Assembly (NCBI RefSeq): GCF_027482425.1
Contig: NZ_JAIXWA010000072.1
Location: 1-64,000, forward strand
Reading direction: 5' to 3'
DNA: 64,000 nt
Source of the DNA: Flavobacterium sp.
Lineage (GTDB): Bacteria > Bacteroidota > Bacteroidia > Flavobacteriales > Flavobacteriaceae
How positions within the stretch are numbered: the stretch's first letter is position 1; the number at the start of each line of letters is the position of its first letter. This document shows, in pieces, positions 1 to 64,000 of this stretch. The translations under genes and the position numbers were made by a program. The notes below the pieces were generated by a model. The model was not told the DNA's origin. It saw only the letters and a list, made by a program, of their open reading frames with translations, and ran no database searches.

Positions 1-1183
1 CTTTAAGATGATTGGCAAAATGGTTGGTAATTTTTTGTATGATGCGAGCGGTTATAATTTCCGCTTGTTCTTCGTCGAAATTGGACATTTTTTTGCGTTG
101 CACATTCAATTCGCCTTCCTTAATCGCATTCAACTTAGCTTTCAAAGCATGAATGGTTGGCGCGAATTTACGTTGTTTGGTCCACGCGATAAACTCTTCT
201 TTAATTTCTTCAATAATCGCCTCGGCCGCTGGTATGTATTGTTTGCGATTTTCCAAAGTCTCGTCGGTGATTTGTGCTAATTGATCCATGTGTACTAAGG
301 TTACCCCGGGAATTTCCATCACATTTTCATGCACATTTTTGGGAATGGATAAATCCAAAATCGTCAACGGCTTTTTTAAATTCAAAATTGCGTTGTCTAC
401 CGTTGGATTTTGCGCTCCTGTTGCCACGACTAATACATCGGCGTTTTGGATTTCCAATTGTAAATCGGCATAATCTTTCACGATGACATTGAGTTTTCGC
501 GCTAAGCGTTCGGCTTTATCTTTGGTGCGGTTAATTAAGGTAATATGACTGTGTTTGGTGTGTTTCACCAGGTTTTCACAGGTATTTCGCCCAATTTTAC
601 CCGTTCCAAAAAGCAAGATGTTTTTGTTGGCGATATCTTCTACATTCTTAAAAATATAGTGCACCGCTGCAAAAGAAACCGAAGTGGCTCCCGTAGAAAT
701 TTCAGTTTCCGTTTTTATTTTTTTACTGGCTTGAATTACGGAATTGATCAAACGCTCCAAAAAGGCATTCACCAATTGTTCTTCTTTACTTTGTGCAAAA
801 GCGGTTTTCAACTGACTAATGATCTCAAAATCACCTAAAATTTGGCTATCCAAACCCGTTCCCACACGGAACATGTGGTTTATAGCATCAGCCCCTTTGT
901 AAACGTAAGCTACTTTTTGAAATTCTTCGACGGTTCCGCGGCTGTTCTCACACAACAATTTGATCAATTGAAAGGGATGTTGTGCAAAACCATAAATCTC
1001 GGTTCGGTTACAAGTAGACGTTACAATTAACGACTCTATATTTTCTTCTTGTGCTTGTTGTAATAGCTTCGCTTGAGCCACCGCATCCAAACTAAAACGA
1101 CCACGCGTCTCAGCATCGGCTTTCTTGTAGCTCAATCCAATTGCATAAAAGGAGGAATGTTTAATCTTAATTCCGTTTTCCAT
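1..1183 (-). CDS. hemA: Glutamyl-tRNA reductase, 3' end outside window
   Basis: Reduces glutamyl-tRNA(Glu) to glutamate-1-semialdehyde with NADPH, the first committed step of C5-pathway tetrapyrrole synthesis in the cytoplasm. The ATG lies at 1183-1181 and the frame stays open to base 1, giving about 394 of the usual 415 or so residues. The active-site cysteine sits in VTSTCNRTE (about C58) and an NADP-binding Rossmann loop GTGKIGRN at about 193-200. The C-terminal dimerisation helix is cut off. It is divergent from an AraC regulator that precedes hemH and hemJ, so haem genes flank that regulator on both sides. Open frames on the opposite strand here are shadows. Identity is very secure. Confidence 0.96.
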   Translation of the reverse strand, partial: MENGIKIKHSSFYAIGLSYKKADAETRGRFSLDAVAQAKLLQQAQEENIESLIVTSTCNRTEIYGFAQHPFQLIKLLCENSRGTVEEFQKVAYVYKGADAINHMFRVGTGLDSQILGDFEIISQLKTAFAQSKEEQLVNAFLERLINSVIQASKKIKTETEISTGATSVSFAAVHYIFKNVEDIANKNILLFGTGKIGRNTCENLVKHTKHSHITLINRTKDKAERLARKLNVIVKDYADLQLEIQNADVLVVATGAQNPTVDNAILNLKKPLTILDLSIPKNVHENVMEIPGVTLVHMDQLAQITDETLENRKQYIPAAEAIIEEIKEEFIAWTKQRKFAPTIHALKAKLNAIKEGELNVQRKKMSNFDEEQAEIITARIIQKITNHFANHLK

Positions 1184-1209
1184 GTAGGGGCTCTTTCCTA
1201 AAAGTTCAA

Positions 1210-1217
1210 CAAAGTTA
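1210..1217 (-). promoter_or_regulatory. Putative hemA promoter, -7 element
   Basis: Reading the minus strand, TAACTTTG matches the Bacteroidota -7 consensus TAnnTTTG and lies about 27 bases before the hemA ATG. No TTTG is visible at the ideal -33 distance, so only half of the promoter is supported. Confidence 0.45.
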
Positions 1218-1312
1218 CGGGGTTACCAAATTTAAAAAATAACGCTCTAAGGACTTTTTGTGTCGCTTGATGTAATTTCTAACGCGATTCGAATTTTTTC
1301 CGTTATTTATTT

Positions 1313-1320
1313 TAAATTTG
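1313..1320 (+). promoter_or_regulatory. Putative promoter of the AraC-hemH-hemJ unit, -7 element
   Basis: TAAATTTG fits TAnnTTTG and lies 94 bases before the ATG chosen for the AraC gene. The upstream -33 position holds a T-run rather than a clear TTTG. With the hemA element it makes a divergent promoter region of about 230 bases. Confidence 0.4.
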
Positions 1321-1414
1321 TACCAATCACGGGGCTTGACAACGACATTATGTAGATTCATTCTAAATAATAAGATTGCCTTCCGTTGGGTATCAAATAC
1401 GAAAAAATATCGCT

Positions 1415-2287
1415 ATGGGTTCTTTTGAAGAAATAAAAATTGAAGAAGATTTTTTGTTGATTCGTTTTCAAAATGATGGAACGGAAAATTATCCTGTAAA
1501 ACGTGCTGTTTCACAAGGACTTATTCAGTTTCATTTTGGGTTAAAAGGGAAAGCCAAATTCGTATTCAACGATGGCAATTATGCGTTGGAATTAAAGGAA
1601 GAAAAATCATTATTGTTTTATAATCCTCAGAAAGAATTGCCGATTCAACTAGAAGTTTCGCCCAATACGTGGTTGATTTCGATTTTGATTTCGATCAAAA
1701 AGCTACACAAATTGTTTTCTTCCGACACTGAAAACATTCCGTTTCTGAGTGAGGAAAACATCGATAAGAAATATTATAAAGAACACAATATTAGTCCGTC
1801 GATGGCCATCGTGTTGAGTCAACTGTTTCATTACAATCTCAATCCTTCCATCAAAAATCTCTATTACAAAGGAAAGGGATATGAGTTGCTGAGTTTGTAC
1901 TTTAACCGCTCGGAAGATCCGAATGCCGAACAATGTCCGTTTTTGATTGATGAGGAGAATGTATTAAAAATCCGCAAGGCCAAAGAACTCGTAATTGCTA
2001 ACATGGCCGAACCGCCTGGTTTGCAGGAATTGGCCGATCAAGTGGGGTTGAATTTGAAAAAATTAAAAATGGGGTTCAAACAAATCTACGGCGACACGGT
2101 GTATGGTTTTTTGTTTGATTACAAAATGGATTATGCCCGAAAACTCTTGGATAGCGGTTCGTATAATGTGAATGAAGTGGGACTCAAAGTGGGGTACAGC
2201 ACGGGGAGTCACTTTATTGCGGCGTTTAAGAAAAAATTTGGTACCACGCCCAAAAAATACTTGATGAGTTTACAAGTCAATACCTAA
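1415..2287 (+). CDS. AraC-family transcriptional regulator
   Basis: Predicted DNA-binding regulator of 290 residues. The C-terminal third carries the two helix-turn-helix units of the AraC/XylS family: PPGLQELADQVGLNLKKLKM, then a second unit around NEVGLKVGYSTGSHFIAAFKKKFGTTPKKY, split here only by family convention. The N-terminal part is a sensor or dimerisation domain that I cannot assign to a ligand. The frame can be extended to a TTG at 1376, but the ATG at 1415 (MGSFEEIKIEED) looks like the natural start. It is followed after 51 bases by hemH and faces hemA, so a role in haem or iron homeostasis is a reasonable inference from position only. Confidence 0.85.
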   Translation: MGSFEEIKIEEDFLLIRFQNDGTENYPVKRAVSQGLIQFHFGLKGKAKFVFNDGNYALELKEEKSLLFYNPQKELPIQLEVSPNTWLISILISIKKLHKLFSSDTENIPFLSEENIDKKYYKEHNISPSMAIVLSQLFHYNLNPSIKNLYYKGKGYELLSLYFNRSEDPNAEQCPFLIDEENVLKIRKAKELVIANMAEPPGLQELADQVGLNLKKLKMGFKQIYGDTVYGFLFDYKMDYARKLLDSGSYNVNEVGLKVGYSTGSHFIAAFKKKFGTTPKKYLMSLQVNT

Positions 2288-2338
2288 TGTACAAAATCAA
2301 AAAAGAAGTTATATTAATAAAAAAATAAATTGCTACAA

Positions 2339-3355
2339 ATGAAAGGAGTATTATTAGTCAATCTCGGTTCGCCTGAAAGTCCGACCCCAAAAGATGTAAA
2401 GCCGTATTTGGATGAATTTTTAATGGATAAATACGTTATTGACGTTCCTTATTTATTAAGAGCTTTGTTGGTTCGCGGTATAATTTTGCAAACGCGCCCA
2501 AAAAAATCAGCGGAAGCGTACAGTCAAATTTGGACCAAAGAAGGTTCGCCACTTATTGTAATTTCCAAAAAAATGCACCAAAAGTTGGAAAAACTCGTGG
2601 ATGTACCGGTAGCTTTGGCCATGCGTTATGGCACCATGACCATTCAAAAAGGGTTACAAGAATTAAAAGACAAAGGGGTGACCGACGTGATGTTGTTGGC
2701 CTTATATCCACAATATGCTATGGCTTCTACGACAACGATTTGGGCGTTGGCTGACGAATTGCAACAAAAGCATTTCCCAGAAATGAAGATTACCAAAGTT
2801 CCAGCATTTTACAATAAACCTGATTTTATCCAAGCATTAGCCCATTCAATCAAAAAACATTTGGAAGGTTTTGAATATGATCATTTATTGTTTTCATATC
2901 ATGGTATTCCAAAACGCCATATTCGCAAAACCGATGTGACTAAGTCGCATTGTACCATTGATAACAAATGCTGTGTCACGGCGTCTCCGGCGCATGAATT
3001 TTGCTACCGTCATCAGTGTTTTGAAACGACGCGCCAAGTGGTTGAATTATTGGGTATTCCTGAGGGAAAATACAGCCAAACCTTCCAATCGCGTTTAGCA
3101 GGTGACAAATGGTTAACACCCTATACCGATGTAGAAATCAATAAAATGCCGAAGAAAGGGGTCAAAAAATTGGCCGTAGTTACCCCTGCATTTGTCTCGG
3201 ATTGTTTGGAAACTTTGGAGGAAATCGCCATGCGTGCCAACGAAGAATTTATCGAAAACGATGGGGAGGAATTTTTTGCCGTTCCTTGTTTAAACGATGA
3301 AGACGAATGGTGTCAAGTGGTGGCCAATTGGGTTAATGAATGGAGTAAAAAATAG
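2339..3355 (+). CDS. hemH: Ferrochelatase
   Basis: Inserts Fe2+ into protoporphyrin IX (or coproporphyrin III, depending on the branch used) in the last steps of haem synthesis. Starting at the ATG of MKGVLLVNLGSPESP gives 338 residues, a normal length; the open frame also allows a TTG nine bases earlier. The metal-binding histidine is in SYHGIPKRH (about H188) and the catalytic glutamate in SDCLETLEE near the C terminus. Between these is a cysteine-rich insertion at about 205-227 with spacing C-x5-CC-x9-C-x4-C. Some bacterial ferrochelatases hold a [2Fe-2S] cluster in an internal segment, and this insertion could be such a site (inference). hemJ follows after 86 bases. Confidence 0.96.
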   Translation: MKGVLLVNLGSPESPTPKDVKPYLDEFLMDKYVIDVPYLLRALLVRGIILQTRPKKSAEAYSQIWTKEGSPLIVISKKMHQKLEKLVDVPVALAMRYGTMTIQKGLQELKDKGVTDVMLLALYPQYAMASTTTIWALADELQQKHFPEMKITKVPAFYNKPDFIQALAHSIKKHLEGFEYDHLLFSYHGIPKRHIRKTDVTKSHCTIDNKCCVTASPAHEFCYRHQCFETTRQVVELLGIPEGKYSQTFQSRLAGDKWLTPYTDVEINKMPKKGVKKLAVVTPAFVSDCLETLEEIAMRANEEFIENDGEEFFAVPCLNDEDEWCQVVANWVNEWSKK

Positions 3356-3371
3356 GGGTTTTTTGTTTAAC

Positions 3372-3434
3372 AACTTGAAACCTGACATGAGGCTTTAGCC
3401 GACTGATGTAGCGAAGCGAAATAAACTTGAAACC
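3372..3434 (+). repeat. Short direct repeats in the hemH-hemJ gap
   Basis: AACTTGAAACC occurs at 3372-3382 and again at 3424-3434, just before the hemJ ATG. The first copy reads as two heptamers, AACTTGA and AACCTGA. It is a weak instance of the 7-bp-periodic intergenic repeats also seen at 3981-4036, 9038-9065 and 34273-34333. Confidence 0.5.
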
Positions 3435-3441
3435 AAAATAA

Positions 3442-3987
3442 ATGGATCTCTACAACAACATCAAAGCCTTGCATTTGATTTTTGTGATTACTTGGTTTGC
3501 CGGACTCTTTTACATTGTCCGGTTGTTTGTGTACCAAATTGAAGCGCAAAGTAAACCTTCTCCCGAAAAAGAAATCTTGGGGGCGCAATACAAAATCATG
3601 ACCTATCGCTTGTGGTATATCATCACTTGGCCGAGTGCAGTGTTGGCGACATTATTTGCCCTGACCTTACTTCATTTGAATCCAGAGTGGTTGTACATGC
3701 CTTGGATGCAAGTGAAACTTGGATTTGTAGTGCTTCTTTTGGCGTATCATTTAAAATGCCATCAAATTTACAAGCAGTTGCAAAACGATGACACCCGCTA
3801 TTCTTCCAACTTTATGCGTTTATGGAACGAAGGCGCTACCATTATCCTTTTTGCCGTTGTGTTTTTGGTCATCTTAAAAAATGCCATCGACTGGATTTAC
3901 GGGGTGGTGGGGATTATCGGATTCTCAATACTCATTATGCTCGGCTTCAAATTTTATAAGAATATTAGAAAGAAAAACAATTCATAA
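3442..3987 (+). CDS. hemJ: HemJ-type protoporphyrinogen IX oxidase (CopD/UPF0093 family)
   Basis: Four- to five-helix inner-membrane protein of 181 residues. It oxidises protoporphyrinogen IX to protoporphyrin IX, the substrate of the neighbouring ferrochelatase. The N terminus IKALHLIFVITWFAGLFY carries the histidine (about H11) typical of HemJ, followed by an arginine/tyrosine region and a lysine in the later helix MQVKLGF. Position directly after hemH supports this over a copper-transport (CopD) role. The C-terminal codons (NNS, stop) are already part of a TTCATAA heptamer repeat. The family assignment is strong; the enzymatic role rests on HemJ work in other bacteria. Confidence 0.87.
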   Translation: MDLYNNIKALHLIFVITWFAGLFYIVRLFVYQIEAQSKPSPEKEILGAQYKIMTYRLWYIITWPSAVLATLFALTLLHLNPEWLYMPWMQVKLGFVVLLLAYHLKCHQIYKQLQNDDTRYSSNFMRLWNEGATIILFAVVFLVILKNAIDWIYGVVGIIGFSILIMLGFKFYKNIRKKNNS

Positions 3988-4036
3988 TTCATAATTCATA
4001 ATTCATAATTCATAATTTATAATTTATAATTTATAA
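3981..4036 (+). repeat. Heptamer tandem repeat (TTCATAA)5(TTTATAA)3
   Basis: Eight exact 7-bp units: five TTCATAA, then three TTTATAA. The first unit contains the hemJ stop codon, so the array starts inside the coding sequence and fills most of the gap to the histidine kinase. The same family recurs in gene orientation downstream of plsC at 9038-9065, again overlapping a stop codon. Confidence 0.95.
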
Positions 4037-4066
4037 TTCTACGTGCTGTCAAATTTTAAAATATCC

Positions 4067-5515
4067 ATGCTCTCCCTTCGTATCCGGATTTTCCTGGCGA
4101 TGATTGTATTGATTTTGATTGCATCGATATTAATGGCGTCGATTTCATTGTTTCAGTTCAAAAGTGAAGCGCGAAATTACCATCAAGAGCGTTTGGAGCG
4201 CAAGGAAGATGCGGTTCGGGAGCACATCAATTACATTTTATCCAATACCACTTACCCGTTAACGGAGAAAAATTTACCGTTGATTTTTAAAGATAAAATT
4301 CACGAACTCTCCGATATTCACAGTGTCGAAATTAATATTTACAGTTTAAAAGGAAATTTGTTGAAATCGTCCAAAGCTTCCTTTGCCGTCGATAGCATTT
4401 CGCCTCCCATTCCAAAATACATACTCAAACTCGTTCAATCCTCGATTGAGAAGCGGTATGTCGACATCAAAAATATGGATGGGTTGAAAATTCGTTCTTC
4501 GTTTACCCAAATTAAAGACGATCGGTTTAAACCGCTGGGAATCCTGAATCTTCCCTACGTTGAGGACGACAGTATATACGAGAATGAAATTCAGAATTTC
4601 TTGGTGCGGCTTAGTCAGGTGTATTTTTTCATGCTTATTATTGCCTTTGCCTTGGCGTATTTCCTCTCTTCTTATATTACCCAATCGCTCAAAACGATTT
4701 CCGACAAAATCAATGAAACGAGTTTGAATCAAAAAAATGAAAAAATCATGATTGAAGACAACAGTCGTGAGATTAACTCTTTGATTAAAGCATACAATGC
4801 GATGGTGGATAAACTGGAAGAAAGTGCCTCGATGTTGGCACAATCCGAACGGGAACAAGCCTGGCGCGAAATGGCAAAACAAGTCGCTCATGAAATCAAA
4901 AATCCGTTGACCCCGATGCGCTTAACCGTGCAAAGTTTCCAGCGAAAATTTGATGAAAACGACCCGAATTTACGCCAGAAACTCAATGATTACACCAAAA
5001 CCTTGATTCAGCAAATCGACACGATGACGGCGGTAGCTTCAGCCTTTTCTAACTTTGCCTCGATGCCTGCACAGCAAAATGAAACGCTAAATGTGGTCGA
5101 AGTTGTAGAATTTTCCTTGGATATTTTTAATGAAGATTTCATTGAGTTTCAGTCGGCCGAACCAGAAATCATTACGGTTATGGATCGCACGCAACTCATT
5201 CGTATTATTACAAATTTGGTCAAAAATGCCATCCAAGCCATTCCTGAAATGCAAGAGGAAAAACGCATTCAAGTTAGTGTATACCAAAATTGGGAAGGGG
5301 TGGTTATTTTGGTTAAAGACAACGGGGTTGGAATTGACCCCGATTATCAAGAGCGGATTTTTGAACCGAAATTTACCACCAAAACAAGCGGTATGGGACT
5401 CGGGTTGGGGATCATTAAAAATATTATTGAAAATTACAAAGGAACCATTACTTTTGAGTCCGAATCGCACAAAGGCACTACGTTTAAAGTAACATTACCA
5501 CGCATAAATCCTTAA
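4067..5515 (+). CDS. NtrY-like sensor histidine kinase
   Basis: Membrane sensor kinase of 482 residues. One N-terminal helix (FLAMIVLILIASILMASI) and a second near residues 185-205 enclose a periplasmic sensing domain of about 140 residues. After these come a HAMP-like linker, the phospho-acceptor H-box AHEIKNPLTP (His at about 275), an N-box NLVKNAIQA, G1 DNGVGI and G2 GMGLGLGI. All catalytic boxes look intact. The PLTPM form of the H-box resembles NtrY-type kinases. A GTG eight codons upstream also opens the frame; I prefer the ATG. No response regulator lies beside it, and only 11 bases separate it from a crotonase gene, so the partner and signal are unknown. Confidence 0.9.
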   Translation: MLSLRIRIFLAMIVLILIASILMASISLFQFKSEARNYHQERLERKEDAVREHINYILSNTTYPLTEKNLPLIFKDKIHELSDIHSVEINIYSLKGNLLKSSKASFAVDSISPPIPKYILKLVQSSIEKRYVDIKNMDGLKIRSSFTQIKDDRFKPLGILNLPYVEDDSIYENEIQNFLVRLSQVYFFMLIIAFALAYFLSSYITQSLKTISDKINETSLNQKNEKIMIEDNSREINSLIKAYNAMVDKLEESASMLAQSEREQAWREMAKQVAHEIKNPLTPMRLTVQSFQRKFDENDPNLRQKLNDYTKTLIQQIDTMTAVASAFSNFASMPAQQNETLNVVEVVEFSLDIFNEDFIEFQSAEPEIITVMDRTQLIRIITNLVKNAIQAIPEMQEEKRIQVSVYQNWEGVVILVKDNGVGIDPDYQERIFEPKFTTKTSGMGLGLGIIKNIIENYKGTITFESESHKGTTFKVTLPRINP

Positions 5516-5526
5516 AAAATATACCT

Positions 5527-6309
5527 ATGACATTTGAAAATATTCTCGTAAGCACCGAAGGTCATTTGGCCACCATCACCATCAATCGCCCGAGCAAACT
5601 CAATGCATTGAACAAAGCAACGATTCAAGAATTGCACGATGCTCTAGCGCAATTGGATGCCGAGGAGACTATTAAAGTAATTATATTAACTGGATCCGGT
5701 GAAAAAGCCTTTGTAGCGGGCGCCGACATTTCTGAATTTGCACATTTTTCTATTGAAGAAGGCGCGCAATTGGCCGCTTTAGGACAAGAAATTCTATTTG
5801 ATTTTGTCGAAAACATGAAAACGCCAGTCATTGCAGCAGTCAATGGTTTTGCTTTGGGTGGTGGATTGGAATTGGCCATGTCTTGTCATTTTAGAATTGC
5901 TTCCGACAATGCTAAAATGGGCTTACCCGAAGTGACCTTAGGCGTTATTCCAGGTTATGGAGGTACGCAACGTTTACCACAGTTGGTTGGAAAAGGGCGC
6001 GCCATGGAAATGATTATGACGGCGGGCATGATAGATGCGGAAACCGCCAAAAATTATGGTCTCGTTAACCATGTAGTGCCACAGGCTTCCTTACTCGAGT
6101 TTACCCAAGAAATCGCTGCTAAAATTGCCAAAAATTCGCCCGTAGCCATCAGTTACGCCATCAAAGCGGTCAATGCGGGGTTGATGGATACCAAAGAAGG
6201 GTTCAAAACAGAAATTAAATCGTTTGGAAAATGTTTTGGAACCGAAGATTTTAAAGAGGGCACAACCGCTTTCCTAGAAAAACGGAAAGCCACTTTTCCA
6301 GGAAAATAA
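5527..6309 (+). CDS. Enoyl-CoA hydratase/isomerase (crotonase family)
   Basis: Cytoplasmic enzyme of 260 residues, the normal length for a short-chain enoyl-CoA hydratase, which adds water across the 2,3 double bond of enoyl-CoA in fatty-acid or amino-acid breakdown. Visible family features are the CoA-binding/oxyanion segments AFVAGADISEF and NGFALGGGLELAMSCH. The two glutamates expected in hydratases are in GGGLELA and GLPEVTLGV. Because both are kept, hydratase activity is likelier than an isomerase or decarboxylase. It follows the histidine kinase by 11 bases and is probably cotranscribed with it. The exact substrate cannot be read from sequence. Confidence 0.9.
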   Translation: MTFENILVSTEGHLATITINRPSKLNALNKATIQELHDALAQLDAEETIKVIILTGSGEKAFVAGADISEFAHFSIEEGAQLAALGQEILFDFVENMKTPVIAAVNGFALGGGLELAMSCHFRIASDNAKMGLPEVTLGVIPGYGGTQRLPQLVGKGRAMEMIMTAGMIDAETAKNYGLVNHVVPQASLLEFTQEIAAKIAKNSPVAISYAIKAVNAGLMDTKEGFKTEIKSFGKCFGTEDFKEGTTAFLEKRKATFPGK

Positions 6310-6330
6310 TTAACATATAATTTTACAAAC

Positions 6331-6885
6331 ATGAAAAAAGTATTATTTTTTACATTTATAGTGGCTTTAGGCTGCGGTAAAGGAAAAAGCGAAAATCCTT
6401 TTGAATCTTCATTAAAAGATCACATTATTAAAAGTGCAGATTATCCTAATTCTTATGAGTTTATTTCAGCAACAGTTTCTGATACATTAACTGAAAGTGA
6501 GCTTTCTTCAAATAAACTATTAAAGCTTGAAGCTGAAAATTCTGATTTAAGATTAAAAATCCTTGATAATGAATTAAGTATTCAGGAGAACAATTTAAAA
6601 TCTCATCCCGAGTTATTTAAAGATGTTAATGAAGGTAGACAAAATACAATTAACTCTTTGAAGGCTATTTTAAAAGCTAATTCTTCTGATAGCATTAGGC
6701 TATCCAAAATAACCGATAACAAAAATATTGTTGGATTTATTATTAAACATGAATACAAAATCAAAAACAGAAATGGTGATTTGGAAAAGAAAATTGATTT
6801 CGGATATTTTGATAAAGAAAATAAATTTTTAGGATCATCAAATATGCTTAATTATGAATCTTTTAATTTAGGAAAAAATCGATAA
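6331..6885 (+). CDS. Putative lipoprotein of unknown function
   Basis: 184 residues with a short lipoprotein signal: MKKVLF start, hydrophobic core, lipobox ALGC with the cysteine at about residue 15, then a charged GKGKSE stretch. The middle (about 60-110) is rich in Glu, Leu and Asn and probably helical; the C-terminal part alternates charged and aromatic residues like a small beta domain. I do not recognise the family. The gene is clearly more AT-rich than the crotonase and lipocalin genes on either side, which may mean recent acquisition or weak selection. Confidence 0.7.
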   Translation: MKKVLFFTFIVALGCGKGKSENPFESSLKDHIIKSADYPNSYEFISATVSDTLTESELSSNKLLKLEAENSDLRLKILDNELSIQENNLKSHPELFKDVNEGRQNTINSLKAILKANSSDSIRLSKITDNKNIVGFIIKHEYKIKNRNGDLEKKIDFGYFDKENKFLGSSNMLNYESFNLGKNR

Positions 6886-6893
6886 TAGCATAT

Positions 6894-6912
6894 TAGTTTC
6901 TTATAGAAACTA
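6894..6912 (+). other. Small inverted repeat after the lipoprotein gene
   Basis: TAGTTTC and GAAACTA form a 7-bp stem around a 5-base loop, nine bases after the stop. No T-run follows, so it may be a weak terminator or an mRNA-end stabiliser. Confidence 0.35.
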
Positions 6913-6942
6913 TATTAACAAATTGGAAATAATAATAGAAAC

Positions 6943-7356
6943 ATGAAAAAAATCCTATGCCTTGCCTTTTTGGCATTTACCGTTTTAAGTTGTAGTAAAA
7001 ATGACAATGATGAAGCCCAAGCACCATCTATTGTGGGTAAATGGCAATTTACCCAAGAAGGCAGTATCGTTAACAATCAAGAAATTTTAGACCCCTACGA
7101 GCACTCTCCGGGTTGTGTGAAAGATTTTACAGAAATTGCTGCCAATGGAGCGCTTCGAGATCATTATTATGATTTGGATTGTGACGAAACCATAGATATT
7201 GGCGTTTGGACCAAAAACAACAACACCTTCACTGTTACGTATGCCGACAATACTTCGGTTACTGGTGAAATTCTAATTTTGAATTCAACAACACTAAAAG
7301 TACGATTTGATATTGGCGGGGTACCTTACCTCTCGGTACTGACCCGTATCCCTTAA
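6943..7356 (+). CDS. Lipocalin-like lipoprotein
   Basis: 137 residues: lipoprotein signal with lipobox VLSC (cysteine at about 17), an acidic tether SKNDNDEAQ, then a beta-rich domain beginning IVGKWQFTQEG. The G-x-W near the start of the mature domain and the closing strands (TTLKVRFDIGGVPYLSVLTRI) are typical of the small lipocalin-like lipoproteins common in Flavobacteriaceae. The ligand is unknown. It is anchored in the outer or inner membrane by lipidation. A bidirectional terminator follows directly. Confidence 0.75.
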   Translation: MKKILCLAFLAFTVLSCSKNDNDEAQAPSIVGKWQFTQEGSIVNNQEILDPYEHSPGCVKDFTEIAANGALRDHYYDLDCDETIDIGVWTKNNNTFTVTYADNTSVTGEILILNSTTLKVRFDIGGVPYLSVLTRIP

Positions 7357-7362
7357 ACAAAT

Positions 7363-7393
7363 AAAAAAGAGAACTTCATCGGTTCTCTTTTTT
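7363..7393. terminator. Bidirectional intrinsic terminator
   Basis: AAAGAGAAC and GTTCTCTTT form a stem around a 7-base loop with A-runs on the left and T-runs on the right. It serves both the plus lipocalin gene and the minus HD-hydrolase gene, which converge here. Confidence 0.85.
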
Positions 7394-8037
7394 TATTTTT
7401 CCCCCTCCCATTCGGCATAGAATTGGGCTAAAAAAACTTCCATAAAACGATGGCGGTCTTCGGCCAATTTTTTTCCTGTAGAAGTATTCATTCGGTCTTT
7501 TAACAAAAGAAGTTTTTCATAAAAATGATTGAGCGTCGGAGCTTGACTCGCCTTATATTCCTCCTTGGTCATGTGCATGTTGGGTGCAATGGATGGATCA
7601 TACAACGGGCGGTTTTTAAAACCTCCATAATTGAAAGTTCGAGCAATACCTATTGCACCAATGGCATCCAAACGATCGGCATCTTGTACGATATCGAGTT
7701 CTAACGAAGAAAATGTGCGTGTTGTATTTCCGCCTTTAAACGAAATATTTTCAATGATTTTTACCACATGATTAATCGTTGCCGCTTCAACGTTTTGACT
7801 TTCTAAGAAAGTACGCGCTGTTTGGGGTCCGATGCTTTCATCACCTCCGTGGAATTTACTATCGGCAATATCGTGCAACAAAGCAGCCAATTGCACTACT
7901 TCACGATTGCAATTTTCTTGATCAGCAATATGCAAGGCATTGCGATAAACCCGTTCAATGTGAAACCAATCGTGCCCCGCTTCGGCACCTTCCAGCTGTT
8001 GTTTTACAAAAACAACAGTCGCATCAACAATCCCCAT
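7393..8037 (-). CDS. HD-domain phosphohydrolase (YedJ-like)
   Basis: 214 residues of the HD superfamily of metal-dependent phosphohydrolases. The metal ligands are visible in order: H in GHDWFHIERV, HD in ALLHDIADSKF, and D in VQDADRLDAIG. Length and the ADSKFHGGDE and RLDAIGAIGIARTF segments match the YedJ-type HD proteins. The physiological substrate of that group is not well defined; nucleotides are often suspected. It starts one base after the desaturase stop, so it is the last gene of a plsC-desaturase-HD operon. Confidence 0.85.
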   Translation of the reverse strand: MGIVDATVVFVKQQLEGAEAGHDWFHIERVYRNALHIADQENCNREVVQLAALLHDIADSKFHGGDESIGPQTARTFLESQNVEAATINHVVKIIENISFKGGNTTRTFSSLELDIVQDADRLDAIGAIGIARTFNYGGFKNRPLYDPSIAPNMHMTKEEYKASQAPTLNHFYEKLLLLKDRMNTSTGKKLAEDRHRFMEVFLAQFYAEWEGEK

Positions 8038-8038
8038 T

Positions 8039-9028
8039 TTAAAGTGTTAAAGCTGGTTGTACCCACTTGAATTTTTTGGTTTCTTCTGGCAAGACCAAAC
8101 GATCGGAAATCCGTGCCATACGATCGGGTAATTTCATCAAATAATCACGAGCGCGTTCCGCTTCATCGGTCAAACTTGAAATCTTGTCAATTTCCCAAGT
8201 GTCAGTTAATTTGCGAAGAATATCCACGTAATCGTTGGCTGTATAAACTCCGATTTTCTGTGCTGAATTCGAAAACTCTTCAAAAGCGGAACTAATTTTT
8301 TCTCCCGATTCACGCAAAAAATGGGCAGGCATGGTAATTTTTTGTTTCATCATATATTGAAACGCCAACATCATTTCGCTAGGATCTACTTTAAAAATAC
8401 GATTTACAAATTCGCTATACGCCAAATGGTGACGCATTTCATCCCCAGCGACCATTTTACACAAACGCGCCAACTTTTTATCTCCAAATTCTTTGGCCAA
8501 TTGTGACACACGGTTGTGCGAAATATAGGTGGCCAATTCTTGAAAGCTGGTATATACAAAGTTTTTGTACGGGTCTTTTCCAGTGCCGATATCAAAACCG
8601 TCATTGATCAAATGTTGCGTTGTAATTTCTACTTCTCGCATATTGACACGGCCCGACAGGTATAAATATTTATTCAAAGCATCCCCATGACGGTTTTCTT
8701 CACCGGTCCAATGCCGCACCCATTTCGACCAACCGTTGCGACCTTCATTGTCGACGCCTTCTACTTCCATTAACCAGGATTCATAGGTGGGTAACGCTTC
8801 TTCAGTTATGGTATCGCCTACCATCACGACCCAGAAATCATAGGGTAAATCATTAGCAATTTCACGCAATTCGCGCACTTCTTCGATAAAATTCTCTTTC
8901 TGAGAATCAGGCAACATATCAGTAGGTTGCCAAATTTTTTCAACGGGAACGAGGTATTCGTCAACAAAGCTATCGATGCTTTTTTCAAGGAATTGCATCA
9001 CTTCCAATCGGATGTTTTTTATAGACAT
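8039..9028 (-). CDS. Acyl-ACP desaturase (ferritin-like di-iron enzyme)
   Basis: 329 residues. Introduces a cis double bond into acyl chains on acyl carrier protein using O2 and a di-iron centre. The diagnostic EExxH pairs are present: EENRHGD at about residue 108 and DEMRHH near 200, with the further carboxylates in helices between them. Its length and the VRHWTGEENRHG context match soluble stearoyl-ACP desaturases rather than membrane desaturases. It sits between a plsC acyltransferase and an HD hydrolase, fitting a phospholipid/fatty-acid operon that tunes membrane fluidity. Confidence 0.92.
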   Translation of the reverse strand: MSIKNIRLEVMQFLEKSIDSFVDEYLVPVEKIWQPTDMLPDSQKENFIEEVRELREIANDLPYDFWVVMVGDTITEEALPTYESWLMEVEGVDNEGRNGWSKWVRHWTGEENRHGDALNKYLYLSGRVNMREVEITTQHLINDGFDIGTGKDPYKNFVYTSFQELATYISHNRVSQLAKEFGDKKLARLCKMVAGDEMRHHLAYSEFVNRIFKVDPSEMMLAFQYMMKQKITMPAHFLRESGEKISSAFEEFSNSAQKIGVYTANDYVDILRKLTDTWEIDKISSLTDEAERARDYLMKLPDRMARISDRLVLPEETKKFKWVQPALTL

Positions 9029-9037
9029 TATAAATAA

Positions 9038-9065
9038 TTATAAATTATGAGTTATGAATTATGAG
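9038..9065 (-). repeat. Second TTCATAA-family heptamer array
   Basis: In gene (minus) orientation the units are CTCATAA, TTCATAA, CTCATAA, TTTATAA. The first unit contains the plsC stop codon and the last lies toward the desaturase start. Family, phase relative to the stop codon and the distal TTTATAA variant all match the array at 3981-4036. Confidence 0.85.
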
Positions 9066-9796
9066 TTTAGGATGGCACTGTTAACGGCTTGTTCTGTTTT
9101 TTCAAACAGTGTAGCAAAGTCATACTCTTTTACTGCCAAGGGTTCGTGAATCGTATATTTAATGTGATTTCCTAAACCCATGGGAAACAAACCAAATTTG
9201 GTCATTTTCCATGAATTGTTGATCGTAATCGGCACAACTACGGCGTTAGGAGCAAACTTGCATAAGATTTTCAAACCATTTTCAGAGAACTTTTTCGTAG
9301 CTCCTGTTTTACTTCGGGTTCCTTCAGGAAAAATAACGGCAGATCGGTGGTGCTTTTCAATATATTCGCTCAACCCTTTGATGGTTGGTAAGGCTTGTTT
9401 AGGGTCTTTGCGGTCAATTAAAATCGAGCCGCCATGGCGTAAATTGTAGGAAACCGAGGGAATGCCTTTTCCGAGTTCCTTTTTACTAACAAACTTAGCA
9501 TGATGCGCGCGCAAGTACCAAATAATTCCAATAATATCAAATAAACTTTGATGGTTGGCCACGAAAATAATGGGAACATTTTGGGGAATTTGTGGTCGGT
9601 TATAAAATGTCCAACGCGTGCCTAAAACTCGGGTGCAACCAATCAATACCCAATTCAAATAATCGACACTTTTTTTATGCGCTTGATACCCAAGAACGTT
9701 AAAACAAATCCACTGTATTGGATGGAAAATCACCAGTGTTAGTCCAAAACAAAGGTAATAGACCACAGAGATGGGATACGAAATCAGTTTTTCCAT
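9059..9796 (-). CDS. 1-acyl-sn-glycerol-3-phosphate acyltransferase (PlsC family)
   Basis: 245 residues. Transfers an acyl group to lysophosphatidate to form phosphatidate at the inner membrane. A hydrophobic N terminus (residues 5-35) anchors it; catalytic motif I is NHQSLFD (H-x4-D, about residue 82), motif III FPEGTRSKTG, with IDRKDPKQA between them. First gene of an operon with the acyl-ACP desaturase (gap 30 bases) and the HD hydrolase. A second, distinct PlsC-like protein is encoded at 13684-14418. Its last two sense codons and stop belong to the heptamer repeat. It is divergent from recA. Confidence 0.92.
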   Translation of the reverse strand: MEKLISYPISVVYYLCFGLTLVIFHPIQWICFNVLGYQAHKKSVDYLNWVLIGCTRVLGTRWTFYNRPQIPQNVPIIFVANHQSLFDIIGIIWYLRAHHAKFVSKKELGKGIPSVSYNLRHGGSILIDRKDPKQALPTIKGLSEYIEKHHRSAVIFPEGTRSKTGATKKFSENGLKILCKFAPNAVVVPITINNSWKMTKFGLFPMGLGNHIKYTIHEPLAVKEYDFATLFEKTEQAVNSAILNS

Positions 9797-9816
9797 GTGA
9801 AAAAAAAAATTGACTG

Positions 9817-9891
9817 TAAAAGTACGGCTTCTCGTTGTTTAAAACTACTTTTGAGAAAACTAATTTAGTCCTGAAAAAATAGTTACTTTTA
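9817..9891. promoter_or_regulatory. Divergent promoter region plsC / recA
   Basis: Each strand carries a near-match to the -7 consensus: TACTTTTA on minus (9824-9817) facing plsC and TACTTTTA on plus (9884-9891) facing recA, one base away from TAnnTTTG. Clear -33 TTTG elements at proper spacing were not found. No LexA-type operator was recognised. Confidence 0.35.
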
Positions 9892-9922
9892 CGGCTTTAA
9901 CAGCCTTTAATTTTTATGTAAA

Positions 9923-10927
9923 ATGAGTTCAGAAAAAGAAGCAAAATTGAAAGCGTTACAGCTGACGTTAGACAAGCTGGACAAAACCTACGGTAAAGGT
10001 ACCGTAATGAAGATGGGAGACAAAGCGGTGGAAGAAGTCGAAGTGATTCCATCCGGTTCGTTGGGTTTGGACCTTGCCTTAGGGGTGAATGGGTATCCAA
10101 AGGGTCGTATTATTGAAATCTATGGACCGGAATCTTCGGGTAAAACTACTTTGACCCTCCATGCCATTGCCGAAGCCCAAAAAGCAGGGGGCATTGCAGC
10201 GTTCATTGATGCGGAACATGCGTTTGACCGTCATTACGCGGCCAAATTGGGTGTGGACATTGAAAACTTGATTATTTCACAACCCGATAACGGGGAACAA
10301 GCGTTGGAAATCGCTGAGAACCTAATTCGTTCTGGAGCCATTGACATTGTGGTGATCGACTCGGTAGCTGCCTTAACACCCAAGAGTGAAATCGAAGGAG
10401 AAATGGGCGATTCCAAGATGGGATTACATGCCCGATTGATGTCGCAAGCCTTACGAAAATTGACGGCAACCATCAGCAAAACCCATTGTACCGTATTCTT
10501 CATCAACCAGTTGCGCGAAAAAATCGGAGTGATGTTTGGAAATCCCGAAACGACTACGGGTGGTAATGCGTTGAAGTTTTATGCTTCGGTACGTCTAGAC
10601 ATCCGTCGTTCGTCGCAAATTAAAGATGGAGAAAATGTGTTGGGGAACCGCACCAAAGTAAAAGTGGTAAAAAACAAAGTAGCTCCCCCGTTCAAAACCG
10701 CTGAGTTTGACATTATGTATGGCGAGGGCGTCTCCAAAACGGGAGAAATCCTTGATTTAGCCGTCGAGTTTGAAATCATCAAAAAATCAGGCTCATGGTT
10801 TAGTTACGGTGACACTAAGTTGGGACAAGGTCGCGATGCGGTGAAATTGTTGATTAAAGACAATCCCGAATTAGCTGAGGAATTGGAACAAAAAATCAAA
10901 GACCTCATAAAAGAGCAAGCCGATTAA
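9923..10927 (+). CDS. recA: Recombinase A
   Basis: 334 residues, full length. ATP-dependent strand-exchange protein of homologous recombination and, in other bacteria, co-protease of the SOS response. Walker [10 protein letters not shown] at residues 68-76, Walker B around [12 protein letters not shown], and the L2 DNA-binding loop region [22 protein letters not shown] are all intact. The C terminus ([16 protein letters not shown]) is charged as in other RecA proteins. No intein is present. A rho-independent terminator follows after 13 bases. Confidence 0.98.
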
Positions 10928-10940
10928 TTTGGCACTTAAG

Positions 10941-10970
10941 TCCCGGTTTGAAAAAATCGGGATTTTTTTT
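10941..10970 (+). terminator. recA intrinsic terminator
   Basis: TCCCG and CGGGA stem followed by eight T, located 13 bases after the recA stop. Confidence 0.85.
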
Positions 10971-11023
10971 GAACTTCACGCAACCTTTTTAACATCAGTG
11001 CATCCTAATAAAAAATAATATCC

Positions 11024-11437
11024 ATGATTAAAAAAATTCTGTTAACCGTAGTATTCCTTGTTGGACTTGTGTTTACCGGTTGCGACCTTTCCGAAGATGA
11101 ACCCATCTACATTCAGGTTTCAGCCATTACAGAAGTAACCAATCCGAACCAATATGCCAAAGACAGCATCACGGAAATTCCAGTGAAATTTAAGTTGCCT
11201 AGTCAATGTCATGTTTTCCGTAAATTTTACTATGAATCCCATGATTTTGACCGAGTCGTTGCTATTGAAAGTCTAAAAAGCGGCAACAATACGTGTCCCA
11301 TAGATGAAGAATTGTACACGGCTACATTACGATTTAGACCGACCACTTTGGGTACCTATCATTTTAAATTTTGGTTGGGCGAAGATGCACAAGGGGTAGA
11401 TCAATATGTAGAATTTGATGCTGTAGTAGATCATTAA
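11024..11437 (+). CDS. Putative lipoprotein of unknown function
   Basis: 137 residues. Signal peptide MIKKILLTVVFLVGLVFTGC with lipobox FTGC, then an acidic SEDEP tether and a beta-rich domain (IQVSAITEVTNPNQY, later TLRFRPTTLGTYHFKFWLG) resembling a single immunoglobulin-like or carbohydrate-binding sandwich. Two cysteines (LPSQCHVF and NNTCPID) may pair. I do not recognise a named family. It ends 11 bases before the ECF sigma gene and may be the first gene of that unit. Confidence 0.7.
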   Translation: MIKKILLTVVFLVGLVFTGCDLSEDEPIYIQVSAITEVTNPNQYAKDSITEIPVKFKLPSQCHVFRKFYYESHDFDRVVAIESLKSGNNTCPIDEELYTATLRFRPTTLGTYHFKFWLGEDAQGVDQYVEFDAVVDH

Positions 11438-11448
11438 AATGAAGCTGG

Positions 11449-11991
11449 TTGGATTTAGAACAAATCATACAAGGATGTCAAAAAAAAGACATTCAAGCGC
11501 AAGAACAATTATACCGGCAGTATGCGGGTAAAATGTTTGCGGTTTGTTTGAAGTATGTTCCCAATCGTGATGAGGCCCAAGACTATTTTCAAGAAGGGTT
11601 TTTATTGGTCTTTGACAAAATTGTGCAGTACGAATTTAAAGGTTCCTTTGACGGATGGTTGCATCGGGTTTTTGTAAACTATTTGTTGCAACAATTTCGA
11701 AAAAAAAACTACTTAAATGTGGTGGATGAAAATATCCCCGACGAAGTCGAAGTCGAAATTGATGAAGGTATCCCGCCCGAGTTTTTATTTCGTATCGTGC
11801 AAGAACTCCCCGAACGCTATCGACTGGTTTTTAACCTGTATGTGTTTGAAGAGTACAGTCACCAAGAAATTGCTGACGCGCTCGGAATTACGGTTGGCAC
11901 TTCCAAATCCAATTTATCCCGAGCAAAATTAATTTTAAAACAAAAAATCGAACTCCATACCGGAAGTTCAAAAATGCCCAAACTACAATGA
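11449..11991 (+). CDS. ECF-type RNA polymerase sigma factor, TTG start
   Basis: 180 residues. Directs RNA polymerase to a regulon set by its partner. Sigma region 2 spans about 10-90 (EQLYRQYAGKMFAVCLKYV, DYFQEGFLLVFDKI, GWLHRVFVNYLL); region 4, about 110-165, has the helix-turn-helix YSHQEIADALGITVGTSKS followed by NLSRAK. In-frame upstream codons reach a TGA at 11440-11442 and no ATG or GTG precedes the conserved N terminus, so TTG at 11449 is the likely start. The stop overlaps the next ATG by four bases (ATGA), indicating translational coupling with the two-membrane regulator at 11988. Confidence 0.92.
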   Translation: MDLEQIIQGCQKKDIQAQEQLYRQYAGKMFAVCLKYVPNRDEAQDYFQEGFLLVFDKIVQYEFKGSFDGWLHRVFVNYLLQQFRKKNYLNVVDENIPDEVEVEIDEGIPPEFLFRIVQELPERYRLVFNLYVFEEYSHQEIADALGITVGTSKSNLSRAKLILKQKIELHTGSSKMPKLQ

Positions 11992-13499
11992 AACATCCAC
12001 ACGAATTCAAAAAGCGATTTCAAGAGTCCCTCGAGGACTTCGAGGTGCAGCCCGACGAAGCGTTGTGGTTGAACATCAAAGATAAACTGCAGGAGAAAAA
12101 GAAACGACGCGTTATTCCCATCTGGTGGTTTTATTGCGGTATCGCAGCTGCCTTTTTAGTCGGGCTCTTTATCCGTGTCCCGTTTTGGGAAACCGTAACA
12201 CCCAGTTCTCGCGAAACGAACCCAGTCGTTGTAAACGACCCCGGAAAAGCGAACTCCTCTTCACCTTCTGTTACCAATGGAAAAAATTCGATGGAAGGTT
12301 CAGAAGATCAGGAAGCTGTTACAACCTTACCCAATAAAGCAACTAGTGTACCTTCTTCTCCCGTAGTGACTACTTCCGCTCAAGTGAAAAACAAGTTGAG
12401 TAATGGGAACACTGAGGTCGCTTTTTCTTCAAAAAAAGAACGAAAAAACAAGGGTTATGTAGTACAAGCGAAAAACTCGTTGGTAGCTCATCAAGCCGCT
12501 GTGGGTAATGGCAATTCTAATCAACCGGTCAACAACAACAGTACTGTTATCCCTGAAGAGCAACAACTTCCTCAAGCGGTTCCCACTTCTGGATCTGAAC
12601 GTTTGGCTGTGAATGCTGAGAATACATTGCATTCCGATACAACTAATCCCGTGACCAATGCTGTCACACCCTCACCCATCGTTTCCAATACCCCTTTACA
12701 TACGGCCATAGACAGCACTGCTGTGGCCGAAAAATCTAAAAATGCGTTGGAAGAATTGCTACATGAAAAAGAAAAGAAAACCTTTTCCGAACCGAAATTA
12801 AATAGGTGGCTAGTTGGCACACAGCTCGCCCCTATTTACTTCAGTTCGTTGTCGCAAGGCTCTCCTTTAGATCCCTCCTTAACGGAAAATGAAAAGCGTT
12901 ACACCGCAGAGAATTTCAGTTATGGATTGGGTGTTGGTTATGCGTTAAACGATAAACTCACCCTACGATCGGGAGTCAACATGGTTCGTTTGGGCTATGA
13001 AACCGATGGTATTATGTATTATATGCGTCCTGAAGTTAGCAGTCGCATTCAAAACATATCATTAAATGCAGTAGGCTCCAACATTGTTATTGAAAGTCTC
13101 AACAACGTTCGCCCCTACAACCGAATGACAGAAATGTTTGAAGGATCGATTGTGCAACGTACCGGTTATTTGGAAATTCCTCTAGAATTGGCGTACCAAT
13201 TTGGATCCAAAAAATGGGGATTACAAGTGTTGGGCGGTATGAGTACGTTTGTGCTCAATCAAAATGAAGTCTATTTGCAATCCAATACATTGAATCTCCT
13301 TATTGGAGAGGCGACCAACCTCAACCCGGTTCATTTTAGTGGAAACCTGGGCTTGGGCATGCATTATCGCTTTTTCAAAAATTGGCAAGCAAGGGTAGAA
13401 CCCACTTTCAAATACCAATTTAATCCCTATCGAAGTGATGCAGGAAATTTCAGACCCTACCTCATGGGATTGTATACGGGAGTGGTGTATACGTTTTAA
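11988..13499 (+). CDS. Predicted dual-membrane-spanning anti-sigma protein (cytoplasmic head, one TM, linker, outer-membrane barrel)
   Basis: 503 residues. Order seen: charged cytoplasmic head (1-42, PDEALWLNIKDKLQEKKKRR); one inner-membrane helix (about 44-62); a Ser/Thr/Asn/Pro-rich low-complexity stretch to about 265; then a domain of alternating strands (LVGTQLAPIYFSS, YGLGVGYALNDKLTLRSGV, GNLGLGMHYRFF) ending in VVYTF with the terminal Phe typical of outer-membrane barrels. Its start overlaps the ECF sigma gene by four bases. This architecture matches the dual membrane-spanning anti-sigma factors (Dma) reported in Bacteroides; that role here is inference from layout and operon. A simple porin is unlikely because a non-cleavable helix and basic cytoplasmic head precede the barrel. 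Confidence 0.75.
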   Translation: MKHPHEFKKRFQESLEDFEVQPDEALWLNIKDKLQEKKKRRVIPIWWFYCGIAAAFLVGLFIRVPFWETVTPSSRETNPVVVNDPGKANSSSPSVTNGKNSMEGSEDQEAVTTLPNKATSVPSSPVVTTSAQVKNKLSNGNTEVAFSSKKERKNKGYVVQAKNSLVAHQAAVGNGNSNQPVNNNSTVIPEEQQLPQAVPTSGSERLAVNAENTLHSDTTNPVTNAVTPSPIVSNTPLHTAIDSTAVAEKSKNALEELLHEKEKKTFSEPKLNRWLVGTQLAPIYFSSLSQGSPLDPSLTENEKRYTAENFSYGLGVGYALNDKLTLRSGVNMVRLGYETDGIMYYMRPEVSSRIQNISLNAVGSNIVIESLNNVRPYNRMTEMFEGSIVQRTGYLEIPLELAYQFGSKKWGLQVLGGMSTFVLNQNEVYLQSNTLNLLIGEATNLNPVHFSGNLGLGMHYRFFKNWQARVEPTFKYQFNPYRSDAGNFRPYLMGLYTGVVYTF

Positions 13500-13527
13500 A
13501 AAATAGTAATTAATTTAGTTAAGTGGT

Positions 13528-13550
13528 GTTACTACTCTCCGGAGTGTAAC
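13528..13550 (+). other. Hairpin after the anti-sigma gene
   Basis: GTTAC-ACTC pairs with GAGT-GTAAC (nine pairs, one bulged T, loop TCCG), just upstream of the terminator. Possible mRNA 3'-end element. Confidence 0.5.
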
Positions 13551-13552
13551 AA

Positions 13553-13582
13553 AAAAGAGTGTCTCGGCCGGACACTCTTTTT
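13553..13582. terminator. Intrinsic terminator of the sigma/anti-sigma unit
   Basis: AAAAGAGTGTC and GACACTCTTTT make an 11-bp stem with a 7-base loop, flanked by A- and T-runs, so it could act for both strands. Confidence 0.85.
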
Positions 13583-13590
13583 GTCTGCGT

Positions 13591-13684
13591 TAAGGATTGC
13601 AGTGAAAATCCCGGTGCCGGAGTTTACGGAGGTGCCGGATTGCAACGGAAAGCCTGACCCCGGAAGTATGGAGGGGGAACGCCC
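13591..13684 (+). repeat. GC-rich intergenic repeat, copy A
   Basis: Two related cores, GGATTGCAGTGAAAATCCCG and, 44 bases further, GGATTGCAACGGAAAGCCTG, followed by GGGGGAACGCCC, which ends on the stop codon of the minus-strand acyltransferase. It is far more GC-rich than other gaps. Related elements, on the opposite strand, lie at 26754-26880 and 44835-44968. Confidence 0.65.
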
Positions 13685-14418
13685 TAATTAATTTCTTGCA
13701 AATCCGTTAAAATAATTTGTCTTGCCTGATCTTTGAGCTCCTTTTTAGCCTCCAAAAGCAACCCTTGTGTTTCTATAAATGGATGTATTTTTACCCGCAT
13801 TCTTCCTGGGCTACCACTTAGAAACGTATAGGAAAAACGTTCCTTATTATCAAAGAAGGTCATAGGAACAATTGGAATTTGGTGTTCAATAGCCAATCGG
13901 AAAGCGCCGTCTTTAAATTCGTCCAACAACACCCTTTCGTCAGGGACGCCTCCTTCGGGGAAAATACAGATACTCAATCCCATTTGTAAGCGTCTTTGGG
14001 CGCGAAGGTATACTTGATGCCGGCTTTTGGGATTGCCACGATCGACCAGAATACTAGTGCGTTTGTAAAAAAACCCAAACAAAGGAATCTTTGCCAACTC
14101 TTTTTTGCCGACAAAAACAAAAGGGTTGCGAACCGTAGCCAACATCAACATAATATCAGTCATCGAGGTATGGTTGGCAATAAACATATAGCTCTTTCCG
14201 GGTTCAGGCTCTTGCAAGGCTGTAACTTTGTATTGAAATCCCATGCCGAAAAGTATGCATTTGGCCCAAATTCGTGCCAACCTAAAAAAATAAGGATACC
14301 AACGTTCTTTTAAAATGGAGACCACTAAAAACGGGAATAATACCAAAATGGGTACCGCTACTACGATGTAAAACCAAATCCGATAAAGGGTCCAAAAAAT
14401 TATTTTAAACGCACGCAT
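13684..14418 (-). CDS. PlsC-family acyltransferase (second copy)
   Basis: 244 residues, 1-acylglycerol-3-phosphate acyltransferase type. Two hydrophobic N-terminal segments (about 5-35) give membrane anchoring. Catalytic motif NHTSMTD (H-x4-D) is at about residue 82; FPEGGVPDER replaces the usual FPEGTRS, so motif III is divergent. Against the copy at 9059 it shares the motifs but little else, arguing for a different acyl donor or acceptor, for example lysophospholipids or an ornithine-lipid step (speculative). Single gene divergent from trpS; its stop touches GC-rich repeat copy A. Confidence 0.87.
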   Translation of the reverse strand: MRAFKIIFWTLYRIWFYIVVAVPILVLFPFLVVSILKERWYPYFFRLARIWAKCILFGMGFQYKVTALQEPEPGKSYMFIANHTSMTDIMLMLATVRNPFVFVGKKELAKIPLFGFFYKRTSILVDRGNPKSRHQVYLRAQRRLQMGLSICIFPEGGVPDERVLLDEFKDGAFRLAIEHQIPIVPMTFFDNKERFSYTFLSGSPGRMRVKIHPFIETQGLLLEAKKELKDQARQIILTDLQEIN

Positions 14419-14423
14419 AGCGC

Positions 14424-14453
14424 CAAAAATAAAGCAATTTTAGTTTACATTTG
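14424..14453. promoter_or_regulatory. Divergent -7 elements, acyltransferase / trpS
   Basis: Minus strand TATTTTTG (14431-14424) ends five bases before the acyltransferase ATG; plus strand TACATTTG (14446-14453) ends 18 bases before the trpS ATG. Both fit TAnnTTTG exactly. The very small minus-strand spacing suggests an almost leaderless transcript. Confidence 0.6.
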
Positions 14454-14471
14454 CGACACAATTGAAAAACT

Positions 14472-15443
14472 ATGGCAAAAATTCTAACGGGCATACAAAG
14501 TACGGGCACGCCTCATTTAGGCAATCTTTTGGGCGCCATACTTCCAGCCATTGAAATGTCGCAAACACCAGGCAACGAGACGTTTTTGTTTATCGCCGAC
14601 TTGCATTCGGTCACCCAGATTAAAGACGGGGAAACCCTTCGGGCGAACACCTATAGCACCGCAGCCGTGTGGTTGGCTTGTGGATTGGATACCGACAAAG
14701 TGATTTTTTACCGCCAAAGCGATGTGCCGCAAACGGCAGAATTGTCGTGGTATTTGAGTTGCTTTTTCCCTTTTCAGCGCCTTACTTTAGCGCATTCGTT
14801 CAAGGATAAAGCCGATCGTTTGGAAGATGTCAATGCGGGATTGTTTACCTATCCAATGTTGATGGCCGCCGATATTTTATTGTATGATGCCGAATTTGTG
14901 CCGGTAGGAAAAGATCAGTTGCAACATTTAGAAATCACGCGTGATGTGGCAGCGCGTTTTAACCATCAAATGGGAGAAACCTTTGTACTGCCCGAAGCGA
15001 GCCTAAACGAAGAAACGCAATATATTCCGGGTACCGACGGTCAAAAAATGAGTAAATCTCGGGACAATACCATTACCATTTTTGTAGACGACAAAGCGCT
15101 GCGCAAGCAAATCATGCGTATCGAAACCGACAGTACACCGCTTGAAGAACCCAAGAATCCGGACACTTGTAAGGTTTTTGCTTTGTATAATATATTGGGC
15201 GATGCGGCTCAAGTGGCGCAAATGCGTCAAAATTATGAAGGAGGAAATTACGGTTATGGACATGCCAAACAGGCCTTGTTTGAATTGATTTGTGAAAAAT
15301 TCAAAACCGAACGCGAGCGCTACGAATACTATATGAATCACTTGGATGAAGTCGATGCCTTTTTAGCAAAAGGGGCACACAAAGCGGGTGCCATTGCTGA
15401 GGGTGTTTTGCAACGGGTACGTCAAAAACTTGGCTTTTCATAA
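14472..15443 (+). CDS. trpS: Tryptophanyl-tRNA synthetase
   Basis: 323 residues, the expected length for a compact class Ic synthetase that charges tRNA(Trp). The HIGH-like motif is PHLGN at 14-18 and the KMSKS motif is intact at 192-196. The tryptophan-pocket segments IADLHSVTQI and MAADILLYDAEFVPVGKDQ are present. Monocistronic: own -7 element upstream and a strong terminator ten bases after the stop. No Trp-codon-rich leader peptide was seen. Confidence 0.97.
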   Translation: MAKILTGIQSTGTPHLGNLLGAILPAIEMSQTPGNETFLFIADLHSVTQIKDGETLRANTYSTAAVWLACGLDTDKVIFYRQSDVPQTAELSWYLSCFFPFQRLTLAHSFKDKADRLEDVNAGLFTYPMLMAADILLYDAEFVPVGKDQLQHLEITRDVAARFNHQMGETFVLPEASLNEETQYIPGTDGQKMSKSRDNTITIFVDDKALRKQIMRIETDSTPLEEPKNPDTCKVFALYNILGDAAQVAQMRQNYEGGNYGYGHAKQALFELICEKFKTERERYEYYMNHLDEVDAFLAKGAHKAGAIAEGVLQRVRQKLGFS

Positions 15444-15452
15444 AACAATCAC

Positions 15453-15476
15453 CCCGACCTCAAGTCGGGTTTTTTT
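15453..15476 (+). terminator. trpS intrinsic terminator
   Basis: CCCGAC and GTCGGG around a 5-base loop, followed by seven T. It overlaps the stop of the convergent 486-residue gene by two bases. Confidence 0.9.
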
Positions 15477-16935
15477 ATTCGATGACCGCCTTATCTTGTA
15501 TGGATTGGGCCACCGAGTTACCTCCTTTTTCTGCAAATCGAAGAACTCCTTTTTCTGCCATGAGTTCGATTGTTCCTGTATAAAGGCAATCTTCTTGTAT
15601 GAGCGCTTTAGCATTGGATGCCAAGACGCTAAATCGGTATTCCACTTCCGAATGATTACCAATAAAATAATGCTTGGATGGATCTTGAAATGAGGCCAAC
15701 TGTCGTCCAGCGTAAAAGTTCAAAATTCGTTTAGCTTGATCATTCGTATTGAGTTGCAAAGTGGAAAAAGGTTTGATATAATGCGCTTTGGTCGGCATTT
15801 TTATACTGTCATAGACCACGATATGTTCCAACACAATCACTTCATAATCCGACTTATTCCGGATGATCTGGAAGGTCTTCATTTCGGCATTTGCCGGAGG
15901 ATCATTATAAAAAGTGGTGAAGGGATTACTCCCCGTAACCAAACGATCTTTAGGTTTGACTTGCGTAATTTTTGACGGATCAAATTGGGTTAAAAACACC
16001 TGAAAACTGTCTATTTTAAAGCGCATTTGAGTGTAATACCGGTCAATCTTTACTTGAGATGAATCTATCGTCAACCCTTCAAATTCGACGGGGGACGAAT
16101 TGGAATCATTATCACATCGGTTGGATAAAACGGCTATTTTGAATAAGACAAAAACAATGACCAAAAAAACGCGCCAATTGAAACTTGACGTAGATCGAGA
16201 GGTAGCGTTCGGATTCCCAAAAACAACATCTCGGTTGTTCCTTAACGTCTCCTCCAATTCTTCGTCAAAAGGCTTATACGCCGCCATAGCCACCATTACC
16301 GTATCGGCTGACGAATGCGTTTTGTCATTATATGCATCGACGACAATATTTAAAAGCGTTCGAATTTTGTCATCTAATTCGGGCGTGGTGAAATAATTTA
16401 GAAACCGGTAAAAACTACTCGTCTTAATATAAGCAATACGTACGGTATCGGTGCGTGAATTATGAAATTGACTTACTGTAAAATCGATTTTTTGAGTGCA
16501 TTTTCGCAAAATCCGTTGCTGAAGCTCCTCGGGGAAAAAGGCGTGATAGGCCATTAATTTTAGGAGGTCTTCAAACTTGTTTTCGGCCATTTTTTGCTCT
16601 ATCGCCAAGGCCAAATCATCCAACAAATAGGCTTGAATTAAGGTATGAATCGCCTCAAAAGCTGTGGGGAGTTCAACGGTCGTAAAATGGGAATCAGGAT
16701 AGGATGTTCCCGCCCATAAATTATACAATTCGGGCTGTTGTGTAAGGATATAAAAGGCCTCTGGATAACGGCGAAGCGCTTCAATCAAATAGGCCGCTAC
16801 ATTGGAATCAATAGACGCATCCAGTCGCTTGGCGATATTAATTTGCTTTTCAATACGAATGATTTCACTTTCCGAAATAGCATGTAATTGTGATGCATCG
16901 AGAGAAAGGCTTTCATACAAACGAATAATATTCAT
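15475..16935 (-). CDS. One-helix membrane protein of unknown function, divergent from Hsp70 locus
   Basis: 486 residues. Residues 1-235 are mostly helical and alpha-solenoid-like (EALRRYPEAFYILTQQPEL, LLKLMAYHAFFPEELQQRIL), with no signal peptide. One transmembrane helix lies at about 252-271, then a Cys and an Asn/Ser-rich linker. The remaining about 200 residues are beta-rich (YYTQMRFKIDSFQVFL, VEYRFSVLASN). The topology is cytoplasmic helical domain, membrane, extracytoplasmic beta domain. No HPD motif is present, so it is not a J-protein. I recognise no family. It shares a 111-base divergent promoter region with the GrpE-like/Hsp70 pair, so a role as membrane client or adaptor of that chaperone is a testable inference. 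Confidence 0.75.
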   Translation of the reverse strand: MNIIRLYESLSLDASQLHAISESEIIRIEKQINIAKRLDASIDSNVAAYLIEALRRYPEAFYILTQQPELYNLWAGTSYPDSHFTTVELPTAFEAIHTLIQAYLLDDLALAIEQKMAENKFEDLLKLMAYHAFFPEELQQRILRKCTQKIDFTVSQFHNSRTDTVRIAYIKTSSFYRFLNYFTTPELDDKIRTLLNIVVDAYNDKTHSSADTVMVAMAAYKPFDEELEETLRNNRDVVFGNPNATSRSTSSFNWRVFLVIVFVLFKIAVLSNRCDNDSNSSPVEFEGLTIDSSQVKIDRYYTQMRFKIDSFQVFLTQFDPSKITQVKPKDRLVTGSNPFTTFYNDPPANAEMKTFQIIRNKSDYEVIVLEHIVVYDSIKMPTKAHYIKPFSTLQLNTNDQAKRILNFYAGRQLASFQDPSKHYFIGNHSEVEYRFSVLASNAKALIQEDCLYTGTIELMAEKGVLRFAEKGGNSVAQSIQDKAVIE

Positions 16936-16960
16936 TGCGGCTGGAATTTAATGCGTAAGG

Positions 16961-16968
16961 CAAAAATA
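16961..16968 (-). promoter_or_regulatory. Putative -7 element of the 486-residue membrane protein
   Basis: TATTTTTG on the minus strand, exact match to TAnnTTTG, 25 bases before the ATG. For the opposite direction (GrpE-like gene) only a weak TATCTTGC is seen near 17022. Confidence 0.45.
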
Positions 16969-17046
16969 GAATAATCGAGGATTTATCAGAATTGATTGTA
17001 GACAAAAAACAATAAATTGTATCTTGCTGACTGAAAATAGTACGCT

Positions 17047-17334
17047 ATGGAAGCCTTAATCAATCAATTTTTTGAAATCGAAAAAAAATCTTTGGAGCAT
17101 CAACTCCCCCATTTTGAGCGCAACTTTAATCGTATCCATCATGAATTCACCGAAATGGGATACAAAATCGTAAATCCTTTAGGACAACCCTATGATGAAC
17201 GCGACACGGCACTGGAAGCCAACTTAATGCATCCCGGGGCTAAAAAAATCACCAAAGTCCTCAAACCCATCATCTATCGCGAAGAAGCCAATGGGTATGT
17301 ATTGATTCAAAAAGGAGTGGTAATTGTAGAATAA
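17047..17334 (+). CDS. Short GrpE-like protein
   Basis: 95 residues, about half of a normal GrpE. A short N-terminal helix (FEIEKKSLEHQLPHFERNFNR, cut by length limit at residue 27) is followed by a domain resembling the C-terminal beta wing of GrpE: the GYKIVNPLGQPYDERDTAL segment and the closing GYVLIQKGVVIVE, which parallels the family's KGY-x-R-V-x-P-A-x-V-x-V ending. The long coiled-coil stalk of classical GrpE is missing. It ends six bases before the Hsp70-like gene, so it is probably that protein's dedicated nucleotide-exchange partner. Function is inferred from resemblance and position. Confidence 0.65.
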   Translation: MEALINQFFEIEKKSLEHQLPHFERNFNRIHHEFTEMGYKIVNPLGQPYDERDTALEANLMHPGAKKITKVLKPIIYREEANGYVLIQKGVVIVE

Positions 17335-17340
17335 ATCAAC

Positions 17341-19824
17341 ATGAGTAATATCAATTTTGGAATCGACTTGGGCACGACCAACTCGGCCATAGCCCGGTAT
17401 GAAAACGGGAAAATAACCCTGTATAAAAATCCGGTAGGGTTTAAAGATACGCTGCCTTCTGTGATTTCATTTCGAAAAGGCCGCATTCAAATTGGCGACA
17501 AAGCCCGTGAATTAATGCTCACTCAATCCGAAAATGTCTTTGCCTCATTCAAAAGAAAAATGGGGTCAGACAGCACATTTACGGTATCCGATTGGGAAAA
17601 ACCGCTGACACCCGTGGATCTATCTTCTATGGTGTTGAAAGAGTTGGTCAATTTTACCCAACCCGAACAACCCAAAGCGGCTGTGATTACGATTCCAGCT
17701 TCCTTTGATACGATTCAAACCAACGCAACCAAAAAAGCAGGCTATTTGGCAGGCTTTGATGACGTCGTTTTATTACAAGAACCTATCGCAGCCTGTTTGG
17801 CCTATTCCAATAGTCAATCGATCGATTTGACCGCAGTGCAACATTGGCTGGTCTATGATTTTGGGGGAGGAACTTTTGATGTCGCTTTAGTACGTATCGA
17901 TCATCGGGAATTGAAAGTAATGGACCACAAAGGCAATAACTTTTTAGGTGGAGTCGATTTGGATAATCTATTGGTTGAAAAAATTATTTGCCCAAAAATT
18001 GAACAAGCAACAGGACAAACCCAATTGTGGAGAAGGATGCTTTCGGGCGAAGAGGCCGATTGTAAAAAACTCTATTTTGAAGTGTTATTCAAAGCTGAAG
18101 AGGCCAAAAAAGAGCTTTCGATAAAAACGCAAACCGCGATTGAATTGGATATACCCGTTTGGGATGCCTTCATCGATATTGACCTTAGTCGCGTGGAATT
18201 GGAATCTGTGCTTCGGGATAAATTTGAAGAATCCTACCAACTCACGGAAGGCTTGTTGGCCGCTAATATGCTCGCTTTCTCGGCCATCAACCGAATTATT
18301 TTGGTGGGAGGTACTACCTATATTCCCTATATCCGAGAGCAATTGGGTTTGCGCAGCGGCATCCCTGTTGACACCAGTGTCGATCCAACGACAGCAGTGG
18401 TTATCGGAGCGGCCTATTACGCAGGCGCCAAACCTTTGGAACGTAAAGAAGTCACAACAATGCCTAGCGCAGCGCCGCAAAATGAACCCGCGGTTGAAAT
18501 TGTTTTTGAACCGCACTCGAAAGACGCTGAAGAGCTAATTGCCGTTTTAATTCAAACGCCATTTCAGGGCTTCTATCGTCTTACACGGGCCGACGGTGGA
18601 TTTGACACGGGCGTCCTTCGGGCCAGTTCAAAAATTACTGAATTTGTGCCGCTGTTAGAAAAAGCCACCAACCAATTTACACTCTATCTGTTGGATGAAC
18701 ACCAAAATATAGTGTATCAAAACACCTCCATTGCCATTACCAACGGACTCTATAATGTCATGGGGCAACCCTTACCGAATGATATTTGCTTGGAAGTGGA
18801 TGAAGAGGCTGGAAAAACATTTATGGAACGGATTTTTAAGAAAAATGACATCCTGCCCTTAAAAAAAACCGTGTACAAAACCACGTCCAAAAATATTCTA
18901 AAAAACTCCGACGAAAAGTTAATCATCAATATCGTCGAAGGCAATGCCGGGGGTATGATTGGAAGCAACCTCAGTATTGGATACATTGAAATTACAGGTA
19001 AAAACCTTCCCATGGATTTGATTAAAGGAATGGATATTGAACTTCATTTCAAAATTTCTGAATCCCGTGATTTGAGTGTTAGTGTCTATATCGGCGCTTT
19101 GGATTTAGAAATCAACGAAGTCTTCAACCCACATCAACGCCATGTCGCTCTTGATAAGGTCGCCCTTGAAATCAATGCAGTGATACAAGAAATTGAAGCG
19201 GAAATGAACGACTCCGAAGACGAGGAAAACTTTACCTATTTGGCGCAACTCAAACGTATTAAAGACCATCTCATAGTGCTACACCAAGAGGCGCTGGAGG
19301 GATCCTTCGACCAATCGACCGATCGGAAATACCAACTCGATGAAATGAAACGTTTGACCATTCAAGCCTATGATGATTTGGTGCGCCACAAACATGTTTT
19401 GCAAGAAATCGAAGAATATCAAAACACACGAGAGGCTTTAGAAAATTATTTGGATGTCGCCACGCCCAAACAGAAAGAAGAATTTGAAAAAATTATCCGT
19501 AACGAGAAGGAAGTTTTACAATCCAACAATAAATACATGATTCGACAAAAAACAAAAGCCTTAGATGATTTGTACGACAGTATTTATATGAAGCAAGACC
19601 AACGTTACTACAATGCGTTCTATTACTACCGCTTTTTGGATGAAAACGAATATTTGGATACCCAAAAATTTATGAAACTGGTGGAATTGGGAGAAACCGC
19701 GATTGAACGCGAGAATATTCCTGAACTGAAAGCCATTTGTTATCAATTGTGGGATTTGTTACGGGTAAAACCAAAATCGCGTGATGAGTGGGAAAACTTC
19801 GATGGCGATTTGGGATTAAAATAA
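17341..19824 (+). CDS. Non-canonical Hsp70-family protein
   Basis: 827 residues. An intact Hsp70 nucleotide-binding domain fills about 1-380: phosphate loop 1 IDLGTTNSA (8-16), catalytic lysine in FKRKMG (about 71), phosphate loop 2 VYDFGGGTFD (171-180), adenosine loop ILVGGTTYIP. Beyond residue 400 it no longer looks like DnaK: a beta-rich part (about 395-590) is only loosely like the substrate-binding sandwich, and about 600-827 is long, charged and helical (EIQAEMNDSEDEEN-like segments). The DnaK C-terminal lid and EEVD-like tail are absent. It follows the GrpE-like gene by six bases. A dedicated, specialised chaperone is likely; client unknown. Confidence 0.88.
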   Translation: MSNINFGIDLGTTNSAIARYENGKITLYKNPVGFKDTLPSVISFRKGRIQIGDKARELMLTQSENVFASFKRKMGSDSTFTVSDWEKPLTPVDLSSMVLKELVNFTQPEQPKAAVITIPASFDTIQTNATKKAGYLAGFDDVVLLQEPIAACLAYSNSQSIDLTAVQHWLVYDFGGGTFDVALVRIDHRELKVMDHKGNNFLGGVDLDNLLVEKIICPKIEQATGQTQLWRRMLSGEEADCKKLYFEVLFKAEEAKKELSIKTQTAIELDIPVWDAFIDIDLSRVELESVLRDKFEESYQLTEGLLAANMLAFSAINRIILVGGTTYIPYIREQLGLRSGIPVDTSVDPTTAVVIGAAYYAGAKPLERKEVTTMPSAAPQNEPAVEIVFEPHSKDAEELIAVLIQTPFQGFYRLTRADGGFDTGVLRASSKITEFVPLLEKATNQFTLYLLDEHQNIVYQNTSIAITNGLYNVMGQPLPNDICLEVDEEAGKTFMERIFKKNDILPLKKTVYKTTSKNILKNSDEKLIINIVEGNAGGMIGSNLSIGYIEITGKNLPMDLIKGMDIELHFKISESRDLSVSVYIGALDLEINEVFNPHQRHVALDKVALEINAVIQEIEAEMNDSEDEENFTYLAQLKRIKDHLIVLHQEALEGSFDQSTDRKYQLDEMKRLTIQAYDDLVRHKHVLQEIEEYQNTREALENYLDVATPKQKEEFEKIIRNEKEVLQSNNKYMIRQKTKALDDLYDSIYMKQDQRYYNAFYYYRFLDENEYLDTQKFMKLVELGETAIERENIPELKAICYQLWDLLRVKPKSRDEWENFDGDLGLK

Positions 19825-20931
19825 CTAGACTGCTTCAAACCATTTTCCTGGCAAAGGACGGACCACCCCTTTGAGTTCCATGTTCAAAAGGAGCATCGAC
19901 ACTTTGGAAACAGGAAATTGACCGTGTAATGCCAATTCATCCAAAAGCATTTTGCCGTGTTGTTGTAAAATCGTGTACAGCTGCTGTTCTTCGGTTGTTA
20001 ATTCGACAAACAATTGCTTTTGAACCCCGCGCGAATTGGATTTCGTTTCCAACTCCCAGTTCAAATGGTACATCAAATCGGCTGCATTATTGAGCAAATG
20101 AGCGCGCTGAGTTTTAATCAATGTATTACAGCCTTGACTGAATTTATCGGTACAACGCCCTGGAACCGCAAAAACCTCACGATTATATTCGTTGGCCCAG
20201 TGCGCAGTTATTAGCGAACCTCCTTTTTCGGCGCTTTCAATAACAATAGTGGCCTCCGACATCCCTGCGACGATGCGGTTACGCCGTACAAAATTTTCCC
20301 GATCGGGATTGGCATCACTGCGAAACTCCGTTAAGAATCCGCCGCAAGCTTCCATTCGTGAACGATACTTCTTGTGGGGTTTGGGATATATTTGATTTAA
20401 TCCATGGGCCAGCACGCCTATGGTTTGAAGCCCCAACTCCATAGCCGTTCGATGGGCAACAATATCGACACCATACGCAAAACCACTGACAATAACAGGG
20501 TTAAGTGGGGCCAAATCCTCCAATAATTTTCGGGTAAAATCAATACCGTAGGGCGTAATTTCTCGGGTTCCCACAATGCTTATCATGCGTTTGGGATTCA
20601 AATCCATTTGACCTGAACCAAACAACAACACAGGACCATCGTAACAATGCTTAAGTCGTTCGGGATAATCCGACTCCATAAAATAATGTGCAGTATACCC
20701 CTTTTGTTCCAAAAAACGGCACTCTTTTTCGGCTTTTACAAACAAATCTGGACTCTTAAAGTGACGAGCTACTTGAGGACCAAGTCCTTCTATAGCTGCA
20801 ATATGACGAGGTTTTGCATGAAATACTTCGGCAGCCGAACCGAAACGATGAATGAGTTTTTTGGCTAAAACGGAACCGATTCCGTCGACCTGTAGCAAGG
20901 CCAAGGTGGCAATTAAATCTGTATGGCGCAT
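19825..20931 (-). CDS. dprA: DNA-processing protein DprA (Smf)
   Basis: 368 residues. Loads RecA on incoming single-stranded DNA during natural transformation. N-terminal helix-hairpin-helix/SAM-like region (LLQVDGIGSVLAKKLIHRFG), then the Rossmann-like DprA core with SIVGTREITPYG, VSGFAYGVDIVAH and the NREVFAVPG stretch, and a winged-helix-like C-terminal part (about 300-368, LLLDELALHG). Full family length. Its stop codon abuts the Hsp70 stop with no intervening base, so no terminator separates these convergent genes. No other competence gene is in the window. Confidence 0.95.
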   Translation of the reverse strand: MRHTDLIATLALLQVDGIGSVLAKKLIHRFGSAAEVFHAKPRHIAAIEGLGPQVARHFKSPDLFVKAEKECRFLEQKGYTAHYFMESDYPERLKHCYDGPVLLFGSGQMDLNPKRMISIVGTREITPYGIDFTRKLLEDLAPLNPVIVSGFAYGVDIVAHRTAMELGLQTIGVLAHGLNQIYPKPHKKYRSRMEACGGFLTEFRSDANPDRENFVRRNRIVAGMSEATIVIESAEKGGSLITAHWANEYNREVFAVPGRCTDKFSQGCNTLIKTQRAHLLNNAADLMYHLNWELETKSNSRGVQKQLFVELTTEEQQLYTILQQHGKMLLDELALHGQFPVSKVSMLLLNMELKGVVRPLPGKWFEAV

Positions 20932-20948
20932 AAATTAAATTTGAATGG

Positions 20949-20956
20949 CAAAAGTA
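20949..20956 (-). promoter_or_regulatory. Putative dprA promoter, -7 element
   Basis: TACTTTTG on the minus strand, exact TAnnTTTG, 17 bases before the dprA ATG. Confidence 0.5.
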
Positions 20957-20999
20957 TAAAAAGGATTTGAAAAATGTTAACAAAGTTTGTTGATAAAAT

Positions 21000-21029
21000 T
21001 TTGTTAGCGTCTCGAAATCTTTAAATTTG
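21000..21029 (+). promoter_or_regulatory. Strong Bacteroidota-type promoter of the HU/SPOR gene
   Basis: TTTG at 21000-21003, 18 bases, then TAAATTTG at 21022-21029: both elements of the TTTG-N19-TAnnTTTG consensus at near-ideal spacing. Only five bases separate the -7 element from the ATG at 21035, implying little or no 5' leader. Confidence 0.75.
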
Positions 21030-21034
21030 CCTTT

Positions 21035-22000
21035 ATGAAGATTGAACCATATATCGCGCAGTTGCTGTACCGTTACCAATGTGTTACGGTGCCTGGATTG
21101 GGTGCCTTTCTTACGGAAACCCAGTCCGCTCAGTGGCATGGGGCCGCTCAAACCTTTTTTCCACCCAAAAAAGTAATTTCCTTCAACGCGTATTTAAAAA
21201 ACAACGATGGCCTATTGGCAAATCACATTGCGCAAACCGAGAAGATTCCTTATGAAGTGGCTGTAAACGGGATTGAACATGCCGTAAATGAATGGAAAAT
21301 GCGTCTTCAAGAAGCGGGAACGATCACGTTGCGGAATATTGGTGAACTACGCTATACCGCCGATAAAAATGTGGTCTTTACACCCCAAGAGCAGGTCAAT
21401 TATTTGGCGGAAGCTTTTGGACTCAGTGCGGTAATTTCACCTGCTGTTCAACGGGAAGTTTTGGTCCATATGAAAGCGACTGAACAAGAGGTTGCTGCGG
21501 AAGAAACACCGGCCATTCCTTTGGTGGATGAAAAAACGGGCACAACTTGGTTAAAATATGCCGCGATTTTTGTTTTAGGCGCGGGACTTTTAGGATCAGG
21601 CGGCTATTTTGGCAATCAATATTACGAAAAACAAGTACAAGATGCCACTTTGGCAATACAACAAAAAGTACAAAACCAAGTGCAACAAAAAATAGCAGAA
21701 GCTACATTTCTGTTAGATAACCCTATCGAAACGTTTCCTGCTGTCTCCTTAACGGTACATCAAGAAAAGTTGCCCTACCATGTCGTTGCAGGCGCTTTTC
21801 GTTTGGAAGCCAATGCCGATCGTATTTTATATGAACTAAAAAAATTAGGGTTCCCTGCGCGAAAAATAGGGCCGAACAAACATGGGTTATATCCCGTTTT
21901 GTATGGCAGTTATGCCCGATACAGCGACGCGCGAAACCAAATGGAAACCGTACAAAAATCGCATAACCCTGAAGCTTGGGTGCTGATTGAAGAACTTTAA
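21035..22000 (+). CDS. HU-CCDC81-like and SPOR-domain membrane protein
   Basis: 321 residues. The N-terminal about 130 residues resemble the HU-like (CCDC81-type) repeats found in Bacteroidota SPOR proteins (VTVPGLGAFLTE, RLQEAGTITLRNIGELRY). A transmembrane helix follows at about 170-190 (YAAIFVLGAGLLGSGGYF), then a short coiled segment rich in Gln, and a C-terminal SPOR domain (about 245-320, YHVVAGAFRLEANADRIL). SPOR domains bind denuded glycan strands of peptidoglycan, often at the division site. The protein thus links the cytoplasm to the cell wall. It has its own promoter and a terminator, so it is probably transcribed alone. Confidence 0.88.
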   Translation: MKIEPYIAQLLYRYQCVTVPGLGAFLTETQSAQWHGAAQTFFPPKKVISFNAYLKNNDGLLANHIAQTEKIPYEVAVNGIEHAVNEWKMRLQEAGTITLRNIGELRYTADKNVVFTPQEQVNYLAEAFGLSAVISPAVQREVLVHMKATEQEVAAEETPAIPLVDEKTGTTWLKYAAIFVLGAGLLGSGGYFGNQYYEKQVQDATLAIQQKVQNQVQQKIAEATFLLDNPIETFPAVSLTVHQEKLPYHVVAGAFRLEANADRILYELKKLGFPARKIGPNKHGLYPVLYGSYARYSDARNQMETVQKSHNPEAWVLIEEL

Positions 22001-22002
22001 TG

Positions 22003-22028
22003 AATCCCATTTTTTGGGATTTTTTTTG
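22003..22028 (+). terminator. Intrinsic terminator of the HU/SPOR gene
   Basis: AATCCCA and TGGGATT around a T-loop, followed by seven T, two bases after the stop. Confidence 0.85.
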
Positions 22029-22062
22029 CTATTTACCCTGCCGTAAACCTTTGTGGTTTTAG

Positions 22063-22070
22063 TACCTTTG
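22063..22070 (+). promoter_or_regulatory. Putative thioesterase promoter, -7 element
   Basis: TACCTTTG, the commonest form of the -7 motif, 16 bases before the ATG. The nearest TTTG is only nine bases upstream, so the -33 element is unclear. Confidence 0.5.
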
Positions 22071-22086
22071 CGGCAAAATTCATCGT

Positions 22087-22602
22087 ATGACTCCGAAACA
22101 TCCTGCCGATTCGCTAACCGTTTTAACCGATTTAGTGCTTCCTAGTGAAACCAATCCGTTGAATAACTTATTTGGCGGGGAACTTTTAGCACGTATGGAT
22201 CGTGCAGCAAGTATTGCAGCTCGTCGGCATTCCCGTCGTATCGTGGTGACGGCTTCCGTTAACCATGTGGCCTTTAATCGTTCGATTCCTCTTGGAAGTG
22301 TAGTGACCATTGAAGCTAAAGTGTCTCGTGCCTTTACTTCTTCCATGGAAATCTACCTTGATGTGTGGATTGAAGATCGGGAGTCTGGGATACGCACCAA
22401 AGCCAACGAAGCCATTTACACGTTTGTTGCCGTAGATGAAATGGGAAATCCAGTACCGGTACCGCCGTTGGAGCCCCAAACTGAAGAAGAACAAGCCCGT
22501 TTTGCTGCCGCTTTGCGTCGGAAACAACTGAGCTTGGTATTGGCAGGAAAAATGAAAGCCAATGATGCTTCGGAGTTAAAAGCATTATTCACTGAAAATT
22601 AA
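22087..22602 (+). CDS. Acyl-CoA thioesterase, hotdog fold (YciA/BACH-like)
   Basis: 171 residues. Hydrolyses acyl-CoA to free acid and CoA in the cytoplasm. The segment NPLNNLFGGELLARMDRAASIAARRHSRR carries the Asn-Gly-Gly and Asp residues of the hotdog active site (shown here as NNLFGGELLARMD). VNHVAFNRSIPLGSV supplies the next strand, and the C terminus is a helical tail. Family and length match the acyl-CoA thioesterases of the YciA/cytosolic type. Chain-length preference cannot be read. The following DUF3857 gene begins about 50 bases downstream. Confidence 0.9.
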   Translation: MTPKHPADSLTVLTDLVLPSETNPLNNLFGGELLARMDRAASIAARRHSRRIVVTASVNHVAFNRSIPLGSVVTIEAKVSRAFTSSMEIYLDVWIEDRESGIRTKANEAIYTFVAVDEMGNPVPVPPLEPQTEEEQARFAAALRRKQLSLVLAGKMKANDASELKALFTEN

Positions 22603-22651
22603 TTTTTTGTGTTTGCTTAGAATTTACTATTTTTCGAAAAAAAGTTACTTT

Positions 22652-24559
22652 GTGAAAAATTGTACTGCACTCCTATTTTCCCTATTCGCCTTTACTTCCA
22701 TTGCCCAAAAAAATCTTGACCCTACTCCAGAAGAGGTTAGCAAAGCCAAAGTTTTACGTGAAAAATACAACAAAGACGACATTGCCGTTTTGAGCAGTGA
22801 AGACGATGTTCGTTTTGATTTCAATAATCGGGATGAAAAAGTGACGGTACGTATCGACACCAAAGAACAGCTGATGAACATCAACCATAGAGCTGTTATT
22901 CAGAAATACGAGTTTTACGACAGCGAATCGTCCATCAATGATTTTTCATTTAAATTCAGAAATGATAAAAAAGCGGTTTTCTATGTCAATGACGAACTCT
23001 ATAAAGATTCCGATTTATTTTACAATGATGCGCGGGTAAAGTACAGCACGTTGGATTTCCCGGTTCAAGGGTATACCTACTTTTATGAGTTAACCAAAAA
23101 TTACCGCGATGTCAAATACTGCACCACGTTTTATTTTCAGGATGAATTTCCTGTAGTTTCCAAAAAAATCGTGTTTACGGTTCCCAACTGGCTCGAGGTT
23201 GAGTTAAAAGAATTTAATTTCAACGGATTTGCCATCCAAAAAAATGTGGTTAAACAAGACGACGAAACGGTATACACGTACAGGTTAGAAAATGCTCCTG
23301 CTTTGTTCAAAGAAGAGGACAGTCCGGGGCGAACCTATTTGTATCCACATATCATGGTAATTGCCAAAGGGTACCAAAAAAACAATACAAAAACGACTTT
23401 GTTTCAATCGCATGAGGACCTTTACCGCTGGTATGCCTCGTTGGTGGGATTGATGAAAAATGACCCTGCTGCTTTAAAAGCTAAAGTAACCGAATTGACC
23501 CAGAAAGCCACCACCGATGAAGCCAAAATCAAGGCCATTTATTATTGGGTACAGGACAACATTCGGTACATTGCATTTGAAGACGGTATTGCGGGTTTTA
23601 AACCCGATGAAGCCCAAAATGTGTTTGAAAAAAGATATGGCGATTGTAAAGGAATGGCCAATTTGATCAAAGAAATGTTGGTACTGGCCGGATTTGATGC
23701 CCGACTGACTTGGATTGGCACCAAACATATCGCCTATGATTATAAAACACCTTCTTTGGCCGTGGATAATCACATGATATGTACCGTGTTTCATAAAGGA
23801 AAACGCCTCTTTTTGGATGGAACCGAAAAATACAATGCCTTGGGAGAATATGCAGAGCGCATTCAAAACAAAGAGGTAATGATTGAAGACGGTGCTAAAT
23901 GTATTATTGATAAGGTTCCTTTGGGTTCGGCAGCGGCCAACAAAGAACTTTTTACCGCACACCTCACCTTGGATGGCGACCGCATGAAAGGGGCGGCGCA
24001 TCGTTCGTATTTTGGGGAAAGTCGGGTATACTTTCAAAACGTGTACAATCATTTTGAAAGCAATAAAAAGAAGGAATTACTCGATAATTATCTGGCGCGT
24101 CAAAATAAAAATATCAAAGTGGATGAGGTAAAAACATCCCATTTAGAAGCCCGCGAAGAAAAGTTAACCATTGATTATTCCATGGAAATTGCCAATAAAG
24201 TTTCTTCATTTGATAATGAGATTTATGTTGACTTGGACTTTTTAAATGAATACAAAGGATTTCAATTGACCGATCGAAAAACCGATTATGAATTTGACTA
24301 TAAAACCCATTACGAATCGTATATTCACCTCACCCTTCCGACAGGATACAAAGTGACAAAGATGCCTGAAAACATTATTGAAAATACGCCCGATTATGAC
24401 GTTAGTCTTACCTACACCTTGGAAGGCAATGTATTGGTTTACAAAAAGAAATTTTCGTTTAAAAACGCCGTTTTAAAAACAGCTGATTTTGAGCAATGGC
24501 GTGCCCTTCAAAAACGTATCGTCGAAGCCTACAATACCCAAGTAATATTAACCCAATAA
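22652..24559 (+). CDS. Exported DUF3857/transglutaminase-like protein, catalytic triad intact
   Basis: About 635 residues from the GTG at 22652, which yields a clean signal peptide (KNCTALLFSLFAFTSIAQ). The frame opens at a TTG at 22607, but that adds a non-signal extension. Residues about 40-260 look like the beta-rich DUF3857 domain; a transglutaminase/cysteine-protease-like core follows with Cys in RYGDCKGMAN (codon 23645), His in VDNHMIC (23771) and Asp in FLDGTEK (23816); then a C-terminal DUF2569/beta domain. The triad is complete, so peptidase or amide-bond activity in the periplasm is possible; substrate unknown. It forms a pair with the next gene, seven bases away. Confidence 0.82.
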   Translation: MKNCTALLFSLFAFTSIAQKNLDPTPEEVSKAKVLREKYNKDDIAVLSSEDDVRFDFNNRDEKVTVRIDTKEQLMNINHRAVIQKYEFYDSESSINDFSFKFRNDKKAVFYVNDELYKDSDLFYNDARVKYSTLDFPVQGYTYFYELTKNYRDVKYCTTFYFQDEFPVVSKKIVFTVPNWLEVELKEFNFNGFAIQKNVVKQDDETVYTYRLENAPALFKEEDSPGRTYLYPHIMVIAKGYQKNNTKTTLFQSHEDLYRWYASLVGLMKNDPAALKAKVTELTQKATTDEAKIKAIYYWVQDNIRYIAFEDGIAGFKPDEAQNVFEKRYGDCKGMANLIKEMLVLAGFDARLTWIGTKHIAYDYKTPSLAVDNHMICTVFHKGKRLFLDGTEKYNALGEYAERIQNKEVMIEDGAKCIIDKVPLGSAAANKELFTAHLTLDGDRMKGAAHRSYFGESRVYFQNVYNHFESNKKKELLDNYLARQNKNIKVDEVKTSHLEAREEKLTIDYSMEIANKVSSFDNEIYVDLDFLNEYKGFQLTDRKTDYEFDYKTHYESYIHLTLPTGYKVTKMPENIIENTPDYDVSLTYTLEGNVLVYKKKFSFKNAVLKTADFEQWRALQKRIVEAYNTQVILTQ

Positions 24560-24566
24560 CACGTAA

Positions 24567-26723
24567 ATGAAATTAAAATGCATTGGCTGGTTGCTGTTAT
24601 GCTGCACCGCCTTAAGTTGGGGACAAACCGCTGACGAAGTTCGTCAAATGATGTGGGGTCCTGAAGACAAATACCAAAAAGCGACAACTTTTCCTGAGAA
24701 ATGGAACAATGAATCGGCGGTCATTTTGTACAAAAATGAAGTATACGATTACCATAAATTTGGAACCAATGTTACGTATACCCGTTCCATTCGTAAACGG
24801 ATCAAACTGTTGGATGCTGCTGCGGTGAAGGAGTTTTCGGAATTCTCGTATAGCACCAAATTTTATTCCAACAAAGCAATGGGGTCCTTTTGGCGCAGAG
24901 GATCAAATTTTATTGGCGTTCGCGTAATCAAACCCGATGGAAAAGCGTTGGAAATCGATGCCGATAAAGAAGCCAAAGAGGTCAATAATGAGAAAAAATT
25001 GGCCATCCCTAACTTGGAAATCGGCGATATTATTGATTTTTATTTTTACTCCGTAGAACCGTTTAAATCGGTGTATGACTATACCTTTGAAGCGGTGGAA
25101 ACCCCTTTGGGCGACGTTTATCCTACTGTAGATTTGAAAATCACATTACGCACCGAAAACGACTTTTTTGTCAACTTCAACACCTATAATGGGGCCCCCG
25201 ATTTAAAAGAAATACCCACCGGGAAAAGCAATGATCGGTTGTATGAATTAACCGCTAGTGACTTGGCCAAAAACGAATTTCCACGCTGGTTTTACCCGTT
25301 AAACGAACTCCCTTGTTACAAATTTCAGGTGATTTTTGCACGCTCAGGAAAATTTGAACGGTTGTCAGATGGCTTTCTATCGGAAAAAGAAAGTATAATT
25401 AAAAAGACCGTCGCTAAAGAAGATATCTTTAATTATTATAATGAAAAGTTCTATCCTGAGGGCGATATGGGGCCCATCAATAAATTCTTAAAAGAAAAGA
25501 ATTTTTCCTCTGATGAAGAAAAAATACGAGCGGTGTATTACTTCTGCAGGCATGAATTTTTTACCCGATATTTTGAAGGATTCGCCGTCAACGATGCCAA
25601 TATCATGTACCCTTGGGGCTTGTATAGTAATGTAATTTTCTTTCGCAATGAGGTTCCTTTCGTAAATTACTTCATGCAGTTTTTGAAACGACAAGAAATC
25701 AGTTTCGACATTATCATTGCCACTCCGCGCTACAACGGATCCATCGACGACTTACTGATTCAAGAAAACGTGCGCAAACTGATTCGCGTAAACACCAAAA
25801 CCCCCTTGTATTTGGAGTATTTTAATCCCTATACCGGTGCCGATCAGATTAGTTACACGATTGAAAATTCGAAAGCCTATGTTTTGGAAATTGTAAAAGG
25901 CAAACGAGTAACGGATGCTTCCACTGTTACTTTGCCCTCTAGTACGTACAAAGACAACCTTTCCAAAATCAAAACGCAAGTATCGTTGGTGGATTTCAAC
26001 GGGTATAAAGTTACACGTGATGCCTCATATTATGGACATTTGAAAGAATCGGAACAAGAAGACAAACTGCGTTTTTACGACTTTGTATATGAAGATTACG
26101 AAAAATACGGGACACCGAAACTCATGGAATTGGTGCGCAACAATCGCCAACGAACCCAGTACACCAAAGAATTGGAATCGCTCATTTTGAAAATGAAGGA
26201 AAAGCAAAAGGAAACCTTTGAAGCCAACGTAGAAGGCGAATACGATGTAAAAGTCGACGATTATGCATTTACGATAAAAAATACTGGGCGTTTTGGCAAA
26301 GACAATGCCTTGGAATTAAACGAAACCTTTACCATCAATGCCAATTATGTCAAAAAAGCGGGGGACAAATACTTATTAGAATTGGGGCGTTTTCTCACGT
26401 CTCAGATAGAAATTGACAAAAAAGAAATCGAGCGTAAAAACAATATTTACATGGGATTCCCACGCGCGTTTGAAAACGAAATTGTATTCACAATTCCTGA
26501 GGGATTCAGCGTTTCGGGCTTGGACAAGTTGAATAAAAAAGTAGAAAACGAAACCGGCGGATTTACTTCTACTGCCGAAGTTCAAGGCAATCAATTGGTG
26601 ATTAAAACCTTGAAATACTACAAAAATTACTACGAACCCAACACCAACTGGAACAAAATGATTCAGTTTTTGGACGCCGCTTACCAGTTTACCCAAGAAA
26701 AGGTATTGCTGAAAAAGAACTAA
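24567..26723 (+). CDS. Exported DUF3857-type paralogue lacking the catalytic cysteine
   Basis: 718 residues with signal peptide MKLKCIGWLLLCCTALSWG. It has the same plan as the upstream protein: DUF3857-like beta domain (RSIRKRIKLLDAAAVKEF, IPNLEIGDIIDFYFY), a transglutaminase-like helical core and a C-terminal beta domain. In the core, the place of the GDCKG motif is taken by RNEVPFVNYFMQFLK with no cysteine, and no His-Asp pair lines up. So it is probably non-catalytic, perhaps a partner or inhibitor of the active paralogue. The two genes are seven bases apart and end in a shared terminator. Confidence 0.8.
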   Translation: MKLKCIGWLLLCCTALSWGQTADEVRQMMWGPEDKYQKATTFPEKWNNESAVILYKNEVYDYHKFGTNVTYTRSIRKRIKLLDAAAVKEFSEFSYSTKFYSNKAMGSFWRRGSNFIGVRVIKPDGKALEIDADKEAKEVNNEKKLAIPNLEIGDIIDFYFYSVEPFKSVYDYTFEAVETPLGDVYPTVDLKITLRTENDFFVNFNTYNGAPDLKEIPTGKSNDRLYELTASDLAKNEFPRWFYPLNELPCYKFQVIFARSGKFERLSDGFLSEKESIIKKTVAKEDIFNYYNEKFYPEGDMGPINKFLKEKNFSSDEEKIRAVYYFCRHEFFTRYFEGFAVNDANIMYPWGLYSNVIFFRNEVPFVNYFMQFLKRQEISFDIIIATPRYNGSIDDLLIQENVRKLIRVNTKTPLYLEYFNPYTGADQISYTIENSKAYVLEIVKGKRVTDASTVTLPSSTYKDNLSKIKTQVSLVDFNGYKVTRDASYYGHLKESEQEDKLRFYDFVYEDYEKYGTPKLMELVRNNRQRTQYTKELESLILKMKEKQKETFEANVEGEYDVKVDDYAFTIKNTGRFGKDNALELNETFTINANYVKKAGDKYLLELGRFLTSQIEIDKKEIERKNNIYMGFPRAFENEIVFTIPEGFSVSGLDKLNKKVENETGGFTSTAEVQGNQLVIKTLKYYKNYYEPNTNWNKMIQFLDAAYQFTQEKVLLKKN

Positions 26724-26726
26724 TAG

Positions 26727-26752
26727 AAAGCGCTCTTCGGGGCGCTTTTTTT
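26727..26752 (+). terminator. Intrinsic terminator of the DUF3857 pair
   Basis: AAAGCGC and GCGCTTT around an 8-base loop, continuing into a T-run, four bases after the stop. Confidence 0.9.
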
Positions 26753-26753
26753 A

Positions 26754-26880
26754 TACGGCAGCAAGAACATTGTGCCCCGATACACGCGCGGTCCCGTCAT
26801 CCATTACAATCTGCTCCGCTGCGCTCCACAGGATTTCCACTCCTACCGGGGCTGTATCGAAACCGTTGTTTTCCAATAGG
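26754..26880 (-). repeat. GC-rich intergenic repeat, copy B (degenerate)
   Basis: On the minus strand: GGTAGGAGTGGAAATCCTG, a GCGCAGCGGAGCAG stretch, then CAGATTGTAATGGATGACGG, and GGGGCACAATG near the end. It fills most of the gap between two convergent genes and resembles copies A and C in core and order, with more changes. Confidence 0.5.
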
Positions 26881-26924
26881 GGTAAAATCGTTAGTTGCAA
26901 TAAGCGCTTTTTCAGAGCTGCTAT

Positions 26925-28175
26925 CTATCGTTTTAACCACGGCGAGGGATTGACATAACTCGCGTTTTGAGAAATCATAAACCGCAATACTGCTTTCCCA
27001 TCGGAGTCGGTTTTTACACGTCCCAACGATTGCTTGGCACTCACATTCTCGCCTTCAGTAACCGATACCGAACTCAAGTTGTGGTAGATGGTAAAATAAT
27101 CCCCGTGCTTAATCAACACTGCAAATTTGTTTCCAATCTTCTGTATTTGCGCTACTTCACCTTTGAAAACAGCACGTACATTGGCGTTGGCATCGGTAGT
27201 AATATCAATACCACTGTTATGCACCACAAGCGATTTGTACACGGGATGCGGTTGGTCTCCAAACCCGAGGCTAATCACCCCACGCTCGACAGGCCATGGT
27301 AAACTTCCGCGGTTGGCTTTGAAATTATCGGAAATGATTTTTCCTTCGGGCGTCAACACGATTTTGGTTGAAGACTCGATTTTTTTGGTTTCAGCAGCGG
27401 TAGTTGTTTTCGGATTGGCTTTGGCTTTGGCGGCCGCGGCTTTCCGGTTGGATTCAGCGATGGCTTCCCGAATCAATTTTTGAATTTGAGCGTCAATTTT
27501 GCGCGACTCTTGTTCTTTTTTACGAATCTCGGCGGCTAATTGTTTTTTATTCTTTTTGAGACTATTGGCTAATTTCTCTTGCTCTTGGCGTTCTTTTTCT
27601 AAATCTTCGCGCTGTTTTTGTTGCTCGGCCAACAAGACTTCTTTTTCCTCTTTTTGTTTGTTGAGTTCGGTATAATGGTTGGCCAATTTATCGGTTTTAT
27701 CCTTGATTTCTTGCCCTTGCATTTTGCGATAACCTGCATATTGTTTCATATACTGCAAGCGTTTGTAGGCCTGAGTAAAGTTTTCTGACGACAATAAAAA
27801 CATGGCGCGGCTATGCTGGGAGCGGCTTTTATACGATTTGAGAATCATCTCGGCATAGTCCTTTTTAAGAATGTCCAAATCCTTTTTCAAGCGATTGATT
27901 TCGAGTTGATTCAGGTAAATATTGTCGTTGAGAATTTTGGTCTGCTTGGTGGTGGTGTTAATCAACTTTTCTTTCAACCCAATCTTTTCCTTTTGGATAT
28001 CCAACAACTTGGTCACCGACTTTTCTTTGGAACGCACTTCTTGCAACAGGCGTTCTTTTTCGATGATTTCCTGTTGCAACTTGGCTTTGCGCTGTTCCAA
28101 CTCTTCTTGGGTGAGCTGGGCTGAGGCCAAAACCGTGCATAACAATGCGATAAGAGTACTAAACTTTTGCGACAT
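26925..28175 (-). CDS. EnvC-like murein hydrolase activator with degenerate M23 domain
   Basis: 416 residues from the ATG at 28175, giving signal peptide MSQKFSTLIALLCTVLASA; an ATG 18 bases upstream overlaps the preceding gene. A coiled coil fills about 20-250. A C-terminal LytM/M23 domain follows (VERGVISLGFGDQPHPVYKS, ADANVRAVFKGEVAQ). The zinc site looks broken: NSGIDI stands where active enzymes have HTGVDI, and YHNLSSV where they have YAHLS. EnvC and NlpD in E. coli are inactive in the same way and switch on amidases, so an activator role in septal wall splitting is likely. Last gene of a six-gene minus operon. Confidence 0.85.
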   Translation of the reverse strand: MSQKFSTLIALLCTVLASAQLTQEELEQRKAKLQQEIIEKERLLQEVRSKEKSVTKLLDIQKEKIGLKEKLINTTTKQTKILNDNIYLNQLEINRLKKDLDILKKDYAEMILKSYKSRSQHSRAMFLLSSENFTQAYKRLQYMKQYAGYRKMQGQEIKDKTDKLANHYTELNKQKEEKEVLLAEQQKQREDLEKERQEQEKLANSLKKNKKQLAAEIRKKEQESRKIDAQIQKLIREAIAESNRKAAAAKAKANPKTTTAAETKKIESSTKIVLTPEGKIISDNFKANRGSLPWPVERGVISLGFGDQPHPVYKSLVVHNSGIDITTDANANVRAVFKGEVAQIQKIGNKFAVLIKHGDYFTIYHNLSSVSVTEGENVSAKQSLGRVKTDSDGKAVLRFMISQNASYVNPSPWLKR

Positions 28176-28179
28176 GGGC

Positions 28180-28980
28180 TTACTTCTTTTCAATTTCTAT
28201 ACGTTCAAATCCTTCGGGTACTTGATACGGAAACGTGAGCTCCTCGTTGAAGTTGACGTTTTTATATTCTACATCAATAATGGTTTTTTGCTCTTGCAAA
28301 CGGGCTTCTAACAGCATTTGTAAGGGTAAATACTTTTCGTTTGTTTTGCTGTAATCGGGATAGGTTACTTGTAAGGCACGATCCAATTGAGGCTGGTTGA
28401 TTTCTTGCTTTTTGATCAAATAATTATCACCTTCTAAATAGAAAGATTTGTCGATACCTTCGGTTTCAAGCGCTTGTAAACGGTACCATTTATCGGCGAT
28501 GGAAACCTTGTATTTGCCTTTAGAAAAATCATCGATGGATTTGCCTAAAAACAGACTTTGAATCTTGAAAAAGTCCAAATCAGTACCCAGCCAACGGCTT
28601 AGCGAAGAATAATCACCTTCAAAATATTTATTGCCAATTTTGTCGTAATAACGCACCGATTCGGGAGTAATCAAGGCTTTGGCCATAGTAATCCCGAGCA
28701 CACGAATGATAACCATGATTTTTTCATTCTTTTTCATCCGAATTTCTGCCATCACATTTTGGGAAAGATTGGGATCTTCAAACTTGGCGGAGGCTTTGAT
28801 GTTTAACGTAGTAAAATCAAGAGCGTTGACATTGTACTTATCAATGATTTGAATCGCAGGAATCTCATTGGTCACCGCAGCACTTTCGGCAATAGCTACT
28901 GCTTTGGATTTACAGGAAGTCAATCCGAGTAACAAACTCACTGTGAGAAGATAAAAAGGATATATAATCGTACGTTGCAT
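28180..28980 (-). CDS. DUF4292 lipoprotein
   Basis: 266 residues. Lipoprotein signal with lipobox LTSC (cysteine about 23) then KSKAV. The body is mostly beta strands (LNIKASAKFEDPNLSQNV, KYKVSIADKWYRLQAL) of the LolB/LppX-like half-barrel type assigned to DUF4292 in Bacteroidota. Such folds bind lipids or lipoproteins in the periplasm; the actual ligand here is unknown. It overlaps the upstream TPR gene by one base (TAATG) and precedes the EnvC-like gene by four, a conserved-looking envelope operon. Confidence 0.82.
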   Translation of the reverse strand: MQRTIIYPFYLLTVSLLLGLTSCKSKAVAIAESAAVTNEIPAIQIIDKYNVNALDFTTLNIKASAKFEDPNLSQNVMAEIRMKKNEKIMVIIRVLGITMAKALITPESVRYYDKIGNKYFEGDYSSLSRWLGTDLDFFKIQSLFLGKSIDDFSKGKYKVSIADKWYRLQALETEGIDKSFYLEGDNYLIKKQEINQPQLDRALQVTYPDYSKTNEKYLPLQMLLEARLQEQKTIIDVEYKNVNFNEELTFPYQVPEGFERIEIEKK

Positions 28981-30326
28981 TAGCGTTTTTTGGTTTTTTC
29001 TAAAAGCTGATTGGCTTTTTCAAAGTATTCATTTTTCTTTTTCGTGTCGCCCAAACCGGCACAAGCCTCCCCCAATTGTAGCGTAAAATTGATTTCCAAA
29101 ACCACATCATCTACAATAAAATCGAGTCCCGCTTCAAGTATTTCTTTTGCTTTTTTAAATTGTTGTTGCTGATTGAGTGCCAATCCACGAAAATAGTACA
29201 ACTGTGGTTGGGTTGGAAAAAGCTCTAATTGTTCTTGTGAAAAACGCCCCACTTGATCAAACTGCAAATGGTCGGTATACGCTTGTAGTAAAAGTAAAAT
29301 ACCTTCCATATCGTCTTGATGAGAGCGATGATGCATTTCGTAGTACTTAATGGCTTTGGGCGCGTTTTTCTTCGTTTGATAAAACTTTCCAATTTCTTTG
29401 GCCACAAAGATGGTTTTGTCGTCATCAAAAAAAGCGATGGCACGATCAAGGGCATTTTCGTAGTTGGGATTATTTTTGGTGAAAATCAAAAACTCATTAA
29501 GGATACGATGTTTGATTTTTTTATCAATTTTTTCCGAAGCCAAAACGATATTCATCGATTTCACCGCTTTGTCGCCTTCATTGGCATTCAAATGGTATTT
29601 AAACAAGCTCACTTGAGCCCACTCAGAAGTGGGAATTTCCTTCTCCAATTGACGGGCTACCTCAAGTGCTTTTTCCTCCTGGTTGCTTTGAGAATAGAGG
29701 TAAATCAAAGCGATGTAGTTGGCTTCATCTTTCGGGAATTTTTTTATTTTTTCAACCAAGTCATTCTTCTCTGGACCTTGAAATTTAGCGTCTTGAAGAA
29801 TTTGTGCTTTATACAACTCGCGTTTCTCCGATTTCCCAACCGTTGCATTTAAGGTGTTGATCAAGTCCAAGGCTTTGTCGTATTGTTGCGTTAACATATA
29901 CAGTGAACACAAGTCTTCACGGTAATCGGCTTTAAATTCGATCAGTTTTTCTACGATGCCAATAGCCCGATTATAGTCTTTGGTATCGTAGCAAATATCA
30001 TACATTCCCGCCCAAGCCCAACGATTATTGGAATCCATTTCGGTGACTTTTTTGAACATATCAAAAGCCTCCGGATAGCGTTTCATGAAATACAGGTTTT
30101 TCCCTTTTTCAAAATACACTACGGCATTGTTGGGTTGAATTTTTTCACATTGATTCAACGCTTCGATGGCCTTGTCGTAATTTTCTATTCCTTTTTGTGT
30201 CAACGCTTCATAATAATGGTTTTGAAACGCATCGGGAGCCAACGCCGTATCCTCAGGCTCTTGTGCCCAAAGCGTGCTGGAAATCAAGAGTGTCCAAAAA
30301 CCACTATAAAGAATTCGTTGTATCAT
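28980..30326 (-). CDS. Periplasmic TPR-repeat protein
   Basis: 448 residues with a cleavable signal peptide (MIQRILYSGFWTLLISSTLWA). About ten tetratricopeptide repeats follow (for example NYDKAIEALNQCEKIQPNN, AVVYFEKGKNLYFMKRYPEA, WAWAGMYDICYDTKDYNRA), forming a helical scaffold. No catalytic motif. It is likely a protein-protein adaptor for the neighbouring envelope proteins (DUF4292 lipoprotein, EnvC-like activator). The stop overlaps the DUF4292 ATG by one base and the start lies three bases after the nucleotidyltransferase. Confidence 0.87.
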   Translation of the reverse strand: MIQRILYSGFWTLLISSTLWAQEPEDTALAPDAFQNHYYEALTQKGIENYDKAIEALNQCEKIQPNNAVVYFEKGKNLYFMKRYPEAFDMFKKVTEMDSNNRWAWAGMYDICYDTKDYNRAIGIVEKLIEFKADYREDLCSLYMLTQQYDKALDLINTLNATVGKSEKRELYKAQILQDAKFQGPEKNDLVEKIKKFPKDEANYIALIYLYSQSNQEEKALEVARQLEKEIPTSEWAQVSLFKYHLNANEGDKAVKSMNIVLASEKIDKKIKHRILNEFLIFTKNNPNYENALDRAIAFFDDDKTIFVAKEIGKFYQTKKNAPKAIKYYEMHHRSHQDDMEGILLLLQAYTDHLQFDQVGRFSQEQLELFPTQPQLYYFRGLALNQQQQFKKAKEILEAGLDFIVDDVVLEINFTLQLGEACAGLGDTKKKNEYFEKANQLLEKTKKR

Positions 30327-30329
30327 ATT

Positions 30330-31343
30330 TTATTCTAAAACGGAATAGTCGCCGATGCTAATACTAGTGAAATTTCCATCAAATGAGGCATGATTACCAA
30401 TCATCGCATTGTCTAATTGCGCGTTTTTGATGTGCGCATGGGTTTGCACCAAACTGTTTTTAATCGTACTGTTAACCACGTGAGTTCCTTTGCCTAGAGA
30501 GACATTGGGTCCTACAGTGGCGTTTACCAAAATCACATCCTCAGCAATATGACAGGGAGGAATAATGGTACTGTTTTCCAATTTTACATTGGCCGCCACC
30601 AAAGCTTCTACCCCATCTTGATGCAAAAAGTTTAGCATTCGAGAATTAGTTTCCACAGTCACATTTTTATTCCCGCAATCCATCCACTCGTCTACTTTGC
30701 CTGGAACAAATTTCATGCCTTTCTGCTTCATGTTTTCCAACGCATCGGTCAATTGGTATTCACCGCCTTTTACAACGTTGTTATCGAGCAGGTATTGCAA
30801 TTCCGAACGTAAAGTTTCCCCCGACTGAAAATAATAAATCCCAATAATGGCCAAATCGGATACAAATTCTTTGGGTTTTTCAACAAAATCGACAATTTGG
30901 TTTTGATCGTTTAATTGCACGACTCCGAAGGCACTTGGATCGTCCACTTGTTTAACCCAAATCACCGCATCGGCCGAAGTATCTAAGGAGAAATCAGCGC
31001 GAAATAGGGTATCGGCATAGGCCACAACGATCGGACCCGTCATGCTTTCTTTGGCGCATAAAATCGCATGCGCAGTTCCTAACGCTTCATTTTGATAACA
31101 AATAGTCCCGCGTGCGCCTAATTTTTGGGCAATGGCGACCAAATCTTCCTCTACTTTTTTTCCAAAATCTTTATGGATGATAAAGGCAATTTCGTCAATT
31201 TTTTGGTTGATGACTTGTGCAATATCCTCTACCAATCGGTGCACGATGGGTTTTCCAGCAATAGGAATTAAGGGTTTTGGTACGGTAAGCGTATGAGGTC
31301 GAAGGCGTGATCCGCGTCCGGCCATAGGGACGATAATCTTCAT
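30330..31343 (-). CDS. Sugar-1-phosphate nucleotidyltransferase with left-handed beta-helix tail
   Basis: 337 residues. N-terminal nucleotidyltransferase domain with signature MKIIVPMAGRGSRLRPHTL and the PKPLIPIAGKPIV metal/NTP loop; sugar-pocket segments NEALGTAHAI and VEKPKEFVSDLAIIGIYYF. The C-terminal about 75 residues show hexapeptide-like repeats (STIIPPCHIAEDVILVNATV). The fold resembles glucose-1-phosphate thymidylyl- or uridylyltransferases, or GlmU without its full acetyltransferase part; the sugar and nucleotide are not decidable. It provides an activated sugar for envelope synthesis, fitting its place between dut and a TPR protein in the flippase operon. Confidence 0.87.
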   Translation of the reverse strand: MKIIVPMAGRGSRLRPHTLTVPKPLIPIAGKPIVHRLVEDIAQVINQKIDEIAFIIHKDFGKKVEEDLVAIAQKLGARGTICYQNEALGTAHAILCAKESMTGPIVVAYADTLFRADFSLDTSADAVIWVKQVDDPSAFGVVQLNDQNQIVDFVEKPKEFVSDLAIIGIYYFQSGETLRSELQYLLDNNVVKGGEYQLTDALENMKQKGMKFVPGKVDEWMDCGNKNVTVETNSRMLNFLHQDGVEALVAANVKLENSTIIPPCHIAEDVILVNATVGPNVSLGKGTHVVNSTIKNSLVQTHAHIKNAQLDNAMIGNHASFDGNFTSISIGDYSVLE

Positions 31344-31410
31344 GGTTGTTTTTTGTTTTTAGGGTTCCAATCTGAAAAAAATTCGATTAGAAGAGTGTTA
31401 TACTATTTTT

Positions 31411-31845
31411 TTATTTGACTCCAGTGCTTCCAAATCCGCCCGCACCCCGGGAAGTTTCCGACAATGCGTCGACCTCAATCCATTCGGCACGTTCGTGTTT
31501 GGCAATGATCAATTGGGCAATACGTTCACCGTTTTCTACCACAAAAGGTTCTTGGGATAAATTTACTAAAATGACCCCAATTTCCCCCCGGTAATCGGCA
31601 TCGACGGTGCCTGGCGAATTCAGTACGGTAATCCCTTTTTTGGCGGCCAAACCACTTCGGGGACGCACTTGCGCTTCGTACCCAATGGGCAACTCAATAA
31701 ATAATCCTGTTTTGATGATGGCACGACCTAACGGCTGAAGCATAATGGGTTCGGACAATTGCGCCCGTAAATCCATCCCAGCAGAGGCCAAGGTTTCATA
31801 CGCGGGTAATTCGTGCTCAGAGGTGTTGATAATTTTAATTTGCAT
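31411..31845 (-). CDS. dut: dUTP diphosphatase
   Basis: 144 residues, the normal length of a homotrimeric dUTPase, which converts dUTP to dUMP and pyrophosphate and keeps uracil out of DNA. All five motifs are visible: [39 protein letters not shown] and the C-terminal arm [10 protein letters not shown]. It follows the flippase gene by six bases on the same strand. Gene neighbours are envelope genes, so the operon seems held together by growth-rate rather than pathway logic. Confidence 0.97.
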
Positions 31846-31851
31846 AGCTTG

Positions 31852-33312
31852 TTATTTACGGCGAAGAATACGCGAAAGCGTCTCTTTTTCACTTTTATAA
31901 ATAAAGGACAAAAATACGAGTAATAAAAGTACTTTAAGGGGATAGTTATCACGAATATAATCCACATAAAATGCCAAAATAGAAAACCCGATTGAAAGTC
32001 CGAGGTAACTGAATATTCGATTAAAATCATACGGAATGGGGTACTTCTTTTTTCCCAACTGATAGGAGATAATCATCATGCTTCCATAGGCTGCGATAGT
32101 CGCTAAAGCCGATCCGTAATAGCTGTATTTTGGAATCAACAAATAATTCAGCGCCAACGTTACTAAAGCCCCAACAAAAGAGATATAAGCTCCGAATAAG
32201 GTTTTATCAATTAATTTATACCATACCGATAAATTGGTGTAAATGCCCAAAAAGAAATTAGCAAACACTATTAACGGAACCACCTTAATCGCATCCCAAT
32301 AGGCGGCATTGGGCACCAACGGTTGTTTGAGCAAATCAATAAATGCTATGACCGCTAACGAAATAAAAGAACCGAAAATCACAAAATACTTAGTGATGGT
32401 GGCATAGGTTTGTGGTGCATTTTCATTCCCAGCATGGGAGAAAAAGAAGGGTTCGATACCCAACGAATAGGCCGTTCGAAACAACACCATAAACATCCCG
32501 ATTTTGTAACAAGCAGAATAGGCCCCGATATCGGCTAAGGGAACGTGAAACCAATCCAATAAAATTTTATCAAAATGTTCGTTGATGGCAAAGGCTACAC
32601 CCGCAAAAAGAATAGGATAGCCATAGCGCATCATTTGTTTCCAAAGCGCAAAATCAAATTGCCAACGGATTTGCGTATAATTGGGAATTAACACCAAAAA
32701 AGTCGCCAAACTTGCCATTAAATTGGCGATAAAAATATATCCAATTTGAAAGTTGGGGTAGTAAAGTGTGGCTAAAAAACCGCTTGGATCACTCTTAGCC
32801 CATTGGGGAAGAAAGGCTAAAAAGAAAACGCTTAAAAGTATTTGAAGACTAACATTTCCAATTTTTATGACTGCATATTGCATGGGTTTGCGTTCGGCAC
32901 GAAGTTTTGAAAAGGGAATAATCGCCAAGGCATCAAAAGCTACAATCCAAAGCGCATAGGTAATGTATTCGACGGCAAAACCAGTGGCATGGGCGAGTGT
33001 ATTTCGAAACAACAACGCAAGAACTAGAAACCCTAGCGTAGACCAAAACAGCGAAATGGTACTGGTGGATATGACCTTGTTTTTATCGGTTTCTTTGTTG
33101 AAAAAACGGAAAAAAGCCGTCTCCATGCCATAGGAAAGAAACACGTTACAAAAAACGAGGTAGGAAAAAAGTACCGAAACAATGCCCATCTGACTTTTAT
33201 CCTCTAGATAATAGATATAAAGTGGATTAAGTAAAAAACTGATAATCCGTGGCAAGACGGTAGCTAGACCATAGATTAAGGTTTGTTTAAAGAGGTTCTT
33301 GTACAGACTCAA
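31852..33312 (-). CDS. Polysaccharide flippase (MATE/MOP superfamily), TTG start
   Basis: About 486 residues with 12 to 14 predicted transmembrane helices; it moves lipid-linked oligosaccharides across the inner membrane. The N terminus LYKNLFKQTLIYGLATVLPRIISF and ETAFFRFF segment are typical of the Wzx/oligosaccharide flippase group. The frame is open to 33372, but that upstream part lies inside the atpG terminator, so TTG at 33312 (before SLYKNLF) is preferred. It heads the dut-nucleotidyltransferase-TPR-DUF4292-EnvC-like operon. Whether it serves lipid II or another glycan is unknown; a separate Wzx is in the polysaccharide locus. Confidence 0.87.
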   Translation of the reverse strand: MSLYKNLFKQTLIYGLATVLPRIISFLLNPLYIYYLEDKSQMGIVSVLFSYLVFCNVFLSYGMETAFFRFFNKETDKNKVISTSTISLFWSTLGFLVLALLFRNTLAHATGFAVEYITYALWIVAFDALAIIPFSKLRAERKPMQYAVIKIGNVSLQILLSVFFLAFLPQWAKSDPSGFLATLYYPNFQIGYIFIANLMASLATFLVLIPNYTQIRWQFDFALWKQMMRYGYPILFAGVAFAINEHFDKILLDWFHVPLADIGAYSACYKIGMFMVLFRTAYSLGIEPFFFSHAGNENAPQTYATITKYFVIFGSFISLAVIAFIDLLKQPLVPNAAYWDAIKVVPLIVFANFFLGIYTNLSVWYKLIDKTLFGAYISFVGALVTLALNYLLIPKYSYYGSALATIAAYGSMMIISYQLGKKKYPIPYDFNRIFSYLGLSIGFSILAFYVDYIRDNYPLKVLLLLVFLSFIYKSEKETLSRILRRK

Positions 33313-33352
33313 GGATTGGGAATTTTTAACAAAAATAACGATAAAATAAATG

Positions 33353-33388
33353 CAAAAAAAAAGAGCCGACAAAGCCGACTCTTTTTTA
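33353..33388 (-). terminator. Terminator of the ATP synthase operon
   Basis: On the minus strand GAGTCGGC and GTCGGCTC pair (two G-U pairs) around TTT, preceded by A and followed by a T-run. The wobble pairs work only on the minus transcript, so it ends the atp operon just after atpG. Confidence 0.88.
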
Positions 33389-33403
33389 TATCGTTACGAA
33401 TTA

Positions 33404-34261
33404 TTAACCTTTAAGTGCTTCTGCTCCACCTACAATCTCAAGGATTTCGTTGGTAATCGCTGCCTGACGGGCTTTGTTATACGTTAATTTCAATTGATTA
33501 CGCAATTCCGTGGCGTTGTCGGTAGCTTTATGCATCGCTGTCATACGCGCACCGTGTTCAGCAGCAAACGAATCGCGAATCGCTTTGTACAACTGTGTTT
33601 TCAATGATTTTGGAATCAACGTCAACACGATTTCTTCTTTGGTCGGCTCAAAAATATAGTCTGCGCTACTTGTTTGTGCTGAAGTTCCTGAGGCCAAAGG
33701 AAGGAATTGCTCTGTTTTGATGATTTGAGTGGCTGCATTTTTAAACTGATTGTAAACCAATTCAATTTTATCAAATTCGCCTGCTGCAAATTTATCCATT
33801 AAATCTTGTGCAATGGAAGCGGCATTTTCAAAGGTGAGTTGATCAAAAATAGCCGTGTTTTCACCCGCAAGCGTATTGGTCTTACGGAAAGCATCACCTG
33901 ATTTTTTTCCGATGGTATAGATCGTTACTTCTTTACCTTTGTAGCTTTCTTCCAACGCACGAACTTGTTTGATTACGTTGGCGTTGAACGCACCACATAA
34001 TCCACGATTGGAAGTAATGGCTACAATCAATACCTTTTTTACTTCCCGTTGTTCGGTAAAGCTTCCGCCTAAATCTCCTTCAATGGTAGCGCTAAGGTTT
34101 TGAAGTAATTCCGTTAACTTCTCGGCATAAGGACGCATGGCTGTAATAGCATCTTGCGCTTTTTTTAACTTGGCAGCAGAAACCATTTTCATCGCCGATG
34201 TAATTTGCATCGTGGATTGTACCGAGGTGATTCTACTGCGAATTTCCTTTAAGTTTGCCAT
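33404..34261 (-). CDS. atpG: ATP synthase F1 subunit gamma
   Basis: 285 residues, the rotating central stalk of F1. N terminus MANLKEIRSRITSVQSTMQITSAMKMVSAAKLKKAQ and C terminus with ELRNQLKLTYNKARQAAITNEILEIVGG (each only part of a longer helix) are diagnostic; both helices form the coiled-coil shaft. Motif pieces: ITSAMKMVSAAKL, RQAAITNEI. It is last in atpBEFHAG; a 72-base gap containing a strong hairpin separates it from atpA, and an intrinsic terminator follows. Confidence 0.97.
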   Translation of the reverse strand: MANLKEIRSRITSVQSTMQITSAMKMVSAAKLKKAQDAITAMRPYAEKLTELLQNLSATIEGDLGGSFTEQREVKKVLIVAITSNRGLCGAFNANVIKQVRALEESYKGKEVTIYTIGKKSGDAFRKTNTLAGENTAIFDQLTFENAASIAQDLMDKFAAGEFDKIELVYNQFKNAATQIIKTEQFLPLASGTSAQTSSADYIFEPTKEEIVLTLIPKSLKTQLYKAIRDSFAAEHGARMTAMHKATDNATELRNQLKLTYNKARQAAITNEILEIVGGAEALKG

Positions 34262-34272
34262 TATTGTATAGT

Positions 34273-34333
34273 AATTAGTAATTAGTGACTAGTGATTAGC
34301 TATTTACTAATCACTAGTTACTGTTCACTTTAA
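34273..34333. repeat. Heptamer repeats forming a long hairpin between atpA and atpG
   Basis: Left arm: AATTAGT, AATTAGT, GACTAGT, GATTAGC (34273-34300). Right arm: ACTAATC, ACTAGTT, ACTGTTC, ACTTTAA (34306-34333), the complement of the same unit. Bases 34284-34299 pair with 34307-34322 (15 of 16) around a 7-base loop. No T-run follows, so termination is unlikely; processing or stability control of the atp mRNA is possible. Confidence 0.85.
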
Positions 34334-34334
34334 A

Positions 34335-35909
34335 TTAGTATTTTGCTGCGATTTCTTTAGCGGCTTTTTCCAATACATCGGTGATGGTATCGTCAAATTT
34401 ACCTGCTTTTAAAGCGTTTAATGTATCGCGGTGTTTGTTGTTCAAATAGTCTAAGAAATCTCTTTCGAATTCTTTTACCTTATTCACAGGAACATTACGC
34501 AACAAGTTTTTAGACCCTGCATAGATAATCGCTACTTGGTCTTCCACTGTAAACGGATCGTTCACCGATTGCTTCAAAATTTCAACGTTACGTTTTCCTT
34601 TTTCAATTACATTCAACGTAGCCGCATCCAAATCGGAACCGAATTTTGCAAACGCTTCCAATTCACGGTATTGCGCTTGGTCTAATTTTAAGGTACCCGC
34701 TACTTTTTTCATGGATTTGATTTGTGCATTACCCCCAACACGCGATACAGAAATACCCACGTTGATTGCAGGACGCACCCCTGAGTTGAACAAATCAGAT
34801 TCCAAGAAAATCTGACCGTCAGTAATCGAAATTACGTTGGTAGGGATATACGCCGAAACGTCACCCGCTTGGGTTTCGATGATCGGAAGTGCTGTTAATG
34901 AACCGCCTCCTTTAACAATAGGCTTCAAGGATTCAGGTAAGTCATTCATGTTTTTAGCGATATCATCATCGGCAATTACTTTTGCCGCTCTTTCTAACAA
35001 ACGAGAGTGCAAGTAGAAAACGTCTCCGGGATAGGCTTCACGTCCTGGTGGACGACGTAACAACAACGACACCTCACGGTAAGCCACCGCTTGTTTTGAT
35101 AAATCATCATACACAATCAAAGCAGGACGTCCCGTGTCACGGAAGTACTCTCCGATAGCTGCACCAGCCATAGGCGCATATACTTGCATTGGTGCAGGGT
35201 CAGACGCATTCGCTGCTACAATGGTAGTGTAAGCCAAGGCTCCTTTTTCTTCTAATGTTTTAGCGATAGCTGCCACAGTAGACGCTTTTTGTCCTACAGC
35301 AACGTAGATACAATATACGGGTTGACCTGCGTCAAAAAATTCTTTCTGGTTCAAAATGGTATCGATACAAACCGTTGTTTTCCCAGTTTGACGGTCACCG
35401 ATAACCAACTCACGCTGTCCACGACCTACTGGAATCATAGCATCAACCGCTTTGATACCCGTTTGAAGGGGTTCGTTAACAGGCTGACGGAAAATTACCC
35501 CGGGCGCTTTGCGTTCCAATGGCATTTCATACAACTCACCGCTGATCGGTCCTTTTCCATCGATAGGATTTCCTAGCGTATCCACAACACGACCTACGAT
35601 TCCCTCTCCGACTTTCAAAGAAGCAATACGTTGGGTACGTTTTACGGTTGAACCTTCTTTGATTCCTGTAGAGGGCCCTAAAAGCACCACCCCAACATTA
35701 TCTTCCTCAAGGTTCAATACAATCGCTTCAAGTCCGTTATCAAACTGCACTAACTCTCCGTATTGTGCATTAGATAACCCGTAAACGCGTGCGATACCAT
35801 CTCCTACTTCGAGTACGGTTCCTACTTCTTCCAAAGAAGCTCCCGATTCAAAACCGGTTAGTTGTTTTTTAAGGATTGCTGAAATTTCAGCAGCTTTAAT
35901 TTCTGCCAT
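34335..35909 (-). CDS. atpA: ATP synthase F1 subunit alpha
   Basis: 524 residues. Non-catalytic nucleotide-binding subunit of F1; three alternate with three beta subunits. N-terminal beta barrel ([20 protein letters not shown]), P-loop GDRQTGKTT at about 172-180, and the conserved [14 protein letters not shown] stretch carrying the arginine finger region. Length slightly above E. coli, as usual in this phylum. Fourth-to-last gene order atpH, atpA, atpG is standard. The catalytic beta subunit (atpD) and epsilon (atpC) are not in the window. Confidence 0.98.
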
Positions 35910-35932
35910 TGTAATATATCTTTAATGATGTA

Positions 35933-36460
35933 TTAGTTACTAAACTCTCTTTTTAACTCATTTAAACGACCGGAAACAGAAGCGTTATATTGCATATCGC
36001 CGATGCGTAAGATAAAACCACCAATAATCGATGGGTCTACGGTATTTTCTAAGGTAATTTTCTTGGTTGACATTTCCGCAATTTTGGTGCTGATGGTTTT
36101 TTCCATTTCGGCCGTCATTGGAATTGCAGTGGTCACTTTGGCAATTTCAACCCCAATACTTTCATCATACAAATGACCGTATTGTTTGGCAATTGCCCCT
36201 AATATTTCAAAACGTTTGTTGGTAAATAACAATTGAAATAAACTTTGCGTTTCTTGTTGAACGCCAGCGAAAATTTCAAACAAAGCATTTTTCTTAGCTT
36301 CTAAACGAACCACAGGACTGGATAAAAACACTTGTAACTCGTGGCTTTCCGCTAAAGCGGCTATAATCGACTTCATATCGGCATTAACCGCTTCGGATTT
36401 ACCAGAAGCTGTGGCAATATCTAAAATCGCTTTCGCGTATCGAATCGCTGCTCTTGACAT
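35933..36460 (-). CDS. atpH: ATP synthase F1 subunit delta
   Basis: 175 residues, the OSCP/delta subunit that ties the alpha3beta3 head to the b-subunit stator. N-terminal helical bundle from SRAAIRYAKAILDIA and the C-terminal signature ENTVDPSIIGGFILRIGDMQYNAS (shown partly: DPSIIGGFILRIGD) identify it. It lies 23 bases before atpA and six after atpF in the operon. Confidence 0.96.
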   Translation of the reverse strand: MSRAAIRYAKAILDIATASGKSEAVNADMKSIIAALAESHELQVFLSSPVVRLEAKKNALFEIFAGVQQETQSLFQLLFTNKRFEILGAIAKQYGHLYDESIGVEIAKVTTAIPMTAEMEKTISTKIAEMSTKKITLENTVDPSIIGGFILRIGDMQYNASVSGRLNELKREFSN

Positions 36461-36466
36461 ACGTTA

Positions 36467-36967
36467 TTAGTTTAATTTGGAATCCCCCAACATTTTTTCT
36501 ACCAATTTGGATTGCGCTTCTTTGTTGGATAATTCATCACGCAATAATTTTTCAGCGATTTCTAGAGAAAGTGCCGAAACTTGACTTTTCAATTCAGCCA
36601 TAGCTGCATTTTTCTCGCCTTCAATCGCTGCTTTTGCTTGGGCAATCATTTTCTCGCCTTGTGCTTGAGCGTCTGCCTTAGCATCGTTGATCATTTTTTC
36701 TTTGATCTCACGCGCCTCCTTCAATAGTGTATCGCGTTCTGCACGGGCATCTGCCAATAATTTCTCATTATCAGATTTTAAATTGGCCATTTCTTGACGC
36801 GCTTGTTCCGCTGATTGCAACGCATTTTTAATCCCTTCTTCGCGCTCATTTACCGCGTCTAAGATAGGCTTCCATGCAAATTTTTTCAACAACAGAATTA
36901 AACCCACAAAAATGAGAATCTGCCAGAAAAACAGACCGAATTCAAACTGATTTATTAATTTTTCCAT
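36467..36967 (-). CDS. atpF: ATP synthase F0 subunit b
   Basis: 166 residues from the ATG of MEKLINQFEFG; the open frame extends 17 codons further but without conserved residues. One N-terminal transmembrane helix (FFWQILIFVGLILLLKKF) is followed by a long amphipathic, Ala/Glu/Lys-rich helix (about 30-150) that dimerises as the peripheral stalk. It carries protein from membrane to the delta subunit. Fits exactly between atpE and atpH. Confidence 0.95.
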   Translation of the reverse strand: MEKLINQFEFGLFFWQILIFVGLILLLKKFAWKPILDAVNEREEGIKNALQSAEQARQEMANLKSDNEKLLADARAERDTLLKEAREIKEKMINDAKADAQAQGEKMIAQAKAAIEGEKNAAMAELKSQVSALSLEIAEKLLRDELSNKEAQSKLVEKMLGDSKLN

Positions 36968-37050
36968 GAGATATATGTATATAATTTCTGTTAGACGTAA
37001 GGAAAGCAACAGGAACAACCAACCGTTATACCTGTTGCTGTTTTTTTAGA

Positions 37051-37254
<204 letters not shown>

Positions 37255-37275
37255 TTAAATTAAACAAATACGTAA

Positions 37276-38451
37276 TTAATGATGCGCCTCCTCATGATGG
37301 TGCTCCTCATTGGCAGAACCAAAATAAAGTGCCGACAACATCGTAAATATATAGGCCTGTAAAAAGGCAACTAAAATTTCTAAAATAGAGAGTACAAAAG
37401 CCAATCCGAAAGATAGTGGGCTTCCAACCCAGCTTTTGAAAATGAACATCAAACCAATAATACTCATGATTACGATGTGGCCCGCAAAAATATTGGCATA
37501 CAAACGAATCATCAATGAGAATGGTTTGATAAATACTCCTAATAATTCAATTGGAGCTAATACAATACGCATCAAATAAGGAACTCCTGGCATCCAAAAA
37601 ATGTGACCCCAGTAATTTTTATTTGCCGTTAAATTGGTGATCAAAAATGTTAAAATAGCCAAGGAAAAAGTAATGGTGAAATTACCTGTTACATTTACTC
37701 CAAGCGGCGTCAATCCAAAAATGTTTAAAAACAAGATGAAGAAGAAAATGGTCAACAAATAACTCATATACTTCTTATAATTCTTCTCCCCAATATTAGG
37801 AATAGCAATTTCATCCCGAATGAACACAACCAATGGCTCAAAAATACGCACCATACCTTTGGGAATTCCTCCGTTTTTGGCATACGATTTTGCCAAGCGT
37901 GTAAACATGAAAAACATCAAAAGTGCCGTAATAATGATGAACAAAACACTTTTGGTAATCGAAAAATCAATCGGACGAACATTGGTAGGGTGACCCGATT
38001 TAGCATCTTCTGTCAAGGTTCCTGTAGCATCTGTTCGGTAGATTTTTCCATCGTGATGACTCAACACATAAAACTTGCCTTTGGAGGGGACTACGCCATT
38101 TTCGGCATGATGAAATTCCGATGAAGAAAAAATATGAAGGCCTTCGTCCCAAAGAATTACAGGCAACGGAAACCCAAAATGTTTTCCTGTTTTATCATCT
38201 GCAAACAAAGTAAAATCGTGTGAATCTAAAACGTGGTGATTAATGTGTTGTTTAATTTCACTACGAATATCGCCTTCTTCATGTCCCTCATGATGACCTT
38301 CTTCATGTCCTTTCTCCACAGCAGTCGTTGCTTCTTGGGAAGCCGTCGTTTGCGTATGTGCTTCGTGATTGTCATTCGCGAAAGAAAATAAGGGCATAAA
38401 AGCCAGTAGTGCAGCAACAATGAAGTGGCTTGGTTTTCTAGAAATCACCAT
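37276..38451 (-). CDS. atpB: ATP synthase F0 subunit a, with long N-terminal extension
   Basis: 391 residues against about 270 in E. coli. A signal-like segment (about 9-26) leads into a roughly 130-residue extracytoplasmic extension rich in His and Glu (for example HEEGHHEGHEEGD at about 50-62), then the usual five to six helices. The essential arginine is in SLMIRLYANIFAGH. Long, signal-bearing AtpB proteins are usual in Bacteroidota. The His/Glu cluster could bind metal (speculative). First gene of the operon, with its own promoter. Confidence 0.95.
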   Translation of the reverse strand: MVISRKPSHFIVAALLAFMPLFSFANDNHEAHTQTTASQEATTAVEKGHEEGHHEGHEEGDIRSEIKQHINHHVLDSHDFTLFADDKTGKHFGFPLPVILWDEGLHIFSSSEFHHAENGVVPSKGKFYVLSHHDGKIYRTDATGTLTEDAKSGHPTNVRPIDFSITKSVLFIIITALLMFFMFTRLAKSYAKNGGIPKGMVRIFEPLVVFIRDEIAIPNIGEKNYKKYMSYLLTIFFFILFLNIFGLTPLGVNVTGNFTITFSLAILTFLITNLTANKNYWGHIFWMPGVPYLMRIVLAPIELLGVFIKPFSLMIRLYANIFAGHIVIMSIIGLMFIFKSWVGSPLSFGLAFVLSILEILVAFLQAYIFTMLSALYFGSANEEHHHEEAHH

Positions 38452-38489
38452 TTTTATTCACGTAATTTTAAGGTTTCCAAAATTTGGTG

Positions 38490-38519
38490 CAAAGGTACAT
38501 CTTTTAGAAAAAAAACAAT
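38490..38519 (-). promoter_or_regulatory. Promoter of the atpBEFHAG operon
   Basis: On the minus strand ATTG (38519-38516), 18 bases, then TACCTTTG (38497-38490), 39 bases before the atpB ATG. The -7 element is perfect; the -33 differs from TTTG by one base. Confidence 0.65.
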
Positions 38520-38523
38520 GGGA

Positions 38524-38958
38524 TTACCGTTCTTTTTTGAATTTTTCGTTAAAAGTGGTCTTCTGAGGCGTATTATTCAATAGTTGAATGGTTAAAACCG
38601 TCTCCACAACAAGAAAAAATGCAAAAATGCTGTAAAAATTAATTTTTTCCTGAACACTCGAAAAACCGTAGATAATTTCTTTTCCAAAACCAAAAGCAAG
38701 TGCCATTTTTATGGTTGTCACAACCAAAAATAGCATGCCCACTTGATCAAAGTTTTTATGTTTTACGCCTACCAAAAAGGTTAGAATCACGATAGATAAA
38801 ATTCCAAAAATGAAAAATAAGGATTCCACGGACCAATAATAGCGTTGGGCTAAAGCAAAAGATGGCTCGTGAATGGCAAAAACCAAGCGATTGATCCCGT
38901 AGCCAACACACGCAAAAAGCAGCGATTTTACCCAAACGTTACGACATTCACGAATCAT
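38524..38958 (-). CDS. DUF6168-type membrane protein
   Basis: About 144 residues with four predicted transmembrane helices (SLLFACVGYGINRLVF, SLFFIFGILSIVILTFLVGV, MLFLVVTTIKMALAFGFG, FYSIFAFFLVVETVLTIQLL). The start used is the ATG of MIRECRNVW, overlapping atpZ by 11 bases; the open frame runs 11 codons further up. I associate it with the flavobacterial DUF6168 group. Its position between atpZ and atpB recalls AtpI, so a part in F0 assembly or Mg2+ supply is a guess from context. Confidence 0.7.
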   Translation of the reverse strand: MIRECRNVWVKSLLFACVGYGINRLVFAIHEPSFALAQRYYWSVESLFFIFGILSIVILTFLVGVKHKNFDQVGMLFLVVTTIKMALAFGFGKEIIYGFSSVQEKINFYSIFAFFLVVETVLTIQLLNNTPQKTTFNEKFKKER

Positions 38959-39175
38959 GTTTATCAATGTCTTGAACTTGACGGTATACATTATAGAGCG
39001 CTACAAAAACACCAAACACGGTGACTCCCTTGGTATACCATTGATTAGAATTGGGATACTTACTATCTAACCATTGTCCTAATAGCGAAAATAAAAAGAT
39101 AATAATCCCCATTTGAAGGGGAATATTTAACAACGCAATCCAGCGGTTAGGCTGTTTTTTCGGTGACGGGCTCAT
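38948..39175 (-). CDS. AtpZ/AtpI-family F1F0 assembly protein
   Basis: 75 residues. Two transmembrane helices (ALLNIPLQMGIIIFLFSLLGQWLD and TVFGVFVALYNVYRQV), with GQWLDSKYPN between them, match the short AtpZ/AtpI proteins encoded ahead of ATP synthase operons; AtpI/AtpZ are linked to c-ring assembly and Mg2+ or Ca2+ handling in other bacteria. It overlaps the bactofilin gene by 29 bases and the DUF6168 gene by 11, so the three are translationally tied. Confidence 0.8.
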   Translation of the reverse strand: MSPSPKKQPNRWIALLNIPLQMGIIIFLFSLLGQWLDSKYPNSNQWYTKGVTVFGVFVALYNVYRQVQDIDKHDS

Positions 39176-39551
39176 GTTGTTGTGAAATAGGTTTCACCTG
39201 AGGCTTCATCACACAGGTAGCCGAAAACTCTGCACCGGGTTCGACCGCCAATTTTCCACAGACGACTTCCCCTTTGATAACGGCCTTCGATTTTACACTT
39301 AATAGGTCTGAAATTTGAAGTTTCCCCTCCACGCGGCCTTCGATATCACAGTTTTTACAAATAATATCACCTTGAACACTTCCCGCGGGACCAATGACTA
39401 ACTTTCCTTTGGTTTCAAAATTTCCTACTAAGTGTCCATCCAATCGAAAATCGGCTGGAGAAACAATATTCCCTTGAATGGTGGTTCCTTCCACAATTCG
39501 GTTGGTCTTTCCTAATAAATCGGTATACGATTTGGTTTTTTTCTCAAACAT
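39147..39551 (-). CDS. Bactofilin
   Basis: 134 residues from the ATG of MFEKKTKSYTD; the frame opens 15 codons earlier inside sprE. The body (about 20-110) is the bactofilin beta-helix with its repeated short strands and glycines (GTTIQGNIVSPADFRLDGHLVG, GKLVIGPAGSVQGDIICKN, split by motif). Bactofilins polymerise without nucleotide into cytoskeletal filaments that help cell shape, polarity or wall synthesis. It starts one base after the sprE stop. A role beside the gliding/T9SS protein is suggested by position only. Confidence 0.92.
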   Translation of the reverse strand: MFEKKTKSYTDLLGKTNRIVEGTTIQGNIVSPADFRLDGHLVGNFETKGKLVIGPAGSVQGDIICKNCDIEGRVEGKLQISDLLSVKSKAVIKGEVVCGKLAVEPGAEFSATCVMKPQVKPISQQHEPVTEKTA

Positions 39552-39552
39552 A

Positions 39553-42432
39553 TTACTTCTTGTTAGGATTAAAGCCTGGTGCTGGAGGTAACGCATTCAT
39601 CGGTGCGTCTTCTGCCGCATTTGATTTAGTCGTTGGAATAGGGTTTGAGGGATTACCCGTTGGTGTAGAATTTGAACCTTGTGTGCCTTTGGGTGTATCT
39701 CCCGCTGGAGCTGAAGGGTCTTCGCCAAACAATTCCTCTTTGGTTACGGTTCCTGAGTTTTTCCCTTTAGGAACTACTTTGGGGATTTCTTTTTCAATTT
39801 CAAGAGTACGCTGAATAGGAACAATAGGTTTGTTCAACCAATCGCCCGTCACATAATCCTCAAAATTCTTCATCACTTGCACTACCTTATAATTCTCATT
39901 GGAAATAATCGCATACGGTTCGGCGATTTTATAATCTTTGAATTCTTTCAACACTTGAGCAATCCCTCTGGCGTTATCTAAATTTTTGATTCCATGAAGC
40001 ACCACAAAGTTTTTGTCCAGCATATAAATGTCTTCAGACAAAGTAATGGTTTCGATGGTGCGCTCCTGAATAAATTTTTTCAATTTATCCACCAACTTTT
40101 GCGTCGCCGCTGTAGTTGGAAATGCCACGGGATATACAATGTTCCAGGACGTAACAGGTTCTGAATTAAAGGACAATGATTCTAAATAGGGAATTTTTTT
40201 CTGAATAAACAGCTCCGTTTTCTTCCCTTCCTCCGAATTAGGATAAGTCAAGGCCACATAATTCAATGCCTTTTTATATTCTGACAATCCTTTTAGTTTC
40301 CCTAACAATTGGGCTTTCAACAACTCGTATTTGGGCACCAACTCTTCCCCTGTAAACTGCTCGATGGCTTGTTCGGTTTGGGGTAAAACTTCTCTATACT
40401 TGCCCGAATCATAGGCGCGATAAAGCGCATCATACGTTGCCTCGGGTGTTGTGGCTATAGCAGCTGCCGAAGTGTTTCCACCAACGATTTGCGCATAACG
40501 GGTATCGGGATATTCATTGAGAATACGATTCTTTATCGCCGCCGCTTTGGTCGGATCAATAATTTGATACACCTTATAAAGGTTATACAAACTAGGCAAG
40601 ACCAGTCGCTCCTCGGGTTTATTTTTGAGTAACTGTTCAAACTTGCTCGCTGAACGCGTGTACTCTTTAAATTTTTCTTTATATATAACGCCCAACTGGT
40701 AATACGCGAAGTTTCGTTCTTTGGCCAACGAATCCAACACTTTTATATCGCTTGGGAGTTGTTTGAGGTAGAATTCAGTCGTATGCATCGGATTGACCGT
40801 TTTAACCTCATCTTCTTTTTCCGCATTCGCATTTTCGTCCTCTTTCTCTGGATTAGCCCCTTTACTGACCGTTGCAGACCAACGCCAATTTTCACCATAG
40901 GTTCGTTTCCCCCATTTTTTGCCAAATTCAAGTTTTCCTATTTCTACCGTATTAGGATTGTAAAAGTAAAAATTGCTTACTTCGTTGCTAGAGGCTACAG
41001 GAGTGATAACACTTTTCTTTCCGCCGCCCAATTTATCTGCCCCTGATGCATCTTTACCTTGGTTGGCATTGGCTTCAGCGGCTGCTTTTTCCTGGGCTAT
41101 TTTTTCAGCAATGAGTTTCAACGCTGCTTCTTCTTTTTTCAAACGCTCAATATGTTTTTGAAAAAAAGCTTCCCGGTCGGCCAACGACATGCCAGTGAGA
41201 TTGAGAATACTGTCGTTTCGTTGCGCAATACCTTCAAATTTGATAACGTCTTGAAGATTTTCACGTTTTTTGGTAATCAACCGGAATTCCCGTGTCCGCG
41301 GATTCAACACGGTCAACGTACTGTCAAAATATTTACCCGCCACCACATATTTCGCTTCATTGAAATGTAGTTCGGCTAAATTTCGGTAATTGGAAGCCAC
41401 CAGATACTGATCTTGTGGCTTGGCTTTAAGCGAGGCATTATAGGATAATTTGGCCTGTTTAGGTTTGTTTACTTTTTCATAATATAAGGCCATTTGATGG
41501 TGCAATACATCCATAAAAGAACGGTTTTCGCGATCTTCCATCAAGTCCTTGTATTTTTTTAAAAAAGCTACCGTATCGCCTGTTTTGGGATTAAACTGAC
41601 GGGCTTGTCGGGCATGGGCTTGGATAACATACTGACGGGCCGCTTTGCGATTCATATCAATAACCCGCTGGTACTCGATAAAGGCACTGTCTTTTTGGCC
41701 GCGATCTTCATACAGCTGCGCCGTGATAAAGCGGTATCGTGACTTTTCTTCATCGATTTTAGTGAATTCGGTAGCCAAACGCAACTTGGCAATCGCACTG
41801 TCGATTTCTTTTAAGTTGATAAACGCTTGGGCAAGGGTGGCGTTGGCATCGGCGTAAACTTGATCTTTAAACTTAATCTCTTTCAACAATTTGCGAAGAT
41901 TATTGACCGCCAATTCGTCATTTTCCAAGCGCATATTGGTCTTTTCCCGCCAAATTTTAATCAAATTAATTTTATCGCTTTGCGGATACTTATACAAAAC
42001 ATAGTTGAACGCTTCCAACGCAGGGACAAAACGTTGCTCGTAATACCGCGCCTGTCCCAACATTAAATGCGCTTCATCCATTTGGGGGTTGCGTTCTACC
42101 CCATCAATATTCATCGAATGCTTTTGAATCGCTTTGATTGCTTTGGTTTCAGCCCGATCAAAATTGGGATTCTTTGTATCGCCTGGTAATGCTTTTTCTT
42201 CGGTGACTTGCATGCGCTCCACAGGCAATAGTTCCCAAAAGTTATCTTTGTACTGGTTGCGCAAATCCACAACGCCTTGGTCCATCGCGACTTCACCATT
42301 GTATAAAATATTATACTTGGTATTTAACGCGTGAAATTTTCGATTGACAAAGGCATCTTTCTTCGTAGAACACGCCACGAGTACGGCTGCGAATCCGAAA
42401 AAAAAGAAATATTTTGGGGTTGAGTTTTTCAA
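39553..42432 (-). CDS. sprE: Gliding-motility/type IX secretion lipoprotein SprE (PorW family)
   Basis: 959 residues. Lipoprotein signal with lipobox LVAC (about residue 21), followed by STKKDAFVNRKFHALNTKYN, which is typical of SprE/PorW. Tetratricopeptide repeats cover about 100-420 and again about 560-700; the C-terminal part is Pro/Gly/Asn-rich (TPTGNPSNPIPTTKSN). SprE of Flavobacterium johnsoniae is needed for T9SS secretion and gliding, and PorW is its Porphyromonas counterpart. It is anchored in the outer membrane facing the periplasm. First gene of the sprE-bactofilin-atpZ-DUF6168 unit. This implies that the host has a type IX system, although no other T9SS gene is in the window. Confidence 0.9.
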   Translation of the reverse strand: MKNSTPKYFFFFGFAAVLVACSTKKDAFVNRKFHALNTKYNILYNGEVAMDQGVVDLRNQYKDNFWELLPVERMQVTEEKALPGDTKNPNFDRAETKAIKAIQKHSMNIDGVERNPQMDEAHLMLGQARYYEQRFVPALEAFNYVLYKYPQSDKINLIKIWREKTNMRLENDELAVNNLRKLLKEIKFKDQVYADANATLAQAFINLKEIDSAIAKLRLATEFTKIDEEKSRYRFITAQLYEDRGQKDSAFIEYQRVIDMNRKAARQYVIQAHARQARQFNPKTGDTVAFLKKYKDLMEDRENRSFMDVLHHQMALYYEKVNKPKQAKLSYNASLKAKPQDQYLVASNYRNLAELHFNEAKYVVAGKYFDSTLTVLNPRTREFRLITKKRENLQDVIKFEGIAQRNDSILNLTGMSLADREAFFQKHIERLKKEEAALKLIAEKIAQEKAAAEANANQGKDASGADKLGGGKKSVITPVASSNEVSNFYFYNPNTVEIGKLEFGKKWGKRTYGENWRWSATVSKGANPEKEDENANAEKEDEVKTVNPMHTTEFYLKQLPSDIKVLDSLAKERNFAYYQLGVIYKEKFKEYTRSASKFEQLLKNKPEERLVLPSLYNLYKVYQIIDPTKAAAIKNRILNEYPDTRYAQIVGGNTSAAAIATTPEATYDALYRAYDSGKYREVLPQTEQAIEQFTGEELVPKYELLKAQLLGKLKGLSEYKKALNYVALTYPNSEEGKKTELFIQKKIPYLESLSFNSEPVTSWNIVYPVAFPTTAATQKLVDKLKKFIQERTIETITLSEDIYMLDKNFVVLHGIKNLDNARGIAQVLKEFKDYKIAEPYAIISNENYKVVQVMKNFEDYVTGDWLNKPIVPIQRTLEIEKEIPKVVPKGKNSGTVTKEELFGEDPSAPAGDTPKGTQGSNSTPTGNPSNPIPTTKSNAAEDAPMNALPPAPGFNPNKK

Positions 42433-42542
42433 GTCAAAAACGTTTATGTAACTAACTGCAATTTGGCGCTTTTAGTATATCTAACGGGTAAAAATACATT
42501 TCTTTTCGTAAAGTGAAAAAAAATAGGGCGGAAATTGAAAAT

Positions 42543-42578
42543 AGTACACCCCAACAGCCGAAACCATTGGGGTGTACT
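42543..42578. terminator. Hairpin after the ABC transporter operon
   Basis: A perfect 12-bp stem, AGTACACCCCAA with TTGGGGTGTACT, around a 12-base loop, 18 bases after the ABC ATPase stop. On the minus strand it leads into a moderately T-rich stretch. Confidence 0.65.
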
Positions 42579-42596
42579 TGAGAAGATATAAAAACG

Positions 42597-43295
42597 TTAT
42601 ACCGCAAAAAAGGCTTCCAATTCTTGCAACGTCTCTGGGCTGGTTTGAATGTCTTTGACCACCTCACCCAAATGCAACGCCACAATGCGATTACACACCT
42701 CAACCGTATGCACCAAATCGTGACTTGATACCAACAAGGTCACGTTGGGGTCTTCAGCCAACTCTTTTAAAATCTTTTTCAAACGATTCACCGTAGTTGG
42801 ATCTAAATTCGCAAAAGGTTCGTCCAAAATAATCACCTCAGGATTACCAATTAAAGTCGCAATAATTCCCACTTTTTTCTGATTTCCTTTCGACAAATCG
42901 CGCAAATATTTTTTCTTGGTCAAAATCTCTCCATTAAAAAAATCTTCATGCTTGGCCAATAAGGCATCGACATCGGCTTTGTTCTGACCTCGAAGTTCAC
43001 CAATAAAATAAAAGTATTCTTCAGCGGTCAAGTAACCGATTAAAAAACTTTCGTCCAAAAACGCGGCTGTAAACGGTTTCCATGCCTCGCTCGAACTGAC
43101 TGCGACGCCATTGTTAATCACTTTTCCCGTTGTGGGCTGAATCAAATCGAGCAGCAAACTAAACAACGTGGTTTTCCCTGCACCATTGTTGCCTACCAAT
43201 CCAAAACTCTGTCCCTTAGGAATTTCCAATTCGTTAATATCTAAAACTTTGACGCCATTAGCGTACATCTTGCTTAATTGTTGTACTTGTATCAT
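42597..43295 (-). CDS. ABC transporter ATP-binding protein
   Basis: 232 residues with all ATPase motifs: Walker A GNNGAGKTT (about 37-45), Q-loop region, signature LRDLSKGNQKKV (a variant of LSGGQ), Walker B VIILDEPFANLDP, and the switch histidine in VSSHDL. It supplies energy to the adjacent membrane permease. The variant signature KGNQKK is common in small exporter-type ATPases of Bacteroidota. It lies 18 bases downstream of the permease gene. Substrate unknown. Confidence 0.93.
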   Translation of the reverse strand: MIQVQQLSKMYANGVKVLDINELEIPKGQSFGLVGNNGAGKTTLFSLLLDLIQPTTGKVINNGVAVSSSEAWKPFTAAFLDESFLIGYLTAEEYFYFIGELRGQNKADVDALLAKHEDFFNGEILTKKKYLRDLSKGNQKKVGIIATLIGNPEVIILDEPFANLDPTTVNRLKKILKELAEDPNVTLLVSSHDLVHTVEVCNRIVALHLGEVVKDIQTSPETLQELEAFFAV

Positions 43296-43313
43296 GAGGA
43301 AGGAAGTTTATCG

Positions 43314-44783
43314 TTATGCTTTTTGTTTGTATGCGGCCAAGGTAGCATACTTTTCTACTTTGTAAATTTTTTCTATTTGCGTGAAAACGCGATCGCGGAA
43401 AGCAAATCCCAATACGCCAGCACCCGCCACCAAAAGCGCTCCTAAATCGGAAGAATGGGTATAATAACCCAACGAATACAATCCCATAGGAAGCAACATT
43501 TTGGGTAACGAAATCAACATTGTCTTCGCATTGAAGGCTTGTTTATTGCCAAACGCTTGTTTGCTCGTTGTCAAATCTATCGGGGTTTTAACATACGCAC
43601 CGCCCAACATGACCAAATGCGAATTGAATCCCATATTGAAAATCGCACCTACAATAATCATTTTGTAGACGTCCCAGCCGAAATACAAATAAAAAGAAGC
43701 AATCAACGTAGAGACAAACGTTGCCAACACCATCAACCACCATTTTGACATCAAATAATCGCGGTACTGAATGTTTTGACTCATCATCAACGGATAATAA
43801 GCACTGTCCCAACTCGGAATAAATTGGCCAAACACAAACAAAAATCCCCCTGTACAAAAGATTGCCGCAAACATTTGCATCGGCGCCGATTGGTAGACCT
43901 CAATCGAATTGGTATAAAACAACAACCCATAGGCAATAAACAACACGCTCATCACCAAGGTTGTTTTGGAACGCTTGTTTCGCTTGAGCAAACGAATATC
44001 ATTTTTCAAAAACGTCCCCAAGGTGCCAAACTGGTTCAACCACGATAAATTTTCGGTTTGCGCAATTTCAGCTTTCGAAGCCAACTTCTCGTCCAAATGC
44101 ATGTGTCCCGCAAAATAACGGTACGTGGCATAATACAAAAAAGCTAAAAGCACAACGGGTACAAGCGCTGCAACAGGGGTGTCAAAAAGCGCTTGAAACC
44201 ACGGATAGGTGTACAGTGTAATGTCAAACCAACCATAGTATTGAGACGCTCCTAAAAACAACACCAATCCCGCCATCGGATAAAAAACAGCATCCTTGTT
44301 GTTGAGTAAAATATTGGTAAAATTACAGCTATAAATCAATGCGCTAATGCCCAACCACCAGGCCAACGTCGACCCAATGGGCTCGCCTTTGTAAAGCATC
44401 ATCACCGTAAAAGGAAGCAGAAAAAAAGCGTGAATGATATTGAAAAACGAAAACCATGTTTTTCCCAACAAAAAGTGAATTACCGTACTTTTTTTGAGCG
44501 GCATCACCAACAACGGCCGAATATTCATCACGGGCATTTTTTGCATAAAATACCGTATAAACAAATCGGCCGTCAAATAATAAATCATAATGCGATTAAT
44601 GGTTTGCACCGGATTGTACCCTTGCTCTTTCAATATCGGATAGACGGCCAATCCAAGAATCGAAAAGCAAACAATAAAGTACAACGCCCCCAAAGCCATC
44701 AAAATCTTTAAGGCGAGGTTGGTTTGAAACGAAGCCGAACGGGCAAACGATTTCCATTCCAACGAAAGAAAACGACGTATCAT
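43314..44783 (-). CDS. DUF5687 ABC permease
   Basis: About 489 residues from the ATG of MIRRFLSLEWKSF; the frame extends six codons further. About 11 to 12 predicted transmembrane helices (for example ALKILMALGALYFIVCFSIL, FAAIFCTGGFLFVFGQFIP) with the N-terminal LSLEWKSFARSASF segment that typifies DUF5687, the membrane partner of an ABC ATPase in Flavobacteria. It is cotranscribed with the ATPase gene. Export of an unknown substrate is the best reading. Confidence 0.85.
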   Translation of the reverse strand: MIRRFLSLEWKSFARSASFQTNLALKILMALGALYFIVCFSILGLAVYPILKEQGYNPVQTINRIMIYYLTADLFIRYFMQKMPVMNIRPLLVMPLKKSTVIHFLLGKTWFSFFNIIHAFFLLPFTVMMLYKGEPIGSTLAWWLGISALIYSCNFTNILLNNKDAVFYPMAGLVLFLGASQYYGWFDITLYTYPWFQALFDTPVAALVPVVLLAFLYYATYRYFAGHMHLDEKLASKAEIAQTENLSWLNQFGTLGTFLKNDIRLLKRNKRSKTTLVMSVLFIAYGLLFYTNSIEVYQSAPMQMFAAIFCTGGFLFVFGQFIPSWDSAYYPLMMSQNIQYRDYLMSKWWLMVLATFVSTLIASFYLYFGWDVYKMIIVGAIFNMGFNSHLVMLGGAYVKTPIDLTTSKQAFGNKQAFNAKTMLISLPKMLLPMGLYSLGYYTHSSDLGALLVAGAGVLGFAFRDRVFTQIEKIYKVEKYATLAAYKQKA

Positions 44784-44834
44784 AGGTTTTAAATTTTTCA
44801 ATTAGTGAACAAGATAATGATTTTGTTACAATCG

Positions 44835-44968
44835 GGGCGGTCCGGCAAATGAACTGTTTACTACAATCGGTCTTGTTATTGCCGTCGGGTGTTCCGCTGC
44901 AAGTCCGCACTCATTCTTCGCTTGCGGGCTTTCCACTGCACCCCCTACCGCAAATTTGTGCCCCAAAT
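44835..44968 (-). repeat. GC-rich intergenic repeat, copy C
   Basis: On the minus strand: GGGGCACAAATTTGCGGTAG, then GGGTGCAGTGGAAAGCCCGC, then ACTTGCAGCGGAACACCCGA, ending near GGACCGCCCCG. The two cores (TGCAGYGGAAMRCCC) are 42 bases apart, as in copy A. It fills the middle of the 262-base gap between divergent genes; nothing else coding was seen in this gap. Confidence 0.7.
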
Positions 44969-45021
44969 AACATCCAACAAACATCGGCCATTTCAACCCC
45001 AAACATTTAAAGGAGTCTTCG

Positions 45022-45029
45022 TACCTTTG
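45022..45029 (+). promoter_or_regulatory. Putative promoter of the PaaE-like reductase, -7 element
   Basis: TACCTTTG, exact consensus, 16 bases before the ATG at 45046. No clear TTTG at -33 spacing. Confidence 0.5.
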
Positions 45030-45045
45030 CCAAAATTTTAAAGCT

Positions 45046-46092
45046 ATGTCTACTTTTTATAAACTCTTGATAAAAGATGTGCGTCGCGAGACCGAACAAT
45101 CCGTTTCGTTGGCCTTTCAAATTCCTGTCGAATTACAAGCGGCTTATACGTTTGTAGCCGGGCAATATGTAACCTTAAAACTCACCTTAGACGGACAAGA
45201 AATTCGTCGCGCCTATTCCATTTGTGCCTCGCCCAAAAGCGGAGAACTGCGCATCGCTGTAAAAGCAGTTAAATTTGGACTTTTTTCTTCCTTTGCTAAC
45301 CGAAATTTAAGACCCGGTGATGTCCTTGAAGTGGGCGTTCCCGAGGGAAAATTTACCTTCGAACCCCAAGCCGATCGGCAACGTAACTATGCTGGATTTG
45401 CTGCCGGTAGCGGCATCACTCCCGTGCTCTCCATCCTTAAATCGGTTTTGGAAAGCGAACCCCAAAGTACGTTCGTCTTGGTCTATGGGAATAAATCGGT
45501 GGCCGAAACTATTTTTCACCACGAATTGCACGAACTGCAACAACAGTATGTGGGTCGCTTTTTTGTGCACTATGTCTTTAGTCAAACCCATGAAAGCGAA
45601 TTGTTTGGCCGTATTGATAAATCCGTTGTCAATTTTGTATTGAACAACAAGCACAAGGAAAAAGAATTTGATAAATTCTATTTGTGTGGCCCCGAGGAAA
45701 TGATTACTACCGTTTCCAATACCTTGAAAGAGCACAACATCCCTGAAAAAGCAATTAAATTTGAATTGTTTACATCCTCCAATCAAAGTGGTGCCGCGCC
45801 CACAGGAGAAGGACATACAGCGATTACACTCCAAGTCGATGGCGAAGAAACCGCCTTTGAAATGAGCCAAAAACAAACCATTTTGGAAGCCGCTTTAAAA
45901 CAAGGAATCGACGCACCTTATTCCTGTCAAGGGGGAATTTGCAGCAGTTGTCTCGCGCGAGTGACCAGCGGTGCAGCAACCATGAAGAAAAATGCCATTC
46001 TCACCGACAGTGAAATCGCCGAGGGATTAATCCTAACCTGCCAAGCGCATCCGACCACGCCCGAAATTTACGTCGACTTTGATGATGTGTAA
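45046..46092 (+). CDS. FNR/PaaE-like flavin-2Fe-2S oxidoreductase
   Basis: 348 residues. Three domains in order: FAD-binding barrel (about 1-105) with RAYSICASP; NAD(P)-binding domain (about 106-230) with GSGITPVLSILK and YLCGPEEMI; C-terminal plant-type [2Fe-2S] ferredoxin domain (about 255-348) with ligands in CQGGICSSC and LTCQAHP (C-x4-C-x2-C plus one). This moves electrons from NAD(P)H to a partner oxygenase or similar enzyme. It resembles PaaE, but no paaABCD genes are nearby, so phenylacetate breakdown is not supported. Probably monocistronic. Confidence 0.9.
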   Translation: MSTFYKLLIKDVRRETEQSVSLAFQIPVELQAAYTFVAGQYVTLKLTLDGQEIRRAYSICASPKSGELRIAVKAVKFGLFSSFANRNLRPGDVLEVGVPEGKFTFEPQADRQRNYAGFAAGSGITPVLSILKSVLESEPQSTFVLVYGNKSVAETIFHHELHELQQQYVGRFFVHYVFSQTHESELFGRIDKSVVNFVLNNKHKEKEFDKFYLCGPEEMITTVSNTLKEHNIPEKAIKFELFTSSNQSGAAPTGEGHTAITLQVDGEETAFEMSQKQTILEAALKQGIDAPYSCQGGICSSCLARVTSGAATMKKNAILTDSEIAEGLILTCQAHPTTPEIYVDFDDV

Positions 46093-46119
46093 AAAAGGAG
46101 ATAAAGCGTTATAAAGCTC

Positions 46120-47157
46120 CTACGATACAATACTGTAAATCTTTTGAAGAATTTGTTGCGGTGTTATGGTGCGCATGGCTTGCTCATAGCCCGCAACTTT
46201 TTTATTGCCATAAATGGAGGTAGGCAAAAACGGATATTGGGAACGATCGGCGGTGAGACAATAGGCCAACGGTTGTCCATACGGCGCAAATCCCGCATAC
46301 GGATGGGTTGCGCCCCATATTGTTATTGTTTTTACGCCATATAATGACGCCAAATGCGCATTCCCACTGTCCATCGAAACCATAAGATCTAAGTTGGCAA
46401 TAAGTTCCAACTCGTGTTCAAAGGAAATTTTATTGGCCATATTCTTAATATTCTCTCCCAAAGAAGTAAGCGTATCCAAAAGTTCCGACTCGCGACGACC
46501 GCCACCCAATAAGAAAATGCGATAGGGCCCTTTCGCCAAATCAGCAACGACCTCTTGCAGCAAATCCATCGGATACACTTTGGCCGAATGCTGTGCAAAA
46601 GGAGCAATCCCAATCCACAATTGTTGCTTGGGGCCGGTTTGCTCCACAACACTAGGAGACAACACTTCTTTGGGAAGGTAGTATGGCTTATCGAAAGGAA
46701 AAGTATACCCCAATTTTTGAAGGGTTTCGACATGTCTAACCGTCATCGGCTTGAGCGGCGCAATGGTTTTTTCCTCAAGTCGGGTCAACTGCTTTTTTTC
46801 CAAACGCCCTTTGTCGGTATATGCTGTTTTTTTACCGCTTAATGCAAAAAGAAAGCGCAGTATTTTTGAACGCAATACATTGTGAAAATCGGCGATTTCA
46901 GTTACACCCAGCGCTTTCAATTCGCGGTACAAACGAAAAATGCCCCACAATCCTTTATGTTGATGACGGGTATGAACCGAAACAAAATGAATTTGAGGAA
47001 TCTGTAAAAAAATAGGTTTAAAAAAAGCACGGGAAACGACCGTTATTTTTACATCAGGATTATGATGCATGAAGGCCAAAATAACCGGCACCGTCATCGC
47101 AACATCCCCCATGGCTGAGAGGCGAATAAACGCAATATGTCGTGTTTTTTGCGCCAA
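46120..47157 (-). CDS. Glycosyltransferase family 9 (heptosyltransferase-like), TTG start
   Basis: 345 residues of the ADP-heptose:LPS heptosyltransferase family, which builds LPS inner core at the cytoplasmic face. N terminus HIAFIRLSAMGDVAMTVPVI has the SAMGD loop; the C-terminal donor domain shows MVSMDSGNAHLASLYGVKTITIWGATHP in pieces (SMDSGNAHLAS, WGATHPYAGF). The start is TTG at 47157, immediately after the TAA of the upstream DUF4254 gene, so the pair is coupled. Confidence 0.9.
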   Translation of the reverse strand: MAQKTRHIAFIRLSAMGDVAMTVPVILAFMHHNPDVKITVVSRAFFKPIFLQIPQIHFVSVHTRHQHKGLWGIFRLYRELKALGVTEIADFHNVLRSKILRFLFALSGKKTAYTDKGRLEKKQLTRLEEKTIAPLKPMTVRHVETLQKLGYTFPFDKPYYLPKEVLSPSVVEQTGPKQQLWIGIAPFAQHSAKVYPMDLLQEVVADLAKGPYRIFLLGGGRRESELLDTLTSLGENIKNMANKISFEHELELIANLDLMVSMDSGNAHLASLYGVKTITIWGATHPYAGFAPYGQPLAYCLTADRSQYPFLPTSIYGNKKVAGYEQAMRTITPQQILQKIYSIVS

Positions 47158-47763
47158 TTATTTTTTTTGCTGATACAAAACCGGATTCAAATCCTCGTCG
47201 TTATACATTTTCATCTGTTTGTAGACTTTCATGTACTTGTCGCCATTTTCAATATCGGTCAACAACTCACTTATAGAAGTAAACATATCGTTCTTTTGAT
47301 CCAAAAGTACATTCAGTTTTTCCTGGCATTTGGCACGGTGCTCGTCGGATGCATCAGGTCGTGTTGCTTCCTCGTGCATGTGGTAAATTTTCAAAGCCAA
47401 AATAGACAAGCGGTCGATAGCCCACGCAGGACTCTCGGTATTGATTTTGGCATTGGGCTTCACTGTAACGCCACTGTATTTTTGTAGAAAATAACTGTCA
47501 ATATATTCTACCATATCCGTGCGTACCTGATTGGAAGCGTCTATTTTACGCTTTAAATCCAAAGCCGCAACAGGGTCAATTTGCGGATCCCGAATAATGT
47601 CTTCATAATGCCACTGCACGGTATCAACCCAGTTTTTGGCGTACAATAAATACGCGATACTTCCCTTTTCATAAGGATTCAACGTCGGTTGATATACATC
47701 ATTGATAACATGATAATCACGAATACATTGTTCAAAAATAGGAAAAGCAAATTCAGCAAACAT
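47158..47763 (-). CDS. DUF4254 protein
   Basis: 201 residues, soluble and mostly helical, no signal peptide. Segments such as FEQCIRDYHVINDVYQPTLN, WVDTVQWHYEDIIRDP and AWAIDRLSILALKIYHM match the DUF4254 family that accompanies GT9 glycosyltransferases in Bacteroidota. The function is not established; conserved His/Glu/Asp residues (for example HYEDIIRD, HMHEEA-like) hint at a metal site. It directly abuts the GT9 gene. Confidence 0.8.
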   Translation of the reverse strand: MFAEFAFPIFEQCIRDYHVINDVYQPTLNPYEKGSIAYLLYAKNWVDTVQWHYEDIIRDPQIDPVAALDLKRKIDASNQVRTDMVEYIDSYFLQKYSGVTVKPNAKINTESPAWAIDRLSILALKIYHMHEEATRPDASDEHRAKCQEKLNVLLDQKNDMFTSISELLTDIENGDKYMKVYKQMKMYNDEDLNPVLYQQKK

Positions 47764-47779
47764 AGGTGTCGTTTTTTTG

Positions 47780-47787
47780 CAAAGATA
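47780..47787 (-). promoter_or_regulatory. Putative promoter of the DUF4254-GT9 operon, -7 element
   Basis: TATCTTTG on the minus strand, exact TAnnTTTG, 16 bases before the DUF4254 ATG. Confidence 0.5.
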
Positions 47788-47826
47788 GTTTTTATCCCGT
47801 TACTTTGACAGACAAAATCCGCGCGC

Positions 47827-48480
47827 ATGCACATCCACTACATCTCCGAACAAAACAGTATTTTGAATCATTTTTTGGCGCAAATACGGGATATTTCTAT
47901 TCAAAAAGACAGCATGCGTTTTCGAAAAAATATCGAACGTATCGGTGAAATTATGGCGTATGAATTGAGTAAAACGTTGGATTACATACCGGTGGCGGTA
48001 CAAACACCGTTGGGCATCAAACAGACTACAACACTAGCCGATCACGTGGTTTTATGTTCGATTTTGCGTGCGGGACTGGCACTACATCAAGGGTTTATGA
48101 ATTTTTTTGATGAGGCTGAAAACGGATTTGTGTCGGCGTATCGTCATCATTACAACCAAGATGATGCGTTTGAAATTTTGGTCGAATACCAAGCGGCCCC
48201 GTCATTTCAAGACAAAAATTTAATCTTAATTGACCCCATGTTGGCTACGGGACAATCCATTGTGGCCGTATTAAACCAACTTCATTTGGAACAAAAACCA
48301 AAAGAAATTCACATTGCCGTAGTGATTGCGGCTCCCGAGGGAATTGCTTATTTAGAAGAACATTTACCGAAAGAATGTCACCTTTGGGTAGCGGCCTTGG
48401 ACGAGCGATTGAATGAAAAAAACTATATCATTCCCGGATTGGGCGACGCAGGTGATTTGGCCTACGGAAGTAAATTATAA
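47827..48480 (+). CDS. upp: Uracil phosphoribosyltransferase
   Basis: 217 residues. Salvages uracil with PRPP to form UMP. The PRPP loop is IDPMLATGQSI (about 138-148), and the uracil-binding C terminus PGLGDAGDLAYGS is intact. N-terminal IRDISIQKDSMRFRKNIERI fits the family. Its last six bases overlap the end of the convergent DUF6427 gene. Confidence 0.96.
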   Translation: MHIHYISEQNSILNHFLAQIRDISIQKDSMRFRKNIERIGEIMAYELSKTLDYIPVAVQTPLGIKQTTTLADHVVLCSILRAGLALHQGFMNFFDEAENGFVSAYRHHYNQDDAFEILVEYQAAPSFQDKNLILIDPMLATGQSIVAVLNQLHLEQKPKEIHIAVVIAAPEGIAYLEEHLPKECHLWVAALDERLNEKNYIIPGLGDAGDLAYGSKL

Positions 48481-49404
48481 CTGACTAAAAAACGCAAACA
48501 ATCCACAGGCTAAGGTGATCCACAAGATTAACTCTTGCTGCAATTTGTTGGTGCTATTTTCAATCATTAACGTAGCTGAAACCGCCAATGGGAAAAACAT
48601 AAAAACCAACAAATCATTGCTTTTTGGAATAGAAATCGCAAAAAGAAAGCCGCCCAAAACCAGTGCAAAAAGTAATTTCTTGTAAGAAGCTTGAAGGTTT
48701 AAAGGGCGATTGGTCACCGTTAAAGCCGCGGGAATAAAAAAGAAAATGATGGCAACGACAAACATGGAAAAGGCAATGTGCGCGTTTTGTCCCGAAAAAT
48801 AATCCAAAGAATACCCTGTTTTCTCAAGAGCTAGATAGTCGCTCAAAGCCCCTAAATCAAAAAACAAGGAGCAAGCAATTCCGATAATGCCAAAAATAAA
48901 AAAGGCAACAAAAGGAATCAACCAATTGCGGTAATCACGAGAAACGTGAAAAATAATCGAAACATAAACCAATACGACGAAAAGAAGCGCCCAAAATTGG
49001 AATAAACTCGCAATAAAAATCCACAAACAAGCATCAAATATTTTCTCCTTAGGCGCTTTTAACGTTTGCAATGAAATCAACCGCCGTAATGCCAACAGCA
49101 CAAAAAAATTAGCCAACATCAACCGCACATTATTCCACAATTCAGGAAAAAAAAGGAGAAAAAGGAGAAAAAAGTACAAGGTATACGAACTGTCTTTGGT
49201 CAGTACATTCTTTTTTACAATAAAATTGACCAAAAACAACGAAGCAAAAAGTAAGAACAGGATAAGTCCTTTTTGAAAGTATTCAATCCAACCCAAGCCT
49301 GAAAATCCCACATGAATTTGGTATAAAAAATAAAACCCTAACGTAGCCAAAACAATCAAGCTATAATTTATGGGTGTAGATTTCTTAAAAATTGTTGTTA
49401 TCAT
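48475..49404 (-). CDS. DUF6427 multi-pass membrane protein
   Basis: 309 residues with about nine predicted transmembrane helices (YSLIVLATLGFYFLYQI, GLILFLLFASLFLVNFIV, and others) and the N terminus MITTIFKKSTPINYSLI seen in this flavobacterial family. Function unknown. Convergent with upp and divergent from a DUF6341 gene; the three and purD form a tightly packed cluster. Confidence 0.8.
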   Translation of the reverse strand: MITTIFKKSTPINYSLIVLATLGFYFLYQIHVGFSGLGWIEYFQKGLILFLLFASLFLVNFIVKKNVLTKDSSYTLYFFLLFLLFFPELWNNVRLMLANFFVLLALRRLISLQTLKAPKEKIFDACLWIFIASLFQFWALLFVVLVYVSIIFHVSRDYRNWLIPFVAFFIFGIIGIACSLFFDLGALSDYLALEKTGYSLDYFSGQNAHIAFSMFVVAIIFFFIPAALTVTNRPLNLQASYKKLLFALVLGGFLFAISIPKSNDLLVFMFFPLAVSATLMIENSTNKLQQELILWITLACGLFAFFSQL

Positions 49405-49416
49405 GCGGATATTTTA

Positions 49417-49424
49417 TACTTTTG
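49417..49424 (+). promoter_or_regulatory. Putative promoter of the DUF6341 gene, -7 element
   Basis: TACTTTTG, exact TAnnTTTG, 29 bases before the ATG at 49454; GTTG lies at 49394-49397, 19 bases upstream, a possible -33. Confidence 0.55.
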
Positions 49425-49453
49425 TGCTTGTAAATATAACACTTGATTTAAAA

Positions 49454-49693
49454 ATGAAAGCATTTTTTGAAGCTATACAGTCGCTATTTGTCGATTTCCT
49501 TTTTTTACCTCTTGATGCATTACGTCAATTGGAATTAGAAGGCTATTGGGGTTGGTGGGGTGCCAATTTCTTAAATTGGATTGGTATCATCATTTGTGGA
49601 TACTATGTAGTTTACTGGTGTAAACAATTACAGATTCATCAAGATAATAACGAAGAAAACCAAGATACAACGGCGCATTCGTTCTTAAAATAA
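49454..49693 (+). CDS. DUF6341 small membrane protein
   Basis: 79 residues from the ATG of MKAFFEAIQSLF; the frame opens earlier but over the promoter. One clear transmembrane helix (FLNWIGIIICGYYVVYWCKQL) preceded by a Trp/Gly-rich stretch (EGYWGWWGAN) and a hydrophobic amphipathic segment. The acidic Asn-rich tail (NNEENQDTT) is cytoplasmic or periplasmic. Family function unknown. Overlaps the purD 3' end by nine bases. Confidence 0.75.
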   Translation: MKAFFEAIQSLFVDFLFLPLDALRQLELEGYWGWWGANFLNWIGIIICGYYVVYWCKQLQIHQDNNEENQDTTAHSFLK

Positions 49694-50962
49694 GTCGAAT
49701 CCGATATCTTTTCTAAAATACATCTTATCAAAATGTAGTTTCGCTATGTTTTGGTAAGATTTTTTTATGGCCTCTTGGTACGTATCGCCATACGAGGTTA
49801 CCGCCAAAACACGGCCTCCATGGGATACAACTTGTCCCTCTTGTAACAATTTTGTTCCTGCGTGAAACACGATTGAATCGTTGACCTGTTCTAAACCGCT
49901 AATCGTTTTTCCTTTTTCATAATCTTCTGGATAGCCGCCCGAAACCACCATAATTGTCGTAGCACTTCGCGGATCGATTTCAAGGGTAAATTCATCCAAT
50001 TTCTGTTCGGCAACCGCTTTAAATATCGCAACTAAATCCGACTGTAAGCGAGGCATCACCACTTCGGTTTCAGGATCGCCCATGCGAACATTGTATTCAA
50101 TCACAAAAGGATCGTCACCCACTTTGATCAATCCAATAAAAACAAATCCTTTGTATTCAATGTTTTCTTGTTGTAAACCTGCAATCGTGGGTTTTACAAT
50201 GCGGGTCTCCACTTTTTCCATAAAGGCTGCATCGGCAAAAGGCACTGGAGAAACCGCTCCCATTCCCCCGGTATTCAACCCCGTATCGCCCTCTCCTATG
50301 CGTTTGTAGTCTTTGGCAGTGGGTAGCATTTTATAACTTTTTCCATCCGTCAATACAAAACAACTCAACTCAATCCCGCTTAAAAACTCTTCAATAACCA
50401 CTTTTGCACTGGCCGAACCAAACTTGGCGTGTACCAACATATTCCGCAATTCCGTTTTGGCTTCTTCCAAATTCGAGAGAATTAAAACGCCTTTCCCAGC
50501 GGCCAATCCATCAGCTTTCAACACATAGGGCGGTGCGAGGGTTTCCAAAAATGAACATCCTTGTTCAACGGTTGCTGGGGTAAAACTTTCATACCGCGCC
50601 GTGGGAATATGGTGTCGAACTAAAAACTGTTTTGCATATTCTTTACTACCTTCTAGTTGTGCCCCTTCTTTGGAGGGTCCAATCACGGGAATGGCATGCA
50701 ACTGAGAATCATTTTTAAAAAAATCATAGACGCCATTCACCAAAGGATCTTCGGGTCCAACGACCACCATGCCCACTTGGTGCTCCAAACAAAATTGTTT
50801 CACCGCATGAAAATCATTCGGATTTAAATCAACATTCGTGGCAATCGCAGCCGTCCCTGCATTACCAGGCGCTACGAATAATTGTGAACAGTGGGAACTT
50901 TGAAGCATTTTCCAAGCAAGAGCATGTTCTCTCCCACCGGATCCAAGAAGTAAAATTGTCAT
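49685..50962 (-). CDS. purD: Phosphoribosylamine-glycine ligase (GARS)
   Basis: 425 residues, normal length. Joins glycine to 5-phosphoribosylamine with ATP, the second step of de novo purine synthesis. ATP-grasp features: N-terminal LLLGSGGREHALAWK, GPEDPLVNG, KADGLAAGKGV loop, and EYNVRMGDPETEVVMPRL with the metal-binding residues. All look intact. Preceded by a well-formed promoter. Confidence 0.97.
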   Translation of the reverse strand: MTILLLGSGGREHALAWKMLQSSHCSQLFVAPGNAGTAAIATNVDLNPNDFHAVKQFCLEHQVGMVVVGPEDPLVNGVYDFFKNDSQLHAIPVIGPSKEGAQLEGSKEYAKQFLVRHHIPTARYESFTPATVEQGCSFLETLAPPYVLKADGLAAGKGVLILSNLEEAKTELRNMLVHAKFGSASAKVVIEEFLSGIELSCFVLTDGKSYKMLPTAKDYKRIGEGDTGLNTGGMGAVSPVPFADAAFMEKVETRIVKPTIAGLQQENIEYKGFVFIGLIKVGDDPFVIEYNVRMGDPETEVVMPRLQSDLVAIFKAVAEQKLDEFTLEIDPRSATTIMVVSGGYPEDYEKGKTISGLEQVNDSIVFHAGTKLLQEGQVVSHGGRVLAVTSYGDTYQEAIKKSYQNIAKLHFDKMYFRKDIGFDLF

Positions 50963-51009
50963 GTTGTGTTGTGTTATTTCGAAATCAAAAATCGAAAATC
51001 GTTGTGGTG

Positions 51010-51039
51010 CAAAAATAAGGTGTTTTTGACGTTTGCAAA
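51010..51039 (-). promoter_or_regulatory. purD promoter
   Basis: On the minus strand TTTG (51039-51036), 18 bases, then TATTTTTG (51017-51010): both consensus elements at near-ideal spacing, 48 bases before the purD ATG. Confidence 0.75.
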
Positions 51040-51084
51040 AGGCAATCTTTTAAAAAGTTTCGCACAGGCATGCGTTGAATTTAT

Positions 51085-51092
51085 TACATTTG
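51085..51092 (+). promoter_or_regulatory. Putative promoter at the start of the polysaccharide locus, -7 element
   Basis: TACATTTG, exact TAnnTTTG, ending six bases before the ATG at 51099, which suggests a nearly leaderless mRNA. No TTTG at -33 spacing. Confidence 0.5.
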
Positions 51093-51098
51093 AAAAAA

Positions 51099-52418
51099 AT
51101 GAATCGGGTGTTTCGACTGTTTGATTTTTCATTGCAAATTCAAGGTTTTCCTATGAAGGAAGCTAAAAAGAAGTATGCTGAAATTCGAAATCTTTCCTCT
51201 GAAAAATTTGCCGACTACCTGGCAACGCAGCGACAAGCTATCGTAGCGCATCATGTGCAACACAATCCGTTATACCAACAATTGGTGTCCCAAAAAAATA
51301 GTACTGATTGGTCGTCACTGCCTATCATGACTAAAAAACATTTTCAGCAGCCATTAGCCCAGCGGCTTTCCGAAGGTTACACCGTTAAAAATGTGTATGT
51401 TAATAAAACCTCGGGGTCAAGTGGCGATCCGTTTATTTTTGCCAAAGATAAATTTTCCCATGCCCTCACTTGGGCCAATATCATTACGCAGTTTGGGCAG
51501 TTTGGCATAGATTTTAACACCTCGTATCAAGCGCGATTTTATGGTATTCCGCTGGATACCCTAGGGTATGCAAAAGAACGGCTGAAGGATTTCATAAGCG
51601 GTCGGTATCGTTTTCCCATTTTTGATTTGTCCGACAAAGTGCTGGAAGAAGTGCTGGCTACCTTTCGTCGAAAAAAATTTGATAATATCAATGGGTACAC
51701 GAGTTCTATTGTGTTGTTTGCTAAGTTTTTACAACAAAAAAACATTGTGTTAAAAGACGTGTGTCCTACCTTAAAATGTTGTGTGGTTACCTCAGAAATG
51801 TTGTTTCCCGAAGATAAAAGCCTTTTGGAAAAACAATTTGGGATTCCGATTATCAATGAATATGGTGCCTCGGAATTGGATTTGATTGCGTTTCAAAATC
51901 CTGATGGGGAATGGCAAGTAAATGCTGAAACTTTGTTTGTTGAGATTTTGGATGAACAGGATAATCCAGTTCCAAAGGGTCGAGAAGGTCGAGTCGTGAT
52001 TACCTCGTTGTACAACAAAGCCCATCCGTTTATTCGGTATGATATTGGTGACCTAGGTGTTTTGGATGAAAAAAGTACGTTGCAAAAACCCATTCTCAAA
52101 AAACTCATTGGGCGCACCAATGATATAGCGGTATTGCCGAGTGGCAAAAAATCGCCGGGACTTACTTTTTACTATGTGACCAAAAGTATCATTGAAGACG
52201 ATGGAAATGTGCAAGAATTTGTGATAAAACAAACCAAAATAGATACTTTTGAAATCGAATATGTGAGTCGGATTGCCTTGACTGTGCCTCAAATTAAAGC
52301 CATTGAAGAGGCCATTGAAACCTATTTGGAGTCGGGATTGACTTTTCATTTTTCTCGAAAAGAAAAGTTAGAACGCAGTAAAAGTGGAAAATTGAAGCAA
52401 TTTGTTTCCTTGATATAA
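51099..52418 (+). CDS. CapK/phenylacetate-CoA-ligase-like protein
   Basis: 439 residues of the adenylate-forming superfamily branch (CapK) often found in capsule and O-antigen clusters. Motifs: phosphate loop KTSGSSGDPF (about 105-114), INEYGASELD, and RYDIGDLG toward the C terminus. The frame opens at a TTG at 51075, but that TTG precedes the -7 element TACATTTG at 51085, so the ATG is preferred. It probably activates an acid for attachment to a sugar or lipid; the acid is unknown. It opens the polysaccharide locus. Confidence 0.87.
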   Translation: MNRVFRLFDFSLQIQGFPMKEAKKKYAEIRNLSSEKFADYLATQRQAIVAHHVQHNPLYQQLVSQKNSTDWSSLPIMTKKHFQQPLAQRLSEGYTVKNVYVNKTSGSSGDPFIFAKDKFSHALTWANIITQFGQFGIDFNTSYQARFYGIPLDTLGYAKERLKDFISGRYRFPIFDLSDKVLEEVLATFRRKKFDNINGYTSSIVLFAKFLQQKNIVLKDVCPTLKCCVVTSEMLFPEDKSLLEKQFGIPIINEYGASELDLIAFQNPDGEWQVNAETLFVEILDEQDNPVPKGREGRVVITSLYNKAHPFIRYDIGDLGVLDEKSTLQKPILKKLIGRTNDIAVLPSGKKSPGLTFYYVTKSIIEDDGNVQEFVIKQTKIDTFEIEYVSRIALTVPQIKAIEEAIETYLESGLTFHFSRKEKLERSKSGKLKQFVSLI

Positions 52419-52446
52419 ACCAAAATAATTTTTAAATACAACGCCT

Positions 52447-52962
52447 ATGCAAAATTCTATGCGCCCAAATGAAACCATCTTGGATAAAATTTATGTTATC
52501 CGAAACCAAAAAGTACTCTTGGATCGCGATTTGGCCCAATTGTACGGAATTGAAACAAAACGGTTAAATGAAGCGGTAAAACGAAATATATCTCGTTTTC
52601 CTGATGATTTTATGTTTCAATTAAATGATGTTGAATTTGAAACTTTGAAGTCGCAATTTGCGACCTCAAGTTGGGGTGGAAATCGAAAGCGCCCTTTCGC
52701 CTTTACCGAACATGGCATACTCATGCTTTCGAGTGTGATTCATTCGGAACTGGCTATTTCGGTGAACATTCAAATCATGCGACTGTTCACCCAAATGCGG
52801 CAATGGATTATGGAGCATTCCGAAGTACAGGAAAAAATCCATTTATTGGAACAAAAAGTGGAGAACCACGATAAAAATATTGCGTTGGTGTTTTCGTATT
52901 TGGATGAATTAAGCGAAGCTAAACCGGTTGAGAATCGAAAACCCATTGGATATAAAAATTAG
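52447..52962 (+). CDS. ORF6N-domain protein
   Basis: 171 residues. The N-terminal about 90 residues form an ORF6N domain (VIRNQKVLLDRDLAQLYGIE, RNISRFPDDFMFQLND, AFTEHGILMLSSVI), a putative DNA-binding domain named from phage and viral KilA-N-type proteins. A helical coiled-coil tail follows (KIHLLEQKVENHDKNI). It lies 28 bases after the CapK-like gene and four before wecB, inside the polysaccharide operon, so it may be a cassette regulator or a relic of a mobile element. No other phage gene is near. Confidence 0.88.
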   Translation: MQNSMRPNETILDKIYVIRNQKVLLDRDLAQLYGIETKRLNEAVKRNISRFPDDFMFQLNDVEFETLKSQFATSSWGGNRKRPFAFTEHGILMLSSVIHSELAISVNIQIMRLFTQMRQWIMEHSEVQEKIHLLEQKVENHDKNIALVFSYLDELSEAKPVENRKPIGYKN

Positions 52963-52965
52963 ACT

Positions 52966-54057
52966 ATGAAAATTACTATCGTTGCTGGTGCACGACCCAA
53001 TTTCATCAAAATTGCTCCTATTATTCGAGCGATTGAACAAAAACAACGGGAGGGTATTCCGCTCACCTATCGTTTGGTGCATACGGGTCAACATTATGAT
53101 AAAAACCTCAGCGATACGTTTTTTGAAGAGCTAAATATACCCAAACCCGATGCCAATCTTGAGGTAAAAAGCGGTTCCCAATCGGTACAAACGGCCAATA
53201 TTATGGTGGCTTTTGAACAAGAATTGTTGGAAAATCCTACCGATATGGTTTTGGTCGTAGGCGATGTCAATTCAACAATGGCCTGTGCGCTTGTAGCCAA
53301 AAAAATGAACCTCAAAGTAACGCATGTCGAGGCGGGAATTCGTTCGGGTGACATGACTATGCCTGAGGAAATCAACCGTATTGTGACCGATAGCATCACC
53401 GATTATTTCTTTACCACCTCACCCTTAGCAACAGAAAATTTAATTCGAAATGGGGCGCACCCTGATGATGTTCATTTTGTGGGTAATGTAATGATTGACA
53501 CCTTATATCAAAATCAACATCGATTTCAGCAACCTTCTTTTTGGGAAGCATTCGCGCTCGAAAAAGGAAATTATATCGTTCTTACCTTGCACAGGCCGGC
53601 CAATGTTGATGCAGCGGATTCGTTACTTCACTTGCTACAAGGGATTGATGCGTTGGCCCATGGTAAAAAGATTATTTTTCCGATTCACCCCCGAACCAAG
53701 GCGATTTTAGGCGAACGTCAATTACATACGCAAAATATCGTCTTTATCGAACCTCAGGGATACTTAAATTTCATGTATTTGGTGGCGCATAGCTTTGCCG
53801 TTATTACCGATAGTGGTGGGATTTCGGAAGAAACAACCGTGTTGGGAATTCCTTGTTTTACCTTGCGTAACAACACCGAACGTCCCGAAACGATTACCAT
53901 GGGTACCAATCACTTGGTAGGAACACAAGTAGAAAAGTTGGTGGAAACCTATACTGCTTTTCTTCAAAATGGGATGAAAAAAGCGGGGATTCCTGAGTTG
54001 TGGGATGGCAAAGCATCCGAGCGTATTGTCAATATTTTATGGCAAAAAAGAAACTAA
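52966..54057 (+). CDS. wecB: UDP-N-acetylglucosamine 2-epimerase (non-hydrolysing)
   Basis: 363 residues. Converts UDP-GlcNAc to UDP-ManNAc, a precursor of surface glycans. Motifs in order: GARPNFIKIAP, HTGQHYD, GDVNSTMA, THVEAGIRSGD, PEEINRIVTD, LTLHRPANVD, and TDSGGISEETTVLG with the C-terminal ERPET nucleotide-binding segment. Full length and intact. Its TAA overlaps the next ATG by one base (TAATG). Confidence 0.96.
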   Translation: MKITIVAGARPNFIKIAPIIRAIEQKQREGIPLTYRLVHTGQHYDKNLSDTFFEELNIPKPDANLEVKSGSQSVQTANIMVAFEQELLENPTDMVLVVGDVNSTMACALVAKKMNLKVTHVEAGIRSGDMTMPEEINRIVTDSITDYFFTTSPLATENLIRNGAHPDDVHFVGNVMIDTLYQNQHRFQQPSFWEAFALEKGNYIVLTLHRPANVDAADSLLHLLQGIDALAHGKKIIFPIHPRTKAILGERQLHTQNIVFIEPQGYLNFMYLVAHSFAVITDSGGISEETTVLGIPCFTLRNNTERPETITMGTNHLVGTQVEKLVETYTAFLQNGMKKAGIPELWDGKASERIVNILWQKRN

Positions 54058-55241
54058 TGCAAGAAATACTCATTATCTCTACCTATTATCCGCCAGAAAA
54101 AGGGGCCGCTGCCAATCGGATTGAGCAAATGGCCTTGCAATTAAATAAAAACAACTATGCAGTTACCGTACTTTGTCCCTTGGGAAATTATCCCAAAGGC
54201 GAATTGTTTCCTGAATACCGTGGAAAATTTTCGGTTACGGAAAACCAAAAAGGAATTCGGGTGAAACGCCTTTGGATTTATCCGAGCAACAGTAAGAATA
54301 TTGCCAAACGAATACTTTCAATCCTTTCATTCTCTTCAGTTTTGGTGTTGTATTTACTTTTTAAAAAAACACCCCAAAAAGTGATTGTGCAGTCGCCTCC
54401 CTTGTTATTATCTTTTCTTTCGGTGGCCATTTTATCACTAAAACAAAAAAAGATCATTTTAAATGTCTCCGATTTATGGCCCTTGGCGGCATTGGAACTT
54501 AATGCTTTGAAAGCGGGGACTTTTTCGCACAAAGTTTCCCTTTTTATGGAACGTTTTATCTACCAAAAAGCTTCTATAGTTTTGGGGCAATCCCAGGAAA
54601 TTCTGGATCATGTACATTCGCTTTTTCCTCTCAAAAAAGGATTTTTGTATCGTAACTATCCCGATCATGCGGTGAATCGATTGGAACTCCAAACCTCAGC
54701 AGAACCTACTATAAAACTATTTTACGCTGGATTATTGGGAGTTGCGCAAGGAGTGTACGAATTGTGTCGGCAACTTGATTTGGTGGGAACGCGAATTGAA
54801 TTGCACATTTTTGGTGATGGGGCTGAAAAAAAAGAAATAGAAAGCTATTTGCAAAACCATCCACAGCAACCAATATTTTTCCATGGAATGATGGAACGCA
54901 AGGCACTTCATGAAATGCTGAAGACCTTTGATATCGCCATTGTCCCCCTGACTACACGTATCTATGGATCGGTTCCTTCCAAAATTTTTGAATACGGAAG
55001 TTTAGGATTTCCGATTCTATACTTTGGCGGAGGTGAGGGTGAAAACATTGTTGCTAATCACAGATTGGGTTGGGTGGTACCCGTGGGTGATTTTACCGCC
55101 ATGCAACAGCAACTTCAGGAAATAAATAGCTGGGATAAATCCGATTTATCGGCCTTGAAAACTAAGGTTTTTGAACAAGCACAAACGGTTTTTGATATTG
55201 AAAAACAAGTAAAAGATTTAATCGCCCAGGAGGTATTCTAG
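54057..55241 (+). CDS. Glycosyltransferase family 4 (WbuB-like)
   Basis: 394 residues from the ATG at 54057, coupled to wecB; an upstream open frame overlaps wecB and is ignored. The N-terminal TYYPPEKGAAANRIEQMA is typical of WbuB-like GT4 enzymes; the acceptor domain has a hydrophobic patch (about 80-100); the donor domain shows IFGDGAEKKEIES and SKIFEYGSLGFPILYFGGGEGE near the C terminus. Transfers a sugar to a lipid-linked chain. Donor and linkage not readable. Convergent with the sugar transferase gene, overlapping by four bases. Confidence 0.9.
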   Translation: MQEILIISTYYPPEKGAAANRIEQMALQLNKNNYAVTVLCPLGNYPKGELFPEYRGKFSVTENQKGIRVKRLWIYPSNSKNIAKRILSILSFSSVLVLYLLFKKTPQKVIVQSPPLLLSFLSVAILSLKQKKIILNVSDLWPLAALELNALKAGTFSHKVSLFMERFIYQKASIVLGQSQEILDHVHSLFPLKKGFLYRNYPDHAVNRLELQTSAEPTIKLFYAGLLGVAQGVYELCRQLDLVGTRIELHIFGDGAEKKEIESYLQNHPQQPIFFHGMMERKALHEMLKTFDIAIVPLTTRIYGSVPSKIFEYGSLGFPILYFGGGEGENIVANHRLGWVVPVGDFTAMQQQLQEINSWDKSDLSALKTKVFEQAQTVFDIEKQVKDLIAQEVF

Positions 55242-56590
55242 TACGCTTTTTCTTCGCCTTTGATAGCGTTAATTACCGTTAAGAAAATAATTTTTAAGTC
55301 TAAAAGCAACGACCAATTTTCTAGGTAAAAAATATCATATTTCACACGATAAATGATGTCCTTTTCGGTCTCAACTTCTCCCCGAAATCCATGAGTTTGC
55401 GCTAAGCCGGTAATCCCTGGTTTGACAAAATGCCGCACCATAAATTTATCTACGTTTTGAGCAAACCGTTCAGTTTCACTAATCATATGGGGGCGAGGTC
55501 CAACAACTGACATATCCCCAAGCAAAACATTAAAAAATTGAGGGAGTTCGTCTATACTTGTTTTTCTTAAAAAAGATCCAAATTTTGTGATTCGAGGATC
55601 ATTTTTGGAAACTTGTTTCAAATTAGCTAAATGATTAGGACGCATGGATCGAAATTTAAAACAATCGAATTCCTCATAATTCAATCCGTTTCTTTTCTGT
55701 TTAAAAAAAATGGGGCCTTTGGATTCTAGTTTGATTAATAAACCTATAAGAGGTGCGAGCCAAGAAAGTATACCTAGAATTACAATTAAAGAAAAAACAA
55801 TGTCGAATGATCGTTTAACAAATTTATTTAATGATTCATCTAAAGGAATATTCCGCATAGAGGCCACAGGTATATATCCGTAATATTCAAATTTTAGATT
55901 TTTTGTAAAAATCTCATTATTATCTGGTAGGAATTTCACAACTTTTAGGTTGTTATCTGCAAAATCAATTACTTGATTGACATACGTATTGGCTAAATCA
56001 TGTAACGAGCAATAAATTTCATCAATATTATTTTCTGATACAAACTTTAAACATCTTTCAATCTCAGTCTTTTTATCGCCGTTAAGATCATAGGATTTTT
56101 CTAATTTATAACCATAATCCGGATTATTATTAAAAAACTCCTCCAATAATGGAACCGATTTACCATTCCCAATAATTACAACTCGTCTAAAGTTACCACC
56201 AAATAATGTCCTATACTTTCTCAATAAATAGAAAATGGAAAGCTTAAAAAAAGTGATTAGTAAAATTGATAGTGAGATATATCTTAACAGTTCTATTGAA
56301 GCAGTTGATTTGGCATAATACCCAGAAAAAGCAAAACAGATAACTGTAAATAAGGAAAACTGTTTAACTATTTTATTGAAGATGGAAACTACTTTTGTAA
56401 AGCGATATACTTCATAAAAGTCGGTATTGATTGCAATAATAAACCAACATATCGATATAAATAATGAAAAGTAAAGCGATAGAAATTCGTCTGGCAATAA
56501 AAAATATGCCAAAACATTGATGACCGCCCAATCAAAGGCATATGTAAAGGGTCGTAAATAACCCGAATATCTACCTACTTTGGGTTTCAT
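55238..56590 (-). CDS. Polyprenyl glycosylphosphotransferase (WcaJ/WbaP type)
   Basis: 450 residues. Starts the repeat unit by moving a sugar-1-phosphate to undecaprenyl phosphate. Four N-terminal helices (about 10-120), a nucleotide-fold middle domain (RRVVIIGNGKSVPLLEEF), and a C-terminal catalytic domain (about 245-450): VKRSFDIVFSLIVIL, GPIFFKQKRNG, FKFRSMRPN, KTSIDELPQFFNVLLGDMS, VGPRPHM. The motif set is intact. Codons are distinctly AT-rich compared with wecB. Only one initiating transferase is present in this locus. Confidence 0.93.
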   Translation of the reverse strand: MKPKVGRYSGYLRPFTYAFDWAVINVLAYFLLPDEFLSLYFSLFISICWFIIAINTDFYEVYRFTKVVSIFNKIVKQFSLFTVICFAFSGYYAKSTASIELLRYISLSILLITFFKLSIFYLLRKYRTLFGGNFRRVVIIGNGKSVPLLEEFFNNNPDYGYKLEKSYDLNGDKKTEIERCLKFVSENNIDEIYCSLHDLANTYVNQVIDFADNNLKVVKFLPDNNEIFTKNLKFEYYGYIPVASMRNIPLDESLNKFVKRSFDIVFSLIVILGILSWLAPLIGLLIKLESKGPIFFKQKRNGLNYEEFDCFKFRSMRPNHLANLKQVSKNDPRITKFGSFLRKTSIDELPQFFNVLLGDMSVVGPRPHMISETERFAQNVDKFMVRHFVKPGITGLAQTHGFRGEVETEKDIIYRVKYDIFYLENWSLLLDLKIIFLTVINAIKGEEKAY

Positions 56591-57573
56591 TACAAAATAT
56601 ATTTCGAAAAATCTTTGTGGTCTTCACGTAAAAGTTCTTCGCTAGATAAAGATTTAAAATAGTCATACGTGCGTTTCATCCCTTCGGCACGATCAACTTT
56701 GGGCTCCCAACCTAAAATTTCTTTAGCTTTTGAAATATTGGGTTGACGCTGTAAAGGATCATTTTCTGGTAATGGCTTGTATACTATTTTTTGGGTAGTG
56801 CCCGTTAATTTAATAATCTCTTCAGCGAAATCTTTTATTGTAATTTCGTCTGGATTGCCAATATTGACTGGTAAATTATAATCCGATAATAATAAACGAT
56901 AGATACCTTCTACCTGATCAGTAACATAACAAAATGAACGGGTTTGAAGTCCATTTCCAAAAATGGTAAGATCTTCTCCCCTTAACGCTTGTCCGATAAA
57001 AGCAGGAATAACGCGACCGTCGTTCAGTCGCATACGTGGACCATAGGTATTAAAGATGCGCACAATACGTGTTTCTACACCATGGAATGTATGATACGCC
57101 ATTGTAATAGATTCCTGAAAACGTTTGGCTTCGTCATAAACGCCACGTGGACCAATCGTATTCACATTGCCATAGTAGTCTTCTGTTTGCGGATGCACCA
57201 ATGGGTCGCCATACACCTCAGAGGTAGATGCAATAAGAATTCTTGCTTTTTTCACCCGAGCCAAACCCAATAAATTGTGGGTACCTAACGAACCTACTTT
57301 TAAAGTTTGAATTGGAATTTTCAAATAATCAATGGGGCTAGCGGGTGAGGCAAAATGTAAAATATAGTCTAAATGTCCTGGAACGTGAACAAACTTGGTG
57401 ACATCATGATGATAGAACTCAAAATATTGTTCTTTGAATAAGTGTTCAATATTTTTTAAATCGCCAGTGATTAAATTATCCATTCCGATAACATGGTACC
57501 CTTCAGCTAAGAAACGATCGCATAAATGTGAGCCTAAAAATCCTGCTGCACCGGTGATTAAAATTCTCTTCAT
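56590..57573 (-). CDS. UDP-glucuronate decarboxylase (UDP-xylose synthase)
   Basis: 327 residues of the SDR family. Turns UDP-glucuronate into UDP-xylose with NAD+. NAD loop [10 protein letters not shown] at the N terminus, catalytic STSEVYGDP and YDEAKRFQE (Tyr-x3-Lys), [16 protein letters not shown] at 57573 is used; the frame opens two codons earlier at a TTG. Its last base overlaps the initiating transferase ATG. No UDP-glucose 6-dehydrogenase is present in the window, so the UDP-glucuronate must come from elsewhere. GC is closer to the chromosomal average than in the flanking genes. Confidence 0.93.
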
Positions 57574-57648
57574 AAACAAACTTTATTTAGAATAATCTAA
57601 TTATTGTCAAATAGATTACTCAGCCAAAAATACACTTATCCTAAGAAT

Positions 57649-57680
57649 AAAAAAAAAAATGTCTCTAGAATAGAAACATT
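57649..57680 (-). terminator. Minus-strand terminator without an upstream minus gene
   Basis: On the minus strand AATGTTTCTA pairs with TAGAGACATT (one G-U) around TTC, followed by 11 T (57659-57649). It faces transcripts coming from the gmd side, where only plus genes exist. Confidence 0.7.
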
Positions 57681-57713
57681 GCTTAAAAAAAACTGATGAA
57701 TAATTAACTTAAG

Positions 57714-57721
57714 TATATTTG
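57714..57721 (+). promoter_or_regulatory. Putative gmd promoter, -7 element
   Basis: TATATTTG, exact TAnnTTTG, 19 bases before the gmd ATG. The surrounding TAAGTATATTTG recurs at 61170-61181 before the polymerase gene. Confidence 0.55.
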
Positions 57722-57740
57722 CAGAATAATCAATTCAATA

Positions 57741-58805
57741 ATGAAAAAAGCATTAATTACAGGAATTAATGGGCAAGACGGATCCTATTTAGCAGAATTC
57801 TTAATAGAAAAAGGTTATGAAGTTCATGGTATAATTCGGCGAAGTTCAACATTTAATACTGAACGTATTGAACATCTATACATTGAGACTTTATTACAAG
57901 ATTTACACAAAGAAAAAAAAATCAAATTACATTATGGTGACATGACGGACTCAACCAATTTGATCCGTCTTGTTCAACAAATTCAACCTGAGGAAATTTA
58001 CAATTTAGCCGCACAATCCCATGTAAAAGTTTCTTTTGACATGCCTGAATATACTGCTGAAACCGATGCAGTAGGTACGCTACGTTTACTTGAAGCGGTT
58101 CGAATTTGTGGCCTAGAAAAAAAGACTAAAATTTACCAAGCATCCACCTCAGAACTGTTTGGAAAAGTTGTAGAGATACCTCAATCAGAAACAACGCCAT
58201 TTTATCCTAGGTCACCCTATGGCGTAGCTAAGTTATATGCTTTTTGGATAACAAAAAACTACCGTGAATCCTACAACATATTTGCAGTTAATGGCATACT
58301 TTTTAATCATGAATCTGAACGTAGAGGAGAAACTTTTGTGACTCGAAAAATAACTTTAGCTACTGCCAGAATTAAGCATGGTATTCAAGAAAAACTATAT
58401 TTAGGCAATTTGGATGCACTACGAGATTGGGGATATGCAAAAGATTATGTAGAATGTATGTGGTTAATGCTGCAACAGGATTTGCCTAATGACTATGTCA
58501 TTGCTACTGGAAAACAATACTCCGTTCGTTATTTTTGTGAATTAGCATTCCGAGAAATTGGGATACAACTTGAATGGAAAGGGAAAAAAAAAAAAAAAAA
58601 AGGGTATTGTAAAGAGACAGGAAAAATTTTAATTGAAGTAGATCCAAATTATTACAGACCGGCTGAGGTTGAAACTTTATTGGGTGATCCTACAAAAGCT
58701 CGAACAGAATTGGGGTGGGATCCTGGAAAAACATCCATAGAAACGTTAGTAAAAATAATGGTTCAACATGATTTAGAATATGTTAAATATCCCAGGCTAT
58801 GCTAA
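57741..58805 (+). CDS. gmd: GDP-mannose 4,6-dehydratase with in-frame poly-A tract
   Basis: 354 residues. First enzyme of GDP-L-fucose (and GDP-rhamnose, GDP-perosamine) synthesis. NAD loop [14 protein letters not shown], catalytic ASTSELFG and YGVAKLYAF, and the GDP pocket [10 protein letters not shown] are intact. At codons 282-287 six AAA codons encode KKKKKK where relatives have a mixed GKGVDEKG-like loop. One base lost gives a stop 11 codons on; one gained gives a stop after three. The 3' end overlaps fcl by seven bases, so slippage would affect both enzymes. Confidence 0.95.
58584..58601 (+). repeat. Homopolymer run of 18 A inside gmd
   Basis: Exactly 18 A, flanked by GGG on both sides, starting at the first base of codon 282 and in frame. 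The longest homopolymer noticed in the window; the next is the A11 run at 57649. Confidence 0.9.
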
Positions 58806-59740
58806 AAGATGCTAGAATTTTTGTGGCAGGCTCAAGAGGAATGGTTGGTTCGGCTATAGTTAGGAATTTAATGAGTCATGGATACACCAATTTGCTTACG
58901 CCAAGCTCTAAGGATTTAGATTTACGAAACCAGAATGCAGTTAACTCTTATTTCAATGAGAATAAACCAAATTATGTTTTTTTAGCAGCTGCAAAAGTTG
59001 GCGGTATTCTAGCAAATAATACATATCCCGCTGATTTCATTTTTGATAACATTATGATACAAACAAATGTTATTCAAGCGGCATATGAAAACAATGTTGA
59101 AAAATTACTGTTTTTGGGCAGTTCCTGTATTTATCCAAAACATGCGTCTCAACCTTTAAAAGAAGAATATCTTTTAACGGGTTCCCTTGAACCTACAAAT
59201 GAAGCATATGCCATTGCTAAAATTGCCGGTTTGAAAATGTGTGAGTATTTTAACAGACAGCACCAAACAAATTTTATATCAGCAATGCCCACTAATTTAT
59301 ATGGTATAAATGATAATTTTAATTTAAAAAATTCTCATGTTTTACCAGCTCTTATTAGGAAGTTTATTGAAGCAAAACAAAATAATGTAAGCAAAGTAGA
59401 AATTTGGGGTACTGGTTCCCCTTTAAGAGAGTTCTTATTTGTTGATGATTTAGCCGAAGCTTGCGTTTTCTTGATGATAAACTATAGTGGAAATGAAACG
59501 GTGAATGTTGGGACTGGAGAAGAAATAAGTATACTCAGTTTAGCTAACCTAATCAAAGAAACTGTTGGATATTCTGGTGAAATTATTTTTGATACTACAA
59601 AACCTGATGGTACACCTAGAAAATTATTGGATGTATCAAAATTAAATGCAATGGGCTGGAGACATCAAGTCAGTTTAAATGAGGGAATAAAAAAAACCAT
59701 TGCTTGGATTGAAGAAAACAATTTTGAAATGTTTACTTAA
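58799..59740 (+). CDS. fcl: GDP-L-fucose synthase
   Basis: 313 residues, SDR family. Epimerises and reduces GDP-4-keto-6-deoxymannose to GDP-L-fucose. NADP loop [13 protein letters not shown], catalytic GSSCIYP and the Tyr-x3-Lys in [24 protein letters not shown] near residue 205. Complete. Overlaps gmd by seven bases upstream and the flippase ATG by one base downstream (TAATG), so gmd-fcl-wzx are one coupled unit. Confidence 0.96.
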
Positions 59741-61047
59741 TGACTAGACTTTTCAACAACCATATCATAATGAGTGGACTTTATAAAGGCATTTCTGGAA
59801 TGTCTTTATTTGTTTCAATTCGATTGTTAATGTTATTATTAAACAATGAAGGATATGGAATTTGGGTTTTAATTTTCACTGTTTTTCAAATGGTTTTACT
59901 AATGGATTTTGGTATTCAAAGTACATTGAAAACTAAAATTCCTGTTTTTATTCATCATAATGAAAGTGAAAAAATAGGACAGTTTATTAATAATACTTAT
60001 AAGTCAACGGGGTTACTTGCCTTAATTATTTTTATAATTTTCTTCGTAATAAATTATATTGTTGATTTAAAATCAGCTTTTAACATAAATGGACTAAACA
60101 AATCTGAAACACAAATACTCTTTTTATTAAATATTGGATTTTTTTGTGTCTCTTTTATAGCAAATATTCATAAATCACTATATGTTGCCTTTTTGAAAGG
60201 TAAATATTCTGAACAATCAATTGCCGTAAATCAAATATTATTTTTGACATTCGTGCTTTTATTTTACTATTTTCCGTCAAATAACCTTTCTTTATTTGAA
60301 AAGTTGCTTTTTATCTCAATTGGAAATGGATGTGTTACCCTCATTGTCAACTTAATATACACCATTTGTTTTTTTAGAGGCTTACCCCAACGTTTTAATT
60401 TTTTTCAGACAAAATTCATCGGTTACATAAAAGATGTTTTACCAATGGGCCTAAAATTTATGATTATCCAGTTAGGATTCTTATTTGTTTTCTCCGCTGA
60501 TGGCTACATTATTTCTAATGCTTTTAATCCAAAAGAAGTTGTGGCTTATGAAATTGTAAGTAAACTATATCAGTTTCCTTATATGATATTATTTGCTGCG
60601 CTTTCCCCGCTTTGGTCAATGTTTGCAAAAGATTATTTGGAAAAAAACAAAATCAAACTCCATAAAGATTTTCAAAAATTTAATTGGTATTTTTTAGGCA
60701 TTGTTTTGAGTTTACTCCTTCTTTATATAATTACACCCTTTGTTATTTCAATTTGGATTAAAGAACAAATCCATATCCCAAACTATTTAATAGAATTAAC
60801 GGTTTTGGTGACTTTATTAAAAATATTTGTAAGCTTTTATACTTTTTTCTTAAATGGCGTAGGTAAATTAAATATATATCTTGTACTTTTAGTTGGAAGT
60901 GTTCTGGTAAAAATCCCTTTATCGTATTGGTTTATCCAATTAGGAGCTGGGATCAATAGTGTGTTATTTTCTTCATTAATACTTGTTCTGGTTTGGTGTA
61001 TAATTTTGCCTTTTTATAGTTTAAATTTAGTCAGAAATATTAAATAA
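59740..61047 (+). CDS. O-antigen/capsule flippase (Wzx-like)
   Basis: 435 residues, about 12 predicted transmembrane helices (SLFVSIRLLMLLLNNEGYGI, FVIQ-type mid helices, SLILVLVWCIILPFYSLN). Belongs to the MOP/oligosaccharide flippase superfamily. The N-terminal VSIRLLMLLLNNEGYGIWVLIFTVFQM arrangement, here in parts, is typical of Wzx. Moves the undecaprenyl-linked repeat unit to the periplasm for the Wzy-like polymerase next door. Very AT-rich. Directly followed by a glycosyltransferase remnant. Confidence 0.88.
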   Translation: MTRLFNNHIIMSGLYKGISGMSLFVSIRLLMLLLNNEGYGIWVLIFTVFQMVLLMDFGIQSTLKTKIPVFIHHNESEKIGQFINNTYKSTGLLALIIFIIFFVINYIVDLKSAFNINGLNKSETQILFLLNIGFFCVSFIANIHKSLYVAFLKGKYSEQSIAVNQILFLTFVLLFYYFPSNNLSLFEKLLFISIGNGCVTLIVNLIYTICFFRGLPQRFNFFQTKFIGYIKDVLPMGLKFMIIQLGFLFVFSADGYIISNAFNPKEVVAYEIVSKLYQFPYMILFAALSPLWSMFAKDYLEKNKIKLHKDFQKFNWYFLGIVLSLLLLYIITPFVISIWIKEQIHIPNYLIELTVLVTLLKIFVSFYTFFLNGVGKLNIYLVLLVGSVLVKIPLSYWFIQLGAGINSVLFSSLILVLVWCIILPFYSLNLVRNIK

Positions 61048-61052
61048 TTTCT

Positions 61053-61203
61053 ATGCAAAAACTTTCAATAATTATTCCAGCTTATAATTAAGAAAGAACA
61101 ATTCATCTAATTTTAAACTAAATAAAGGATTTAACATTATAAAATAATCTTCAATTTGACGTTAAAGAATAAGTATATTTGGTGCTATCTAAAACAAAAA
61201 TAG
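61053..61203 (+). pseudogene. Remnant of a GT2 glycosyltransferase
   Basis: Reading from the ATG at 61053 gives MQKLSIIIPAYN, stop, ERTIHLILN, stop, IKDLTL, stop, NNLQFDVKE, stop, VYLV and more. Without the stops this is the N terminus of a dolichol-phosphate-mannose-synthase-type GT2 enzyme, in which PAYNEERTI is nearly invariant; here GAA of the first Glu has become TAA. All four stops are TAA. The fragment covers about 50 codons and the rest of the gene is gone: the polymerase starts at 61204 in another frame. It is a clear sign of gene loss in the polysaccharide locus. Confidence 0.8.
61174..61181 (+). promoter_or_regulatory. Possible promoter for the polymerase gene inside the remnant
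   Basis: TATATTTG, exact TAnnTTTG, 22 bases before the TTG start at 61204, inside the decayed GT2 sequence; TTTG lies 15 bases upstream (61155-61158). Identical over 12 bases to the gmd promoter region. Confidence 0.4.
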
Positions 61204-62400
61204 TTGAAAGTTAATTTAAAAAGATATTTACTTTACAGCTCTGTATTTGCAATATTTACGGAAGCATTTTTCTTCAATTTTATTATTGATTGGAAACTCT
61301 TTTACTTAATTATTCTCACCAATTTCATATTAATCGCAAAACATTTTGGATTGCGATATTCCAAACGATTCTTTCTACTATTAGGTGCCATTTCGATGCA
61401 TGCGATAATTTGTTGTACCACTTTATTAATACCTCCTAACTACTTTTTATCGCAAATTTTAGGGATAACAATTACGTCTCTTTACTTTTATAATGTCATT
61501 CCCTTGATTCCAATGGAACACATAAGAAAAGTATATGTAAACTTATGTTTCTATTCTGCAATAATTGGTTATATTTTCTACTTTTTAAAAATTGACACCC
61601 TTGCTCATTTTAAGAATGAATTTCGTTTGATGAGTATCTTTAAAGAGCCTGCCCATTATGTCGTTGTCGTAATACCCGCATGTTATTATTATTTTAAAAC
61701 AAAAAACTATCTTCGTTTTTTTGTGGTTTTCATTTCGATTGTACTTTCTGAATCAAGTCTTGGTTATATTGGGTGTGCACTAATGTTTTTACTGCCTTAC
61801 ATTAATTTTCGTAAACTACTTTATCTAGTTGCAATATCTCCTATTTTAGGTATTATTTTTTATTACACTTATAAAAATGTAGACACCTTTAAACTTCGTG
61901 TTGATGAGACAATGGAGAATTTAAATGCTGTAAATAATGGGAAATTTGATGAATATACCAACTTAAGTTCCTATGTGTTTTTATCCAATCTATACATTAC
62001 AAAACAAAATTTTTCTGAACACCCACTAGGGTCTGGATTGGGGAGTCATCACCATATGTATATCAACCATTATTATAAAAACATGAGAGCTCCTGAATAT
62101 TTAAAATTCCTTAATCATGATAAAGATAACTCATATGACGCTAATTCACTCATGAATAGAATGGTCTCTGAATTCGGAATTCTGGGTATTTTACTAGTAG
62201 TATTTTTATTGATAAAAGCTTATAAAAAATCTTTTAAAACTAATGATTTTTTACTGCAAGGAATATTTATTTACTTTTTATTAAAACTATTTAGAGACGG
62301 CACATATTTTCCTCCCGAATTGTATTTTTTCGTATGGCTTTTTATTTTGTCGAATCCCCAAAAACCAGATCAAGAAAAGGTGTTAAAAACTTCTTTATAG
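61204..62400 (+). CDS. O-antigen polymerase-like membrane protein (Wzy-like), TTG start
   Basis: 398 residues, about ten predicted transmembrane helices with one larger periplasmic loop (about 235-335) containing GSGLGSHHHMYINHYYKN and ANSLMNRMVSEFGILG; the latter resembles the conserved late segment of Wzy/WaaL-like ligases and polymerases. Sequence in this class is poorly conserved, so the call rests on topology and on its neighbours wzx, gmd and fcl. Starts with TTG; no ATG is available before the first helix. Its 3' end overlaps the convergent GT4 gene by 31 bases. Confidence 0.72.
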   Translation: MKVNLKRYLLYSSVFAIFTEAFFFNFIIDWKLFYLIILTNFILIAKHFGLRYSKRFFLLLGAISMHAIICCTTLLIPPNYFLSQILGITITSLYFYNVIPLIPMEHIRKVYVNLCFYSAIIGYIFYFLKIDTLAHFKNEFRLMSIFKEPAHYVVVVIPACYYYFKTKNYLRFFVVFISIVLSESSLGYIGCALMFLLPYINFRKLLYLVAISPILGIIFYYTYKNVDTFKLRVDETMENLNAVNNGKFDEYTNLSSYVFLSNLYITKQNFSEHPLGSGLGSHHHMYINHYYKNMRAPEYLKFLNHDKDNSYDANSLMNRMVSEFGILGILLVVFLLIKAYKKSFKTNDFLLQGIFIYFLLKLFRDGTYFPPELYFFVWLFILSNPQKPDQEKVLKTSL

Positions 62401-63467
62401 AATAATTCTGTTTCCGAGCAACATTTCTCCCAACTGTATTTTTGAGATTGTAAAAACCCTTCGGAAATAAGTTCTTGACGAAAATCTGTATTCTCTATCT
62501 TTTCAATAGCTTTATTAAATTCAGAAATGTCCAAATTCTCCAATAAAACTGCGCCTGAGGGAGCTATTTCAGCTATTGAAGAATTATTCATGCTAATTAC
62601 GGGACAACCCGCTCGCATAGCTTCAATGATAGGTATGCCAAACCCTTCGTAACTTGAAGGATATAACAAGGCTACTGCTTTATTATAAATCCAATTCAAT
62701 TGAATATCATCAACATTATTCAATTCAATTATTCGATTTAAAATTTCCTGTGGAATGTTCGTCTTCTCTTGTTTACTTAATGTAGAGCCAACGACACATA
62801 GGTTATAATTGGGTAAAGTTTTAAGTAACTCTAAAACAAAATTAAAGTTTTTATATCCAGCTCTACTCCCTACAAACAAAAGAAATGGCGTTTCTAAATT
62901 ATTTTCGACAATAAATTGATACCCTGATGATAACTCCAAATTTACATTTCTAAATTCTGGATTTACGCCATTGTATATCACTTCAATTTTTTTTGCAAAA
63001 TTAGTTCCGCATTTCTCTTTTAAATCTTTATAGGTATTCTTGGATACACAAATAATTCCTTTAGATCGTTGAATAGAAGAATATTTGAAATAATTATGTA
63101 GTTTTTTTTTATGATATGGAAAGAAAAAGTCGTGCGTAAAATCATGTATTGTGGTCACTTCAATTTTATTCTTTGCACCCAATAAATTTCTGTAAAAACT
63201 GGAATGATAAATAAATGGTTCTGTTGAAGAATAAAAAATTGGTTTTACGCGCTGTATTATTCCCGGTTTAACAGAGGATATGACTTTTGACGTATATTCT
63301 TTTTTTAATAAGTTATTTCTATGATAATTATACTCATTTTCACAGTCAATCATGGTGAGGTTAAATTCAGAATGATTGATAAAATAAGCAATAATTTCAC
63401 CCCAATAATTTGAGATACCTCCATTATTACTTTTTCCAAAAATGATATTATCAAGAATTAACTTCAT
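62370..63467 (-). CDS. Glycosyltransferase family 4
   Basis: 365 residues. N-terminal acceptor domain begins MKLILDNIIFGKSNNGGISNYW (written here only in part: GKSNNGGISNYW) with the glycine-rich loop; the donor domain shows FLLFVGSRAGYKNFNFVLEL, and LYPSSYEGFGIPIIEAMRAG with the E-x7-E pair of retaining GT4 enzymes. A mannosyl- or fucosyl-type transfer is plausible given GDP-sugar genes nearby, but not proven. On the opposite strand to the wzx/wzy genes, and AT-rich like them. Confidence 0.9.
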   Translation of the reverse strand: MKLILDNIIFGKSNNGGISNYWGEIIAYFINHSEFNLTMIDCENEYNYHRNNLLKKEYTSKVISSVKPGIIQRVKPIFYSSTEPFIYHSSFYRNLLGAKNKIEVTTIHDFTHDFFFPYHKKKLHNYFKYSSIQRSKGIICVSKNTYKDLKEKCGTNFAKKIEVIYNGVNPEFRNVNLELSSGYQFIVENNLETPFLLFVGSRAGYKNFNFVLELLKTLPNYNLCVVGSTLSKQEKTNIPQEILNRIIELNNVDDIQLNWIYNKAVALLYPSSYEGFGIPIIEAMRAGCPVISMNNSSIAEIAPSGAVLLENLDISEFNKAIEKIENTDFRQELISEGFLQSQKYSWEKCCSETELFYKEVFNTFS

Positions 63468-63473
63468 GATTTC

Positions 63474-63508
63474 AAAAAAAAAGAAGTTTATATAAACTTC
63501 TTTTTTTG
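63474..63508. terminator. Perfect-palindrome terminator
   Basis: AAAAAGAAGTTTATATAAACTTCTTTTT is written here as arms AAAAAGAAGTTTA and TAAACTTCTTTTT joined by TA; A- and T-runs on both sides suit either strand. It ends the lipoprotein gene to the right. Confidence 0.85.
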
Positions 63509-63512
63509 GTTC

Positions 63513-64000
63513 TTATTTAGTTAATAGTTCTAAAGCTTTTTCGTTACCTACAAATGTTGGTGGGTATTTTTTTGTGTGGTCTAAATTATATCTTGATTTA
63601 ACAGCATCCCAACTAAAACCATCATCAGTTAAAAAATATTGTGAATGTTTGCCTGAACTTCCGTCCAAAACCACTTTATTATTTTTAATTACTGAAATTG
63701 TATTTAAAACCAATGTCTGTTGATCTGGGTTTGTACTGCTAATTAATTTAATATTCTCCAAGGCTACACCAGAGGGAATAATTACTTCTATTCGCTGACT
63801 AACAGGATTTCCTTGAACCTTTTGTCCTATAGATTTATCATATTGGTAAAATCCTTTTTCTTGATAAACTACATTGATACTGTCATTTTTCTCGTAAACA
63901 CCTTCTAATACCAATGAATATTGATCAACTGGTTTTGAATTTGAATCTCCAGAGGTGTCATCGCTAGTTGCTGACTTATCTTTTCCGCAAGAACTAAATA
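63513..64000 (-). CDS. Putative lipoprotein, 5' end outside window
   Basis: At least 162 residues; the frame is open to the window edge. The upstream codons in frame read FSSCGKDKSATSDDTSGD, a lipobox-like SSC cysteine followed by a charged Ser/Asp tether, so it is a lipoprotein whose signal peptide starts outside the window. The mature part is beta-rich (RIEVIIPSGVALENIKLIS) with a small C-terminal helix. I do not recognise a family. It follows the polysaccharide locus and may belong to the next region. Confidence 0.7.
   Translation of the reverse strand, partial: FSSCGKDKSATSDDTSGDSNSKPVDQYSLVLEGVYEKNDSINVVYQEKGFYQYDKSIGQKVQGNPVSQRIEVIIPSGVALENIKLISSTNPDQQTLVLNTISVIKNNKVVLDGSSGKHSQYFLTDDGFSWDAVKSRYNLDHTKKYPPTFVGNEKALELLTK

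Follow-up and report, generated by a model that had tools for sequence, protein, structure and literature searches.

The anti-sigma factors closest to the one considered here are the Dma/Reo proteins, which have been studied in gut Bacteroides and Phocaeicola (PMC9308784, PMC13114119, PMC13088901). One report describes Dma proteins as carrying domains all the way from outer membrane to cytosol and places the family across Bacteroidota (PMC13088901). In the EcfO-Reo system of Phocaeicola vulgatus and Bacteroides fragilis, the regulon includes NigD lipoproteins, outer-membrane stress is the proposed trigger, and loss of Reo in P. vulgatus activates the regulon (PMC9308784, PMC13114119). For Bacteroides thetaiotaomicron, it is reported that the dma2 phenotype depends on das2 and that Dma2 does not raise nigD1, so that NigD marks the Dma1/Reo subfamily and not all Dma proteins (PMC13088901). 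Another member of the family in that species, Dma3, is described as having a sigma domain built into its N-terminal end (PMC13088901), whereas the locus considered here has a separate sigma gene.

The window, a 64,000-nucleotide stretch of Flavobacterium sp. DNA, contains a locus of this kind, on which no paper was listed in the open-licence literature searched. As in EcfO-Reo (PMC9308784, PMC13114119), an ECF sigma factor is followed by an anti-sigma factor that is predicted to start in the cytoplasm, cross the periplasm and end in a C-terminal barrel. The likeness extends to the Dma1/Das1 and Dma2/Das2 pairs of B. thetaiotaomicron, which are described as sharing an anti-sigma head, one transmembrane helix, a disordered tether, a C-terminal barrel and a gene that adjoins an ECF sigma gene, Dma2 also lying in a three-gene operon (PMC13088901). 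Unlike EcfO-Reo with its NigD link, the locus belongs to a genome with no NigD_N match, its operon is headed by a different small lipoprotein, and it lies beside recA. In RpoE-RseA and CnrH-CnrY a membrane protein likewise holds an ECF sigma factor by a short domain in the cytoplasm, but its sensing part ends in the periplasm and is not known to include a barrel. In signalling of the FecA-FecR-FecI type, an outer-membrane barrel, an anti-sigma factor and an ECF sigma factor act in series, the barrel (a TonB transporter) and the anti-sigma factor being separate proteins, whereas here an eight-strand barrel is predicted to be fused to a putative anti-sigma factor. A cognate sigma factor of the ECF21 group and control of outer-membrane vesicle output also count among the traits by which the Dma/Reo family is recognised. 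The Dma/Reo kind itself is already known; what is new is the operon, its predicted ECF-type promoter and a testable predicted regulon, and the conserved, recA-linked version in Flavobacteriaceae extends the kind to other species. The three genes very probably make up a Dma/Reo-type operon that senses the envelope and regulates itself, working through the mechanism proposed below.

Judged from sequence, the lipoprotein, the sigma factor and the 503-residue protein are encoded in one operon that is conserved among relatives (Table 1). The first-pass annotation had the sigma gene overlapping the gene for the 503-residue protein by four bases, and the exact coordinates of both give that overlap at 11988-11991. 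The 180-residue protein matches Sigma70_r2 and r4_2 of Pfam, and its TTG start is supported because the sigma proteins of many relatives have Met at the aligned position. The genome, of 2.59 Mb, holds 13 Sigma70_r2 matches, 12 of them above cut-off. Two genes on the minus strand (9059-9796 and 13684-14418), related to each other by their cross-matches and presumably acyltransferase-like, bracket the block of recA and operon.

Table 1. Features of the recA-linked operon and predicted segments of the 503-residue protein, in window positions
Feature	Position	Strand	Basis or remark
recA (presumed; named from its sequence)	9923-10927	upstream of operon	neighbours' copies 89.8-95.8% identical
Likely rho-independent terminator of recA	10941-10970	+	read by eye; separates recA from operon
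Predicted ECF-type promoter	10978-11007	+	motif proper 10978-11004, 19 nt before lipoprotein ATG
Small lipoprotein, 137 aa, first gene of operon	11024-11437	+	FTGC lipobox, acidic residues after Cys
ECF sigma factor, 180 aa	11449-11991	+	TTG start 11449, TGA 11991; Pfam
Putative Dma/Reo-type anti-sigma factor, 503 aa	11988-13499	+	ATG 11988, TAA 13499
Residues 1-42, two-helix head, putative anti-sigma domain in the cytoplasm	11988-12113	+	P22-x4-W27-xx-I30
Residues 45-63, predicted inner-membrane helix	12120-12176	+	AF2; hydropathy
Residues 64-250, predicted low-complexity periplasmic linker	12177-12737	+	pLDDT<50; length varies among homologs
Residues 274-503, predicted eight-strand outer-membrane barrel, terminal Phe	12807-13496	+	AF2, Foldseek, hhalign
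Likely rho-independent terminator of operon	13557-13583	+	read by eye

The 503-residue protein exceeds the cut-offs of PF13505 (E 3.2e-8) and PF13568 (E 1.9e-7), families that 11 and 8 of 19 homologs, respectively, match at E<=0.01. An AF2 model built from 19 alignment rows places N-terminal helices at residues 4-19 and 24-35 ahead of the membrane helix (45-63), gives pLDDT below 50 over residues 59-251, and ends in an eight-strand barrel where pLDDT averaged over blocks of ten residues is 68-97; the first four such blocks of the chain stand at 65, 65, 72 and 59, and the mean for the whole chain is just 64 because of the disordered linker. Hydropathy peaks at 1.97 at residue 42, the second-highest peak being 0.74, and among 79 homologs an N-terminal transmembrane segment was found by the same measure in 77 and a second segment in none. 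The linker is rich in S, V, N, T, P and A, with 8% F/W/Y/I/L/M/C, and varies in length in an alignment in which head and barrel are conserved. P22, W27 and I30 of the head are invariant in 19 homologs, and all 79 homologs carry the head motif P-x(3-5)-[WF]-xx-[IL] and terminate in Phe. Foldseek returned an OmpA barrel as the best match of the predicted barrel (9fzc_A, E 9.7e-9, TM(target) 0.71). Searches with the head and with the whole protein turned up no solved structure that could credibly count as a relative (best E 0.052 and 0.31). By prediction, then, a single transmembrane helix, a long disordered tether of about 200 low-complexity residues and a C-terminal barrel ending in Phe are all present, in agreement with what the first-pass annotation had read from the 503-residue chain. 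The helix is probably a stable anchor, as had also been proposed, and not a cleavable signal peptide, since a conserved head of 44 residues, ending in KKKRR and a few further residues, precedes it. Of the "basic cytoplasmic head" in that annotation, the basic patch stands (KKKRR at 37-41, before the helix), whereas overall basicity does not, residues 1-41 holding 11 K/R and 9 D/E when counted by eye.

In eight loci the sigma gene and the next gene lie in frame with a TAA between them, and reading this TAA as Gly yields a single chain. The predicted structure of one such read-through chain (L094, 56 rows) has a mean pLDDT of 88 and a pTM of 0.79; its head reaches pLDDT 92-95 over residues 9-38, about 66 over 1-8 and about 76 over 39-48, against 59-72 for the head of the window protein modelled alone, figures that are not cleanly comparable as both protein and alignment differ. 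For this chain, Foldseek put sigma chains from the AlgU-MucA, SigW-RsiW and SigmaE-RseA complexes in the first six places and CnrH-CnrY in place 22; its other matches were sigma factors within polymerase complexes. The model hints that residues 1-42 might contact the sigma factor, but it is of an ortholog with the two parts covalently linked, and both this linkage and the depth of the sigma rows could bias it toward contact.

Relatives of the 503-residue protein were sought at E<=1e-6 in 40 genomes, the own genome included, and were found in 18, namely 16 of the 25 from the genus and 2 of the 15 from other families of the order; the remaining 22, with 9 of the 25 in the same genus, gave no match at that threshold. 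In 18 further loci that were read, the sigma gene adjoins the barrel gene in every case, a lipoprotein homolog is present in 11 (lying downstream in one of them, L037) and recA in 10. A wider scan, run with a closer, less diverse subset of sequences and covering all bacterial and archaeal phyla, confirmed at least 508 relatives, the best 80 of which served for neighbour counts; that set is biased toward close, fused relatives because it holds the best matches only. It is mostly Flavobacteriaceae by title, 78 entries being Bacteroidota-titled, has its closest relatives at 84% (L052, Flavobacterium sp. LE19-388.1A) and 85% (L078), and overlaps the 18-locus set, with G013/L063 and G021/L075 in common. 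Two records titled Rhizobium and Bifidobacterium (L066 and L075) also carry the locus and are probably mislabelled metagenome bins. The pair of ECF sigma factor and barrel, which the first-pass annotation had proposed to seek in other flavobacteria, is adjacent in 79 of the best 80 of 508 (exception L089) as well as in the 18 of 18. Within the best 80, recA is nearby in 79, the exception (L070) being a record with little upstream DNA, and the four-nucleotide overlap recurs in 41 of the 79 sigma-barrel pairs. The 79 homologs were obtained with a fused query, so that their layout was partly selected for; sigma adjacency was not.

A lipoprotein homolog lies upstream of the sigma gene in 76 of the best 80 of 508 loci (misses L085, L089, L098 and L125), and the lipoprotein, for which the first-pass annotation had suggested a part in the system, is therefore assigned to it. 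C20, C62 and C91 are invariant across 13 lipoprotein sequences. In Pfam and NCBIfam nothing scored above cut-off for the protein, and among solved structures no match was better than E 0.3. A surface-export signal was considered for it (P0003) and rejected: acidic residues follow the Cys, but the SDDFE consensus is absent.

The relation to the described systems was approached through NigD. NigD_N matched 2 of 38 genomes tested (G389 and G397) and had 0 matches in the own genome, one of the 38, so that the 503-residue protein is probably not a Dma1 ortholog. In G397 a head-profile match lies about 1 kb from NigD, and in G389 NigD led to a locus (L370), though the head profile gave no match in that genome. 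Among four NigD loci read, L369 and L370 combine a sigma factor, an anti-sigma-like protein of 409-425 residues, as against 503 here, and a divergent nigD, and L371 and L372 are without this arrangement; the genomes are presumably Bacteroidales, to judge from NigD. The nigD of L369 matches NF051862, NigD1/NigD2, and L369 and L370 were taken as Dma1/Reo orthologs from synteny alone. In single comparisons with the NigD-linked locus, the head aligns with the anti-sigma head (hhalign prob 93.7, E 1.8e-7, a match selected for because the head profile had found L369), the barrel with the barrel (prob 96.0, E 3.9e-9) and the sigma factor with the sigma factor (35% identity, E 1e-39). Membership of the 503-residue protein in the Dma/Reo anti-sigma family is supported by the adjoining sigma gene and the predicted helix, tether and barrel behind a putative anti-sigma head, with these resemblances as a possible further sign, and the earlier suggestion of a flavobacterial member of the Dma kind is likewise supported.

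The predicted promoter of the window consists of a -35-like ACGCAACC, a 15-nt spacer after GCAACC and a -10-like CATCCTA. GCAACC-N15-NATC occurs within 750 nt upstream of the sigma gene in 78 of 79 operons (63 CATC, 13 TATC and 2 AATC), the one miss, L104, having a spacer of 14. By comparison, neither the opposite strand nor the initial 750 nt of the barrel gene holds it in any of the 79 (0/79 each), and it turns up in 3/1580 mononucleotide shuffles; a narrower motif was counted in 73 of 80 loci. Autoregulation of the operon from this putative promoter is likely. The SM6 motif of F. psychrophilum was set aside, as it has a CGT -10 box and so is probably the motif of another sigma factor. The own genome has one copy of the motif in its strict form, at this operon, and looser matches lie inside ORFs. 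With one mismatch allowed, the count was 78 sites and that of the reversed control 48, which makes most of the 78 attributable to chance; 48 of them were read. One of the one-mismatch copies lies 141 nt before a SusC/SusD pair (G000:C31; L299 1546-1572, genes 1714-6385), identified by Pfam as TonB-plug and SusD, and scores 19.4 bits versus 30.0 for the operon site and 12.0 for the next best of the 48 read. At 11 SusC sites elsewhere the motif stands 132-143 nt before the start. The pair is the best candidate for a second target among the own-genome sites read.

Across 150 Flavobacterium genomes, the strict motif ACGCAACC-nTT-N12-YATC was found at 258 sites, versus 14 for the reversed pattern used as control (summed by hand), and was present in 95 of the genomes. 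The 120 loci fetched represent 126 of the 258 sites, and family counts in this sample are not frequencies because recurrent sites were chosen first. An ORF of 60 or more residues begins within 220 nt at 103 of the 126 sites and is absent at 23. Lipoproteins account for 79 of these 103 first genes against 21 of 697 flanking genes (operon lipoproteins removed), under a lipoprotein rule of the authors' own that was loosened after missed cases and applied alike to both sets; an earlier, stricter lipobox rule gave 68 of 126 sites versus 99 of 774 ORFs, operon lipoproteins included. A sigma-plus-head operon follows 34 of the 126 sites, and after removal of these, lipoproteins make up 46 of 69. The regulon lipoproteins (60/79) show no clear excess over the background ones (13/21) in acidic residues after the Cys. 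When one member per group was scanned, DUF4136, PrcB_C and TonB-plug proteins were among the families, and one group was without a family. The motif sites could serve several ECF factors, and the predicted targets in other Flavobacterium would be mainly envelope lipoproteins. The promoter pattern narrows the question of what such proteins control to a short list of testable genes.

The head also occurs apart from the barrel. Of 296 genomes sampled from the phylum, 82 gave a match to a head profile (A7), and among loci found with this profile a sigma gene adjoins in 19 of 20, the miss being L352. The own genome itself carries a split paralog (G000:C24; L002 948-1508, 1495-2208 and 2243-3292), in which an ECF sigma gene is followed by adjoining genes for a head plus helix of about 237 residues with no barrel and for a separate protein of 349 residues; the latter has a signal-like start and no Pfam match and is perhaps an outer-membrane protein. 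Similar splits exist in L354, L355, L361, L367 and L368, where the separate gene passes the PF13568 cut-off in L354 and L355, one gene of L361 matches below the cut-off, and L367 and L368 give no match. Because split versions exist, the module in itself can do without a covalent link, and the paralog of the own genome offers a natural comparison on whether a covalent tether matters.

In the mechanism proposed for the operon, the two-helix cytoplasmic head of the 503-residue protein would hold the ECF sigma factor at the inner membrane, as homology and the model suggest, and the same chain is predicted to cross the inner membrane once, continue as a disordered periplasmic tether and end in a small barrel anchored in the outer membrane. 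A disturbance at the barrel or in barrel assembly, possibly involving the lipoprotein of the operon, would release the sigma factor, which may then direct transcription from ACGCAACC-N15-CATCT promoters, here those of its own operon and of one SusC/SusD pair, and in other Flavobacterium, on the evidence of the promoter pattern, mainly those of envelope lipoproteins. From this arrangement we infer that the sigma factor is bound, that the chain spans the envelope intact in the cell and that the outer membrane signals directly.

That the chain is instead cleaved in its linker, so that head-plus-helix and barrel act separately and the covalent span does not last, is unlikely, even with a paralog in the same genome and the five other split loci showing head-plus-helix and a separate protein encoded as adjacent genes behind an ECF sigma factor; fused proteins with conserved barrels are common, though the loci came from a fused query, and the Dma report speaks of domains that span from outer membrane to cytosol (PMC13088901). 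An M50 protease is present in the own genome and also in 14 of 14 control genomes, and is therefore uninformative. Some FecR-like proteins have pro-sigma activity, and the translational coupling and constant pairing seen here would be compatible with either sign of regulation. A head that is required for sigma activity, and not purely inhibitory, is nevertheless quite improbable given that loss of Reo in P. vulgatus activates the regulon (PMC9308784, PMC13114119) and the dma2 phenotype in B. thetaiotaomicron depends on das2 (PMC13088901). Least credible, to the point of being nearly dismissible, is the reading in which the protein is simply a secreted barrel with an unusual N terminus and its sigma neighbour is incidental: Pfam gives a generic OMP barrel domain only, but a conserved head precedes the helix, and a sigma gene adjoins in 79 of the best 80 of 508 loci, in 18 of 18 further loci and in 19 of 20 head-profile loci, plus the split locus of the own genome.

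If the envelope-sensing operon of the Dma/Reo kind is taken as the preferred reading, a broader and distinctly tentative proposal may be attached to it, which is more doubtful than probable. The Flavobacterium modules would run a regulon for outer-membrane lipoprotein homeostasis through ACGCAACC-N15-CATCT promoters, and a recA slot without the operon would keep such promoters before a candidate small RNA and a gene for a 34-residue basic peptide, the whole being functionally equivalent to sigmaE and its small-RNA arm, with one tethered protein as the connection to the outer membrane. Of 21 loci examined, 17 (L187-L192, L214, L215, L244, L256, L261, L276, L280, L373-L375 and L377) have motif sites in a gap; recA was seen upstream in 11 of the 17, the others beginning too close, and nine have two motif sites. 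A conserved ORF for the basic 34-residue peptide follows downstream in 15 of the 17, and in the six gap loci read fully the operon is missing and an acyltransferase-like gene comes next. These gaps also hold a conserved stretch, about 120 nt long, which ends in a terminator, has two-sided changes at 3 of 13 pairs among 16 sequences, and is a candidate small RNA, for which Rfam returned no family in the four loci searched.

Two further loci combine the module with other domains. In L357 (936-3623) and L359 (1391-3706), Pfam places a TonB receptor plug and a VWA domain behind the same anti-sigma-like head, beside an ECF sigma factor, and L359 additionally carries a type IX secretion tail.
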